The notes under the pieces are model-generated. The model was not told the origin of the DNA and did no database searches. It worked only from the letters and a program-made list of their open reading frames with translations. A stretch of 64,000 nt of DNA from Spinacia oleracea (Eukaryota; Streptophyta; Magnoliopsida; Caryophyllales; Amaranthaceae): assembly GCF_020520425.1 (NCBI RefSeq), contig NC_079492.1, positions 138,388,361 through 138,452,360 on the forward strand, in the 5' to 3' direction. Shown here one piece after another: positions 1 to 64,000 of the stretch. A program made the translations under genes and the position numbers. Each line of letters starts with the position of its first letter. The stretch's first letter is position 1.

Positions 1-334
1 CGCATCTAATTACTTGATCCGAAATACTAACCAGAGACTTAGACTCTATTGAAAAACTGAAATCTATCATAAGCCTATTGGAATGAAGCAGGATATGAGC
101 TGACCCAGTTACCAATGTGTCTAATAGTGATTGTTTCATCAAGTTGCACCCAACTAATTTTCAGCTTACACGGGATCAAAAACAACAAGAGCAAGATGCT
201 CCTCTAAAGTGGTACTCCAAATACGATGCCTTTCAAGCAACATCAATTTTATTTGTATTTGGCAGTCTATTATAGAGACCATGGCCCCAAATGAAAAAAA
301 ATAGTAGTAGTTCTGCCCAAACAGACCAAATATG

Positions 335-451
335 TTATTCGATAAGACGTGCACAAATATCATATATTTGCTTCTGGGTCAGGGGTAAAGGCTTCCCTAA
401 CAACTCCCTAGGTAGCTGGATCGATTCCCTTTCACTAGAATTTTTCTTTTG
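335..451 (-). other. possible alternative third exon of the small coiled-coil gene
   Basis: On the minus strand, a T-rich tract is followed by an AG at 452-453 and then 38 open codons ending in TAA (335-337), reading QKKNSSERES...DICARLIE. The phase is 0. This matches a perfect GTGAGT donor at 991-996 inside the second exon of the neighbouring gene, so splicing 997 to 451 would give a 114-aa product instead of 82 aa. I do not recognise the peptide. It could also be chance coding of a 3' flank. Confidence 0.25.
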
Positions 452-502
452 CTTTTAGCGAAAAAACAAAATGCATTACTCCATATTAAAGTACATAGTT
501 AC

Positions 503-605
503 TTACAACTTCAATTACAGACATACTATTCATATTATATCACACGTACTATTACTTACAACTTCAACTACAGACATACTATTCATATTATATCACACGT
601 ACTAA
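503..605. repeat. tandem duplication of about 52 bp
   Basis: Two adjacent near-identical copies of a segment containing ACTTACAACTTCAA, CAGACATACTATTC and ATATTATATCACACGTACTA. The rest of 452-975 shows nothing beyond the likely 3' flank of the minus-strand gene. Confidence 0.7.
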
Positions 606-975
606 ATATACTATTTAGCGTTACTAATCATATTATATAGAACAAGGCCTCCAAAATTCCGGAGACGGCCTTACGGCTTGTATTAAGAGAAATCTCCTAA
701 AAGTGGGGTATGTTGTGAAATCTAAGTCCATATACTTAAATTCTTTCTGCACATCCTAGAGTAGTATACATGACTATTTTTCTAAACAAAGGAAATTTTT
801 ATCTCAATAGTTTAGTTGCAAGATACACATTTCAAGTTCTTGAGAGAGTAGAAATCATGTAGAACATAACAACATGGAACAAGTACAAGTCCTGAGTAAC
901 ACATTTTAACACACTAACACCGCACCTGCCACACAATAAACTAGAAAAAGGTTGTCCAAATAACAGAACGCATAT

Positions 976-1941
976 TTAAGCGGTAGTCAAACTCACCATC
1001 TCTTCCAACCTCTTATTCACATTTTGCATTTCTTCTACCATTCTTCGGACTTCGGACAACATAATTTGTTCGGGAATCTTTCTTGCAGCCTCTTTCTTTT
1101 CTTGTGCCTAAATAGAGAACACCCATGAAAGAGAATGTCAATATCACTAATCAATATAGAGACTATGAAGAAAAGGGACGAATGGAAGCCAATAAGCCAA
1201 CATAAAATACAGCAAGTATAACATGATTCATGTGAACTATATCAAAATTCTGTATCTCCAAACAAAAGTGTAGGATCAGAGTTCACACAGCCCTCAAGCT
1301 CCAACTTAAGCAATAGTAGTCATTTCTAAGCATCTCCCTTATCATCTACACTGTGCATGTTCAACAATGTAAACATTCCTTCCCCAGCAACCCCTCACCC
1401 CAGGCTTTATCCTCCGCAAGGTTAGCTAATCTCCAAGCCTTACCGTGGATGACCTCTCTTTCTCACGCACAAATTTGCTAACATATGCACAAATCTTTAC
1501 GCATCTAATTCTTTGCACTCACTAGTTTGTTCTTCTATTTCGTTGGAGATAATTCAAGTTTCAAACTCACTAATATCAGAGCGAGAAAACATCTAAATTC
1601 CCTATGGTACCTCACTAACAACACACATTTGAGGATACCGTTTCACTCAGGCGGTTGCTAGGGTCAGAGCGGTGGAAATCCTCTTTCTTAATTATCAAAA
1701 TTAGGTATTTGCTACAATTGATAGGGTCAAATGTAAAAAAAAATCAACAAAAAACCTAATATAGAAGCAGCGACTGAAATCCAAATCAAAAGCAGAAATT
1801 AAAAGGGGGGAGAGAGAAATATACAGATCGAAGACGTTGCTCAAGCTGCAATCTGAAAGATCGAATGCGACGCTCTTCATAACCAGAGAGAACTCGAACA
1901 TAGAACATTGCTAATTTCCCGTATTCCAATAGCCTCTTCAT
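976..1941 (-). CDS. small conserved-looking coiled-coil protein, 82 aa, two exons
   Basis: Exon 1 is 1825-1941 (ATG at 1941, 39 codons) and exon 2 is 976-1107 (43 codons plus TAA), joined by a GT-AG intron in phase 0. The product starts MKRLLEYGKLAMFYVRVLSG and contains EERRIRSFRLQLEQRL and PEQIMLSEVRRMVEEMQ. It is basic, highly charged and predicted helical or coiled coil, with no signal peptide or membrane span. The style resembles small conserved plant proteins of unknown role; I cannot name a family with certainty. An upstream GA-rich leader and GC-rich promoter lie at about 1950-2170. A strong GTGAGT donor sits within exon 2 just before the stop, so a longer spliced form is possible (see 335-451). 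No function is assigned. Confidence 0.75.
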
Positions 1942-4173
1942 CACACCTCTCTCTTGCAATTTTAAGATTTTTTCAATCGGTAATTTTTGTCTGATTCTAA
2001 ATTGAGTTGAGAATATAGGCGGTGGCGAGAACGGTGGAACGCCGTCGCTTGTTCCGTTGTTGGTGGTGGAAGGTGGAGAAGGGGAGGGATGTGGGTGTGC
2101 GAAATGAGTGGAGTTTCAGTCTGAGGTCAGAGAGAACGACGAAGCGCGCAAGTCGTAGACTCGTAGTTGATGCCTTGATGGTGGCATGTTGAAGGTTAGT
2201 TTGGGTATTTTGTTACGGAGTATGTTGTTAGGGATAAATGTAAAACTAGGACATCTGTGGATTTGTGGTTAGGGTGGTCTTCTTTTTCTCAATTTACAAT
2301 GTATTGCTCCCTCCGTTCCTTTTTACTTTTTATGTTTTTCGTTTACATGTAGATATTTGATTATTATTTTGGCAAATAATGATATATTATTACCAAGAAA
2401 TGAGCCGTTTCAGTCAAATGATATTTTCGTAAATAATTGATGCGTTCATTACGAAAATGTAATTAAATTTAGGTCAAAGTACGATGACATGTCATCAAAT
2501 ATGGGCCACATGTACGGTCATTATTGTATTTTCATAATACATCAACAACTATATAATATACAGTCAACAACTCGCAATATACAATAAGCTTTTACTAATA
2601 AACAATCCACAACTATAAATATACAGTCAATCACTTACCAATAAATAATATTGCATTTTAGTAATTCATCAGAAGTCATAAAATACACAGTCAACGATAA
2701 GTGGTATACAATCAACACCGAGTAATATGCAGTCAATAACTACAAATATACAGTCAACACCTAACATTTTACCACCTATAGTTTTCAAGAAAAATATTAA
2801 AATGCCATTTGATTAGAATTTTTTTTCCAATCACTGAGATTAGCTCGGAATTTCTCATTATTTTTTTAACATGGATTCCATTTTAAATATGGTCTTTTTT
2901 CCGAGGAAAAAATATGAGGACTTTTAAAAATTAGGAAAATCTACGACTTACAACCCTCAAACTTTATCCAATTAAATTGTAACATTTTATATACGAGCAA
3001 AATTAATACTAGCATTAAAATAATAAAGAAACATTACCTTGTGAAATTGATTAACATAATTTCATGATGAATATAATAATTTAATAATTATTATTCATGT
3101 AATAATTCTGGACATCGCCATTTCCTGTTGCATAATTTAAAAGTGTAAGTGGATAGACATAAGACACAAACTTAACTCCTAAAAGATTAAAAACTTGTAA
3201 CTTACACGTAAATGCATTGAAACAAAGTGTTTATGCACGCGTTATGTGTGCGAAATTTTACACTACAAAATATTGCAATTTTATACTATTACATACAGGA
3301 ACAATAAATATTCCTTAAAATAATATTTTATATATTTATAAATATCAATTAACTGGAATAGAGACACCAAAAAAGTCAAACTCAAGAGTAAGCTTATAGA
3401 ATAGAAATTAAAAGAAAAAATTGGACATGAAGTATAAAAAGACCCTTCATTTTATAATTCAAAGTGTTTGGTAAATCTTGTTACTCAGCAGGGTTTTAAT
3501 TTCGAAAAAAATTTCTTTCAAAACAAAATCTCTGAGATAGTTTTATACTTTTATACTCCAATAATAATCCCACAAGTAGTCATTATATTGACATTTTACT
3601 CTAATCACTTGTTGCATTTACTTGTTTCTTGGAGAGAAGCATCAAACATCAAACATCAATCTTGAGCCTATATTTGAAACAGTAATTGTCACACATTTCC
3701 CTCTAAATGTTGGTTAGGCAAACACAAATCCAACTATATTTTGAAATAGGATTTCCCATCCAATTCCATGAAATAGTTGCTGTTCCCAAGAAGCTTCTGT
3801 AGAAAACTGTATGGATTACAAGAAAGTTTCGTGGAATGTAAAGTATCCCAAGAAGTTCAACTTCATGAGTTTTTGTCAGTAAAAACTGTAGCCAATTGTT
3901 CTAATCAGACCAAAGAAAGGTGTTATTTCCCCTTCTTTTAGGGGGGGACATCCACATATTGCATCAAATCCATTACATGAATGAATATAAGCCATCCTTC
4001 ATCAAACTTCTAGGTAAATTAATATACAAAGGCCGATAAAAGAAAATGAAGGAAAGTGTTCACAAATATATTTCATCAACCCAACACTACCCTTCCGAGA
4101 AGCACTTCCCTTTTTTTTTTTGTTTTAAGATTAAATGTACAGGCGGACGGACATAGTTAAACTGAGTGTGACT
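1942..4173. other. intergenic: promoter of the small gene, AT-rich DNA, MITE end
   Basis: About 1942-2170 is the leader and promoter of the minus-strand gene. At 2309 there is a CTCCCTCCGTTCC motif like a Stowaway-type terminal repeat, but no matching right end was found. 2500-2780 repeats short motifs like ATACAGTCAACA. The rest is AT-rich without recognisable genes. 4080-4173 is the 3' flank of the E2 gene. Confidence 0.5.
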
Positions 4174-7100
4174 TCAAGGGTCAGCTTTGCCAACCACTTC
4201 ATCATCTCCGTCACTCGATGCATAACCATCTTCACTCAGCTCCTCCTCGCTAGATTTTTCATCCTCCTGTGCTGCACCGATATCTTCTGGCTTCGCGTAT
4301 TTCTCACAGTATTCTGGAAAGCAATAAGTGTGTTATTTAAAAACCAAAAAGATTAGAAGCAGGAGTAACAGGTTGTTTAATTCAGAGAGTAACTTAGGAT
4401 TTCTTAGATATGAAATTGAAGCACCATATGACCAATATACTCAATAAGAGCAATGTTCAATTATTAACCTATGTTGTGGGACAATTGCCATTTGCAAACT
4501 ATTTAATAAATCATGTCAAGTTTTGAACCATTTCCCTACACATTGCTGTGGAAGATTCATGGAGACAGCAAACTAAAAGGTATCAGGTATATATCATAAA
4601 AGAAAACCATCTATTCACAGAAAAGGCAGAGATGCACCAATGTGACATTCATCCCAACAAACCATGTCATGAAAATCTGCAAGCCTATGCTCAAGATGGG
4701 CAAGAACATGCAAATGCAGATAGTGATAGAGGACATCTAAAGAACATGGGAATGGGATGAGAAAATAAATTACAAGCTCGAGAGGGAAGAGTGTGTCAGA
4801 AACAGGACAAACAGAAAGCCACAATCATTCATCTTTCTCCTGGGATAGACTTGGACCCAAGCTAAATCACTTCCCTTTAAACTAGGATCTTAAATATATA
4901 AGGTGGCTTTCAAAAAAAAATCGGAAACAGGCAGGAACATCTCCCAGCTGCTAACATAAACAAGATCTGAGGCTAGGTACTTCTAATAACTTAACTGTAT
5001 TTACCGAGAAGGAAACCGACAGAACGAAGACCCTTCTTTTCCCTCTTTGAACTACTCCTCTGAAAAGTCCTATTAGGTGACCAAGCCACTTAAGATTGTT
5101 TAAAGATCTACAAATCACCATCACATTCCAATTTTTGTTCAAATAAATCCTTCTCCAAAAGCAATTTGTTATTTGCTACTTAAAGACGCAATATAAATAA
5201 TTTCGAACTTCATCCACATAGCCTTCAGGCTCTTTTCACCAAGCATATGGTAATCAATTCCCAGGGAAATAATCAATTAAATGGTACTTAATGTATGGAC
5301 TTTGATATCTTCCCAACAGTTGCATCTATCTTCCCGGCTGTCTTCTTATCAAAACCTTTAGTAAATCCTAAACTAGTAATTCCATCGACGAGAGAAACCT
5401 CAAAATTTACAGCAAAGTGTTGACATAAAATTTGGATCTGGTACTTATTTTGGGGATAAATGGAAGGATCCAAGATCTAGCTATAAGGACTATGACAATA
5501 ACACTTTGGGAAAGAACTACAAATATTTGTACCAGCCAAGTTAAAAGCTACTCCAAACTTCTTTATGTAGGTAGTAGGAGGGATACCAACCTATTTACTA
5601 TATTAACAAATATAGCCGCACAGCGAGAAAGGTAATCTCGCATGCTCCATTGAGAGGACAATCACTCTTGCCACTTCCTTTGAAATTCTTGAATATGAGT
5701 TCTTATCGACTTGAGGCTTCTTTGCAATCTATCAAAGAGAAAATCATGTGTTCTATGTTCATACCTCATAAACCCCAAGTACTCTTAGTGGTTACATCAC
5801 TAACTAACCGAAAGCTTGGCTCGTATTACATTAATGGAACTGTTCAGTCTCTTTCTTCTCAAACAAAGGAACTGCTATTTTTAACATAATTTGCTACCTC
5901 TCTCTCACATATGGCATCAGACTTTAATACAACCTTTTTTATCACACTGCCACCTCCACTTTCTTACTCGCTTGAGCTGGACTTAAGGCATTGCCGCTAG
6001 AATGCATCCATTATGGTTCTCATTGAGCTGATATATAATCCAACGAGATCACAAAAGAAGAAGGTTTTTGGATTTGAATCCCATCATATCAACTTTTCAT
6101 AACCTCATGCATCAATTGCATCCTCACAGGCTTTTCCTACCTCCGGTGTTGGCTAACCCCTAAGGCGTCGTTTGCTGCATGGTTAGTTCTGACTTTCTAG
6201 AAAACAGCACACTTCCTCTTGTTTGTTAAAATAAAGAACTACATATAAGACTATAACTTCCCACAAAAGTTGATCATTAATCAACAACAACAAAAAAGAA
6301 CCTGGGATGAGAAGCCAGTGTATCGATATTAACCCACTATTAACACGTCGATTTTTGTCCAAAAAAACACGGACAGTGGCCATGATGGAGATAACACAAA
6401 AGAATCATGATAGCTTCACTAATACTTAGCCACAATGATGAGAAGGACAAGAAAAAGGTAAACAGGAGTCCAGGGCCTCCAGGCCACATGGAGGTGGCTA
6501 TGAAGGAGATGGAAATTATTGTAGCTTCAATAGTACTTATGGTAAGGATAAGAGAATAGTGAACAGAAATTTTTGCTACATTTTCGTTCAGGCTAAATGG
6601 ATAGTGGCCATGAAACAGATGACAAAAACGCATCACAGTAGCTTCACTGATACTAATGCAACTAAAGGTCAGACAAGGCAAACGTGAGTAAAGGTAATCA
6701 TAATGAGCCAAGCAACCTTACAAAGTGGGTAAAGAAAACTGAACTGGTCCAGAGGACAGGAGAAATAACTGAATACCTCGGCTCCTCAACCCACTATACA
6801 AACATAGTTTCTGGTTAATTTTACAACCTAACGGAGTTAGTAGTTTTAGTACCTCCCGGTACACATGAAATGAGCGGGTGTGCATAACATTAGCTGTGTG
6901 ACCTTTACACCAAAAACCCCAACCATCCACATATATCTTTAAGTAAACCCATAATTATGTTATCACAAAGCCCACTTGGTATGCTACAGTAACCCAGAAT
7001 GGAAAGCACTCTCACAATTGCTTCCATCTTAAAAGGATGATGAGTCAAAACTACATGTATTTAAAGCACTGTTGCACTGTTGCATTGTTCTTAATCTATA

Positions 7101-10100
7101 TATTATTAAATATCACAACATGTTACGACTCCTCAACTAGCCAATTCTCAGAGCTAGAGAAATTTATCGTTAATGAGGTTTAGCTCCCGGAAAGAATTAA
7201 GAAATACCAAAGGGCACAGACTTTCGTCCTTTCCGTCTCTGACTTAGCTTCTGCTGACCCATACCTCGCAACTAAGTGATTAGGATCACCACAGAGCATT
7301 AGATTTGCTGCTTGATAACACAAATATTCACCTGCAGGCTGCAGTAGAATGCTCTAAATCTCAAAACCAGAAGAACCACTGTTGTAACTTGTGCACCAAC
7401 ACAAATTAATCCCAGATTCACTATCTTATGCTCAAAGAACCAAATCACAACTCTTTGCCTGCTGCTAAATGTTGTCGTGGCTTAAACGACAACCTAAGGT
7501 CAGTTTTCCATGTAACCTTCAGAGAATTCAATGCTCTGCCTAGCCGAGCTAGCCAATGTCCTTATGCTCCATATTTTAGCATGTAGACATGTAGTATCAT
7601 GACAAGATGATACTTCCACAATCCAATATCATTGATCTTCCATGCTTGCACATAAGTACTAAGGAACACTACAAGACTATCAACAGAAACCAACCTTCAT
7701 CAGTCCTCAGCCAAGACAACAAGTAGTACCAAAGCTTGCCAACCCCCTATCATTAGCATCTTGCAAGCGCAGTATACAACAACGATGAACTAGATAACCT
7801 TTATTTACTCACAATCCCCTTCCTTCACTCCTCAACACAAAAAAAAGCAGGGAAACACACTCTATCTTCAAAATCAAGACTTTTGCTCCGACAATGAGCC
7901 AAATGAACAACCAATATGTATACCAGCGATTTCAAAAGTCTGCAATCAAAAGCAAAGCATATAGTTGGGAAATCATTACATATAACAACCCCATCTCCGC
8001 CACTGATCTGATAAATAGTCATCTAATAACAGATAACTAAAACAACGAGTGTCATATCTCCGGCCATGATTAATCCAGAATGTTCAGTTGTTCAAAACTG
8101 ATTTATACCTAAAAAAGAAACATCAAAAAGAAAAAACTTTGAGACAAATTCCATGGTAAATTTTTGTTTGTTTAACTTTCCGGGTTTCGCGGAACGCCAA
8201 ACCCAAAACCCATTACACAACGGCGGAAAGGTCGAGTTTCAATTCCATGGTTCAGGAGCTTAAAACATGGCATATGTGAACTTGCATCAGAGATTGGACG
8301 TAAAAGGAGAGAACATATTCGAATTTGGCCAGAGTCAAGTAGCAGAAAACAAAAACCTAGGATCAAGTGAAGAGCATCAAGGATGGACAAGGGTAAGTCC
8401 TGGAAGACAAAGTACATACCACGAAAAATGAGACAACTTTACTAATAGAAACATTCCGACGAGATGGAGGGTAGGCTCGTTTGTTTGGGTGAACTTACTA
8501 AGGTCAATCGGAACTGTAGTTTTTGGGTCATATTATGAAGTAACATGAAAGAAATGAGGGCTAGACCTGACGAAGAAGCATGGAAATGTTCAGGGATCCC
8601 TCATTTAGCTAGAAAAGTTACACACTCATACATCTAATGAAACTACATAGGGAACCTGCACATGACATTAGGACCAACAAAATACGTACGATTCAGTGCC
8701 AAAAGAATTTCAACAGAGATTCTTAATGACAAGAGGGGTGCCTCTAGCAATTTATCCGACTCAAATATGCGTATTAAGGATTAAGATAAATCTGAAGAGA
8801 AAAAAAAAACCCGATAAGGATCAGGTTACGTCGAAGAACACCTTTAAGTCTTGTCCTATTGTGACAGCTTTGAATGAAATTGTTAGGAAAATTTGAGGAT
8901 GATGTATCATAGTGTATGATATTCGCATATGGCGTGTTTTGGGGTGAAGAAAGAGGAGTCAAATGGCAATTTAGAATTCCGGAGGGATACTATGGAATAG
9001 AAGAGTGACAAGTTGAGTTGGACTTAGGCTAGGTACATGGAACGTTGACTTAAACTTAAAAAAGGGAAAACCTAATGAGAAGTTAGGAACGGAATGGATG
9101 TTGCACCAAAAGAAGGATTATCTGAAAAGTATCTCAAAATTGTCATACAAATTAATTAAGATGAAGGTAGGCGTAGTAGTACATTGCATTAATGCCAAGT
9201 GGATGAAACAGAGGGGCTCTTTAGCAGTCTAATGCAGCTTGAAATGTACAAATGAATTAAAGGTAATTCCTATAAGCTTTTAGACCAACAATTCTCTCGG
9301 AAATTTAACTTGATTAGAAGAGAAAAGACCAAGCAATAAGGGAAAAAGGGGGTGTATTCCCTCTGTGAAAAGCATAACTGAAGAGAGTATGGCTTAGAAG
9401 GTCTGGACATTAAAACGTGACATTCCTATGTGCCTGTAAGGAGATGTAAGAAGATCATATATTCTAAGGTATTGTAAAAGAAGAAGAGGCAGATCAGGGA
9501 AAAATGGTATGAGATCATCAGAAGACATTGACTACTAGGCCCACAAGGAGGGACATCTTAACTGGAATTTGTGGCATACAACCTATTACGGACTACTACT
9601 CTATATTTGTAGTTGCTCTCCCCTTTCACCTTCCCAACTTCATATATTTCCTCTTACGAAAGATCATTTTCGATGCCCAATCAACTTATTATCACCACCA
9701 CACCACCATCACTACTTCTTTTTACTGTTATTAAATCATTATAATAGAAAGTAGCATTCACTATTTTATTATGTTTTATTATGCAGAATGTTTTCTGCGA
9801 GGCTCTTTTGGGAACAACATGTCTACCAAGTTATACTAAGTAGGAAGAATTGTACAGACCTCCCCCCCCCCCCCCCCCGGAAGTAATGCAGAAGATCAAA
9901 TAGACTAAAAAAACCAAAAGCAAGGCTTGCAATTAGGTTTGGAAAGAAATGTACAGCTCAAATGCCTCGTATTGTCAAACGAGGCAGCCAATGAAATGAA
10001 TCTTTAAAAAGGCCCCTTAAGCATTACCTTTCACCCTCTGCTCGTAAACAGCTTTATCACGCATCATCAAGGCTGCGGCCTCCCCGTTCAAGGGATCTGA

Positions 10101-11276
10101 TGGATTGGGATACAACAGAAGCTGAGGCAGAAACACTTCAAAAACATTTACTAAATCTGAAACAAAGCTTCAACAATAACAATTAGCCAACAACAACAGC
10201 AGTTAAGCCTTTTAAGCAGTGAAACATAAAATGGAACTAATTTTCATTACCAAACATAGGGCTCCATGTCTGATTGATAACATCCAAACAAACCGAGCCC
10301 GACCTGAAACTCCGATAACATAGCAGAAGTTTAGTGACATGAAGCATTCTCAACAAACTAGGTAGAATATTTCAAAAAAGACAAATAACAAAAACTTCCA
10401 CAGCACCCATTAAGACAAAGGTGATACATAACATCTGCAGACTTACATTTCATCGACATTGGGGTGATATATCTTGTTAATAAAACCAATGGAAGGAGAC
10501 TTGTATGGATAGGCATCTGGAAGCTCCACCCTTATCTTCCAAGCACCTCCCTGATATGGACCTACCAAATTTCAACAATGTTTTACTAACCTAGCAAAGA
10601 ATTTCTTGCGGATTTTGAAACACAGAAAAACCCAGTGAAAAAGAAAGCATACTACTCACAAAATTAAACTTAATGTTGCAAAATGAAAAGTATAGATCAT
10701 GGTATATGCAGCAGATTTTGCAGTTGAAAAAGCAATGTTCATACATGTAAAAGAAAGGGACGGGATTGATAAGGATTAAGATCTTTATTCACTGACTTCA
10801 AAATAGTTCACTCAAACATTGAAGATCAAAAGTACAGATTGGAGGAACTGAAGTTACTGGCAGCTCTCATTTTTCAGCTAAATCCATCAAAACTCAGAAC
10901 CCAGAAATCAACTCAGAAGAAAAAGAATCACAAACTTTATAAATTCAACTACAAAATGATAGAAATTAATCATAAAATACATAATCATTTAAAAAATTAG
11001 AAAAAAGAAAATGGAAGGAGTTTAGATGATATACTTTCAGGGGGTCCATGAAATTCGACATAAAATTCTTGCATGCCATCATTGATCATCTCCACCTTAT
11101 AATCACTCATCATCCTAGTTCATGACAAAAATTAAAACCCCATTAAAGCACAAACATATCTTTCATTTCGTAATTAAAAATTATAGAAAAATCAAAAAAA
11201 AAGAAAAAGAAAGATGAATTCTGGGTTCGTACAGTTTCATCAAGTCCATTTCTCGGCGCTTGCTAGGAGAAGACAT
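4174..11276 (-). CDS. UBC4: ubiquitin-conjugating enzyme E2, UBC4/5 (UBE2H-like) type, 186 aa
   Basis: Six exons join in frame: 11233-11276, 11035-11114, 10447-10561, 10251-10303, 10028-10156 and 4174-4313 (561 nt). The enzyme takes ubiquitin from E1 on a cysteine and passes it to E3/substrate in cytosol or nucleus. The start [15 protein letters not shown], the HPN motif (74-76), the catalytic Cys85 in SGSVCLDV and the line [16 protein letters not shown] mark the E2 fold. The tail after EYCEKYAKP is acidic ([17 protein letters not shown]) and ends GKADP, typical of the plant UBC4/5/6 group, whose members are about 185 aa. Every junction is GT-AG and the split codons rebuild conserved residues. 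The last intron (4314-10027, 5.7 kb) is unusually long; the others are 93-678 bp. Which UBC4/5/6 paralogue this is cannot be decided. Confidence 0.95.
4314..10027 (-). other. 5.7-kb terminal intron of the E2 gene
   Basis: The intron separates the conserved E2 core from its acidic tail exon. It is bounded by GTAATG (donor at 10027) and TTTCCAG (acceptor). It holds three degenerate repeats of about 120 bp (6360-6700), a poly-C run at about 9861-9878, and long stretches with no coding potential that I could recognise. No intact transposon ends were identified, though its size suggests old insertions. Confidence 0.8.
6360..6700. repeat. three degenerate repeats of about 120 bp inside the E2 intron
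   Basis: Related blocks contain GTGGCCATGATGGAGAT / GTGGCTATGAAGGAGAT / GTGGCCATGAAACAGAT followed each time by a TAGCTTCA-TA-TACT motif. They create an open minus-strand frame that is not a gene. Confidence 0.55.
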
Positions 11277-12408
11277 TTTTTTTTGCTTTTCTTTATTTTC
11301 CTTTTTTTCGTTTTTGGGAAGAGGTTATTTTATGTTAGGCAAGAACAAGATTTTGAGGAAGAAGGAGAGAGGAAATGGTAGGGATGTGTGAGTTTCGGTC
11401 ACAAAAAAGCAAGGGACGCAACGCAAGTTAGTTCGGCCATTCAACAGAGTAATGGGGATATATATTTATATTTTATTTTTATTCTATTTCACTTATTGTG
11501 TATTGTTTTTTTCTCAAATGTTATATTGGGAAATTCATTTCGCCAAAAAGAATGAAAGAAGGGAAATGGGTGGTACACTGAGCAATTTGGATTATGCATC
11601 CGAGCGCACAATAATTATTGAAAATCTAATGAACATGGAGAATGATTTCAATGTACGTGTACTAGTAAAATATTTAAATTATATGTTCTATGGATTTTAA
11701 CTATACGTTACACTGGTACACTCTAAATTGATTTACGAGTGGTATTTTTCTCGACTTTTCGTGAGTGTAACCCCGGTAATAATGCTCTTATAATGGATTT
11801 GTCAAAATAATTATCGGTGTCTAAAATTATTTGTCGTCGTGCGAAGTATACATGGAAATACGAGTAATAAAATAAATAGAAGGGACGTGTTTGAAAAAGT
11901 AGTTGTTATAAGAGCATCAACATTGGTGAAACTTCACTTGGGGCAAAATCTTTCATAATTGTTTTTCCCCCAACAATAGTAAGTCCTTCTTTTGAAAACC
12001 CTTTTGAAACTCAAACATCTAATAGTGTGACTTATAAAAGTAAATTTTCATTTATTAATAATTTTTCTTTTTTTACAAACTTTCCTTTGTAGAGGAAAAA
12101 TAACCATTTGAGAAGAGTTTAAAAAAAATTGAGAACTATTATCATTTTTGATAACTCGTCCAAATGGAGAGCTCTTCTTTAACAAATTTTTTTTTTCTCC
12201 TTTTGAGCCCCGCCGGAGATGACCAAATAGATACTCCATCTGTCCCTTAATACTCGACCTGTTTTGACCGAACACGCTTGTCAATGCAAACTTTGACCAC
12301 CAATTTCTTTAACTACATATTATTAAAACTTATAAAAATATTAATATTTTGAAAGTATATATTAAGATGAAGCCAACAATATATTATATACTAACATTTG
12401 TTTTCATA
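11277..12408. other. E2 promoter/leader and AT-rich intergenic DNA
   Basis: 11277-11450 is the leader and proximal promoter of the minus-strand E2 gene, with T-rich and GGAAGAGG-type purine stretches. 11450-12230 is AT-rich without genes. At 12231-12330 there is a partial MITE-like end (ACTCCATCTGTCCCTTAATA) with no partner. Confidence 0.5.
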
Positions 12409-12734
12409 CTCCCTCTGTCCCTTAATACTCGCACCGCTTTCCTTTTCGGGCTGTCCCTTAATACTTGCACCGCTTCTATAAATGGAAATCTTTACCAATA
12501 TTATATCATTTCTCACACTTACCTACTACCCCACTTACACCTCTACTCCCTACAAAAAATCATTTAAAAATCCACACCTCCCACTCCCCACTCCCCACCC
12601 CTTACACATTTCCCACTAACAATATTAAAAAAATACCCCACTAACAACTAACATCCATTAAATTAATAAGTCCATTCAAATGTCTTAAACTCAGCACCGG
12701 TCAAACCGGTGCGAGTATTAAGGGACGGAGGGAG
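12409..12734. mobile_element. Stowaway-like MITE, 326 bp, divergent copy
   Basis: Ends CTCCCTCTGTCCCTTAATACT and its inverse at the right, flanked by TA on both sides (12407-12408 and 12735-12736). The interior matches, in diverged form, the MITE family at 43720, 50333, 50401 and 52928 (for example CAAAAAATCATTTAAAAAT and the CGGTCAAACCGG motif near the right end). Confidence 0.85.
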
Positions 12735-12800
12735 TATACTAGAAATAAAATAGGGTCAAAGATCCCGTGACATGTCATCACCGTAAAAGATCCCACAACA

Positions 12801-12820
12801 TTTGGCGTCGTCTGTGGGGA
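12801..12820 (+). other. primer-binding-site-like sequence of the LTR element
   Basis: TTTGGCGTCGTCTGTGGGGA lies immediately after the LTR end, differing by about one base from the TTGGCGCCGTCTGTGGGGA form common in plant gypsy elements (established knowledge, recalled not searched). Confidence 0.6.
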
Positions 12821-12889
12821 GGTACAGTATCATGGTAGAACTGCAACCTAAGGAAAGAAGCCAGAGTGCCCTTCGACGCGTCAGCAAGC

Positions 12890-13250
12890 CCACATGATGC
12901 CTTGCTCCCAGTCAGGACGCCTAGCTCACAGGCAGGACGCCTTGCTCCCAGTCAGGACGCCTTGCTCCCAGGCACGACGTCTAGCTCCCAGGCAGGACTC
13001 CTAGCTCACAGGCAGGACGGAGTTAGGCAGGACGCCTTGCTCCCAGGCAGGACGCCTAGCTCACAGGCAGGACGCCTTGCTCCCAGGCAGGACGCCTAGC
13101 TCACAGGCAGGACGCCTAGCTCCCGGTGAAGACGCCTAGCTCATAGGCAGGACGCCTAGCTCCCAGGCAGGACGCCTAGCTCACAAGCAGGACGCCTTGC
13201 TCCCAGTCAGGACGCCTTGCTCCTGGTCAGGACTTGGAGCTCCCCTCAGG
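12890..13250. repeat. 20-bp minisatellite array
   Basis: Unit GGCAGGACGCCTAGCTCACA with variants (CTTGCTCCCA in the second half), roughly 17 copies with small insertions. It is open in the reading frames only because the unit has no stop in the phases used. Confidence 0.9.
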
Positions 13251-13274
13251 ACTTGCAAGCTCCCCATAGGGACT

Positions 13275-13775
13275 TGCTCTCATCAAGACTTCTCGTCAAG
13301 GCGCCTCATCAAGGCCTCTCACCAAGGCGCCTCATCAAGACTTCTCGTCAAGGCGCCTCATCAAGGCCTCTCACCAAGGCGCCTCATCAAGACCTCTCGT
13401 CAAGGCGCCTCATCAAGGCCTCTCATCAAGGCGCCTCATCAAGCCCTCTCGTCAAGGCGCCTCATCAAGGCCTCTCGTCAAGGCGCCTCATCAAGGCCTC
13501 TCATCAAGGCGCCTCATCAAGGCTTCTCCTCAAGGCGCCTCATCAAGACTTCTCGTCAAGGCGCCTCATCAAGGCGCCTCATCAAGACTTCTCGTCAAGG
13601 CGCCTCATCAAGACTTCTTGTCAAGGCGCCTCATCAAGGCCTCTCTTCAAGGCGCTTCATCAAGGCTTCTCATCAAGGCCTCTCATCAAGGCGCCTCATC
13701 AAGACTCCTCGTCAAGGCGCCTCATCAAGACTCCCCGTCAAGGCGCCTCACCAAGACTTCTCATCAGGACTTGCA
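13275..13775. repeat. 13-bp minisatellite with a 26-bp higher-order unit
   Basis: Monomers CTCATCAAGGCCT, CTCGTCAAGGCGC and CTCATCAAGACTT alternate as 26-bp dimers for about 500 bp. Because 13 is not a multiple of 3 and the monomer has no stop in any plus-strand phase, all three plus frames stay open and give the same KAPHQ/SSRRLI type peptide. This is a repeat artefact and not a protein gene. Confidence 0.9.
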
Positions 13776-14275
13776 AGCCCCCCATCAGGACTTGCAAGCT
13801 CCCTATCATGACTCCTCGACGTGACTCCTAGTCAAGACTCCTAGACTCCTTGTCAGGACTCCTCGTCAAGACTTCTCATCAAGACTCGCAAGCTCCCCAT
13901 CAGGACTTGCAAGCTCCCCATCAAGGCTCCTCGACGGGACTCCTCGTCAGGACCCCTTGTCAGAACCTATAAAACCGAACGGCTTACTAAACGCCTACAA
14001 ATACAGGGGCAAACCCTCCAAAAAGAACCATCGGGACTTACTCCCTCATGGACTTGCTCCCCATCGGGACTTGCTCCTCGTCAAGGCGGCTCATCAAGAC
14101 GCCTTGTCCAAACTACTTGTCAGGACTTGCTCCTCGCCAAGGCGCCTCATCAAGACGCCTTGTCCAAACTCCTTGTCAGGACTTGCAAGCTCCCCTCAAG
14201 ACTTGCAAGCTCCCCATCAGGACTTACTCCCTCATGGACTTGCTCCCCATCGGGACTTGCTCCCATCATGACTCA
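13770..14275. repeat. 21-bp GACTTGCAAGCTCCCCATCAG-type degenerate repeats
   Basis: Repeated GGACTTGCAAGCTCCCCATC, GGACTTGCTCCCCATC and GACTCCTCGTCA blocks continue the array, with partial return of the 13-bp monomer at 14080-14160. A few more copies occur at 14700-14750. Confidence 0.8.
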
Positions 14276-14914
14276 ATAAAGACAGTCAATCAATATCGAC
14301 GCCTTCTCATTTGATGGTGTCAGAAAAGACTAATCGGTTGACGGCCTGAGGAGTGGCCTAGATTAGCGCCCCAAATTAGATTGATCACCTTAAACACTGG
14401 GGTTACCGTCCACATATGGGCAACAAAATTCATTTCAAAAAAAAAAAAAAAATCAGCGTATGACTTAAAAGGAATGAATACATAAAAAGTGCACAGAAGG
14501 CACAAAAATTCCTACATGCGCACACAGCGGGAAAACTAAAATAAAGAGTGCCAAAAAGCACCAATATTAATACAAAGCACTGGCGCCGCTAAAACCAACA
14601 GTCAAAGAAAAGGTTAAGGACAAGGAGCGGTCAAACTACCATCCTGGACGTCCAGCCCGACGGAGGAATTCACTTCTTCCTCCACGTCTTCCTCCTCCCA
14701 ATCATGACTTGCAAGCTCCTATCATGACTTGCAAACTCCCATCATGACTCATGTCTAGCCACATGTTAGAGCCCAAGTTTCTCTATAAAGGTTCCCCAAA
14801 TTGAGTAGCAACTGACAAAATGCTGCCTCCCGCCATAAGGTACTATGAGTCGCTCATTAAATTTTCAAAGGCGATTTACCTTGTAAAAAGATAAGACCCC
14901 CTTTGAGGGGCAAA

Positions 14915-15378
14915 TGATGTGGCAAAAAATAACTGGACATCGTGTCCAATTGATAGCTTGACATATGTCCTCCATAAATGCCACGAAGGCCCAACTTGTT
15001 AGACAGGCCTAGTCCTAAAAATGCACTTTAAAGCCCTTTATTTTAAAACGCACCAGATAAGGACACATGTCTTCATCTCTAAAGATCAGCCAGTCATATA
15101 GCTAGGGTTTTTGGACACTTCCCCAAAACCTAGCCCCATATATAGTCCAATTCCCAAGGTAAAAGGGCAATCAATTCATTCTCACCAACCTAAAACTATC
15201 TTTGCTCTGCCTTCTCTCTACAAATTACTTCTCTCTAGCTTATACTTACTTAAATATCGGAGGGAATATTCCTACTGGAATATTCTTGTTTGGCAGGTTG
15301 CCAGAGGTTCGTGCCAACTCATACTTGATACCTCCGAGAAACGCGTGACACGTCATCACCGTAAAAGATCCCACAACA
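14915..15378 (+). repeat. 3' LTR of the remnant retroelement, about 460 bp
   Basis: Starts near TGATGTGGCAAAA after a GAGGGG purine tract and ends CCCACAACA. It contains a TATA-like CCATATATAG near 15137. The exact first base is uncertain by a few bases. Confidence 0.65.
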
Positions 15379-15460
15379 GTTGACATTGGTATATGATTAC
15401 AGTTATAGATGTAGGCATAATGAAATATTGGAAGACTAATTTTGCTTATTGTTGAAAATA

Positions 15461-16079
15461 GGTAAATTTGCCAAAAAGGACCTTTAATAACTCAAATTTT
15501 GCGAGAAAGGACCTTATATAATTTTTTTTGTGAAAACACACCTTAAAGTATTTTTTTTTGCGAGAAAGGACCTAAGGGAAGTTTCCGGCATTGACTGAGC
15601 TTTTCCGGCCATTGACTTGCACGTGAGCAGCACGTGTGGCTTACGTTGGCTAACGACATTGATTTTCCCGAGTCTTGAATTTTCAAACTTGATTTTATTT
15701 CGATTTTTTTTTTCAACTTTAGGTTTTAAAGCTTAGAATTTTGGAGGAAAATTGGGTGTGATTAGCAAAATAAAGTCACACGCGCTTCTCACGTGCAAGT
15801 CAATGGCCGAAAAAGCTCAGTCAATGCCGGAAATTTACTTTTGGTTGTCTTTCGTAAAAAAAATTACATTAAGGTGTGATTTCACAAAAAAAAAATTATA
15901 TAAGGTCTTTTCTCGCAAAAAAATTTACATTAAGGTGTGATTTCACAAAAAAAATATATATATAAGGTCCTTTCTCGCAAAAAAATTTACATTAAAAGGT
16001 GTGATTTCACAAAAAAAAAAATATATGGTCCTTTCTCGCGAAATTTGGGTTATAAAAGGTCCTTTTTAACAAATTTGCC
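15461..16079. mobile_element. Mutator-type MITE with long inverted repeats, 619 bp
   Basis: Perfect 9-bp target duplication TTGAAAATA (15452-15460 and 16080-16088). Ends GGTAAATTTGCCAAAAAGGA and, inverted, GGCAAATTTGTTAAAAAGGA. The inverted arms continue for more than 100 bp (CGAGAAAGGACC; CAATGGCCGAAAAAGCTCAG versus GCTTTTCCGGCCATTGAC). The interior is AT-rich and the right arm carries a tandem TTTCACAAAAAAA/CTTTCTCGCAAAAA repeat. No coding region. Confidence 0.9.
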
Positions 16080-16141
16080 TTGAAAATATTCAAATTTATT
16101 CGGGATTTTTTTTTTTGAAAAGAGAGACAATTTCATTAATT

Positions 16142-16397
16142 ACAAACTTTTATATAAGGCGGTCTTACACAAAAGACCACCTTGATGTCATATAAGTTAA
16201 GCAATAGAATCAATTAGTTAAACACGGGAACTAATTAGTTAAGCATGAGATCTAATTAGTTAAACAATGGAACTAATTTAGTAAAGCACTGAAACTAATT
16301 AGTTAATCAATGAAACCAATTAGTTAAGCAATGAAACAAATTAGTTAAACAATCAAAGTGGTCTTTTCGGTAAGACGGTCTTACACAAAAGTTGTCG
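16142..16397. mobile_element. short inverted-repeat MITE with internal 22-24-bp repeats
   Basis: Flanked by TTCATTAATT at 16132-16141 and 16398-16407. The ends are inverted copies of the AAGRCSGTCTTACACAAAAG-type sequence. The interior is a tandem array of ACTAATTAGTTAAACAATG-like units, about nine copies. It may be a Mutator-type MITE given the 9-10-bp duplication. Confidence 0.8.
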
Positions 16398-16407
16398 TTC
16401 ATTAATT

Positions 16408-17298
16408 TATAGACCCATTCACAATAAATATCAAATATTATATGACATAGGAAAACAAATATTTTTTATAAGGAAACTATTGTTTACGCTTCTATATGCC
16501 TTAGGACTTGTTCTTCTGGATTATTTTTTACAATTTCAGTTTATTTTAAATATATTCAGTCTACAAGAACATGTTTATGTAAATCACAATCTCATTTAGT
16601 TCATCCTTAGAACAAGATTAGCGGTAGTCTGAGCAATAGTCTGAGCAATAGTCTTATTGAGTATTAACTTAAGACCTCCCATTTAAGTGGAAGAGTATGA
16701 CAAAAGTTTGAGCAAGAGTCTTGGAATTCCAAAACTCTACTTAAGACGTTTAAACAGTACATTTAATCTTAACTATTATTATTTATTTATTTTTATTTTA
16801 TTTTTTTATTTTCATAAGTTTGAGGAGTCTTGAATGAGTATGAGGGGTGAAGTGGAAAAATTAAGTAAGTCTGAAAGGGTCTCAACAAGAATCTGATTAA
16901 TTAAAAATAAATAAAAAGATGACGTGGAAGTCTTAGCTTATACTAGCGCTAATCTTGCTCTTAGTTTCGTGCTTAAGGGTTATTGAGGAATTGATGCCAA
17001 TTGCAATTTGCACACCTGAAAACCGTAAGAAAAAAATTTGTCGGTAAATTATGCTAGAATATATATAGCATGTAAAACTAAGGTAAACAAAAATGTCAAA
17101 TAGTTAGACCCTTGATTACCAATGTATATGAATAAATTAACCCTTACAAAAAAAATTATAATGATAATAATAATAACAATAACAATAACTAGGATAGGTT
17201 TCGTTATAGCCAGAGAAGTGGAGGGCCAGATTATATCTCGGCTTTCCACTAACTATTTGTAAAGTATTTGACTTTGTTGGCATTTGATTTATAATAAC

Positions 17299-17333
<35 letters not shown>

Positions 17334-17813
17334 GTAATTAATTCGTACTAAAAGTTAATCCTCCTCTCAAGTCTCAGCAAAAGAAAATTGCATTGCATGG
17401 CTAAGATAGTAAGATGTGGATAACTACTAACATCGCATCAACAATTACAATAACAAACAATCTTTAATTTGCACCGAAATTAAAAACAATGTACAAAATC
17501 ATTGAATCACATGCTTACCTCTAATCTTTGGTTTAATGATTTTGTCTAATGATAAAGGTACATGTCGACAATATTCAAACAACCGCTTGTGACATCGGAA
17601 CTTGAAATATGTTTTAAAACTCACAATTGATTAACACATTAAATGTTAATTAGAGATTAAGATTAAGGTTTGTATACTCTCCGTCCCATAATATTTTTTT
17701 GGTTTTATGTTTTTTACGATAATTAAAAATTAGAACATGGTATGATTTGCAATTATTATTCATTTATATTTTTAGTTATATTCTTATAGGAAAGTAATTA
17801 ATGTTTTATTGTA
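16408..17813. other. AT-rich intergenic DNA with AAT microsatellites
   Basis: No gene recognised. (AAT)n runs lie at about 17160-17180 and 17294-17331, and a TA-rich low-complexity stretch at about 16770-16810. Confidence 0.5.
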
Positions 17814-18340
17814 CACGGTTGCTATACGCAACCTTCAATTACTTTGGCGCACCCCTGTAAAAAATCAGAAATACCCTTTTTAATTCTTTGGTTTCTGTAT
17901 GAAATAGTTAACTATATTTTGTTCAATCTGTATGAAATAGTTAACTCTATTTTGTTCAATATGTACGAAATAGTTAGTTCCATTATGTTCAATCTATACG
18001 AAATAGCTAATTCTGTTTTGTTCAATCTGTACAAAATGGAAGTGTATATTTCATATAAGTTACATGAAGTGACTCGAAAAAAACAGAAAAAAACGGATAT
18101 TACCTCAATTCCAAGGTCTTCCAATTCAAAAAAAATCGTCCATGTCAATCCAAATACGTATTCTAATTTTATCACATACACGTTACACTAAAATAATTCA
18201 AGTTTACGTGAATAAAAATAATAGGGGAAAAGGTTGAGAGAAAACAATAAAAGTGGGGGTTAGGTTTTTTTTTTCAGAATGAAACAAATGAAAGAAAAAA
18301 GGGTTGCGTTAGTAAAATCATGCTGCATTTAGCAACCCCC
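17814..18340. mobile_element. inverted-repeat element with 8-bp duplication, 527 bp
   Basis: TTATTGTA occurs at 17806-17813 and 18341-18348. Short inverted ends read CACGGTTGCTA and, inverted, GGGGGTTGCTAAA. Inside, five tandem units of about 36 bp (TTTTGTTCAATCTGTATGAA...) at 17898-18036 give open frames on both strands that are not genes. The 8-bp duplication would suit a hAT-type MITE; a Mutator type is the alternative. Confidence 0.65.
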
Positions 18341-18740
18341 TTATTGTATTCAACTCGTTTTTGAATTACGACCACCGGTCAATTCTTTGAATTAAAAATA
18401 TATATAATAACCACATATTTTTCCATGTATAATTTATTCAATGTGGTCACACTTTTCCACCAAAATTTAGGACAAATGAGTCATTAAAAAAATTATAAGG
18501 GTATTTGAGCAAGAAAATATGAATTTAAATGGAAAGATCATTTTAGGACACCTTAAAAAGAAATGAGAAAAACCATAAGAAATATGTAACGGGTTCTGGT
18601 TCAGGATACCCTGACATTTTTAAAAATATAAATAAATTATTGTTAATTTATTGAGAAAAAAAAAATCTACTTTATGGTTTGTGCTTTAATTGTGTTATAG
18701 TTTGTGCTAAATTGTAATTCTATATTTATATTTTTCAAAA

Positions 18741-19247
18741 GAATAAATTATTTTTTACCACCTACAACAATTGAAAAGTTGTTTTTTTACCGCCTAAAAA
18801 CTAAAACTTGTATTTTACCACCTAAGAAAAATTAAAACTTATTTTTTACCATATGAAAACGGAAAAATAGATGGAACAGTTATGTGAGGCCCACTAATTC
18901 ATTTTTCCTTCAATTTTTACACCCCTCTACGATTTTCTTTAACTCCTTCACCCCCTCTCAATTTTATTAGTTAATGGGAGCCTGGGAGGGAAAAAAATGT
19001 GAATTCATGGAAGAAAAGGAAGCATGTGAAGGGAAGAGAGTTAAATACATGAATTGTTAAAGAAGCGAAAATATCAGAGATATTACCGCTATTGTGGCTC
19101 CCCGCATAACGAATTCATTCATTTTTCCATTTTCAGATGGTAAAAAACAAGTTTTATATTATTTTAGGTGGTATAATACTAATATTAGTTTTTTAGGTGG
19201 TAAAATACAATTTTTCGATTTTTTAAGTAGTAAAAAATAATTTATCA
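18741..19247. mobile_element. Mutator-like MITE with TTTTACCACCTA repeats, 507 bp
   Basis: 9-bp flanks TTTTCAAAA at 18732-18740 and 19248-19256. Ends GAATAAATTATTTTTTACC and, inverted, TGATAAATTATTTTTTACT. Both arms repeat TTTTACCACCTA separated by about 35-40 bp. No coding region. Confidence 0.8.
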
Positions 19248-19873
19248 TTTTCAAAAATTAGCATGGATTATTATATATTTTGGGCATATAAATCATTTTT
19301 ATATGGCCCAATCTCTTATTTTGGATACTCCATATTAGAACTTGTGTGTATAGAGTACCAGTTCAGAAAAATTGAGAACCAAAACTGAAATAAGTTACAA
19401 CAAGTTCTCAATTTTGTTACCCATAACCAAAACACGTTGGTCCCAAAAATGCAGATTTCTAAAGACTCAAATTCTAATTCATGGTACCCTAACCTTTTCT
19501 CACCCCTCTGTGTATTCATGTTGAAGGTTTCGCGTGGATGAAGTAGTAACACTCAACTTTCAAGATTTTCCATTTGTTAATTTGTTTGCCCCACTTCTCC
19601 TCATTAGTTGGAACAGTTTAATAATTGCCTAATATTTAGGCATTTAGTAATCATCATAATCACCCACTAAATATATTTTAAGTAGGAGATGGCAATTGGA
19701 TTACATATAACTGGAAATGAATTATGTCAGCTAATAAGGGTCAAGATACCACATTCACAATGTCCATAATAATTTTTTTTTATTCTAAACAATATCGATA
19801 ATTATGGATATACCGATAGTTTAGTTGGTTGAAGTAATGAAAAATAGCTACTGCGTACTTCGTATAATCTATA

Positions 19874-20450
19874 TCTATACTATTATATTAAAAGGCGTTT
19901 TGGAAAACGTCTATGTGTCACGTAAATCAATACAACGAGGTTCGAACTCTAGACCTCATGTCTGAATAATAATTCTCATTATCATCTTAACCAACCACCA
20001 ATTGTGGTTTATTTGTTCACATTAATTTATAAATAAATGTTAACATGAAGTCTAAGCCAACTAAATTTTTATTTGATTTTTTATTTTCTATGGAATATTT
20101 TGTAAAAAATAAAAATAAATAATTAGGACAACTATGAAGAAACATGATGTCATGAATCTCATAAGCATCAACTATAGAAATACCTTGCATGGCTGCTTAT
20201 ATCTTATTTGGCGTTATTAATTTGAAGCACTTAGTTCCACTAGAAAACAAATTATACAATTGTAAGATGATATAATTGAAAAATTATTTGGCATGATAAA
20301 TGACGTAGTGTGTCTGTGTAGTTGACAAACTTAATTGATGTTTTTCACTTTAAGTATACATGCATTTCGTCAAATATTGAGCTCAAGAAAAATCTACAAT
20401 TTTAACTATTCAATGTAGCGATCGGGGCATCGCCCGGGCCACGCACTAGT
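19874..20450 (+). mobile_element. short non-autonomous Helitron, about 577 bp
   Basis: 5' end TCTATACTATTATATTAAAA, 3' end CACGCACTAGT, with a GC hairpin (CGGGGC-ATC-GCCCGG) just before the end, inserted between A and T. The interior has a tRNA-like B-box (AGGTTCGAACTC) and a segment repeated at the right edge of the window (63835-63930). No Rep/helicase. Confidence 0.8.
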
Positions 20451-21418
20451 TTTATATTAAAAGGTGTTAATAAGAAAGTATACGTTACATGTGGCACTAG
20501 TTTAAGATTGAATCCCATCTATAACATGTCTTTATTTGTAATAATCACCTACTAATATAGTTCATGGTGTAACATTTGGATTAGATATATATTAAAAACG
20601 AGTATGTCGTCGAATAAGGATAAAAAAAATGGGTGATGATAAATGTTGTAAGTTGCAACGACATCTAGTTGTCGCAATCTTACGTGTCGGAGTTTAATTG
20701 GTAGATATAGGCTCCGTGTAGGCTATGCGTCATCATATATTTTTACTATCAATGCAATATTTTATCTATGAAAAATATAAATAAGGTAGTTAATATAAAG
20801 AAGGAAACAAATTAAAATATTAATATTTTCCTACATTTTCTCGAAACATATATAATAGGTTTCAATAGTTAAATATTTTAGTTTTCAATTTAAATCATGA
20901 CACACAAACATGCTATGTCATCATTGTAACACGGTTTAAAGGTCGCATGTTGCGATCTTTATCATTTTCGAAAAATATAACACAATTACAATGACGAAAG
21001 TTACTAAATAACTTAAAACTTAATTAGCTAAAATGTGGGTATTTTAGGTGGGAAGTTGCGTCCAAAATAAAAAATAGGGTGAAATATAATGTTCGGTCTA
21101 GGATTTGATATGGTTTATGATGCTAACATAATATACTGAGAACACAGACACACTTTATCCATAAATATTTTCTTAGTCTAATGAGTTATAAGGACATTAT
21201 TACTTATTACGAAGTATAAAATGGACGGAAATTAAATATTTGACATACCTACATATACATTTTCCCTTAATTTTTACTATTAGGTCAACACCATATATTG
21301 GTAGTCTTTGTTAATTTATACTTAGTGAATAAGAAGAAACATACTCATATACAGAGTAGTTGTATGAGTTTTCTTATTCATTTCTGGTTGCACAAATCAT
21401 TAATTACACGTGGTATAT
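20451..21418. other. AT-rich DNA, no gene seen
   Basis: It begins with a second Helitron-like start (TTTATATTAAAAGGTGTTAA) directly after the preceding element, with no identifiable end. The rest has no recognisable coding or repeat structure. Confidence 0.4.
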
Positions 21419-21658
21419 AAGGCTATGTTCTGTTCGACTTATTTTGACTTATTTCAGACAAAATAAGTTCAGATAAGTTAAGATAATATAAGTTCAACAA
21501 AAATAAGTTTTTTCCAGACATTTTCACACACAAATAAGTCTATTACAGATAAAATAAGTTCTTTTCAGATAAAATAAGTTCAGATAATTTCAGTTAAGTT
21601 CAGATATGTTCAGATAACATAAGTTCAGTCAAAATAAGTCCAATAGAACGGAGCCTTA
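21419..21658. mobile_element. MITE of the AAGTTCAGATAA family, copy 1
   Basis: Inverted ends AAGGCTATGTTCTGTTCGAC and AAGGCTCCGTTCTATTGGAC (right end inverted), both followed by TTATTTTGACT. The interior is repeated AAGTTCAGATAA motifs. Related copies are at 39668-39890 and 52540-52760. The target duplication is unclear. Confidence 0.75.
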
Positions 21659-21745
21659 GTATTGTACTAATATAGATGTAAAGTCAACCTAAAATACTTA
21701 AAAGTTGTTTCAAAATAAGTAAAAATTATTTATTTTTAAGTGATA

Positions 21746-22070
21746 CTCCCTACGTTTCTTTTTGTTCCTTACGTTTGGCCTTTTACACGTTTATTAACGA
21801 CTAATTAAAGAAAAATTACGTTTATTTATAATGTTTTTACTCTTATCAAAATTCTGATATTGAAAAATTGAGAAAAAATTAATGTCCCAATAGAAAAGTG
21901 TGAGAGATTAAATGACTCAATGAATTTAATTGGTTAAGATAATCATTTGACACAAATTTTGATAGAATATTAAAGCATTTATGTGATAATATAAAATGAA
22001 ATATAAAGAATATTTTGAAATACCAAAAAAATAAAACATAAAGAAAGAAAGTAGTTTTTTGTGACATAAA
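21746..22070. mobile_element. Stowaway-like MITE, right end degenerate
   Basis: Left end CTCCCTACGTTTCTTTTTGT after TA. The interior matches the intact element at 30886-31215 over ATTTATGTGATAATATAAAA and neighbouring parts, but the right terminal repeat has decayed. Confidence 0.6.
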
Positions 22071-22379
22071 ATTATAGCTAAATTAGTGATAAGACTTCCA
22101 CCAAGAAATTGACACAAACGAGGGCACAAATGCATTGATTTCCATTCCTCACATTTTTATCCTGTTGCACCGTTTTAATGCTACACCAATTGGCATTTCT
22201 CAACAACTACTCCTTTGAGTCCTTTTTAAATGCTATCCTTCATTCCTTCTCTCTTTGATAATCCCATGAAGAGGTCAAGTTTGTCACACTCAATGTCGGC
22301 CAACTTGGTCACGTTATTTTCCCTTTACATTTTCATTTATAACATTGCCATTTACCAGCCTTTTCAACCAGATTGGGCC

Positions 22380-22700
22380 ATTGGGGTTTTGCCGTTTTGG
22401 TACATCAATAAGCTAGCTAGTTGTCACGGACGGGCCCTTTAACCGCCCTCGCGGTGTCTGAATCCCCAACGTTTGATCCAGGCCAGCCTACTCCATATGC
22501 GCAATAAACATAGAACACCACAATAGCAGAGGAAACAATAAGTAATGATACTAACCTGCACCAAGATACATGCATCAGTAAGGCATACAGGCTCATGAGA
22601 GTTGCCTCATATGGGACACGCTGGGCCTTAGCATCGGGAAAATGTCAACATGTGACATAGTACTCTAGGAGCTTCCCCTCAAAAAAAGCAGCAGCAGCTA
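22380..22700. other. GC-richer unassigned block
   Basis: Contains TCACGGACGGGCCCTTTAAC and CCGCCCTCGCGG, unlike its AT-rich surroundings, and no frame with coding quality. It may be a fragment of an LTR element; unassigned. Confidence 0.3.
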
Positions 22701-22814
22701 GTAGTTACATTGCTTGCACTTGCTAGTTGCTCCCCAGCTAACCATTATCGCACAATTTTACAAAAATTGGCTTAGCATCTACTGCCCTCTTATCCATCTA
22801 TAGTCGACAACCAA

Positions 22815-22915
22815 TATCTTGGCCTAGTGGTTAAGACTGAGAGTCTCTGTACTATAAGTTTCCGAATCCCTCGCCCTCATTTGTAATTATATTACCCTTG
22901 TGTCTCATGCGTACC
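22815..22915 (+). mobile_element. tRNA-derived SINE
   Basis: A-box-like GGCCTAGTGGTTAAGACTG at 22821-22839 and B-box-like GTTTCCGAATCCC about 20 bp later, as in tRNA-related SINEs. The tail is A/T-rich (ACCAAAAAAGAATTG). Exact ends and target duplication were not resolved. Confidence 0.6.
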
Positions 22916-23298
22916 AAAAAAGAATTGCAAAAAAGAACCTATTCTTGTGCATTTGTGCAAGCATCTACAAAGAAAGAAAATTGTGCAAGTTCATTAACCT
23001 AGCGGTTCCCATGAAATAGGATATGTACCGCTGAAATTCAAAATGATGTACTGTAAATTCTTAGACTAGCTTCTAGTCTTCTTCTGTATCATCTATTCAA
23101 CTAAAAACTACAAAAAAAAAAAAAAAAAAAAAAAGCGAATTTTTTTCAAAACTGATAAGCTTTGTGGTCAGTAAAAATAGCTTTACAAACTGACCATGCT
23201 AGCTACACTGGAAAATATGGGTCTATCTTCTGTTACCATACTCTTCTTCTTTTCTATCTCCAAATCCATGTCCTCTGCAACATTTGAAGAACCCACAT

Positions 23299-23360
23299 GC
23301 ATTATGCATTATGCATTATGCATTATGCATTATGCATTATGCATTATGCATTATGCATAT
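23299..23360. repeat. GCATTAT heptanucleotide microsatellite in the ARID gene 3' region
   Basis: About eight and a half perfect copies of GCATTAT, ending 26 bp before the stop codon (genomic side) of the minus-strand ARID gene, so it lies in the likely 3'UTR. Confidence 0.95.
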
Positions 23361-23385
23361 ACTATTATGCTCATTTTGAAGAAGA

Positions 23386-26300
23386 CTAATCGAAATCAAT
23401 AACCTGCTCATTCTGGAAACACTTTAAGGGCTCTGATCCTCGAACCTTCACTGCCCTGTACCCAAATGCTTCACTAACGGACCCAAACTCTTTTTCGTCA
23501 TCATCACTGTCGATATCTTTCGGAGTCACCCGATTCTGATAACTTCTACGGTTTATGAGAAAGACATTATAATAGTAGCTAACTAACTCCATTCTTGTCT
23601 TCCTAGGGAAAAATGATTTCCCCAAGAATGTATTGTTCAATCTGATTATATGCTTAAATCTCTTTTCTTCTCCAACTGACCAAGAAAGAGAAACCTCCTC
23701 ACCCATTCGATTGAACTTCCAATGGTAGAAAGATAAACCCAGTTCACGCCTTAATTTCATCTTGTTTTCTGCAATGTGAAATCTGTTGCATTCTACTGAG
23801 CCTGGAAGGAGGCAGTTGCATGACTCTGACCTTCTTCCCTTCCCCAAAAGTTTAATGGAATTCAGTTGTTGCAGTTCAGGAGACCAGGTTTTAGTGCCTA
23901 GCCATTTAGAATCACTTTCAGAAATGACACCAGTCCAAATAGGAACCTCGGCTTGAAACCGTGGACCTACTAAGACATGCTTCTCAACAGGGTAATCAAC
24001 AGTTGAGACGGCTACGGCTACGGTTACGGCTACTCCTTTTGTGTCTGAAATGTCAGCATTTTCAAGGTCTTGCTTGTGCTGCAACCCATTCTCCGTTGGG
24101 GGGTCGGGAGGATTTTTTAACTTACATTTGTCAACTGAAGTTGATGACTTGCAACATTGACAAAGAGGAGTAATTTCCAAAGACGAAAGCCTTTTGCTGC
24201 ATCTGACTGCTTCAGCAGATAGATGATCAAAGGAAATATCGTCTTCATACATGGAGGGATGTATCTTATGTTTCTTCTGCATATAAAACATAGCCAGATT
24301 TAAATACTTCCCCCGTTCCTTAAATATTGCACCAGATTGACTTTACGCTTCCCAACACACAACTTTGACTCTTAATCTCTCGAATTATGCATAAGTAAAA
24401 ATTATAAAAAATTGATATTTAGAAAGTTATTATCGATACGAATCTAACAAGATCCTACGTTATTACATATTTCTTACCTATATATTAACGTGAACAGTGT
24501 AAAAGTCAACATGGTGCGATATTTGTGAAACGGAGGAAATACATGATTTTTTGTATCAGAGTGTTTGATTGGTTCCATTTGGTCAGACCAGGTAATAGTT
24601 GAACAATAAATGTTACAAGACAGTGAAACATAGGTAAAAAGTTATCCTTCTATTGATCTACAAAAAAAATTAAAAATACGAAACAAAACACTTTGAAGTT
24701 AAGCAAAACGCTAAGTCTAAGCAGTTACTTGATCTAACTATAAATCTTATGGCCAAACCGCCAAATGATCTAATAGGAAACCTTTTCCCTCCTTTTGGGA
24801 GTTTATTGGGGCCAATACTCTTTCTGCTAAAACATTTTATTTTGGACCTCAATTTAACAGATTCATCAGCATTCTTTTGTTATACAGTAGTACTACTTTA
24901 TCTTTTGAAGGACCCACTAAGTAGAATATAAGACACAAAGAATGAGAAACCCCTTTAAATTCCTAAAGATGAGCATTATTAACAAAATGCTTTCATTTCT
25001 AAGGCTGGATAGTCAAAATCAGTACAAAAAGTTTACTCTTTGTCTCTCTTTGGTGTTGTTGCTACTTGTCAATTTTCAGTCATCAACTTATAAAATTGGA
25101 AGGATTAGTAAAATTTTAGTTGATTATCCACTCGGTAACATATAGCGTGGCAATGACATTACATTGCTTTGTCGTAACATGTTAGCTGTTGGCACTCCCC
25201 CCCCCCCCCCCCCCACCCACAGGAACATCCGAAAAGGCATGAAAATTGCACCATATTTCATAACATAAAGCCTCAAAATTTTGTCTCGTTGGACCCTAGC
25301 TAGGTCTCACGTTAAAACTGAAATCCCTTAAATGCCTGACATGTCTAGGCGAGATGAACGTTAGAACGCAAGTAAACGGTGTTCCTTAAGATCCTTTGAA
25401 ATTCAATGAGGCTAAAGCAAGACAAGTTAAGACTAAGTGGACTCATAAATAAAAAATCACTTTCTTGTTCATGCAATCATGCCTACTAACAGAAACTGTT
25501 AGTTTTACCCACCAGAGAAAAGAGGATAGGGGCATACTTTGACAACAAATGATCAAAGGAAAGGCCACCAATATACATAACAGCACTAAATTCCACATAA
25601 ACAAACCCACATCTGGTTTATTGATGTAATGAGGTTGATGTTGTTTGATTCAACTTTAATGCAAATGACGACAGAAGACAAAGTCATACTAATGTTGTAT
25701 ACATGCAAATGCAGGATGCTGCTTAAAATGACCTTAGAAAGCTATATTAGTCACTTCTTAAGTCTGCTAATGGTACAAGATGAAGCCCTATCTTGGCATA
25801 CATAGATAGAGTCTCCTGAAAGATAAAGTGGTGAAAGGAACTGCTGCCATTATCAGAAAAAAGCAAGACTTGTTCACTAATTAACCATAAACCCCTTTCC
25901 TTTTTCTCCCCTTTAATTCTCACATAGATCTTTAAGTTGTAACTATCAAACTAGCTCCTTTATCTATAATGCCTATTATCCTTCTTACACATTTTTCATT
26001 GCTTAAGCTTCTTAAACATAATATATCTGGTATTCTTACAGGTATTAGATAATTTATCTCCTTCTCAGACCAGATGGAGTTCTTTTTGGATTAAGCATAG
26101 TCTCTTCTTAAATTTTCATATCTGCTTCTGTATTACTTCTGCAAATATGGTGGTATTACTATTTTACTTTTTAAGATTTTACGGCAGTGAATTTAATTAT
26201 TCTCCACCAAGGAAAGGGAAGAGAACAAAAAAGGTCAAGTAATTCTCACATATTTCATCATTACCCAAAGAGCTGCTAATAACACATTTCCACTAGAACT

Positions 26301-28722
26301 TTGATACGGAAGCTTGTCTCAACAGAATTTTTTACTCCAGTTTCATGCAAATTATTCAGGACAATGTAGTCTACTGGTCTAAAGTAGCAACTAACAAGTA
26401 CCACAGAACCAAGTCTTGGATTTTACTACTCGATTTCAGCAATTCAGGACAGTAAGATGTTAACTAAAAACGTCCCAATGGTCCTTTATTTTGCATACAC
26501 ATCGATAATGTCACCAAAGGGGGGAAGCTGTCTATATCCACCAGAAGTATAAACGCAGCCCTTGACCTAACATTCCTTTCTCACAGAGCCTAGTCATAAG
26601 TTATAACTCCAACTAGGCCTTTTATTTTTCGATCACATTCACCATAAATGTTCAAAGAGTTGCTCAATATGTTTAAAACTGTACAATTTGATAAACTAAA
26701 ATTTCTGTAACATTCAGCACGTAAAGCACATTAGTTGTATCCTGTATGCTAGAATATAAGCAATCACCTTCAGTATCATCTTCAAAAAATCATTTACTGA
26801 GGATGACATTTCAAGAAATAGGCATATCCATGACCTGTCAATGATGTCAAGATTCTATCTGTTTGACCAACTTTTGAACATTCTCTTTTAAAACCTCCAA
26901 ATAGGTTTCACAGAAAAATGGATTGAGGATCATTGCCTTCTAGACCAAATAAATTAGAAATTTACCCACAAATTACACGATATCATTAAGAAAGTGATGT
27001 AACTACCCTCTTCCCTCTTCAGTAACTTATTCAAACTTACTCTAACTATAATCTTTTTTCTGTTCCCATTATGATTGAAGTACCTGACTAACCAGATACA
27101 TGCTATAACCATTCCGGTAAGAAAGCGTTGACCAACACTAATTAGACTCGCTGATATGATACTAATTATCCCGCCTCTTCGAAAAAGGTCTCACACTTTT
27201 TCATATTTCAATTCCGTATGTGACATCATTATAAACAACTTATATTAGGATTTCCACAAGGTATATTACACATGGAAATACATCTCATATTCTCTTATTC
27301 AGGAACATCTTAAGAGTCAGCTGTCATCTTATCATAAAAGGCAATTTCTGCCTCCAAAATATAAACTGGATCAAACTTGGGCATATATATTCGAACCTCT
27401 AAGTCCAAGGTTCAGTTAGCATTAATAGCTAACAAGTATTACACATTTGTTTCTTGATCATCTAATATCATTCATCCTGTCATCCATTAAAGGTGGGTAA
27501 CTAACATTTGTTTCTTTTGATACTGTAACATTCAAATCATACTTCAACCAGAATTATAACTATTCCTAGGAGACTAGAAAAAATATTCCTACATGGCCTA
27601 ACCAAGACAAAGCAACGCATAAGACATTAGAGAGAGGGGCAATCATTCAACTAGAAGTAACCAAGACATTCACAAGTAAGCTCTGACATCTAGCTTCAAT
27701 GTAACGTTTAATCATGCCATTTAACCATCCAAACATGAATGACACAGAGAGGGGGATAGTTTTACCTGAAGGAAACGAGATTGTTGATCATTTGTATCAG
27801 TAAACTTTTTTTGCAGTCTTGCTTCTCGGACCAAAAGTGCTATTGACCAAAAGTCCTTGTGACTACTTTCCTTCCATCTCGAGCTTCCTGGTAGAACTCC
27901 TATAGACGCATGACAAGGGTTCTTGGCAAGTTCTATCATCCAGCTCAGCGTTTCTCCAAACATGTCACGTTTCCTCTTACGAGAAGTAATATCTTCATCA
28001 ATGGCAATTTCTGTTTCTTTTGCAGCAAACTCCTTAATATTACATAATCTTTCCCCATTATCAACAGCGAATTTAACGACAACATTATGCACTTCAGTTG
28101 TCTCTTCAGTATCTGGCAAATGCAAAGTCTCCTTGGTGGCAAGGCTAACATTATTGCAAAGCTTATCATATCCAATACCCTCTTCCATTCTAAATGCTTT
28201 CTCGTCTGTTGAGAAGTTCCTTAACCTTTTCTCTAATTCTAACGATAATAAACCCAAACTCCCTCCACATTCATAACTTCCATTTGCTGAAACCCTATCT
28301 CTAGTAATTCTATTCAACCATTGGTCCAATTCATCCAAATACTTGTAATAGATCATCTTAAGGGATGCACACATTGTACATTCAAACCCAAACTTTTCAG
28401 CAACCAACCCCCACAACTTTTCTTCAGAAACTGAATGATAACCACCCCTCTCTCTCACCAAACAGAACAACTTGAACAAGTCCACAGTTCGACCGTCCCC
28501 TAACAATGCCGGAATCGGCCTACTCCCATTCTTGGCATACACACCCCTTAACAAAACCATTAGAACTTGATCAAACAAACCACGCAAATTGTCATCACAA
28601 TCATCCCATTTCACATCATCATCACTCTTAGATAACAAACCCACATCAATTAGCTCATTGCTCTCACTATTGTCAGTGCAATTCCCCTCAGACCCGTGAT
28701 CGAAAATCGACCAGCCGGCCAT
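23386..28722 (-). CDS. ARID and ELM2 domain chromatin protein, 615 aa, two exons
   Basis: Exon 1 is 27766-28722 (319 codons) and exon 2 is 23386-24276 (296 codons plus TAG); the 3.5-kb intron is GT-AG in phase 0, giving FLQ/KKHKIHPSMYED. Residues about 46-137 are an ARID DNA-binding domain (PIPALLGDGRTVDLFKLFCL, RERGGYHSVSEEKLW, YYKYLDELDQW). Residues about 420-475 match ELM2 (VLVGPRFQAEVPIWTG...WLGTKTWSPE), followed by a SANT/Myb-like helical region (about 500-580, YYYNVFLINRRSYQNR). ELM2-SANT modules recruit histone deacetylases, so this is probably a nuclear repressor subunit of the plant ARID1/ARID2 kind (Arabidopsis homologues are about 560-570 aa). An extra small exon in the intron cannot be excluded but is not needed for the frame. 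Confidence 0.9.
24307..24539. mobile_element. MITE inside the ARID intron, 233 bp
   Basis: Ends CTTCCCCCGTTCC and, inverted, TTTCCTCCGTTTC, with TA at 24305-24306 and 24540-24541. The ATTGCACCA/ATCGCACCA and TGACTTTTAC motifs are mirrored at the two ends. It lies about 30 bp upstream of the exon 2 acceptor on the minus strand. Confidence 0.75.
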
Positions 28723-30885
28723 GAATTCTCCCTATTCTCTAATCTCTATCCCTCCCAATCAATTAACCCAACAACAAATACTGAAATTGGAATTGAACAG
28801 AGCAAAAGACTTGATCTTTATCACAATAACTCCCTCGAATTCACTCTGTTTCTCTTGTCTTAGGTTCAATGACTGATAAGAGAGCAAAACCACAGCATTT
28901 ATAATCAAATTAAGTGAAATGAGCATAAAATATTATAGCTTTTAAGTCAATTTAATTACCTTAATGTGTTCTTCAGACATGCAACACAAACACCCTTTTC
29001 TTCTTGCTTGTTGAGTTCACCTGAACTTAATTAAGCGCCGGAAAATTAAAAAAGGGTATGAGAAAATGAAAAGAAAAGAAAGGTGGGTGTCTGAATTTTA
29101 GGCAGCTAAGATTAGAACAAATCGGGATTTTGGAAATGTATGAAAGCAATTATAAGGAAATTAGCTGGAAATTGAATTTTAATTAAAGAGGAAAATGATT
29201 AATTAAGGTGAAAAATGAAAATAATAGAAGCTGAATTTCCCTTGTTGTAGGTCAATATATTGGTGCGAATTAAGGGTTCAAAGGGAATTTTCAGGAGAGA
29301 TGAGATGAGGTTGAAAGAAACCCTAATAAATTTGATTTCGATCTTTGGGGAAATTTGATGTGGCTTTAGAAGGACAAAGAGAGATGGAGTATAAGATATT
29401 TTTTTTGGTTGTGGATTATTATATGGAAATTGAATTATGTTTTTGACAATTGGGATTTAGCAGGTTGCAAAATTAAGAAATATTCTAGGTATGGATTAGT
29501 TTTATTAACATTTTATTTATGGCTTGATTAACATGTAATAATCCGGAATCAAATAGAAATCGTGCTCGCGACTATAATAAATCGTTAAATTTTCTCTTCC
29601 ATAAAGGTTGTATATTTCATATGGGTGTTCAAAATTACCCGACCCGCTGACCCGTCAACCCGCATCAAAATATCCTGGTAATAAAATTGTTTTTTATGAA
29701 ATTAGCAAGATGTACAGTACAAGATCCTTTCACATGTTGCAATTTTGATGAAGGAATATCTCTTTTTGGTTCTATTTGTTATGTACTTTCTCTTTTCCAT
29801 AAAGTTTATATGCATTTTGCGCGTTCTCCAATACAATATTTGACCATTAATAACATTGATGATGTATTAGTGAAAATTAAAAGTTCAATAAAGTTATTCT
29901 AAACATCCCTAGCCTCTCTCCTTCAAACCCTAGCATCCATTGATAACTTTGATTTTTGTTGTTAAGTCCATTAATGCTTACTCCTCGGAGAGGGACGTTT
30001 CTCCCTTGAAAGACATGTTTTTCTTGTCGGTGGAAAACCCAATTGCTCTATTTTCTTGTGTTCTTTCCTTTAATTTTTATTTTTAAGTCTAATAATGCTT
30101 ACTCATTCGGAGAGGAACGTTTCTCCCTTGAAATACATGTTTTTTGCTCCTTTCTTTTCAAAAGGTTTTCTGCTTTTGTGTTGGTATCGAGTCGATGGGT
30201 ATTTTTTGTGTAATTTCGTGGTGGAAATTGTGTTGTTTCTATGATGCATGCACTTTGAAGACCAAGATCAATCTGGGATATGAAGCATATTCAGTTTTCA
30301 AGATTACTATAACGCTTGTAACGAGGTCTTCCATATGACACCGAATTGAAGTTGTTTCATGGCTACGCATTTACCTTGATTGCGAAGCCATTGATCATTT
30401 AGTTATTTGGAGAAAAGAATTTGTTATTATATTTTGAATTTGTTCTTGTTTAGGGAAAAATGTGATTGTAGATACCGAATGAATTTATTTTAATTAAATT
30501 TTTCCTTAGTCCGTCAAAAAAAAATGTGTTAGTGAAAATTATAAAATTTCATATTTGAAAAATTTAGATTGAAATGAATCCATGATATAATAAATAATGT
30601 TTGTTTTTTCTAATATCTTAACCACAAAATATGGTCAAACGTTAAATTCTATTTCTATTGCAGAAGCCATACGACCTTTTATTAAAGAATTGGTTTTACT
30701 ATCTAAAAATACTATTTAAAAAAAAGAAAAAAAAGACAAGTTCGGTAAAATTAAAGGGTTGATCAAACTCAATTACAACTAAAATAAGTTTGGATAAGTT
30801 ATTTTAAATATATAAAGCCCCGCCGCTAATAGAGTAGTTGATACGGGTATATGAAATTGAATCACATAGTATTTCATGCGTAGTA
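28723..30885. other. ARID gene leader and promoter, then AT-rich intergenic DNA
   Basis: 28723-29000 is the likely leader and promoter of the ARID gene. A direct duplication of about 60 bp lies at 29970-30025 and 30086-30145 (AATGCTTACTC...GTTTCTCCCTTGAAA.ACATG). No other gene was seen. Confidence 0.5.
29970..30145. repeat. direct duplication of about 60 bp, spacing 116 bp
   Basis: Both copies read AATGCTTACTC, then CGGAGAGG-ACGTTTCTCC and CTTGAAA-ACATGTTTTT. Confidence 0.7.
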
Positions 30886-31215
30886 CTCTCTCCGCCTCTT
30901 TTTGTTCTTTACGTTATTTTTTTGTGTTTCAAAAGATTATTTGCATTATCACATAAATGCTTTAATATTCTATCAAAATTTGTGTCCAATGATTATTTTA
31001 ACCAATTAAATTCATTGGTCATTTAATTTCCACACTTTTCTATTGGGACATTAAATTTTTCTCATTTTTCCAATATCAAGATTTTGATAAAAGTGAAACA
31101 TTATAAATAAACTTAATTTTCTTTGTTTAAATAAAAAAAAGAGGAATCTCAATGCACATTAATTAATCGTTAATAGACGTGAAAAAACGTAAAGGGCAAA
31201 AAGAGACGGAGTGAG
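30886..31215. mobile_element. Stowaway-like MITE, 330 bp
   Basis: Ends CTCTCTCCGCCTCTTTTTGT and, inverted, CTCACTCCGTCTCTTTTTGC, both followed by CTTTACGTT; TA on both sides (30884-30885, 31216-31217). The terminal repeat resembles that of the 53171-59400 mariner element (CTCCCTCCATTCCTTTTTGT). Decayed relatives lie at 21746 and 47815-49076. Confidence 0.85.
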
Positions 31216-32700
31216 TACTACATATTTCTTATTATCTACTCCAATAAAAGTAAAATTATGAAACATGAAATGGAAAATTACTTTTTTTTTTTTTGTTAAT
31301 GTAAAAAAATGAAAACCGGAATTTAAAGGAAGCATAACTAATGGACCCTGTATATATGTCAACAAATTCAAATAAGAAGGAATATTAAATCCAAATTACA
31401 CGCACACCAATTCTAGGAGATCTTGATCTAATTCGATTCATTACATTATCAATGAATCTGGATCAAATCTAAATCCAATCATAAACGAAGTATTGTAAAA
31501 TCCAAAGACGAGTACAACAAAAACCGATGCCCTAAATTTAGATCATGTTCTTCATAAACAAACTCTTCAAATTATATGTAGTGCATTCATTCATTTTTCG
31601 GACTTGTAACATTACAGTTATAACATCCTTACGTGAAACGGACATCCTCTCAAACAAAAAATGTAACAGAAAGCAGAAAATTGATATTACTCCATAGATC
31701 AATGATCATCCACCCAGAAGATGATATTTTTCTCCCCTCCGTTTATGGCACTAGGCCGAGCTGGCCCGTGGCACGGCACGAACCAGCACGCAAGCTCAAA
31801 CCAGCACGCAAAAAGCACAGGCCAACATGGCCACGAAAGCACAGCCCTACATGAGCAAGAAGTTGTGGGGTAGGCCTAGGCTACATTTTTTGGGAAAAGC
31901 ACACAAGACATGGCCCGGCAGCACGTGGGTTTGGGCCGTGCAAGGGCCGCATTTTGAATTTTTTTGATTGGCTCAACACGTAACAAGTGGGTTCGAAACG
32001 ATCCACACCCGTTCAGGCCCAAGGCATATAGTCTCAGCTCAGCACAGAGCCTTACCCGGCCTGACCCACAATCATCTTTATCCCCCATATTTATTTGTTT
32101 GGGAACAGTCGGCATACTTGTATGCTGCCTAATAATCACTCAGAGCAGGCATGAATTCTATAACTACTAACTACTTGCAGCACTGTATCCTAAAAATCCA
32201 AGACAAATATTACATCCAAAAAAATCCAAGAATAAATACTCCATCCAAAAAAAATCCAAGTAAGACATATTCATTATTCACATCATGCAACAAGTGAAGC
32301 AACCCCAGCAAGTTGGAAAGAAGCACACGGCAGAAAAATCCAATCTTCAGGTAAGACTGTAAGAACAGGGAAACAATTTTTTTAAGATCCTAACTTTCTG
32401 TTTAATGGAACTATACATGTGTATAAAATGACATAGTTAACCCCAACATAACGGGAACATAAAGAATCTGCTCATTCCCGCCACTATTGCCAGTATATTA
32501 AGTAGCATCCTTCGCTCAAAAGTAGCATCCAGCACAATGCAATTGGTCATACCAAATTTAAGCCACATTGCATTGTACTGCATGCTACCCAATATTTATA
32601 CCTTTTGCTGCTACCATATTTTTTTTTACCGAAGCGCCAACGATCCACAAGTCAAATAGCAACTAGCAAGGCTAACACCGATGAACAGTTGTCGCAACAT

Positions 32701-32743
<43 letters not shown>

Positions 32744-32947
32744 CTTGACACTTTCTTTTTTCTTTTGGAAGTCTATTAGTACCACTAGAGATATGCATCA
32801 CCCCTCTCAGGATATTGGAACAGACAGATTACAATTACCCAAAACAGGTGGCGACCAACTTGCAATGCAAACTAAAACAGACGATACTACTCTAGCCATG
32901 GCCACAATTACCAAAAACAAAGTAAAACACTTGAGCTTGCACCAACA
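31216..32947. other. intergenic with a GC-rich repeat-like block and CT microsatellite
   Basis: 31745-32060 is GC-richer with repeated GGCCCG, AGCACG and GGCACG motifs (GTGGCACGGCACGAACCAGC), looking like a dispersed repeat of unknown type. A (CT)n run of about 18 units is at 32703-32740. No gene was recognised. Confidence 0.45.
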
Positions 32948-35900
32948 CTAAACAGTAATATCTTCATCAAACACCATTTCCTGCATCATAAGAATGAGAA
33001 TTGAGGATGAAATAGGTTAGGACGGTAGATCACCTCGTCTGTTACTAATCTGAAGGGTAAACAATAACAGACCTTATCACACACAGGACAAGCGTCACTT
33101 CTTTCCATCCAATCCAGAATGCAACAAAGATGAAAATCATGCTCGCATTTAGTTAGCATCTTCGGATTCTCCTCTGTGTACTCTGCATACAAAACCAGCA
33201 ACAGGCTTGTTGGTAACATCTAAAAAAGCCTTGTATATTAACTAGATCAGTGGTAGCAGAAACTTAAACAGCTGCGTACAGAGAGGATAGAAGCCAGCAA
33301 AAGGGCTGTCATAGTCATTTGTTGACTTCAATGCTCCCTCGGTCCTATAAAAAACTTCGCACTTTCCTTCTAACTTAAATTCAATACGATAGTTTAAAAG
33401 GGAATTATTACTTTTTTAACTCCAACACTTCCCTTTTTCTCTCTATCTCATCAATTTTTCTCTCAAATTATATTTTTCATTCAACATGTCACACCCATTC
33501 TACATCCCCACTTCCAACTGAGTTATAATCCATTACAAGGCAGAGGAAGGAAAAAATGAAAGAGTGTCATTCAATTGTTACCTTCAAGGCATATAGGACA
33601 ATCCTCCTCTTCTATGATTGTAAGATTCTGTTCAATCGGCTTCTTCAGATCATCTTCAAGATCCTCAGATAAGTTCAGTTCCAGAACAGATTTTGTTTTG
33701 TCTTCAATTTCTTTCGGATCCTTCTCTTGATTTTCTGAGGAATCTGCATTGTTCAATCTCTCCTCAGAACCAGAAGTGGCTGTCTCACTTGTTGCATCAC
33801 TCTTGGTAAGATGATTCTCTCTTCCATGTGGTGTTCGAGGATGTCCTAAATCAACATCATAGGGAAGAGGAGCAGGAGGTGGAGTATATGTGTCTGGACT
33901 TGATGTGTCTAAATTGGTATCAACCAGGAGTCCTCCTGCTAGACCGGGAGGTATTACACGGTTAGCCGACAAGGGCTCACGCTCCTCAGACGTCCTGGGG
34001 CACTGCAGAAAGTTGAAATTTTTTGAAACACTAACTACTTGATAATAAAAATAGGGAAAGATTTAAGCAACCTGCACGGATTGCAAGTTCTAAGTTGCAA
34101 TAGTGACTGAACATTTGAACGGTCATCAAGGCAAAACGTTTGGCATGCCCAAATATGGAATGGGATGCTGAACTTATATTCTTTTAGTATTCTGAGATCA
34201 ATAACCTCTAAAATTTTATTTGTAGGGGAGGTGAGGACGGTTTGTCAGTATTTAATGACTTAATCTCATTGAAGCATTCCTATTCATTTCCGGACTTGAT
34301 TGTTGCAGAGCTTGTGAATAATTTGTACTAGCATAAAATCATCACAATGAACAAACATTTGCTTACGGAATCAAGTTAAATTACAGAAATACCTTCTTAC
34401 TTTATCCTCTCTCAAGCACAGTGTTACCTAATAAGGTCATTTACCCCTAATACTACGTACAGAGTACACCCGTATTACGTACTACATGTTAGTATTGTGG
34501 AACACATTGGACTAATTTAACATAGTGAGGTAGCGAATTGCATACTCGTACTCGTACCGCATACTGAAGCGTACTACCGACTATGTACATGGTAACACTG
34601 CTCAAGCACAAAGTATCACCCAGAGCTACGAAAACCTTCCACTGCAACTATCACCCTCGTCGTTAACATATTTGTCAATACCTATGTTCACATTTGCATG
34701 TCTCATTGTAACGTACTCGAGCTCTAGCTGCCTTTAATTCTTCATATATAAGACCCTGATGCACATCCTATATCCTAGACTACATTCCTCCACATCTATG
34801 GAAATCAGTGTTTGACCCCATAAGTATTCTGATATTCTTATTTTAACAGGAGTTGCTGGCTTGCTGCACCTTACCATATTCAACATCTTTTTGATCTTTT
34901 AATCTCTCTTGTACAAAGGGGTAACAAACTACAGGGTGGGGGCACGACACTTACAGAGATTACTAATTAGGAAGTTAGGCCTCAAGTCACATAACTTACA
35001 GATGCCGCACGATAGTAACCATTAAATAACATAAAATACAACACTTACAAGTGTACTTATCCAGCATCAACCACCAGTCCACCACCCTACCAATAAAATT
35101 TTTAATTAAATTAAAAGATGGTGGAGTATGCTAACACATAGTACATGACACATCTGAGGTTCATTTGATTTAGTCTTTAACTGGATCTATGAATCACCAA
35201 ATTCGTATTAAACTAACAATTGGATGTTGAATGGAACCTGGTACTCCCCGAGTTAAATAATACAGTAACTCTTGTAAATCTCAGACAGACTTCACTGCAT
35301 TTCGACGGAAAAATATCAACCTAGTTGCCCAGCTTCCGATGGTGCTGTTTAAGCGTACAACGTTTATTTAATCAAATATTAGAGCGTTGAGAATGTCATT
35401 TGCAGCATTTTAGCACATTTTTATTGAGCTAAAATGAGTTTAAAGCCTACGAGAAGTGACCAACAACAATCACGTAGAAAAATAGTTGTCAATAATAAGG
35501 AAATTCAGTTCCAACATACAGGTTCCATCTTTGCAGTTTCTGTCTACAATAGGTACTCACACCCTCACTCTTTCCATCTTGTTTAACCATCACAGCATCA
35601 CATAAAATACTCAACCAGAAGATGGCAACATCAATAAAGTTCCACTGTCTCATTGGCTCATTGTAATTTTCTCCCTAGAATGACAAAACTAGATATGAAA
35701 CCTGTATTATTAAAAGTTATTGCAGGTTATAACATTTTACCACTTTATCCTTTTTAAACTGGACTAATTTTCAATAAGCGAATAACAGATTGCATGTTTA
35801 CCACGAATATGAAAAAGAAAGGAATTTTTCTTCATCATATTGCAACTAAACTTCATCCTGTATCATTTTGTGCAATTTTCAACTATCACATCTGAAGTAG

Positions 35901-36069
35901 TTACTAACTGGCATTCATATTCATCACACAAGAAAAGGTATTAATAAACAATGGTCCAATAATATATTAGGGGTTTGAAGCCAAACTAATTTCTTACGTA
36001 GTAGTAGATCGGGGTCCGAACTGGTTCAGATCTTCTAGACGAAAAGCAGCAACAGCAACAACCTCCCAT
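32948..36069 (-). CDS. RHB1A: RING-H2 E3 ubiquitin ligase, RHB1A-like, 211 aa
   Basis: Coding exons 35998-36069, 33582-34002, 33073-33182 and 32948-32980 join in frame (636 nt). The N-terminus MGGCCCCCF carries Gly2 and a Cys cluster, which suggests lipid anchoring (N-myristoylation/palmitoylation) to membranes. YYYCPRTSEEREPLSANR, GLLVDTNLDTSSPDTY and PPPAPLPYDVDLG match the conserved N-terminal part of plant RHB1A-type proteins. An acidic linker leads to the RING: CPICLEEY (C159, C162), KCEHDFHLCC and CPVCDK supply the C3H2C3 zinc ligands. It ends KEMVFDEDITV. The RING would bind an E2 and transfer ubiquitin. Length is close to the family (about 190-210 aa). A non-coding leader exon and 2.2-kb leader intron lie upstream. 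A further tissue-specific role cannot be read from the sequence. Confidence 0.93.
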
Positions 36070-38430
36070 TCTCTTGCTTATACTTTTTATCCACTTGATT
36101 TTATTTGCACCTGTAGCATCTCTACTTGTCTCCCTGCACACAAAAATATATCTTTCAAGCAAAATATTAAAAAAAAAAATGCATTAACAGAAAAACAAAC
36201 AGCAACAAAGTGCAGTTACTAGTACGGGCTAGGTCCAACCTAATCTTGCTCCCATACTACATGAGTGAGAAAAGGAGGGGGGATTCACATAAACAAATTA
36301 AGCTTCATCAAAGCACAAAAGCAGAAGAAATTCAGCAGAGTCACCCACTTTGATTTCCCAAAAACTCGTGATTTCACGATTTGAATAGGATGAAAGAAGG
36401 GGTCACTGGGTCAGTGACAAATCATCTTTCAAACAGATCTACAAAACCAACAAATCACAAAGTCGACAGTCAACTACATAAAAGAAAAGTTTCAAGAGCT
36501 TCCGAACATATAACCTACATTAAACCTCATTAGCATTTCCTTCAATCTAGCAATGTAAATCTTCATTAATCCTTCATTTATACGAGGATCGGAATTTATC
36601 TTGCTAAGATATCGTGTATAGTTCTTTGATTCCTTCTACAGTTCTACCTAAGAAACAAGTTGGTACAACACGTAGCTGAAGTGTTGCGCCAATATAATGC
36701 AAATGTCACAAAAAATTAATTCCATGAAAGGAAATGAATCTGCTGGAAGAAAATCATTCTAGATATTGGTGGTTTCATTAGTTCCATCCATATTTTATCT
36801 GAAAATTAATTATCTAGTCAAGCGCGGTAGGCCAGATCATTGTCTCGAAGGACCTCCTACAGTCCAACTGATACATGTATGAAGGCTATGCGCTGCCAAG
36901 TTCTCCAACACCAAAGTGATCAGCGCAACGGCATACTGGCATGCCCCATTGAATGCCAAGTAGACGAGCCTGACAGAAATAACACACTGGCGTGCAGGAA
37001 CACCAAGTTGTGTAGTTGAGGATTCAAGCATGTAAAAACAGCACAGCGGATAGTGGATAAGGATATAAGCCATGTCAATACCCATGAGAACGAAGATATC
37101 CCTGAAGCAGGCAATAATTAGCCATCTCACAGGAATTTTCTCACAGCATTACTTCTTACCCACCTATATTACTACTAATTTTTTCAGCTACTCCCCATTT
37201 AAAATGGTATGTCAGGGTCACATTTGACTGTTATCGTAAAACACTGTCAAGTTCAGTCATCTTTTTTCTTCGCCATGTTACCATTTCATTATACTAATAG
37301 AATGATAACCCTAGATGAGTACTAAACAAAGCTAAATATTCACTCGAAACTGAAAATATTCAATGACAACTGACCATCAAAGTCAAACATGGCCTATTTT
37401 AGCTAGTAGCCTATGTTATTCTGACTCTTCATTTCCCCTCGAGTATACGTGTTTGAAACTCATCCCCCGGAGAGATCTTAGACACTTCATTTTGGACTAA
37501 AGTCTATGCAATTTTTTCAGAAAATGGCTAATATACCTGCTTAATTCATTAGTTCACCACAACAATTAAAATTTAAGTCATTTAACTAGTTTGCAAGTTA
37601 CAACCATCAATCAAGTCAACAACTACAATCAAATTGAAAGTGTACTCCACCTGAAGATGATGACAAGATAATAACGGCTTGTTCATTGTCGTTGCGAGCT
37701 TTTGCTTTTAAGGAAACTAAAATCAACATTAAGAAACTATATATGAAAATAAACAACCTATAAGTTCACGATGCCGCAGATACAGAGTAAAAGTTTGAAG
37801 TCTCTACACCAAAAGTTGTTGCCATACGGAAAAGGCCTAAGTTTTAGTTTGAGGGATAAATCCAAAGACTTAATCACCTTATCGTACAAATTAAGCAGAT
37901 TAAGCTAAAGAATTTTTATCATTGAGCAAAACAAAACCAATCATGAAAAGAAAATAGATACATCAAACAGAAGCTTCATAAATTAACAACAACAGCAACA
38001 TAAAAAATAAAAAATAAATAAAAATCTATACTAGTCAATCATCTTGGGGGGAAAAGCGGACAAATTAAGAAATTTCCTGCTCAAAAACAATCAAGTCAGC
38101 AAAATCTATCTTCTAAAACCATGATTACACCAAAATCATCAACAAAATTCCAGAAATTAAACCGGATGAAACGCAAACAGACGAAAAATCTTAAACCTAA
38201 TAATCAACAAACATGAAACAAAGCAAAAGTAGCTGAAACCTGCAAATTTGAATTGAAAAGATTGCTAAAACAATCACACACAAAATTGAAGAAATTGAAG
38301 AAGAATTCAGGAAGAAGTAGTGAGAAAATATACCTTAAAAGTTAAAAAGTCGTCGGAAAATCAACGGAAGTGCAGTTTAAGAGAGAGAAAGTGAGTGAAA
38401 ATATCGGCGGTATTGGTTTAAGGTGACGCC
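36070..38430 (-). other. 5' leader exons and 2.2-kb leader intron of the RHB1A-like gene
   Basis: Upstream of the ATG, a likely acceptor (GTGTGCAG/GGAGACAAG) at about 36134 begins a non-coding exon. A matching donor (CTTTTAAG/GTATATTTTC) at about 38334 closes a first exon in the GA/CT-rich region up to about 38420. An open hydrophobic minus-strand frame (36837-37130) inside the intron was not accepted as a gene. Confidence 0.55.
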
Positions 38431-39667
38431 TTTGCTTGGGTCTCTTCCTTTTTCAGAGGAGAGAGAGAGAGGAGAATTAGAATTTTGGGGTGTGAGTTAA
38501 AATACCGTCAAAATTGGAAGAGTTTCTGCAAATACACGCGCTATATAAATTAAAAAACAGACGTGTCAGTTTAGAAACTACGTGGACTATTAAAAAATTG
38601 ACTTGGCACATCCAAGTTTGAATGGGGTTGGGTTAGTATCGTGATTTGTGACTATTGTCCAATAATTTAGGCAGACTTTGAATTTTTGGTGTGGTTATGT
38701 AGGTTTGTTAGTTGGATGATAACTCGTTCACCCGTTTTAATGCTTTAGTTTAGATGGTAGAGTCAGAGTCGTGTATAGAATTTCTATTCATACTGAATTT
38801 ATGATTATAGAGGCTCTTTGATCTCAAATTTTGGTTATATATTTTTACTATATTTTTTACAAAACAAAATACATTATGGTGATACACTCACACACTGATA
38901 CACAAAACTTACACTCCGCATGTAATGGTATATGAATGTTAAGTGACAATGGATGTTAAGTTGTTAACTTCTGTTCAAATGATAATTGATGACTTTGGAG
39001 CTCTTGTGGAGACGTGGCTCATTCATACCCAAAAAAAAAAAAAATTGATTATTGTTTGCCTCATAAAGTATAATTCACTTTATCAAAGAAAATAAGTGTA
39101 AAAAAGTTACCATATACTACGTAAGGTATAGAGCAATCTTAAAAGAACATTTTAAAGAGGACAAGGGGACAATAGAAAAAAGGACGGGGGAGTATTTATT
39201 ACCATGAAAAAATTTATATTTCTTCAAGTAAATGGCTATGAGCAACCAAGTACGAAGTAGTCCTTATAACTTTAAGATCGTAATATCAATCTTTAACATC
39301 GGTTGTTCTTGAGGTGTGTATTTTTATTATTCTTCCTACAATTCAAGGGTGTGCCCTACTAGCCCCTACATAACTCGATAAGGTAAGATTGTTAACAAGC
39401 CCAAAAGTTCAGCATGGGAATATGTCCAAAGGCATGAGGTTTGTTCGAGTTAGGTCATATGAATTTAGTAGACAAAAAGAAAGATTCTACAATATTGAAA
39501 GCTACTCGTGACCTTGTAGAATGGACAACATAGCCGTTTATCGTTGAGTAGTGAAAGGTATAGTTCTATGTGGGCATGTCTGTTGATGAAATCTTCTTGT
39601 TTTATAGGTTACTTAGTTAATTTTATGATTTTAGTGTTTATTTTCCTACATAATTATTGTAAGTTGT
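38431..39667. other. intergenic, no gene seen
   Basis: Promoter side of the RHB1A-like gene, then AT-rich DNA without recognised structure. Confidence 0.4.
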
Positions 39668-39890
39668 TAAGGTTGCGTTCTATTCACCTGATTTCCACTT
39701 ACTTTTCCTGAACTTATCTTATCTGAACTTATCTGAACTTATTAGAACTTATCAAAACTTATTTTAGTTATAAATTGTACTTGGCCAACCCTTATTTTTC
39801 CTGAACTTATCTTATCTGAACTTAACAGAACTTATCTGAACTTATTTTTCCTGAAATAAGTGAAAATAAGGTGAACAGAACTGGGCCTAA
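39668..39890. mobile_element. MITE of the AAGTTCAGATAA family, copy 2 (diverged)
   Basis: Ends TAAGGTTGCGTTCTATTCAC and, inverted, TTAGGCCCAGTTCTGTTCAC. The interior is repeated CTGAACTTATC motifs, the inverse of AAGTTCAGATAA. Confidence 0.7.
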
Positions 39891-39984
39891 ATAAGTTTCT
39901 CATTATCCTATGTATTATGTATCTAGTTCCAAGTTTAAAATATCCTTAACTTGGAAGAAGGTCTTTGATTCAATAACTGGAATC

Positions 39985-40080
39985 CTCACTCCCAAACATA
40001 TAGAGCAGTCGATAGGGCTCGAACCTAACCTCCAAGTCACAAGGTGAGTTCTCCACCAATATCACCAAGCAAGATTAGTT
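39985..40080 (-). mobile_element. tRNA-derived SINE, minus orientation
   Basis: Read on the minus strand it has GCTTGGTGATATTGGTGGAG (A-box region), then GAACTCACCTTGTGACTTGG and a B-box GGTTCGAGCCC, a common plant SINE head. The ends are approximate. Confidence 0.6.
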
Positions 40081-40479
40081 AATTGATTAGTAACATAAGA
40101 CTATGTTTAGAAACAACCATGAGTTGCCGAGTTGGTGTTTAGGAAAGGTGAATTAAATAAAAAGTACTAAAAATATATAAAGAGTGAAAGGAAGAGGAGA
40201 GATTGAAACCATGATTTCATGAAAACCATTTTGAAAAACTAATTTCACAGAAAGAACGATTAACATGTGGTATGGGGACCAATACGATATTATTTTAACC
40301 TCTTTTTTTCTCGCGAAAAATGTCATGTCATGCGAAATGAATGTTGATCTCAAAAAACTTAGATGTTGATATTCATACTCTTAGGGGCGGTTCTGTGGAC
40401 GCGCGGGGTGAGCGGCGAAACTAGGCGCCAATTCTCATATATAATGTAATTAATTTCCTAAATATAAACAAAAAAATAA

Positions 40480-40615
40480 AACTGAACTAGTGGTTAAAGT
40501 GTTGTTGTGTAACACCCTAGGTCTTGGGCTTGATTCTTATCCAGTCCCTCTTTGGCCAAAAAACTTATTCAAATGAGATGGGGAAATGGGGGTAAGATTG
40601 GGAAAAAAAAAAATT
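40480..40615 (+). mobile_element. tRNA-derived SINE
   Basis: A-box GAACTAGTGGTTAAAG, then ACACCCTAGGTCTTGGGCTT leading into a B-box-like GGGCTTGATTC, ending in a poly-A tract near 40603. About 135 bp. Confidence 0.6.
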
Positions 40616-42160
40616 GCCAAAAATAGAATAAAGAAGAAGTGGATACAATAAAAAAAGTTGAACAAAAAAGCACCTCTTTTTGACAAAGTACATATTGTAT
40701 AAAAAAAAACCTGGAGGGAGTAGTATGATTTTAATTTGAATTATACGTCATTTTATGGTTGAATTTGACCCGACCCGAAATCCGACTTGAACCCGACACC
40801 CAAAAATACTGGATTTTGATCAAGATTTTGTAACCCGTAACCTGATTTATTCCGAACTCGAGCAACCCAAAAAGTAATGGGTCAAAACTCGAGCGAACTC
40901 GTTTTTTGACCCGATTAGTTGAAAATCAGTGTATTTATAGTAATATTGAGGAATTTTAAGCATAGTAAGCACATAGTTACAATTGGTGGGTGTAATATAA
41001 TTTTAATTCGAATTTGACTAATATAAACTTGTGTAAGAAAATTTGTTAATGTGTTCCCACATTTTGTATATTTATCACCTAAGTTAATGAAAATATAATA
41101 CGCGTTTTACAATCTCTCAACCCGTTGGGTCGACCCGAACACGAAAGTCCTGGATGAACAAACATTTGTAAACCCGAACCCGAAAGTGACCGACCTGAAC
41201 TAACCAAAACTCAAAAATAAAAAAAATTACAACACGGCCACACATTTAACAGGTCTAAGTACAAATTATGTTGTCAAAAAAAAAAGTACAAATTAAAATT
41301 CAACTAGTATAATTTTAATTTGAATTATACGCCATTTAACAGGTTGAATTTTACAATGAAAACGTTTTACGCCTTACCAAACGGAGCCTAAATGATACTT
41401 CAAGGAGAGGACTACATCAACAAGGTTGATACTCCATAGTCCATAGCTTTACTACGGATATCTTCTTGGTTGGACTTTGTTATAGACTCATAGGCATTGC
41501 AACGCATACAAAGCTTCATTGCATACAAGATGGTACCTTTTATAATCAAAGAACCTAGAACAAAAATGACAGAAATACTGCCAAATTGGCAATGGAAGTC
41601 AAGCCGGCCACTAACTTAGTTGCCTGCTAAAGGATAAATCATCTCTCCAAAAAGTCAAGGATTTACATGTAAAAAGTAATCCAACGACCCCACTTTTGTT
41701 CTTGGCTGAATTGTGATTGGTCTATTCCACTTTCACAGGATAACAAGACCCCACAATTCACATCCAATAATCGAAAAAGAAGACATACAAATTTGAAATA
41801 AAAATCAAAGCATGAAATCTGCATAATATATAAATATAATCAACCTGCAATTTCATGCCCAATCCTACCATTAGAAGACATACGAACTGGACTATATAAC
41901 AGAGAGAACTTGGGTTATAGATATTAAATTAACTGGACCTTCTAGCCTACATACCAGAATACAAGGTTAGAATCCGAGTCGAGACTCGAGAGTGTCAGTT
42001 CTAGCCAGCTGCAGGTGAATGAACCAACCCCTCTCCCAAAACCATGGTCTTTCAGTAGTTAGATTTGATTTCATCTAAAAGTTAGGCTAAGATTTTATGT
42101 ATATATATTATATAATTACATAGAATAGACCATTTTCTAGATCAACACCTGGATATATTT
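40616..42160. other. intergenic with a dispersed-repeat-like block
   Basis: 40755-41220 contains repeated ACCCGAACCCGAAA / TGACCCGA motifs in AT-rich DNA, resembling a short dispersed repeat; a similar stretch is at 29630-29670. No gene. The 3' flank of the AFR-like gene begins around 42100. Confidence 0.4.
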
Positions 42161-45100
42161 TCACTCCCTACTTCTGTTAATGCTCCTCAGTTTCTTGGCT
42201 GCATGAATGAATTCCGCAATCACCTGAACTTCATCGACTTTCTGCCATGTCAAAACAAGTCGATAGAGTTAGCAAGATGAAAAGGATTAAATCATTAAAC
42301 CCAACTCGTAAAAAACTCCCAGAATTATTCTTTAATTAGTCGTTTGTGAAGTTCCCTTGCACATGCCAAAAACTACTAATACATCGACAAATCAAAACTC
42401 AAATGTGTTTTGAGCAACAAGTCGAGAGAACAAGAGATTGAGAGAAAAACCTGTGAAGCAAAGTGGCGCTCCACTAAACTAATCATTTGCTCCCTTGAGC
42501 TAGAATTCATGCTCCCCTGAATATTTAGTAATTGATTTCAACAAGTTTAGGCAATATTGCGGAAATTCTAAACTGTTATAAAGATTACTGAATTGTTTAG
42601 AATAAGATACTAACCAGGTGAAATCGGCTCAAATATCTCCACAGTGAATCACTTCCGAGCTTAGCAAAGTTCAGTCTCTGGCATGTTCAGGCCCAGGAAA
42701 ACATTAGGACCACATTTGGTCACATACTTCATTATTAATAAAAATAAAAATGCCCTGTTTATGTTCAAAAACCTTAATTTTGACGATATAATGTGACAAA
42801 ATTTTAGGACCACATTTGATCATGTACTAGAATTTGAACAATTGCAACATTTTTTCCAAAGATCTGAGTGCATGACAGTATCTACAAAGGACATAGTTCA
42901 TATGTAGGGCCAAAACCATTATCTAGAATTAGCAATTGCGGAGTAGGAATTAGTAATTTTATTAACAACCCACGGGACGAGGGTTGTGCTAAAAAAATAT
43001 GATACAGAATGAGGCATATAAAATAAGATCTTGTTCCCCCATCTTAAGTATTCAATTATTCCTACAGTGGAATTAGTTACAACAACTTACAAAAGCAATG
43101 ATATACATATATACCTACTTGTCTAAAGGCAAACACTTTCAAGTTTCAGTTCCCTACCCCAGCCAAAAAAGTAAGAATAAAAGAATGAAATCCAATTGAA
43201 AGAACAATCTGGATAGCAGTCAACAGAAGCAAGATAGGGACACACATTAATCATATCAAGAACGAGATCGTAAAAAGACTATGTTAATGATAACCCGTTA
43301 TAAATGGTGCACAAGGGCAACTTGTTTGTGATAACAATTTCTGCACATTTTACCCAAAATGTCCATGATTGTTAAAAGTTCTAAATATCTTATCAGAGTT
43401 TAAGTGGTGTTTTTGGGTTCCTAGGGAAAAAATGGTGTGCTGTGTATTGAGAAATAAAACGGAGGCCTCGGGGTTTCTTTATCTCATCACAATTACGGAG
43501 TATTTAAGATGAAATAGAACTTGGTTGAAACTAGAGTAATGCTCGTAGACTCGTAGTAATATGCATCCCAAATCCACTAAGAAATCTCAATCCCTAATTC
43601 TAATATGTGCATCTCTTCTACCCTCTCCGTCTCAAATTACTTGCCCAGGTTTTCCTGTTATGAGAATCTCACATAAGTTGTTCCATTCCTTTATTATGGA
43701 AAGTTTTTTCTATCTACTACTCCCTCCGTCCCGGAATACTCGACCCGGTTTGACCGACACAGAGTTTAAGGGACTTGAATTGACTTATTTAATTTAATAG
43801 GTAGTAGTTGATAGTGGGGTATTATTTTAATGTAGTTAGTGGGAGGTGGGTTAAGAGGTGGGGTTGGGGGAGAGTAGGGGTTGAATTTTTAATTATTTTT
43901 TGTATGGAGTAGGGGGTAGGTGGGTTAATAGGGGTGGAGTGAGAAATAACATAATATTGTTAGAATATTTCCATTTTTAGAAACAGGTCAAGTATTAAGG
44001 GACAACAGGTCAAGTATTAAGGGATGGCCCGATAAGGAAAACAGGTCAAGTATTCCGGGATGGAGGGAGTACAAAGTACGAACTATTAATTTGATTTGGG
44101 CCCCTCACTCACCCATCAAATTTCCCCTCTCTACTTTTTCACTTTCTTAAAAGGATGTGAAATGTGCTCATGGATCAAATAACTTGAGATGGAGTAAAAT
44201 AAAAGGCCCACAAAGCTTGCTTAGAAGCTTACACAGTTAGGGGTATGAATGACGGGGCGGAGTTCCTTCAAGCTATTTCCGTGGTTTGACTTGGCGATAA
44301 CAGATGGAGCCCATGGCCTTGTATGGCGAACTCTTGGTTTGCTCACTTTGTGAAACTCCATGCTAGCTGCACCATGTTACCAGCAATCAATAACAGAGAC
44401 AAAAGCACTTTGGTGTCGCTTTATGTTAGAAAAAACTGAACTATCACTTTAACCTACCAAACTCATTGTCCTTGTCTCCCAGGTCAGAGCTGCTACTAGA
44501 GTGATCAAGCTCATCATCATCTTCGTTACCTGTAGGTGGTTCTAGCACACTCAGCGCATTCCGCTGCAGCTTCACCTCTATTCCATTCTTCAGAACCTTC
44601 AACAAATTAGGAAATATCTCAACATTCCACCCACAAGAACTACTTTTCTTTTTTCACTGCCGGAGTAACAAGGATAAGCAAGCAGAAAGTCAAAAGGCAC
44701 CAAATATTTCATTCATACACCATATACTCGATTTATAAAAAGCAATCATCAATGAACATTAGAAAATATTCCATAGTTGACAATTGCACTTTTGGCGTCT
44801 TGTTCGTCATCTTTTTTTTAAAACCTTTTACTTTTTAGAAGAAATTAGTACAAACTGTCGGTCCTAATGACATATTAGTCATTTAGTCTTCCCACTTCTA
44901 CAATCATGTCATGCCATAAAATGATTAGTGCGGGCTAAAAAAACAACTAATTACACCCCAAAAAAGCAGTAGTGATCATGATTTACTAGTCAACAACAAT
45001 CGCATTTCAGCGTTACTTTGATCAAGAGAACATTGCAGTTTCTAATTTTCTATATCAGATTAAGCTCACTAAAATTGCAATAGGGAATTAAACACGAATC

Positions 45101-45755
45101 CAGCTCATTTCAGAACAACTTGTTAGTTGTTACCCAGTGCAAACCGATATTAAATATTCAAGGATTCAAGAATACTATGAACATTACGAATACGAATATT
45201 CCTCGATAGATTGTTCAAAAACATTAAAAGAATATATATATATCCTGAACAAGACAACCAATCACAAAAATACGAACCTTCTTAACCAAAATAAAGTATT
45301 TAAATTACTCGAAACGGCAATTATCTACACTTCTTCATAAACCAGGCCATTGAATACTTTAGTACAAAAGCAATAATGAAATTCAATCATTAAAGACGAC
45401 AAATAGTAATTAAAGATAATGTAATGAATCTTAACCAACACAAAAGATGAATATACTATTTAGTACCAAGTACTGTATTTGATTAATCATGCATAAACTT
45501 AAACAAATGTGCATAATACAATTCTAAATAATCAATTGAATAATAATAAAGTAAGAAAATTACCAGCCAATGCCAACCACCAAGACCAACAGCCTTCTTA
45601 ACAACTCCTTGCAATCCAACTAAAACGGATTTTGTTCGATTGTTACCAGTCACAATAACTTTTGTGTGCCTTGGTAGAACTGAAAGCTCTTCATCCCCAC
45701 TTTCTTCTCTAAATGGTGACATCACCCTTGATGCACATAGCTCTGATTCAATCAT
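42161..45755 (-). CDS. SAP30-like (AFR1/AFR2-type) histone deacetylase complex subunit, 224 aa
   Basis: Six exons: 45564-45755, 44458-44596, 44233-44366, 42615-42677, 42451-42516 and 42161-42241 (675 nt); all junctions are GT-AG with matching phases. The start is MIESELCASRVMSP, the first ATG of the frame. The N-terminal part (RHTKVIVTGNNRTKSVLVGL, GVVKKAVGLGGWHWL, IEVKLQRNALSVLEPPTGNE) is a strongly conserved-looking plant block. The middle is Ser/Asp-rich. The C-terminal part (156-224; SDSLWRYLSRFHL, ISLVERHFASQ, VIAEFIHAAKKL) resembles the SAP30 Sin3-binding helices. SAP30 proteins bridge Sin3 to histone deacetylase; Arabidopsis AFR1/AFR2 are the named plant members. Intron 3 carries a MITE. 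Confidence 0.88.
43720..44069. mobile_element. Stowaway-like MITE in AFR-like intron 3, 350 bp
   Basis: Ends CTCCCTCCGTCCCGGAATAC and, inverted, CTCCCTCCATCCCGGAATAC, flanked by TA (43718-43719, 44070-44071). Same family as 12409, 50333, 50401 and 52928. This copy has an extra internal ACAGGTCAAGTATTAAGGGA duplication. Confidence 0.93.
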
Positions 45756-46629
45756 TTTTCCCACCCAAATTTACGAATTAATCAAACCCTAAATCACCAA
45801 GAATCCAACTCAAGTACCCCCTATTTCTACTATTAGCCCTAATTAAAGTATTTACCAATTGATCATACAATCCCAATACACAATTAGACCCTAATTTTCG
45901 TCGAAATGGTCGAAATTCAATCAAATTAACTTCCAATACAGAATCTAATCACAATCCATAGTCTTCTAACCTTCACAGCTTCAAATGGGATGCCAGATCA
46001 AACTTTCCACTATTTACCCAATAACTGTACAAATATTACCACTAATAGCATGTATTGAAACCCTGATGCTGAGAATTTCTGAGGCTCAATTATAATCCCT
46101 GAAATGTAGAAACAAATAAATCAGATTAATTTCATCAATTAAATAACTACATTATTGAAAGAATATAAATTCAGAAGTAGCATGATTATGATCTTGACCT
46201 GGATTCATACATGACTGAAGCTTAAGTTAACTAATCATTTCATTAAATTTCCACTATGAACCCCATACTCTTCTTCCAAATACTGCATGCACCCAAGGAA
46301 AGTGTGATTAAGCAATTAATCATGGCCCGCCACTAGAACAATTCAAATGAACAAATTCAAAGAAACTTAAAGTTTAACATTGATCAAAATTATACCCAGA
46401 AATAGAAATCACATAATTCAAGAAGATAATTACACAAACCCAAATTCCAATAAATCGAAAGTGATAAAAATGACATTACTTCAAAAAGAAAGGTTTTGAT
46501 AAACTCCCATTTGTGTGAAATTCAAGACACCTTAAAATTAAAATAAAATAAACTACTCCGTACTAGAAACCCAGAAATCAAAAGGCTTGTATTACACAAA
46601 ACCCAGTAATTCAAAACTCAAAATTATAC

Positions 46630-46870
46630 CTTGAAATGTAGGAATGGCAAGTGGTAGAGAATGCAGGAGGAAGAAGGGTAATGTAATGTAAACGGATCTA
46701 TTAAAAAAATGGAGTTTTTAGAGAGAGAAAGTGAGAGAAGTTACTGCAATTTTCTCTCACTAAATCAAAATTGAAAACCCAGAAACGAAAATAGAAATAA
46801 TGAGTGAGAAGTGAGTGAGAGAGGAGAGAGAAGAAGCACGCACTAAATGCTTACCAACTGCCATGGGAAC
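46630..46870 (-). promoter_or_regulatory. likely non-coding first exon and promoter of the AFR-like gene
   Basis: A donor-like CATTTCAAG/GTATAATTTT (46629) closes a GA/CT-rich stretch (AGAGAGAAAGTGAGAGAAG on the plus strand) typical of plant leaders. Coding starts at 45755, implying a leader intron. Inference only. Confidence 0.45.
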
Positions 46871-47814
46871 GACCCTGTAATTATCGTACGGCTTACTTGG
46901 TTTTATAACCGGTTTTAACCGGCTATTACCCGTTCACTTTCTTTACTTTAGTGTTTGGCTTCCTGGCTCGGCTCGGCTCGGCTTGGCTGGTTTCGGTTTG
47001 ACGTTTTGTCCACGTGTCTAATACGGGTTTCTTTATTGGATCCATTTCTTATCTGGAATTACGGTTGAACTTCTTTTTCTTATTTTCCGGATTGTGTTAA
47101 GAGAAGCTAGATTTCATCTTTTGTTAATCCATTTGTTTCTTACTTCTTACTTCTTACTTCTTACTTCTTACTTCTTAGGATTATTTTGTACACAACCTTG
47201 TGTGTCAATAGTTAAAAGTTGGGACTTTATTTGATGTTTTGGCGTGGTTATTTTGATGACAAATGTGGGGCCAAATTTTATTTTCTAATACGAAATACGG
47301 AGTATATCGTAATATATGGTGAACTCTTTTTTACTTTTTTTTTAAGTAAACTATTATACTGGTATTATGTTTATAAAACTTAACAAATGTTCTTGAAAAC
47401 ATATTTGATTTTAATGTCTTATTAGGCAATTGATTATGGGGTAGTTTGGTTGACATAGGAATTAAATTTCCATATGAAGTTTGTTTTTGTGGGAAGTTAC
47501 TTTCTTTGTGAACTTCCTAGGAAATGGTATACTCTTGTTTGGTTGCATTGCAATAAGGAATTCACATTTTCTAGGAAATTACTCCTACATGGCAATTGTG
47601 ACTTACCAAGGGAGGGTAGGTAAGCCATTTTCCATGTCGCATGGGAACTCCAAGTTCCTAGGAAGTTCTACTTCTTTCATCTTATTAATTTCATGTTAAC
47701 CAAACAACATGACAAATATGCAATTCCTAGGAAGTCACACTTCCCTCTCTAATTACTTGCAACCAAACATCACTTTTCTGCTCCCCCCCCCCCCCCCGTC
47801 TCCTGCACGCGATT
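46871..47814. other. intergenic: GC-richer stretch, TTCTTAC repeats and poly-C
   Basis: GGCTCGG tandem motifs lie at 46972-46990, TTCTTAC x6 at 47137-47178, and a poly-C run at about 47784-47798. No gene. 47400-47770 has repeated CCTAGGAAGT/TTCCTAGGAA-like motifs that may be an old MITE. Confidence 0.45.
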
Positions 47815-47905
47815 TCACATATAATTAATGTTTATAAAGATTTCTCATTTTTTATTTAAACAATACAAATTACGCTTATTGATAATGTTTTCACTTTTAT
47901 CCAAA

Positions 47906-48818
47906 ACTAGGTTAGGTCCCGTGCAACGCACATATTAGACTAAATACTTTTTTTATGTTCTGAATAATTTATTTAAACGAAGTTTTTAATAAAATAAGAT
48001 CAATGTTTATCAACGGTTGTTGGGAGAATGAGAGGAAATTGTTATTTATTTGTATTATAAAGTTATTAGTGCGATTTTAGGAGTTTAGCGTTTCGACAAA
48101 AATACTTAAGTTGGAAAAATATAAGAAAAAAAAAAGCTTATCAAACAATTATTAACTATTGTAGGTTAAGAATAATGCATTTTTTTGAAAATTTTGTATG
48201 AAAATCAAAAAAATATTTTGCTATTTTGCTTTTACGGAGTTTCCGTAATAGCTTACTACGTATATTATAGAAACAGTAATATCAAAAAAAAACTTTGATT
48301 TTTTTTCATTCCTAACATATATGTTCTTCAAATCAGTAATAATATATATTTTTTTATCCTTGTCGTAATACAAGAAATCATAATTTAATTTTTCTTATAT
48401 ACTTAGATTATAGTTCCTCCGTTCTTATTTACATGACACAATGGTGTTTTGGACACTATTCACACAAACTCCTTTGACTTCGTTTTGTGAATTATATTTA
48501 AGAAAAAACATAGTCGTATGGGGTCTTGTTAGATTCGTTTCAATAAATATTTTTTAAATATCAACTTTTTAGAATTTTTCTTATTCATATTTGAAGATAT
48601 TAATATTTGAAATCGTGCATCGGCAAACGTGCCTAAATAATTGTGTCATTTAAAAGAGAACAGAGGAAGTATTAAATAGAAGGAAAGAATAAGAAACAAA
48701 AGATTAGGAAATCGTATATTTTAAAAGATTCATTATTTTTTTGTAAAAGAAAAAAAGTATTAAAGACTCACGAGGACGTGACACATGTCTGATATGTCTT
48801 TTAGTATATAGTAATAGG
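47906..48818 (-). mobile_element. non-autonomous Helitron, about 0.9 kb, minus orientation
   Basis: On the minus strand the 3' end reads GTGCGTTGCAC hairpin, then GGGACCTAACCTAGT, next to T. The 5' end reads CTATTACTATATACTAAAAG. A tetranucleotide (AGAT)n lies just outside the 5' end. No Rep/helicase coding. Confidence 0.7.
48413..48669. mobile_element. MITE nested in the Helitron
   Basis: Ends GTTCCTCCGTTCTTATTTAC and, inverted, CTTCCTCTGTTCTCTTTTAA, both followed by ATGACACAA, flanked by TA. The interior is AT-rich and non-coding. Confidence 0.65.
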
Positions 48819-49076
48819 TAGAGTAGATAGATAGATAAATAGATAGATAGATAGATATTACATTGAGAGAAAGTGTGAGAGATGTAATGTCTTCGTGAGA
48901 AAGTGTGAAATGTTTAGTGTCCCAATAGTTTTACTCCGTAATTAATTAAAATAATAAATTGCCCAATTTTTAGCAGAGTATTAAGGATATTTATGATATA
49001 ATATAAAATGAAATATCTAAATGTAAAATGGGACATTTAAAACGAAAAACGTAAAATACAAAAAGGGACGAAGGAG

Positions 49077-50332
49077 TAGTGGTTAAGTGTTTATTGTACT
49101 AGATCCATACATATTTAAATAGATTAATGTATTAACTATTTGTAAGAAACTATAATCAACTAGCGATTTATGTACTCCATAGTTACAAAGAAATTTGGTA
49201 AATGAACAATTTATTTGGCAGTATCTTATGTGCAAATAGGGTAAAGTGGTGAATTGGTCAAACATGAGTGATTAATATTGGTCCAAATAAGTTCCCTTGA
49301 GTTTAAATAAAGTTATTATAACTATGATTAGTGTTAGTGATTGTTTGTAAGGGTGAATATTTGTTTGGTTGATAGAGTCATAAGAAATTGCACTCAGGTA
49401 GTTTTCACTTTCAACTAGAGGAAATTACTTACCTACGTTTTCAAGATAAAAGAAGTTTATTGTCATCTTATGGCATAATTCCCCTGACAAACAAATATAT
49501 TAGGAAATTGTATTTCTTATGTTTAACCAAATAGACGTTTAATAGTTATAATGTGTTCAAATAATTAGCTCCAATAATAACATTTTAGTTTCTATATAAC
49601 AATAATCTATTACTATATACTAAAAGAGACACCAGGAATAACACATGTCAATTCCTGGTGTTTTTCCGCCTAAAATATTTTACTAAAATATACGGAGTAT
49701 ATCTTATATTATTTTATTCTATTCTCTACCCTTTTTATAAACAATCTATGTATGGAAAAAATATTAGTTTATAATTTATGGAAAATAATAGATACCACGT
49801 AATAATAATTTTGCTAAATTCTTTTTTTATATAATATTTTAGTCAAATCGGTACGTTAATAATATAAATTATAGGAAAATTGACATAAATAATCCCACAT
49901 TTCACTCATCTTCTCAAAATAATCCCAACTTTGGATTATTTTAGAATAATCCAAACTTTAGGGGTTACATTCTCAAAATAATCCAAACTATCAATTTGCC
50001 TATGTACAATAGACCCAAAATGGATTAGTAATGACAAGAAAAAAAAATATTTCGGATTATTTTTAGAAGGTAACCCCTAAAGTTTAGTTGGGATTATTTT
50101 TAGAAGATGTGTAAAAGTAGGGATTATTTATATTAAATTTACCTCAATCAAGAAATCATTTGCTAGAAACTCAATATAGTTTTGAGTTTTGATTATTTGG
50201 CAAAAAAGAAAACGTTCGAAGTAGTTCAACGTTTCAAAAAATGGAAACGATAGATGCTAAAAGTTTCAAAATATAGATAGATTACCAAAAAAAAACACTA
50301 CGAATTACAAATTGAAAATAGCTAATCTTCTA
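49077..50332. other. AT-rich intergenic DNA with a Helitron 5'-end-like start
   Basis: At 49606 TCTATTACTATATACTAAAA matches a Helitron start; no CTAGT end with hairpin was found. At 49880-50150 there is an imperfect inverted repeat built of AATAATCC/GGATTATT (TTCTCAAAATAATCC versus GGATTATTTTTAGAAG), probably another MITE. Confidence 0.45.
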
Positions 50333-50995
50333 CTCCCTCTGTCCCGAAATACTCGACCCGGTTTGACCGGCACAGAGTTTAAGGGACTTGAATTGACTTA
50401 CTCCCTCCGTCCCGGAATACTTGACCTGTTTTCTTTATCGGGCCGTCCCTTAATACTTGACCTGTTTCTAAAAATGAAAACATTCTAACAATATTATATT
50501 ATTTCTCACTCCACCCCTATTAACCCACCTACCCCCTACTCCATACAAAAAATAATTAAAAATTCAACCCCTACTCTCCCCCAACCCTACCCCTTTACAC
50601 ATTTCTCACTAACTACATTAAAATAATACTGTACCCCACTATCAACTACTACCTATTAAATTAAATAAGTCAATTCAAGTCTCTTAAACTCTGTGCCGGT
50701 CAAACCGGGTCGAGTATTCCGAGACGGAGGGAGTATTTAATTTAATAGGTAGTAGTTGATCGTGGGGTATTATTTTAATGTAGTTAGTGGGAGGTGGGTT
50801 AAGAGGTGGGGTTGGGGGAGAGTAGGGGTTGAATTTTTAATTATTTTTTGTATGGAGTAGGGGGTAAGTGGGTTAATAGGGGTGGAGTGAAAAATAATAT
50901 AATATTGTTAGAATATTTTCATTTTTAGAAACATGTCAAGTATTAAGGGACGGCCCGATAAGGAAAACAGGTCAAGTATTCCGGGACGGAGGGAG
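50333..50995. mobile_element. Stowaway-like MITE carrying a second copy of its own family
   Basis: Outer ends CTCCCTCTGTCCCGAAATAC and, inverted, CTCCCTCCGTCCCGGAATAC, flanked by TA (50331-50332, 50996-50997). After removing the inner copy (50401-50733) and one TA, the outer element is 328 bp and collinear with 43720-44069. Confidence 0.93.
50401..50733. mobile_element. inner MITE, inserted in opposite orientation, 333 bp
   Basis: Ends CTCCCTCCGTCCCGGAATAC at left and the inverse at right, with TA duplicated (50399-50400, 50734-50735). It is the reverse complement of the outer element's sequence. Confidence 0.93.
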
Positions 50996-52539
50996 TAATA
51001 CATCTTTTAAATATTTAAAAGAAATTCCACCAATGAAAACTTAAAATCTAAAGTGCGAAATTGCCAAGAAAAACGCATATAAATTGACTATAACAAGGGA
51101 CTAAATGAATTAGGCGGGGCATAAATAATTGATGTCTTTAAAATATGGCCCCACTTTTTATTTAATTTTATATTTTGGGACCCACTTTTATTATTTCACT
51201 GATAATAGTGATAATTGGGCACAAAGTGCCAGTGTACCTTCTCCTCCTTACCCACGTCCGACAACGTAATCAACGGCCAAGATCTTCTCCCGCCTTTATG
51301 TTCCCAGCTACTATTACGTCGTTATCTCTCCTCCTAAGGTTATTTCCGTCATTCCACCAACACTAACCGGCTCGGCTCGGCTCTGTTGGCTCTCGTTTGA
51401 GAATCCCAAGAAGGACAAAGAATGACGTACACGTGTCAGAGGACCAGCTGTCGGATCTTATCCTGGCAAAAAAACTTACTGTTTGAAAATTAGGGGAGGG
51501 AACGTCAAATTATTTTTATTGCGTTATATTTGAATTTTCATTTGGAGTCCGCCTTTTTCCAATTTTTTATTTTATTTTTAAATTTTGGAGGGCAGCTGGC
51601 GCGCATAAAAAAGGGTAGTCTTGAGAATTTTAGGAAATTAGGACTCAAAGGGGGTGGGGTCCATTCAGCACATGCTCTGCACTCTGCCATACTTAGTTCA
51701 TTCAAGCTCTCTTAAAAGTTAAAACTATTTCACACTATTCTCTCATGAGTTCTTCATGAATGAATTGAATCCTCATATCAACCCAATTTAATACTCATTT
51801 TATCCACTTATATTTTGTGCATGTGCATGCAAAATTATACCCATTTATATTTTTATGGTAATTAAGCATTTTTTAAAAATGGACTCAATTCAATTAGAAT
51901 AAATCAAAATATGAGTTATATGAACATTATGATCGACCATGACTCAAACTTGAAATAACTCGTCCTAGTTATCTGATTTGGATCAAACACGAATATACAC
52001 CAAATTATTAAATTAATAGTTGATCTAAAATATGATCAACTTGCATTGTGAGTTTTGATTATCATACTCTTTTTGTTATCAAATAATCTTTACCCTCCCT
52101 TGATGTTATGGTCCTTATGGACTACTCCAGTTGTTAGTGAAATAAAATTATATTGAAATTTGAAGGATTGGAAGTGGTTGAGAAGTATAGGGGGGTGTAG
52201 TTTATGATATGATAGAGTACCTCTTTAATTTAAACAACATTACTTTTCCTTTTCATGTGTTTGAGAAAGAATGTTAATTGTTATTTATTTGCTCACTTCT
52301 ACTCCGTATTCACGTAAAAAATATATGCTTCGTGTGTTTTTATATGTTATCGTCATTTTTATTTTAATAATGAAAATATTTTATGTGTCTCGAGCGCGCA
52401 AAATTATATTAAAAAAACGGTAATCATTTTTAAGTGACTTTTAATTTGTTTTGATTATTTTTGTAAAATAGAAAGTGGTTTTTAAGAGGTACTTCAAATG
52501 TTTTTAAGATAAGCTAGAGGGTAGCATACTCGTCATATT
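50996..52539. other. intergenic, no gene seen
   Basis: 51230-51480 is GC-richer with GGCTCGG repeats and an ACACGTGTC motif. It could be a relic promoter, but no coding follows. The remainder is AT-rich. Confidence 0.4.
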
Positions 52540-52760
52540 TAGGCTTCATTCGACTTATTTTGACTTATTTCAGACAAATTAAGTTCAGAGAAGTTAAAAT
52601 AAGTTCGAATAATATAAGTTTAGCAAAAATACGTTTTTCAGACATTTTCACACACAAATAAGTATATTTTAGAAAAAATAAGTTTTTTTCAGATAAGATA
52701 AGTTCAGATAAATATAAATAATATATTCAGTCAAAATAAGTCCAATAGAACGAAGCCTTA
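52540..52760. mobile_element. MITE of the AAGTTCAGATAA family, copy 3
   Basis: Ends TTAGGCTTCATTCGACTTA and, inverted, TAAGGCTTCGTTCTATTGGA; the interior matches 21419-21658 (TTATTTCAGACAAA, ACATTTTCACACACAAATAA). Confidence 0.8.
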
Positions 52761-53170
52761 TACATTAGAATTTAGTAGTGATTTATGTGGCAATTTTTGT
52801 GTGTGAAGATAATGACTTTATCAATTTATTTGATATTTTATCCGTACCTAAAAGATTTTCCTATTTGACTTATCACAATCTGTAATATTAATACATGGGT
52901 TAAAATGTAAATATGTCTAATTATATACTCTCTCCGTCCCGGAATACTTGACCTGTTTTCCTTATCGGGCCGTCCCTTAATACTTGACATGTTTCTAAAA
53001 ATGGAAATATTCTAACAATATTATATTATTTCTCACTCCACCCCTATTAACCCACCTACCCCCTACTTCATACAAAAAATAATTAAAAATTCAACCCCTA
53101 CTCTTCCCCAACCCCACCTCTTAACCCACCTCTCATTAACTACATTAAAATAATACCCCACTATCAACTA

Positions 53171-53199
53171 CTCCCTCCATTCCTTTTTGTTGTTCCCAT
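53171..53199 (+). repeat. left terminal inverted repeat of the mariner element
   Basis: CTCCCTCCATTCCTTTTTGT, then TGTTCCCAT. A second subterminal copy of the motif (TTCTTTTTGTTGTTCCC) follows at about 53216-53233 and may be an extra transposase-binding site. Confidence 0.93.
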
Positions 53200-53721
53200 T
53201 TCCTTTTTTGGCGTTTCTTTTTGTTGTTCCCCTACTGAATCTTTACTATTTTTTGCCATAGTTTTTTTACCAATTTACCCTAAGATTCCCCACTATTTAC
53301 CAAAAATACCCTAAGATTCTACCCTTTCCCACCCACTTTTACCCCACCCACCTTATTTAATTATTTAACCTAACCCTACCCCCCCTCCCTTTATTACCCA
53401 TCCCTTTCTCATTCTGATTTCACTCTCTCACCTCTGATTTCTCTCTCTCTCATTCTGATTTCTCTCTCTCACCTCTTCGGATCTCTCTCTCTCTCTTATT
53501 TCACTCTCTCTCTCTCTTAAAATCCCTCCCCTGTTCTTGAGAAAACCCTAGGTTTTCCGCCTCTGATCTGGGTTTTCCTCTCCAAATCTCACAAATCTGA
53601 AACGTTTTCGCCGAAAAACTTTCATACAAATTACTCGGATTGATTTTCCGATCAGATCCCCTCTATTTTTGTCCCCTTTTTGGTCCCTAATCGTCGCTGA
53701 TCTTTGTTTTTCTGGTACGTT

Positions 53722-54907
53722 ATGGGTTCTTCTTTGTCTAGAACTCGAGGTGATTCTGGGGTGGGAACTACTGGTCAAAGAATCCCCGATTCCAACTGTG
53801 ATTGGGGATCCAAGTGCAACTGTCCCAATAACGAGCATTCCTACTCCGCCGAATATAAAAACAATCTGTATTTGGCCCAAAAAGAAAATACGAGTACTCG
53901 AAACTATTTGGAAGAATGGTTTCGGAAGAGGGAAGTGGAGCCAGGAGAGGAGGTTGAGTCAAAATATGACGATCGGAAACCCACTCCCTCAGATCTGCGT
54001 TTTTTCGGTGAAGGAGATTCCGATGAGGTATTACTTTTGATTTTTTGCGATTTTTTAAGGGTTATTGATGTCGGTTTTATTAAAATGGTTTGATGATTGT
54101 TTGCATGTCTAAAAAAGTGGGATTTGATAAATGTTGGATTTATTTGGAGTATTGTTCATTAAACTCGGATTATTTTTTGGATAAGTTGGTCTGATTTCCC
54201 ATTGCATGTGTTAAAAATGCAGATCTGGTATTATTTCGAAATTTTTGGGAATTTTTTGGAGATCTGTTGGATTCATTCGGGCTTTTTATGTTATTCTTTG
54301 CTCTGTTTTCTCATTGCATGTTGTTAAAATTGAGTTCTGATTGTATTTTGTGCTCTGTTTTTTCATTGCATGTTGTTAAAATTGAGTTCTGATTTTATTT
54401 GGAGCTATTTGGAAATTATTTGAAGAAAATCGGAATATTCATGTGTTTTGTTGATCTGTTTTCCCATTGCATGTGGTTAAAAATGGGATCTGGATGTAAT
54501 TGAGATTTTATTTCACAATTTTTGGGTAAAAATGGGATCTGGATGTATTCGGAAAATTAGTTGGATTTTAATGGAATTATTGTGTGATTTGCTCTCATTT
54601 ATCTCATTGCATGTGGTAACCATGGTGATCTGAAATTAATTGGCACTTTATTTTGAGTTGTTTGATTAAATCTGATTTTAATTCATGGTCCCCTGTTATT
54701 TTATGATGGCACTAATCATGTTGTTTGTCCCCTATTGATTGCAAGGAACCAAGTGGGTCTGATTCATTTGATCTGGTGTATGTTGGAGAGTGTGAAAATG
54801 AGAATGCTGATGCTGTTGGGTCTCCAGGACAACTTTCATCTGGTTATCCCTCCTCAAAGAAAGGAGAAAAGGGAAAAAAATCGGCTTCAGCGTCTGATGA
54901 TGCTTAG
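53722..54907 (+). CDS. accessory gene of the mariner element, 155-aa unknown protein
   Basis: Exon 1 is 53722-54027 (102 codons) and exon 2 is 54746-54907 (53 codons plus TAG), joined in phase 0 (GATGAG/GTATTA ... GATTGCAAG/GAACC, with a CTAATCA branch-like site). A CT-rich stretch (53403-53520) and leader precede the ATG, as in ordinary plant genes. The product starts MGSSLSRTRGDSG, fitting the MGxxxS pattern for N-myristoylation. It has a Cys patch (NCDWGSKCNCPNN), a charged helix-like part (NYLEEWFRKREVEPGEEVES) and an acidic Ser-rich tail with a lysine cluster (KKGEKGKK). No known domain was recognised, and no similarity to a transposase or Myb-like ORF1 is evident. It could be a captured host gene or a true element function. 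Exons are well supported; the role is unknown. Confidence 0.7.
54028..54745 (+). repeat. intron of the accessory gene with about five degenerate repeats
   Basis: CTGTTTTCTCATTGCATGTT-like motifs followed by GTTAAAAATGRGWTCTGAT recur at about 54195, 54306, 54356, 54466 and 54595, spaced about 50-130 bp apart. Confidence 0.7.
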
Positions 54908-55430
54908 ATAAGTCTGTCTCCTTTCTCCCTTTTTCCATTTTATTGAATGCTGGCTAGCTGTGGAGTCATAAGGTGGATGCCAACAACTGTGATCTGTTGT
55001 TGGCCAGGGGTGTTGTTGTTTGGATGATGATGTTGTGATTAGTTGTATGGATGTTGATGTTAGATAATGATGTTATGATATTGATATTGATAATGATGAT
55101 TGGATGATGGTGTTTCCATATGGTTATGAAATTTTGTGGAATGTTGTCTGTGTGATGAACATGATTTGATGGCTTAATGTCCCCTGTTTTATGGTATGTT
55201 TTGTGTATGATAAATATGATGCTTTGGTGAGTATGAGATTTGATCAGTATAACTATGTTTTGGATTAGTAAAGGCATGAAATGAACATAATTTGGGGATA
55301 GGGTTTGGGTTATTTCAGTCCTCTCAGTGTGGCCTGGTGTTGCTTGCTTAATGTCCAAGCATGTCCCTTTAGGATACAATAATGTCCCTTTATTTGTTGT
55401 GATCGATGATGAGTCTTTTTTTTGCTGAGG
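54908..55430 (+). other. spacer after the accessory gene, low-complexity TGATGATG region
   Basis: GATGATGTTGTGATTAG-like low complexity at 55010-55110 gives a long open minus frame of His/Ile/Asn/Thr that is not a gene. It may be the 3'UTR of the accessory transcript. Confidence 0.5.
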
Positions 55431-55522
55431 AACAAGTCCAACTAACCACAAATGCTCGTGCTGCCATTAGTATCAGTAATGATATTTCTCGGGCGCTAAG
55501 TGTTTGTGGTTTGGAGTTGTTT
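55431..55522 (+). ncRNA. hairpin A1
   Basis: Left arm AACAAGTCCAACTAACCAC and on; right arm, inverted, AACAACTCCAAACCACAAAC. Apex near GTATCAGTAATGATAT. Confidence 0.5.
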
Positions 55523-55621
55523 TAATGATGCTTGGGGACATTCTGAGATCAATATTAGGAGGTTTGTGATCTTCAATGATGTGATTGTTGATATTCTGAG
55601 ATCTTTGTTTTGATAATTGTC

Positions 55622-55711
55622 CTTTAACTTCTTTTGTCGAACGGAGTGAATGTCATTTCACACAATGGAATGTGAATATCAATCATTCCGTTCGGCAGAA
55701 GAATGTTAAAG
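55622..55711 (+). ncRNA. hairpin B1
   Basis: Left arm CTTTAACTTCTTTTGTCG then AACGGAGTGA. Right arm, inverted, CTTTAACATTCTTCTGCCG then AACGGAATGA. One bulge; three differences, all U-G compatible. Confidence 0.6.
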
Positions 55712-55946
55712 ATATGATAGTATTGAAACTACTTGATCAATGATGTGTGTCAATATGTCTGAGAAATGAAACCCTACATGTTAATGATCTGTTTAATGCT
55801 TCATGTCCCATGAATCAGTGGAGGTCTGTGATGAGTCTTTCATTTGATGAGGTTCAAACCCTATGTTTTGATCAGTTCATGGTGATCTGATGCATTGTTG
55901 ATTGTTATTGTTATGCTTGATCTGTGATGAGTCTTTCATTTGCTGA

Positions 55947-56037
55947 GACTCAAACCCAATGTTCCAATAACACTTGTGCACCATTAGCATCATTGATGCT
56001 CTTCCGGAGCTAAGTGTTAGGGGATAGGGTTTGTGTC
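55947..56037 (+). ncRNA. hairpin A2
   Basis: Left arm GACTCAAACCCAATGTTCC then AATAACACTT. Right arm, inverted, GACACAAACCCTATCCCC then TAACACTT. Apex GCATCATTGATGC. Confidence 0.5.
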
Positions 56038-56201
56038 AATGATGCTTGGGGACATTCTGAGATCTTATGTCAGGTTAGACAGGAGAGGCAATTCATGTAT
56101 TGCAAAACATGTATAATGTGTTTCTGATATTCAATGATGTTAGTGTTGATATTCTGTGATGTATGTGTTGATAACCTGAGATATTTGATTCTAAACATGT
56201 C

Positions 56202-56286
56202 CCTCACCACCAATCACCAAAGGGAATACAGATCATGTCACATCATTGATTGATCTAGTATCCCCCTTGGTGAATTGGTGGTGAGG
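56202..56286 (+). ncRNA. hairpin B2
   Basis: Left arm CCTCACCACCAATCACCAA then AGGGAATAC. Right arm, inverted, CCTCACCACCAATTCACCAA then GGGGGATAC. Two A-C mismatches and one bulge. Confidence 0.6.
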
Positions 56287-56407
56287 TTGTAAATCATTTA
56301 GAAACAAATCTGTCAATGATGTAAAACAACTTAGCTGAGAGTCAATGATGTTGCCTTGTTCATTGCTTCCTTGTTTTTGCTGCTTTGTTCTTGTTTCCTT
56401 GTCCATT

Positions 56408-56507
56408 ACATCTTTTGGCACATCGGCATCCAATTGGGAAGAATTTCCATCTGAAAATGATGTGATATGCATTCTTTCCATTTGGATGCCGATGTGTTTA
56501 GAGATGT
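56408..56507 (+). ncRNA. hairpin B3
   Basis: Left arm ACATCTTTTGGCACATCGGC then ATCCAATTGGGAAGAAT. Right arm, inverted, ACATCTCTAAACACATCGGC then ATCCAAATGGAAAGAAT. Confidence 0.6.
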
Positions 56508-56569
56508 GATGTGATAAAGTTTTTGTACTTATGCCTTGTGATCTGTGATGAGTCTTCATTTTATGAGTG

Positions 56570-56656
56570 TCAAACCCTTTGTTTTTCAATCAAACTCATG
56601 CACCATTAGCATCCATGATGTTTTTCAGGAGCTAAGTTTAATTGGAAAGGGTTTGA
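56570..56656 (+). ncRNA. hairpin A3
   Basis: Left arm TCAAACCCTTTGTTTTTC then AATCAAACT. Right arm, inverted, TCAAACCCTTTCC then AATTAAACT. Apex GCATCCATGATG. Confidence 0.5.
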
Positions 56657-56759
56657 TTCAATGATTTTTGGGGACATTCTGAGATATTTATGATTCTTTG
56701 TTTATGTGAGGCATATTCCATGTGTTATCAATGATGAATTGATTGTTTTTGTCAAAATT

Positions 56760-56862
56760 ACATCTTTTGACGCATCGGTTTCAAAATGGGAATAATTTCC
56801 ATCTGAAAATGATGTGATATTATTATTTATTTCCATTTTGAAGCCGATGTGTTTAGAGTTGT
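56760..56862 (+). ncRNA. hairpin B4
   Basis: Left arm ACATCTTTTGACGCATCGG then TTTCAAAATGGGAATAA. Right arm, inverted, ACAACTCTAAACACATCGG then CTTCAAAATGGAAATAA. The loop TTTCCATCTGAAAATGATGT is shared with B3. Confidence 0.6.
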
Positions 56863-56869
56863 GATATTG

Positions 56870-57211
56870 CAAATGCTGCCTTGTTCTTAAGAACCCAATG
56901 CTGCCTTGTTTATAGTGTTGCCAATGCTGCCTTACCTCTTGTGCCTTGTACTTTTTCTGCCAATGCTGCCTTGTTTATTGCCTTGCCTTGATTACTCTAT
57001 ATTGATGTGAATAAGAATGAAGAAAAAAAACTTTACTAAACTTAAACATGAGATTCATTCATTGATGCTTCCAAAAGATATGCTTACAAAATGTTTTGCC
57101 TACATGTTATGCTTGCATTTAAGCTTACAAAAGTGACACATTGGTTTTACTTGTCAATTTAAAAACATGTCCCCAAAACACAAAAAGTTATCTAATTGTT
57201 TTCACTTTGCT
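56870..57211. other. spacer between hairpin array and transposase stop
   Basis: Four copies of an AATGCTGCCTTGTT-like short repeat at 56873-56990, then AT-rich 3' flank of the transposase gene. Confidence 0.6.
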
Positions 57212-58855
57212 TCACTGGTTTGCTTTCCATTCATCATAGAGTTGCATGCATTCATTAACTGCCCATATAGGTGCTTTGACTTGCTCTGGCAGTCTGCCTT
57301 CATCTTCTAAAATCTTCTTCTTGTTGTGTGGAAGTTGGTAATCATTGTTGCCTTTGTGTTTTAGAATCTCATTAGAAACAAACTGTAATGTCATCCACAC
57401 ATTAGACAATGTCTTAGGATGCAACTCATTAAAAGAATCATACACTGCTCCACTTAAGTCCTCCACAGTTTTAGGCATTTTCTTGTGCATAAGTGATTGT
57501 ATTGACCTGAAAAATCCCAAGTCCAAGATGTTGCAATCTGGACTGTTTGCTGGCTGTTGAGTCAACACAAAAGTGAACCCATCTTGTTTGTAGTGTAGTT
57601 GCCATTCAGGATCACTTTGCAATATATGTGCCTTTGCATTATCTTGAATGATATAGATGACCTTTTCCCCTTCATGTGGTGGCCACTTGGCCTTGATTGC
57701 TGGAAGTAGGTTGTTGATCATCATTGCCCTTGTCTCTATTTGATTTACAGACTTCACTGGCTTTGTTTCAATGGTCCCCTTGAGTCTGTTTTTTGATGTC
57801 CTCTTGGCTGCAATTGCATTTGTGAATGGAAATATGCCTATTTTACCATCAAATTCACATTCCCCATTTTCACCCCACCTTGGTCTGGCTACTGCTGCCA
57901 TGAACATGAATTTTGGTATCTTGGTTCTTGAACTTGCACTTCTGTGTGGATAGGGTTCATTGTTTGCAAGATAAACTCTCTGGTTTTTTTGAGTCAAATA
58001 AAACCACTTCTCATCAATATGAATGAAGTCATACATGCTGTAATATGTTGGTTCTTGTGGTATAGTGTAGTCCATTATCAGTCTGATTGCCCACCTTATC
58101 CTTGCCATTTTGCATGCTTCTGAAATGCCTGGATGCAAGGGACTTGAGTGTGGCTTTATAATTTTCCTCTTGATGAGCCTCCATACTGTTGTTGGTCCCA
58201 AATTCAGCATTCTTGCAAGATCTACGATGCATGTTCTGTCCCCCATGCCTATTTTTGCAATTGAGTCATAGGAGACTTGAACCTTTTTCCTTCCACATCT
58301 GTGATATTGGCTTTGCACAATATATGAATTCATTGCTGCCTTCTGTTTCTTTGCTTTGTCCCATATTTTGCCTATGGTTTTTCTGGTGTAATCATATTCT
58401 ATGACTGCATCCCTTATTGCCCCACACAACAAAGTTTCTGAATCTGGAATCTTTCTATTGAGCAGGAACACCAATATTTCTAGCCTCAATTCATTATTTA
58501 TTCTTGGAGTCCTTGGCTTGTGATGATCTGTTGTGTGTGTTGCTGTTTGATGATGATGAGGTGATGCATTTTCTGATGGTGGAAAGTTCAAATCAAAAAG
58601 AAAGGGTACCTCTTGAAAGTTGGTAGTTTGCTGCTGCCCTTCCCCTTCTACTTCTGGTACTTGCTGTACATATTCAGTGCTGTTTGGTACATCTTCATTA
58701 AACCCAATGTCCCCAAATTCAGCAGCAGTATTTTGAGAAGCTTGTACCAAATCAGCAGCATCATCACCTTCCTCCGAGTCAGAATCGGAGTTAATGCCGT
58801 CGCCTTCATCATCAGAAAAACCGAGGAAATCGTCATCCTCTTGATCTGAAGCCAT
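57212..58855 (-). CDS. mariner-like DD39D transposase, 547 aa, intact
   Basis: A single open frame from ATG (58855) to TGA (57212). Cut-and-paste transposase acting on the element ends at TA sites. The N-terminal 115 residues are acidic and low-complexity (DQEDDDFLGFSDDEGDG) and contain DLNFPP (88-93), a DLNxxP EAR-type motif. Residues about 118-245 form the DNA-binding region with helix-turn-helix features (DLARMLNLGPTTVWRLIKRK). The catalytic triad is visible: D281 in HIDEKWFY, D405 in YIIQDNAKAH and D445 in SPDCNILDLGFF, with 39 residues between the last two, the plant mariner DD39D signature. Length is slightly above the usual 400-500 aa because of the acidic extension. No stop, frameshift or intron was seen, so it may be functional. 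Confidence 0.95.
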   Translation of the reverse strand: MASDQEDDDFLGFSDDEGDGINSDSDSEEGDDAADLVQASQNTAAEFGDIGFNEDVPNSTEYVQQVPEVEGEGQQQTTNFQEVPFLFDLNFPPSENASPHHHQTATHTTDHHKPRTPRINNELRLEILVFLLNRKIPDSETLLCGAIRDAVIEYDYTRKTIGKIWDKAKKQKAAMNSYIVQSQYHRCGRKKVQVSYDSIAKIGMGDRTCIVDLARMLNLGPTTVWRLIKRKIIKPHSSPLHPGISEACKMARIRWAIRLIMDYTIPQEPTYYSMYDFIHIDEKWFYLTQKNQRVYLANNEPYPHRSASSRTKIPKFMFMAAVARPRWGENGECEFDGKIGIFPFTNAIAAKRTSKNRLKGTIETKPVKSVNQIETRAMMINNLLPAIKAKWPPHEGEKVIYIIQDNAKAHILQSDPEWQLHYKQDGFTFVLTQQPANSPDCNILDLGFFRSIQSLMHKKMPKTVEDLSGAVYDSFNELHPKTLSNVWMTLQFVSNEILKHKGNNDYQLPHNKKKILEDEGRLPEQVKAPIWAVNECMQLYDEWKANQ

Positions 58856-59371
58856 TAAGTCCCCTGTTTTTTAGCTATTTAATGCTGAGTTGAGGAATAA
58901 ATTTTGGTGTGTGTTTGTATTTATTGAACTTGAGTTGGATCAGAATTTTGGTGTTTTGTGGGGAAAGTCAGCCTATTTATAAAGGCATATCACTTTTTCT
59001 ACCCCTCAAAATTTTGGAGGGAAAAACAAAGTCAATATGTTATTGTTTCTGAAAATTTGGTGGGATTTTTGGAGGGAAAAATGGGAGTCAGAATTTTGGG
59101 CAAAATTCCCACCCAAAAATACGTGACTCATTGTAATGTGATTGGTCCATAATTTTTCATTTGGGTCCCCCAGCCCATGTGACAGAAATTGTAACTCCTT
59201 TTATTGTTTACTTTAATAAATATCTACTTTTTCCCCAATTAATTTAATACTTTCTCTCTCTTTACTTTATTCTTTTTCTTACACACATTCATTATTCTTA
59301 CACCCAATCATTACCCATATCCCAATAACAACCCAAGATTCAGTTTTCTTAAAATACCCCCAACATTCCTT
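58856..59371 (-). promoter_or_regulatory. upstream region of the transposase gene
   Basis: Leader and promoter to the right terminal repeat, T/A-rich, with repeated GAGGGAAAAA/AATTTTGGAGGGAAAAA motifs at 59016-59082. No further gene. Confidence 0.5.
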
Positions 59372-59400
59372 ATGGGTACAACAAAAAGGAATGGAGGGAG
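59372..59400 (-). repeat. right terminal inverted repeat of the mariner element
   Basis: Read inward on the minus strand: CTCCCTCCATTCCTTTTTGT, then TGTACCCAT; 28 of 29 bases match the left end. Confidence 0.93.
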
Positions 59401-59487
59401 TACTACCTATTAAATTAAATAAGTCAATTCAAGTTCCTTAAACTCTGTGCCGGTCAAACCGGGTCGAGTATTCCGGGACGGAGGGAG

Positions 59488-60444
59488 TAGCGTATAAGTT
59501 ATAAAAAGTTGATATTCCAAAAACATGTATTAAAAAGAATCTAACAAGACCTTACTCCGTACTTTTTAAAGGAGTATTCTTTTACTCGGCAAGTCATACT
59601 CAAAAAATGATGGGGTCGGAATGATAAGAATCGTCACCTCGCCAAAGAGTCTCTCGTGGAGTTTGATTTTATACTCCCTCCATATTCTTTTATGATTCAA
59701 ATGTTGATTCACAAATTTTTATTCATTTATATTTTGAAAATCAATCAAATTTATTTTGGTTTAACACTTTAACATACGGAGTATCTTTTATACTTCGTAC
59801 CCTTGAAAATCAGACAAAATTGGGTTACATACACTCTTGTTGGTTTGGTACAACAGTATGGCACTATAGCCTATACTCCGTACGATGCCTAAAAGGAGGT
59901 GAGGGAGGTAATTTTTGGTTTTCTCGTTTCCCTCTTTCCATTTTTGGATACCACTTCTTCCAAATGAAATGTCACTTTATGACTTTCATAGACATCAAGG
60001 ATTCAAGGGTAATTGAACATTAAGGATTCAAGGGTAATTTGAAATATTTAATCCCTACTCCGTAATAGATATGGTTTAAAACGTCCTTTCTTTTTCTTTT
60101 TTTCTTTTTTTTTTGTCATAATTCTGCTCCGCTTACTTTCATACTTTGTGAAGTACGAAATAGGATAATTATAGATAAGATAAGTTTATGAAAGATATGT
60201 TAAACCATACAACTATACAAGGATAAAGAAGGAGTCTGTTTTTTTCATCAAATATAAATCATGGTATACTCCGTAATAGAATACCAGAAGTGAAGCAATT
60301 AGAAGAATAAGAATTGAAATTAAAATTAAGATTTTTTTTCCCTGACATATAGTAAAAGTACAAAATTAAAGACATGAAATAAATCTAGTTAGGTTCTAGT
60401 GTAAAAGTGGTGTACGAAAATGCCTCCGTTGATAGCTCTATGTG
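59488..60444. other. AT-rich intergenic DNA with MITE fragments
   Basis: A CTCCCTCCATATTCTTTTATG start at about 59673 and an AACATACGGAGTA stretch near 59774 suggest a decayed MITE. A tandem AAGGATTCAAGGGTAAT duplication lies near 59996-60040. No gene. Confidence 0.4.
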
Positions 60445-60750
60445 TCAACACATGTGCATTACTGACCTGTTCTCGATCAACCTTACAAATGTCACAGTGC
60501 GTGAAACACTTTCCCCGTTGCAGAATAGTGGATATTGTCCATTGGACTCATATATCTTGAGAACCTCATGGTATGAGATTAACCACCAATTCGTCGAGCC
60601 AGTGAAGATGGTAATACTAGTCATCGAACAAGTGAAAGCCCACTCCATTCCCTTTAAGCATGATGAAGCTTCTGCATGTGTTGCTGCGTAGGCCATACCT
60701 AACGTGAAACCACCAATGATATTTCCATTTATGAGGCCCTGTTGATCAAA
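60445..60750 (-). pseudogene. fragment of an RNase H-like (reverse-transcriptase-type) domain
   Basis: A minus-strand frame reads LINGNIIGGFTLGMAYAATH, then AEASSCLKGMEWAF and ITIFTGSTNWW. This resembles the RNase H-like domain of plant LINE-type or host RVT_3 proteins (pattern AxHAEAxAxLxGLxxA...IxxxTDS). The Asp expected in T-D-S is Gly here, and the frame stops before completing a domain, so it looks like a dead fragment. Similarity is recalled and not searched. Confidence 0.4.
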
Positions 60751-60833
60751 TTAACCCCCCATCCTATACCTTCCCTTTTTGTTTGTTTCTTCTACGCTCC
60801 GTCAATTTCAATGCATTTAAGGTTTATAACACC

Positions 60834-61023
60834 TTGTAGTTGGCTAATAGCAACATGGAAGAAACCCGATGGGTAAAAAGGAAAACCTTGAAAAGAATAA
60901 TGGTCATCTAAACCTTGTTTTATGGGGTAGAGAAGATATGATATTGTAGTTGGTCAATATCAACATGGAAGAAACCTGGTGGGTAAAAAGGAAAACCTTG
61001 AAGAGAATAATGGTCATCTAAAC
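60834..61023. repeat. tandem duplication of about 79 bp, period 110 bp
   Basis: Copies 60834-60913 and 60944-61023 share TTGTAGTTGG, CAACATGGAAGAAACC, GGGTAAAAAGGAAAACCTTG and AATAATGGTCATCTAAACC with few differences. Confidence 0.9.
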
Positions 61024-61289
61024 CCGATTTTCTTACTCATACTAATTTTTTTTTGCTACCATTAGGCATTAGCTTATTTTGATCTATGGAGTATTCTCAG
61101 TGTATTTTTCGTTATTAAAATTATTACTTCGTTGGAAGAGTTTAATCAAAATTGGATCTAACATATTTTATTTGAATCAATATTGACTACGATTAATACT
61201 ACATACTCCCTTTGTTTTCTGGTACTATTTTTTTCTAAAGTTTTCTTTTAACCATCTTAGCTATTATCCCGATGATAATTACACATTTT

Positions 61290-61585
61290 TGTTGCAGGAG
61301 GTAAACTCACTGTTGATATTCTCCCATGAAGATGGGAAAGAACATATAGAGAGATAGAACAAAAAGAGAAACAGAATTCTTAAGAGAGAAAGAGAAGATA
61401 GAAGACTGCAAATAGAAGAGAGAAGAGTAGAGAACTTTGTAAATTTTATTGAATGAGTAATACAATGACTGATTACATTGTATTTATATACTACACTAAC
61501 ATATCAAAGTAACAACTTATCTAACTACTTAAGACTAACTGATTTCAGAATTATGTCAAGTTAGCTCCCCTTAGCTTCCTTAACA
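61290..61585 (-). repeat. 3' LTR (left copy)
   Basis: Plus strand TGTTGCAGGAGG...CCTTAACA. It differs from the other LTR at a number of sites and small gaps, so the insertion is not recent. Confidence 0.9.
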
Positions 61586-61858
61586 TTCTCCTCTCCTTAT
61601 GAGAGACTTGCCCTCAAGTCTACACCAAGATGAACGTAGCCTAATTGATATGTGGCCTAAATGATCTAAAACAGCAAATCCCACATGTGCTAAATTGACA
61701 AAACGATTACCCTTATCACACACCTTGCAGCCCTCATGCTTTGTATTATCATATAGTTGTTGTTTAGACACTTTCCAGAAAATACCTAAATCTTGCAACA
61801 TACCCAAGCTTAAGAACTTAACAGGAAGATCACCAAATATTTTGGCAACCATCTTCAC
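61580..61858 (-). other. second short open frame of the gag-only element
   Basis: About 92 codons near the 3' LTR (KMVAKIFGDLPVKFLSLGML at the start, RLRSSWCRLEGKSLIRRGEC at the end). It may be the degenerate C-terminal part of an ancestral polyprotein. Not recognised as a domain. Confidence 0.3.
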
Positions 61859-62161
61859 CTCATTAGCTGAAACATGCTCAGAATCCTAAAAACCGACAGA
61901 CTGTTTTGGCTTGATTTCAGTTGAGATCAGTAGGTTATTTTCAGTTGATGGTGTTGGAAGAATTAGTGGTTCTGTGTTTGTAGACGAGGTGACATCTTCT
62001 ACTAGAGAAGAATGTGATACAAGGGAACATTTCAATTGTTCTTCCAGCAGCCCAACACATTTCACTGCTTCCTCTTGCTCTTCCTCCACCACGGAAGCAA
62101 CAAAACAAGAACTTGAATTCAAGAAACTTCACGAATTATCAACTGAAAGAGCCTTGCATGA

Positions 62162-62695
62162 CTAACTATCAAGAATGGACACAAGCTCATAACTAAAACC
62201 TCCAGGCTTGGTTACTAGTAACCCATTATCACAACCATGAAATTCTAACTTTGATTCAACTAATAATTCTTGCTTGGGTATATAACTGTTCCAGTCTTCC
62301 ACTTTTATAGATGCATCATTTCTAAATTTTGCAGACACATAAAAAAAGAAGTCTGTCCAATCAATGAAAGATTTCCTCCCAAACAAGTATGAATAAGACC
62401 ATTTTTTAGCTTTATCAAACATGTTTTGAGAAGCTAAATCCACTTTAACACCATCTTCAAGAATATCACGAAGAGTGAAATATTTGTTGCAATTCTTTAA
62501 CCATGTCCTAAGATGAGACTCGTAAAACTTTGGAAAAACAGGGTTAGGTACATACCCATGAGATCCGGTTGAATTGATCTCAAAAATAGTAGACGACTGC
62601 ACAGATTCACCACCTCTTCTCGATGCCGCTAATTCCTTCATCTCAACAAGAATTTGTAGAATCTTTTCAATTTCCCCCATAATTTTGAATTGCAA
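62162..62695 (-). CDS. gag-like protein of the non-autonomous LTR element, up to 177 aa
   Basis: A single frame ending TAG. Two possible starts: ATG at 62695 (MQFKIMGEI) or 62680 (MGEIEKI). The core FPKFYESHLRTWLKNCNKYF, VDLASQNMFDKAKKWSY and DWTDFFFYVSAKF follows the plant retrotransposon gag pattern (F-x-G-x-W...FF...KxxLA...A..W...W..F...L..F). Gag would form virus-like particles. It lacks a zinc knuckle, and no pol follows. The frame is open but probably not under strong selection. Confidence 0.6.
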   Translation of the reverse strand: MQFKIMGEIEKILQILVEMKELAASRRGGESVQSSTIFEINSTGSHGYVPNPVFPKFYESHLRTWLKNCNKYFTLRDILEDGVKVDLASQNMFDKAKKWSYSYLFGRKSFIDWTDFFFYVSAKFRNDASIKVEDWNSYIPKQELLVESKLEFHGCDNGLLVTKPGGFSYELVSILDS

Positions 62696-63118
62696 TTTAG
62701 ACTTGCAGAAATTGGGTATTCAGAAATTGGACTCCAAATTCAGAAATTGTGTTTGGTTTAGTGAGCTTTGTGAAGAGGAAACGATCCTGGAAGTTTATTG
62801 TAACCGATGTTGGCTAAATTCATATTGGGTTTCTGTTTGACATTTTATCAAACACTTTGAATGCATGAAAAATACTTCAAGAATCTAGGAAATCAAGCTA
62901 TAATAATGGCAGAAAAACGTGTAGAGGATTGGAAATTAAACAATCAATCAATTATACTTCTTGTTCTCCTACCAGATTTCTTCAACAGTTTGACCCGATT
63001 TCCAGCCCAACTAATTCCCAGCTTCAAAAACTTCAACAACTGCTGACTCTAGAATCGAAGGATAGAACTACAATTGAGTCGAATCACTCAATTTGCAGTA
63101 GGTTGGCTCTGATACCAA

Positions 63119-63416
63119 TGTTGCAGGACTCACTGCTGATATTCTCCAATGGAGATGGGAAATATCAGATAGAGAGACAGACCAGAAAGAGAAACACAAT
63201 TCTTAAGAGAGAAAGAGAAGAGAGAAGACTGTAGATAGAAGAGATACGAATAGAGAACTTTGTAAATTTTATTGAATGAGTAATACAATGATTGATTACA
63301 TTGTATTTATATACTACACTAACAGATCAAAGTATCAACTTATCTAACTACTTAGGAATAACCGAATAACTGATTTCAGAATTATGTCAGGTTTGCCCCC
63401 CTTAGCCCCCCTAACA
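63119..63416 (-). repeat. 5' LTR (right copy)
   Basis: Plus strand TGTTGCAGGACTC...CCCCCTAACA; abuts the primer-binding site. Confidence 0.9.
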
Positions 63417-63421
63417 ATTTT

Positions 63422-63946
63422 CGTTATCTCTCTCATACTTGATCCATTATTAAGATTACTTGGCTACTTTTTTCTTATTTTTCATGATCTACAATACACA
63501 AACTTATACTCAGTAATAGACTCGAATAGAAACTACTCAAAACTTAGTTCACAAATTCTTACTTATTAAATAATCGAAATAAAAGTTAACTCAAAATGAT
63601 TAAAAATTATCCGATATAATATAATATAATAAATAGTGATAAAAAATTTCATTTTAATAAAGCTCATTCCTTCAAAATCATTCGTAATGTATAAAAGTAA
63701 ATATTTAACCCTAAAAAATGTTTATCCATCAATTTGTTTTCCACAATATACAAGTCAATAAAAACATGTTAATTAACCGACAACGTGTAAGACCTTTTGA
63801 ACTCAGTTTAATCGAACCCTTCCGGAATGACTTATCGCTCTTCACATTAATTTATAAATAAATGTTAAAATGGAGTCTAAACCAACTAAATTTTATGTGA
63901 CTTTTTATTTTCTATGGAATATTTATGAATGATAATGATAATGATG

Positions 63947-63993
<47 letters not shown>

Positions 63994-64000
63994 AGCATTA
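63422..64000. other. window edge: Helitron-related fragment and AAT microsatellite
   Basis: 63835-63930 (CACATTAATTTATAAATAAA, TGTTAA.ATG.AGTCTAA.CCAAC, TTTTTATTTTCTATGGAATA) repeats 20017-20100 inside the Helitron at 19874. 63935-63985 is (AAT)n/(ATAATG)n. No gene seen. Confidence 0.7.

Follow-up and report, generated by a model that had tools for sequence, protein, structure and literature searches.

The genome of spinach (Spinacia oleracea) carries, inside a Stowaway/mariner-type DNA transposon that looks autonomous, a row of seven RNA foldbacks that we interpret as probably being a tandem cluster of miRNA-like precursors. On this interpretation, the arms of two hairpin classes, B1 and B3/B4, stem from the E motif of PPR genes, and B3/B4 probably act on a host PPR gene. 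The hairpins are located within the element and are highly stable, their arms have changed with compensation on the opposite side, and differences between the arms favour G.U over A.C pairs. Complementarity of the arms to the PPR E-motif coding sequence has the correct orientation, and for B3 it also falls in the right reading frame. The analysis began from a window of 64,000 nucleotides of contig NC_079492.1 (positions 138,388,361 to 138,452,360, forward strand), for which a first-pass annotation made from the letters alone had proposed an array of alternating hairpins.

Results

Seven stable foldbacks between two convergent genes

The foldbacks follow one another in the order A1 B1 A2 B2 B3 A3 B4 on the + strand at 55430-56870, about where the first-pass annotation had placed them, and lie, as it also stated, between the two genes of the element, which are convergent (Table 1). 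The arms had been described as 30-45 bp long with short loops. They measure ∼23 to 45 bp and contain both mismatches and bulges, and the description of the loops is partly right, with 8 to 31 nt separating the arms in the B hairpins. What had been called conserved linker boxes are in part the lower stems of the A hairpins, which pair together in folds of the A units. Each hairpin was folded as single-stranded RNA and compared with 200 dinucleotide shuffles of itself, and all seven were more stable than all 200 shuffles, with z scores from −4.2 to −11.9. An eighth place, at 55815-55910, has an A-type 5' flank but does not form a hairpin, with a z score of −0.4 and 64 of 200 shuffles folding equally well.

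Table 1. Positions of the element, its genes, the hairpins and the predicted guide regions in the window.
Feature	Position	Strand	Remarks
Stowaway/mariner-type element	53171..59400	.	TIR CTCCCTCCATTCCTTTTTGTTGT...; TA at 53169-53170 and 59401-59402
Gene 2, unknown protein	53722..54908 (approx.)	+	exons ∼53722-54028 and ∼54747-54908, one intron, ∼155 aa; splice sites placed by eye
Hairpin A1	55430..55522	+	−39.5 kcal/mol, z −6.4
Hairpin B1	55622..55711	+	−46.8 kcal/mol, z −9.4; covariation with hairpins of 7 relatives
B1 3' arm stretch related to PPR E motif	55682..55702	+	guide role assumed by analogy to B3
Remnant A-type 5' flank without hairpin	55825..55867	+	from sequence and fold; lost or half cassette
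Hairpin A2	55947..56037	+	−40.5 kcal/mol, z −5.35
Hairpin B2	56202..56286	+	−52.0 kcal/mol, z −8.6
Hairpin B3	56400..56514	+	−66.3 kcal/mol, z −11.9; covariation across the 15 hairpins of its class
Predicted guide region of B3, 3' arm	56472..56492	+	complementary to PPR-DYW gene G000:C1:125081649, 2 mismatches
Hairpin A3	56567..56658	+	−29.9 kcal/mol, z −4.2
Hairpin B4, paralogue of B3	56751..56869	+	−54.4 kcal/mol, z −11.0
Predicted guide region of B4, 3' arm	56827..56847	+	complementary to the same PPR gene G000:C1:125081649, 3 mismatches
Transposase-like ORF, 547 aa	57212..58855	-	convergent to the array; ORF reading

A scan of both strands of the window (4260 windows of 120 nt, of which the 396 with an energy of ≤ −28 were compared with 40 shuffles each) gave z < −4 for six of the seven hairpins on the + strand, A3 passing on the - strand only. 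The array is the densest cluster of folds in the 64 kb, and other folds are present elsewhere. A highly stable foldback at 50641-50760 (z ∼−10.9 and −10.5 on the two strands), within repeats that also flank the element, is probably a MITE. Repetitive sequence at 13291-13830, which has long open frames in two phases, also gives stable folds. The long open frames at 23386-28731 on the - strand belong to a host gene whose product, judged by eye, we take to resemble an ARID-domain protein.

Plant miRNA genes are recognized by a stable foldback of moderate length with few arm mismatches, by precise 20-24-nt reads from both arms and by compensatory change. The foldbacks are stable and their arms have few mismatches, most clearly in B1, B3 and B4 and least so in A3, and compensatory change is found in the A hairpins, B1 and B3/B4. 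The size and shape fit those of plant miRNA or hairpin precursors, as had been proposed. A search of 53000-60000 with Rfam found no miRNA family over its gathering cut-off, the best being MIR1509 at 38.7 bits against a cut-off of 87.

A young family of mariner-type elements

The array sits inside a 6230-bp element flanked by a TA duplication, the ends of which form an inverted match (53169-53199 against 59372-59402; inverted ends CTCCCTCCATTCC...). Both the TA duplication and a TIR of the CTCCCTCC type, as expected of Stowaway/mariner elements, are present. The ends are known from empty sites, since at 43717-43974 and other places in the window the two flanks directly adjoin each other with no element between them. 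Both ends were found in 17 of 20 further copies, with TA on either side in all 17. The few flanking bases printed for these copies differ among most of them, those of L017 and L026 being alike. A MITE origin of the hairpins was considered and rejected, the terminal repeat not being seen in the arms on inspection by eye.

We take residues of the 547-aa ORF, recognized by eye, to be of the DDxD type. For this ORF Pfam returned only sub-threshold helix-turn-helix matches and no transposase domain over the cut-off. A second gene is unusual in mariner-type elements. Nucleotide diversity (π) of gene 2 among 18 copies is 0.0056 in exon 1, 0.0123 in exon 2 and 0.0195 in the intron; no Pfam family scored above the cut-off for gene 2.

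The genome searched comprises 894 Mb in 242 contigs, six of them large. The array occurs at 99-100% identity over 1501 bases in 40 places, window included, these being the places scored out of 291 candidates, and a 24-base pattern from the B1 arm has 372 matches in the genome and none in the control. From these near-identical arrays and arm matches, the element family is both young and large. Its copies were ranked by array similarity, which biases any statement that the array is kept or little varied among them. One or two extra A-B cassettes, 558 or 527 bases apart, are present in L029 and L030. The proposal of duplicated cassettes inside a DNA transposon is supported. In L030 the array is shortened and joined to a sequence starting CACTAGTGG, which by eye resembles the end of a CACTA element.

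Pairing is kept while the arms change

More diverged relatives (L032-L040) were obtained by searching the genome with the B1 and B3/B4 arms, so that the presence of an array in them is itself uninformative. The diverged relatives have the same hairpins with other arms, and pairing is maintained by compensatory changes; L039 has no hairpin over the threshold. Hairpin classes absent from the window, namely B5, C and a TTGGCTTT...CAGTTTTAATGTG foldback, occur in L032-L038 and L040. Among 17 A units picked by pattern from the window and the relatives, those of the A2/A3 type keep CTCATGCACCATTAGCATC or near forms and those of the A1 type CTCGTGCTGCCATTAGTAT or near forms, and a conserved guide may lie within these stretches.

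In the B3 class, 94.9% of 372 cells in 15 rows are paired and 20 are double-changed, and in the B1 class 95.0% of 240 cells in 8 rows are paired and 10 are double-changed; none of 500 shuffles reached as high a value in either class. Sliding the partner lowers pairing in the B3 class to 38-51%, a comparison that favours the unslid version on cells paired because the pairing structure is that of the window copy. The double changes are the stronger sign. Related rows are not independent of one another. All four Watson-Crick types occur at one pair in the B3 class and likewise at one in the B1 class. Two other measures of covariation are weaker. For pairs changed on both sides, 23 (B3) and 39 (B1) of 500 shuffles came up to the observed value, and for pair types in B1 as many as 442 of 500 did. 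Within the window, the consensus of B3 and B4 has three compensatory, three one-sided and no broken pairs among 42, and A1-A3 show compensation in 10 of 41 pairs.

The 5' arm of each hairpin was also compared with the 3' arm of the same hairpin, taken as reverse complement, and each difference was counted according to whether it gives G.U or A.C in RNA of the + strand. The seven units of the window gave 31 G.U-type against 5 A.C-type differences, a ratio whose p value is too small as the paralogous hairpins are not independent. Window and relatives together gave 104 against 24 in 51 rows, three of which are counted in two classes and one of which is just 5 bases long. By class, the G.U:A.C counts are 24:2 for B5, 37:3 for B3 and 6:0 for C, and weaker for B1 (20:10) and B2 (17:9). 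Rare changes, present in no more than 2 of 18 copies, are symmetric (39 against 39 of 167), so that the excess of G.U is unlike an effect of mutation; the excess itself indicates that the fold matters in + strand RNA.

A candidate guide strand and its coding frame

Among B3-class hairpins, 9 columns with 29 minority letters vary in the 3' arm, against 19 with 72 in the 5' arm. The 5' arm drifts via G.U wobble while the 3' arm holds, and the 3' arm is likely to be the guide strand of the B3/B4 class. In the B1 class the 3' arm is not more conserved, with 8 variable columns versus 6 in the 5' arm.

Most variable columns of the B3 3' arm are spaced three bases apart (72, 75, 78, 81, 84 and 87, besides 70, 71 and 86). 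This spacing suggested that the arm follows a target that is coding sequence, read in the frame T-S-A-S-K-W-(K/N)-E. This frame was taken from the variation of the arm before the PPR gene described below was found. Tests of the phase are modest (p=0.0039 for whole arms and 5e-5 for a core picked after looking), the synonymous fit of the best of six frames has p=0.002, and class C does not follow the every-third-base phase. The spacing of variable sites in B1 suggests the frame NILLPNG and not that of the E motif; read in the latter, just 1 of 11 changes is synonymous, so that B1 may no longer track PPR genes. That the B1/B5 arms encode NILLPNG is itself doubtful, since the E-motif frame differs.

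Arms of B3/B4 and B1 match the PPR E motif

A codon-degenerate pattern of the B3 arm matched 23 places in the genome, and its reversed control matched 6. Known relatives of the element account for seven of the 23. Among the four retrieved as L050-L053, a long ORF surrounds the site only in L050; L051 and L052 lie in frames of 48 and 52 aa, and L053 lies within a gene-2-like exon, seemingly a diverged copy of gene 2 exon 2. The rest consist of L042 and eleven places that were not retrieved, three of which repeat the letters of L051 and two or three of which are element-like. L050 (contig C1, G000:C1:125081649) has an open frame of 631 aa with PPR repeats, E_motif and DYW domains, and its site, ...LLSRIYASASKWNEVG..., is the E motif, with both frame and orientation as predicted. 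This PPR gene is the single candidate target that was found.

All 21 bases of the L050 site are matched by the B3-class arms of L034 and L035, and all 15 B3-class arms, including those of the window (Table 1), come within 0-4 mismatches of it. Their mean of 2.13 is partly selected, L050 having been found with a pattern derived from B3 arms. Controls at the same site gave means of 6.07 (antisense), 6.60 (reversed arm) and 5.92 (shuffled) mismatches, and the 5' arms (paired copies) a mean of 4.67.

A test independent of L050 used 60 E-motif stretches of other PPR genes, from 150 matches, in 39 of which the conserved W was placed, once wrongly. The best position of the arm coincided with the exact E-motif register in 162 of 585 hairpin-by-gene pairs for B3 and 107 of 312 for B1, the chance expectation being about 1 in 375. 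Single arms were in register in 10, 9 and 15 of 38 stretches (B3 types) and 10, 22 and 11 of 38 (B1 types), against means of 0.2-1.1 for shuffles that keep TGG or CGG in place; for the window B3 and B4, some of 300 TGG-keeping shuffles were equal or better (maximum 16 and 11 versus 10 and 9 observed). With a mean of ∼10 mismatches of 21 in those genes, this test shows homology to the E motif and not targeting. Against the best-fitting of 41 PPR stretches, the 3' arm of B1 has 5 mismatches in the window, 3 in L037 and 3 in one of the pair of L033 hairpins. On the 41 stretches the arms of B2, B5, the A units and C did no better than controls. B5 arms were in E-motif register in 1 and 4 of 38, and for one C arm a single offset out of 12 tried held 9 of the 38 best positions, a raw count. 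As judged by sequence, both B1 and B3/B4 share a relationship with the E motif of PPR genes, and L050 is a plausible present target of B3/B4.

Searches of the genome with the B1 and B3/B4 arms led mainly back to the element and its relatives. The B1 arm was found at 21 places (control 0), 18 of which share one common 35-base string; the one of these 18 that was retrieved, L033, is an element subfamily, and the other three places are in the relatives L032, L034 and L038. The B3/B4 arm was found at 11 places (control 0), nine of them in eight relatives (L032, L034-L040), one (C2:108260167) within a transporter-like ORF in a different phase and one (C3:140234135) without a long ORF. A codon pattern of B1 matched at chance level (75 versus 78 in the control), and none of seven places retrieved lies in an open frame of more than 50 aa. 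The B2 arm gave 6 places versus 2 in the control, and neither this search nor the PPR stretches yielded a target for B2. A match of B2 to the PPR E+ motif made by eye (HHPFTKGDT) was not supported by mismatch counts and was dropped. A peptide search of the PDB gave no match. Self-targeting was likewise rejected for the window, in which 21-mers of the seven hairpins with up to 3 mismatches matched 3 places outside the array and 2 in the reversed control.

Discussion

The first-pass annotation inferred a small-RNA locus that might silence rivals, hosts or the element itself. A small-RNA locus is supported by the size, shape and stability of the folds and by their strand-specific, compensated evolution. 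The first of the two outcomes that it named as refuting, folds no more stable than those of shuffled controls, did not occur. Of its possible targets, hosts have gained support through the match of B3/B4 and B1 arms to the E motif of host PPR genes; for rivals we found no evidence, and for the element itself, matches of arm 21-mers to the transposase, to gene 2 and to other parts of the window did not exceed those of the reversed control. In the mechanism that we infer, the array is probably transcribed from the + strand, Dicer-like enzymes probably cut the hairpins into 21-22-nt small RNAs, and the 3' arms of B3/B4 would supply the guides to be loaded. The B1 and B3/B4 hairpins would descend from the E-motif coding sequence of PLS-class PPR genes, and the guides from B3/B4 would, probably still today, pair with host PPR mRNA at the E motif, leading to its cleavage and perhaps to phased secondary siRNAs. 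Targets of the A hairpins and of B2 would be different ones.

A competing explanation that we hold to be possible is that the array is a passenger, a host cluster of PPR-targeting MIR genes or inverted PPR fragments picked up by an ancestor of the element, for which no benefit is needed. Plant miRNAs and tasiRNAs that target PPR genes are known (miR7122 and TAS1/2; PMC5902766), and capture would agree with the homology of the arms to the E motif and with the differing number of cassettes among copies. However, double changes have kept the pairing through several older lineages, which suggests selection while in the element; the array pieces in L032-L040 are no argument against capture, these relatives having been found by their arms. 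It is rather unlikely that the foldbacks are instead diced to 24-nt siRNAs that methylate the element, as happens with inverted-repeat derivatives of transposons. Any long foldback in a young high-copy element may enter this path, and the B1 arms do match mainly the array's own copies and relatives, but the arms match no transposase, gene 2 or TIR beyond the reversed control, and neither selection for pairing nor similarity to PPR genes would be expected.

A structural role in cis, whereby the hairpins would shield or terminate the + strand transcript or act as insulators between the convergent genes and their sequence is irrelevant, would fit the position of the array between those genes and the way in which the arms change and the fold stays. 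We consider it improbable, as the B3-class 3' arm is more conserved than the 5' arm, has most of its variable sites three bases apart and agrees with a coding motif in the frame that had been predicted. TGATGA and CTGA boxes with GATC/GATC end stems recur around the A units and brought to mind a cluster of box C/D snoRNAs. The boxes turned out to be parts of lower stems in a TG-rich strand that makes such words common, and Rfam gave weak snoRNA matches only and no family over its gathering score at 53000-60000; with no recognized family and with the boxes in lower stems, this reading was rejected as extremely improbable. The interpretation that we favour remains a cluster of miRNA-like precursors with PPR-related arms. 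A bolder version of it, which we offer tentatively, is that a mariner-type element possesses a diversifying small-RNA arsenal of its own, in which PPR-seeded cassettes duplicate and shift targets, keep the foldback and alter the expression of host genes (PPR genes, and others in the case of A and B2), the element for example entering or loading the secondary-siRNA system of the host. A tandem array of seven precursors in a young, multi-copy element, together with diverged relatives whose arms change under a constant fold and a matching host gene, would offer a natural series for tracing stepwise how miRNA genes are born, duplicated and retargeted, and it raises the question of why a transposon would aim at PPR genes.

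In the foldback of MITE-derived miRNA genes, the element's own inverted repeats form the stem, unlike the present hairpins, which are internal to the element. Common to both are foldback precursors that come from a class II element, described as a source of plant miRNA genes (PMC10004981). PPR genes are under the control of miR7122 and TAS1/TAS2, with 22-nt miRNAs giving rise to phased siRNAs (PMC5902766). As the present array would do, that system aims small RNAs at the PPR family; it is described there without a transposon, and the likeness drawn here is one of description (PMC5902766). Transposon-borne miRNAs and PPR-directed miRNAs are thus already known. No report of this element or array was found in searches of the open-access literature, relative to which a tandem, duplicating array of precursors with PPR-related arms in a mariner-type element appears to be new.

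The closest counterpart is miR820, which is carried by CACTA transposons of rice and targets the DNA methyltransferase OsDRM2, a case showing that carrying a miRNA directed at a host gene can benefit a transposon (PMC3459959). Both systems consist of a DNA transposon with a miRNA or miRNA-like foldback that is related to a host gene and of which copies multiply with the element. As in the miR820 system, the precursor lies inside the element and is copied along with it, and the predicted guide of B3/B4 is complementary to a host gene. miR820 and its target have changed together (PMC3459959), to which we liken the changes of the arms seen here. By contrast, miR820 has one precursor per element, within the CACTA superfamily, and a DNA methyltransferase as its target, whereas the present array has seven precursors in tandem in a mariner-type element, a host match to a PPR gene and a small RNA that is predicted.
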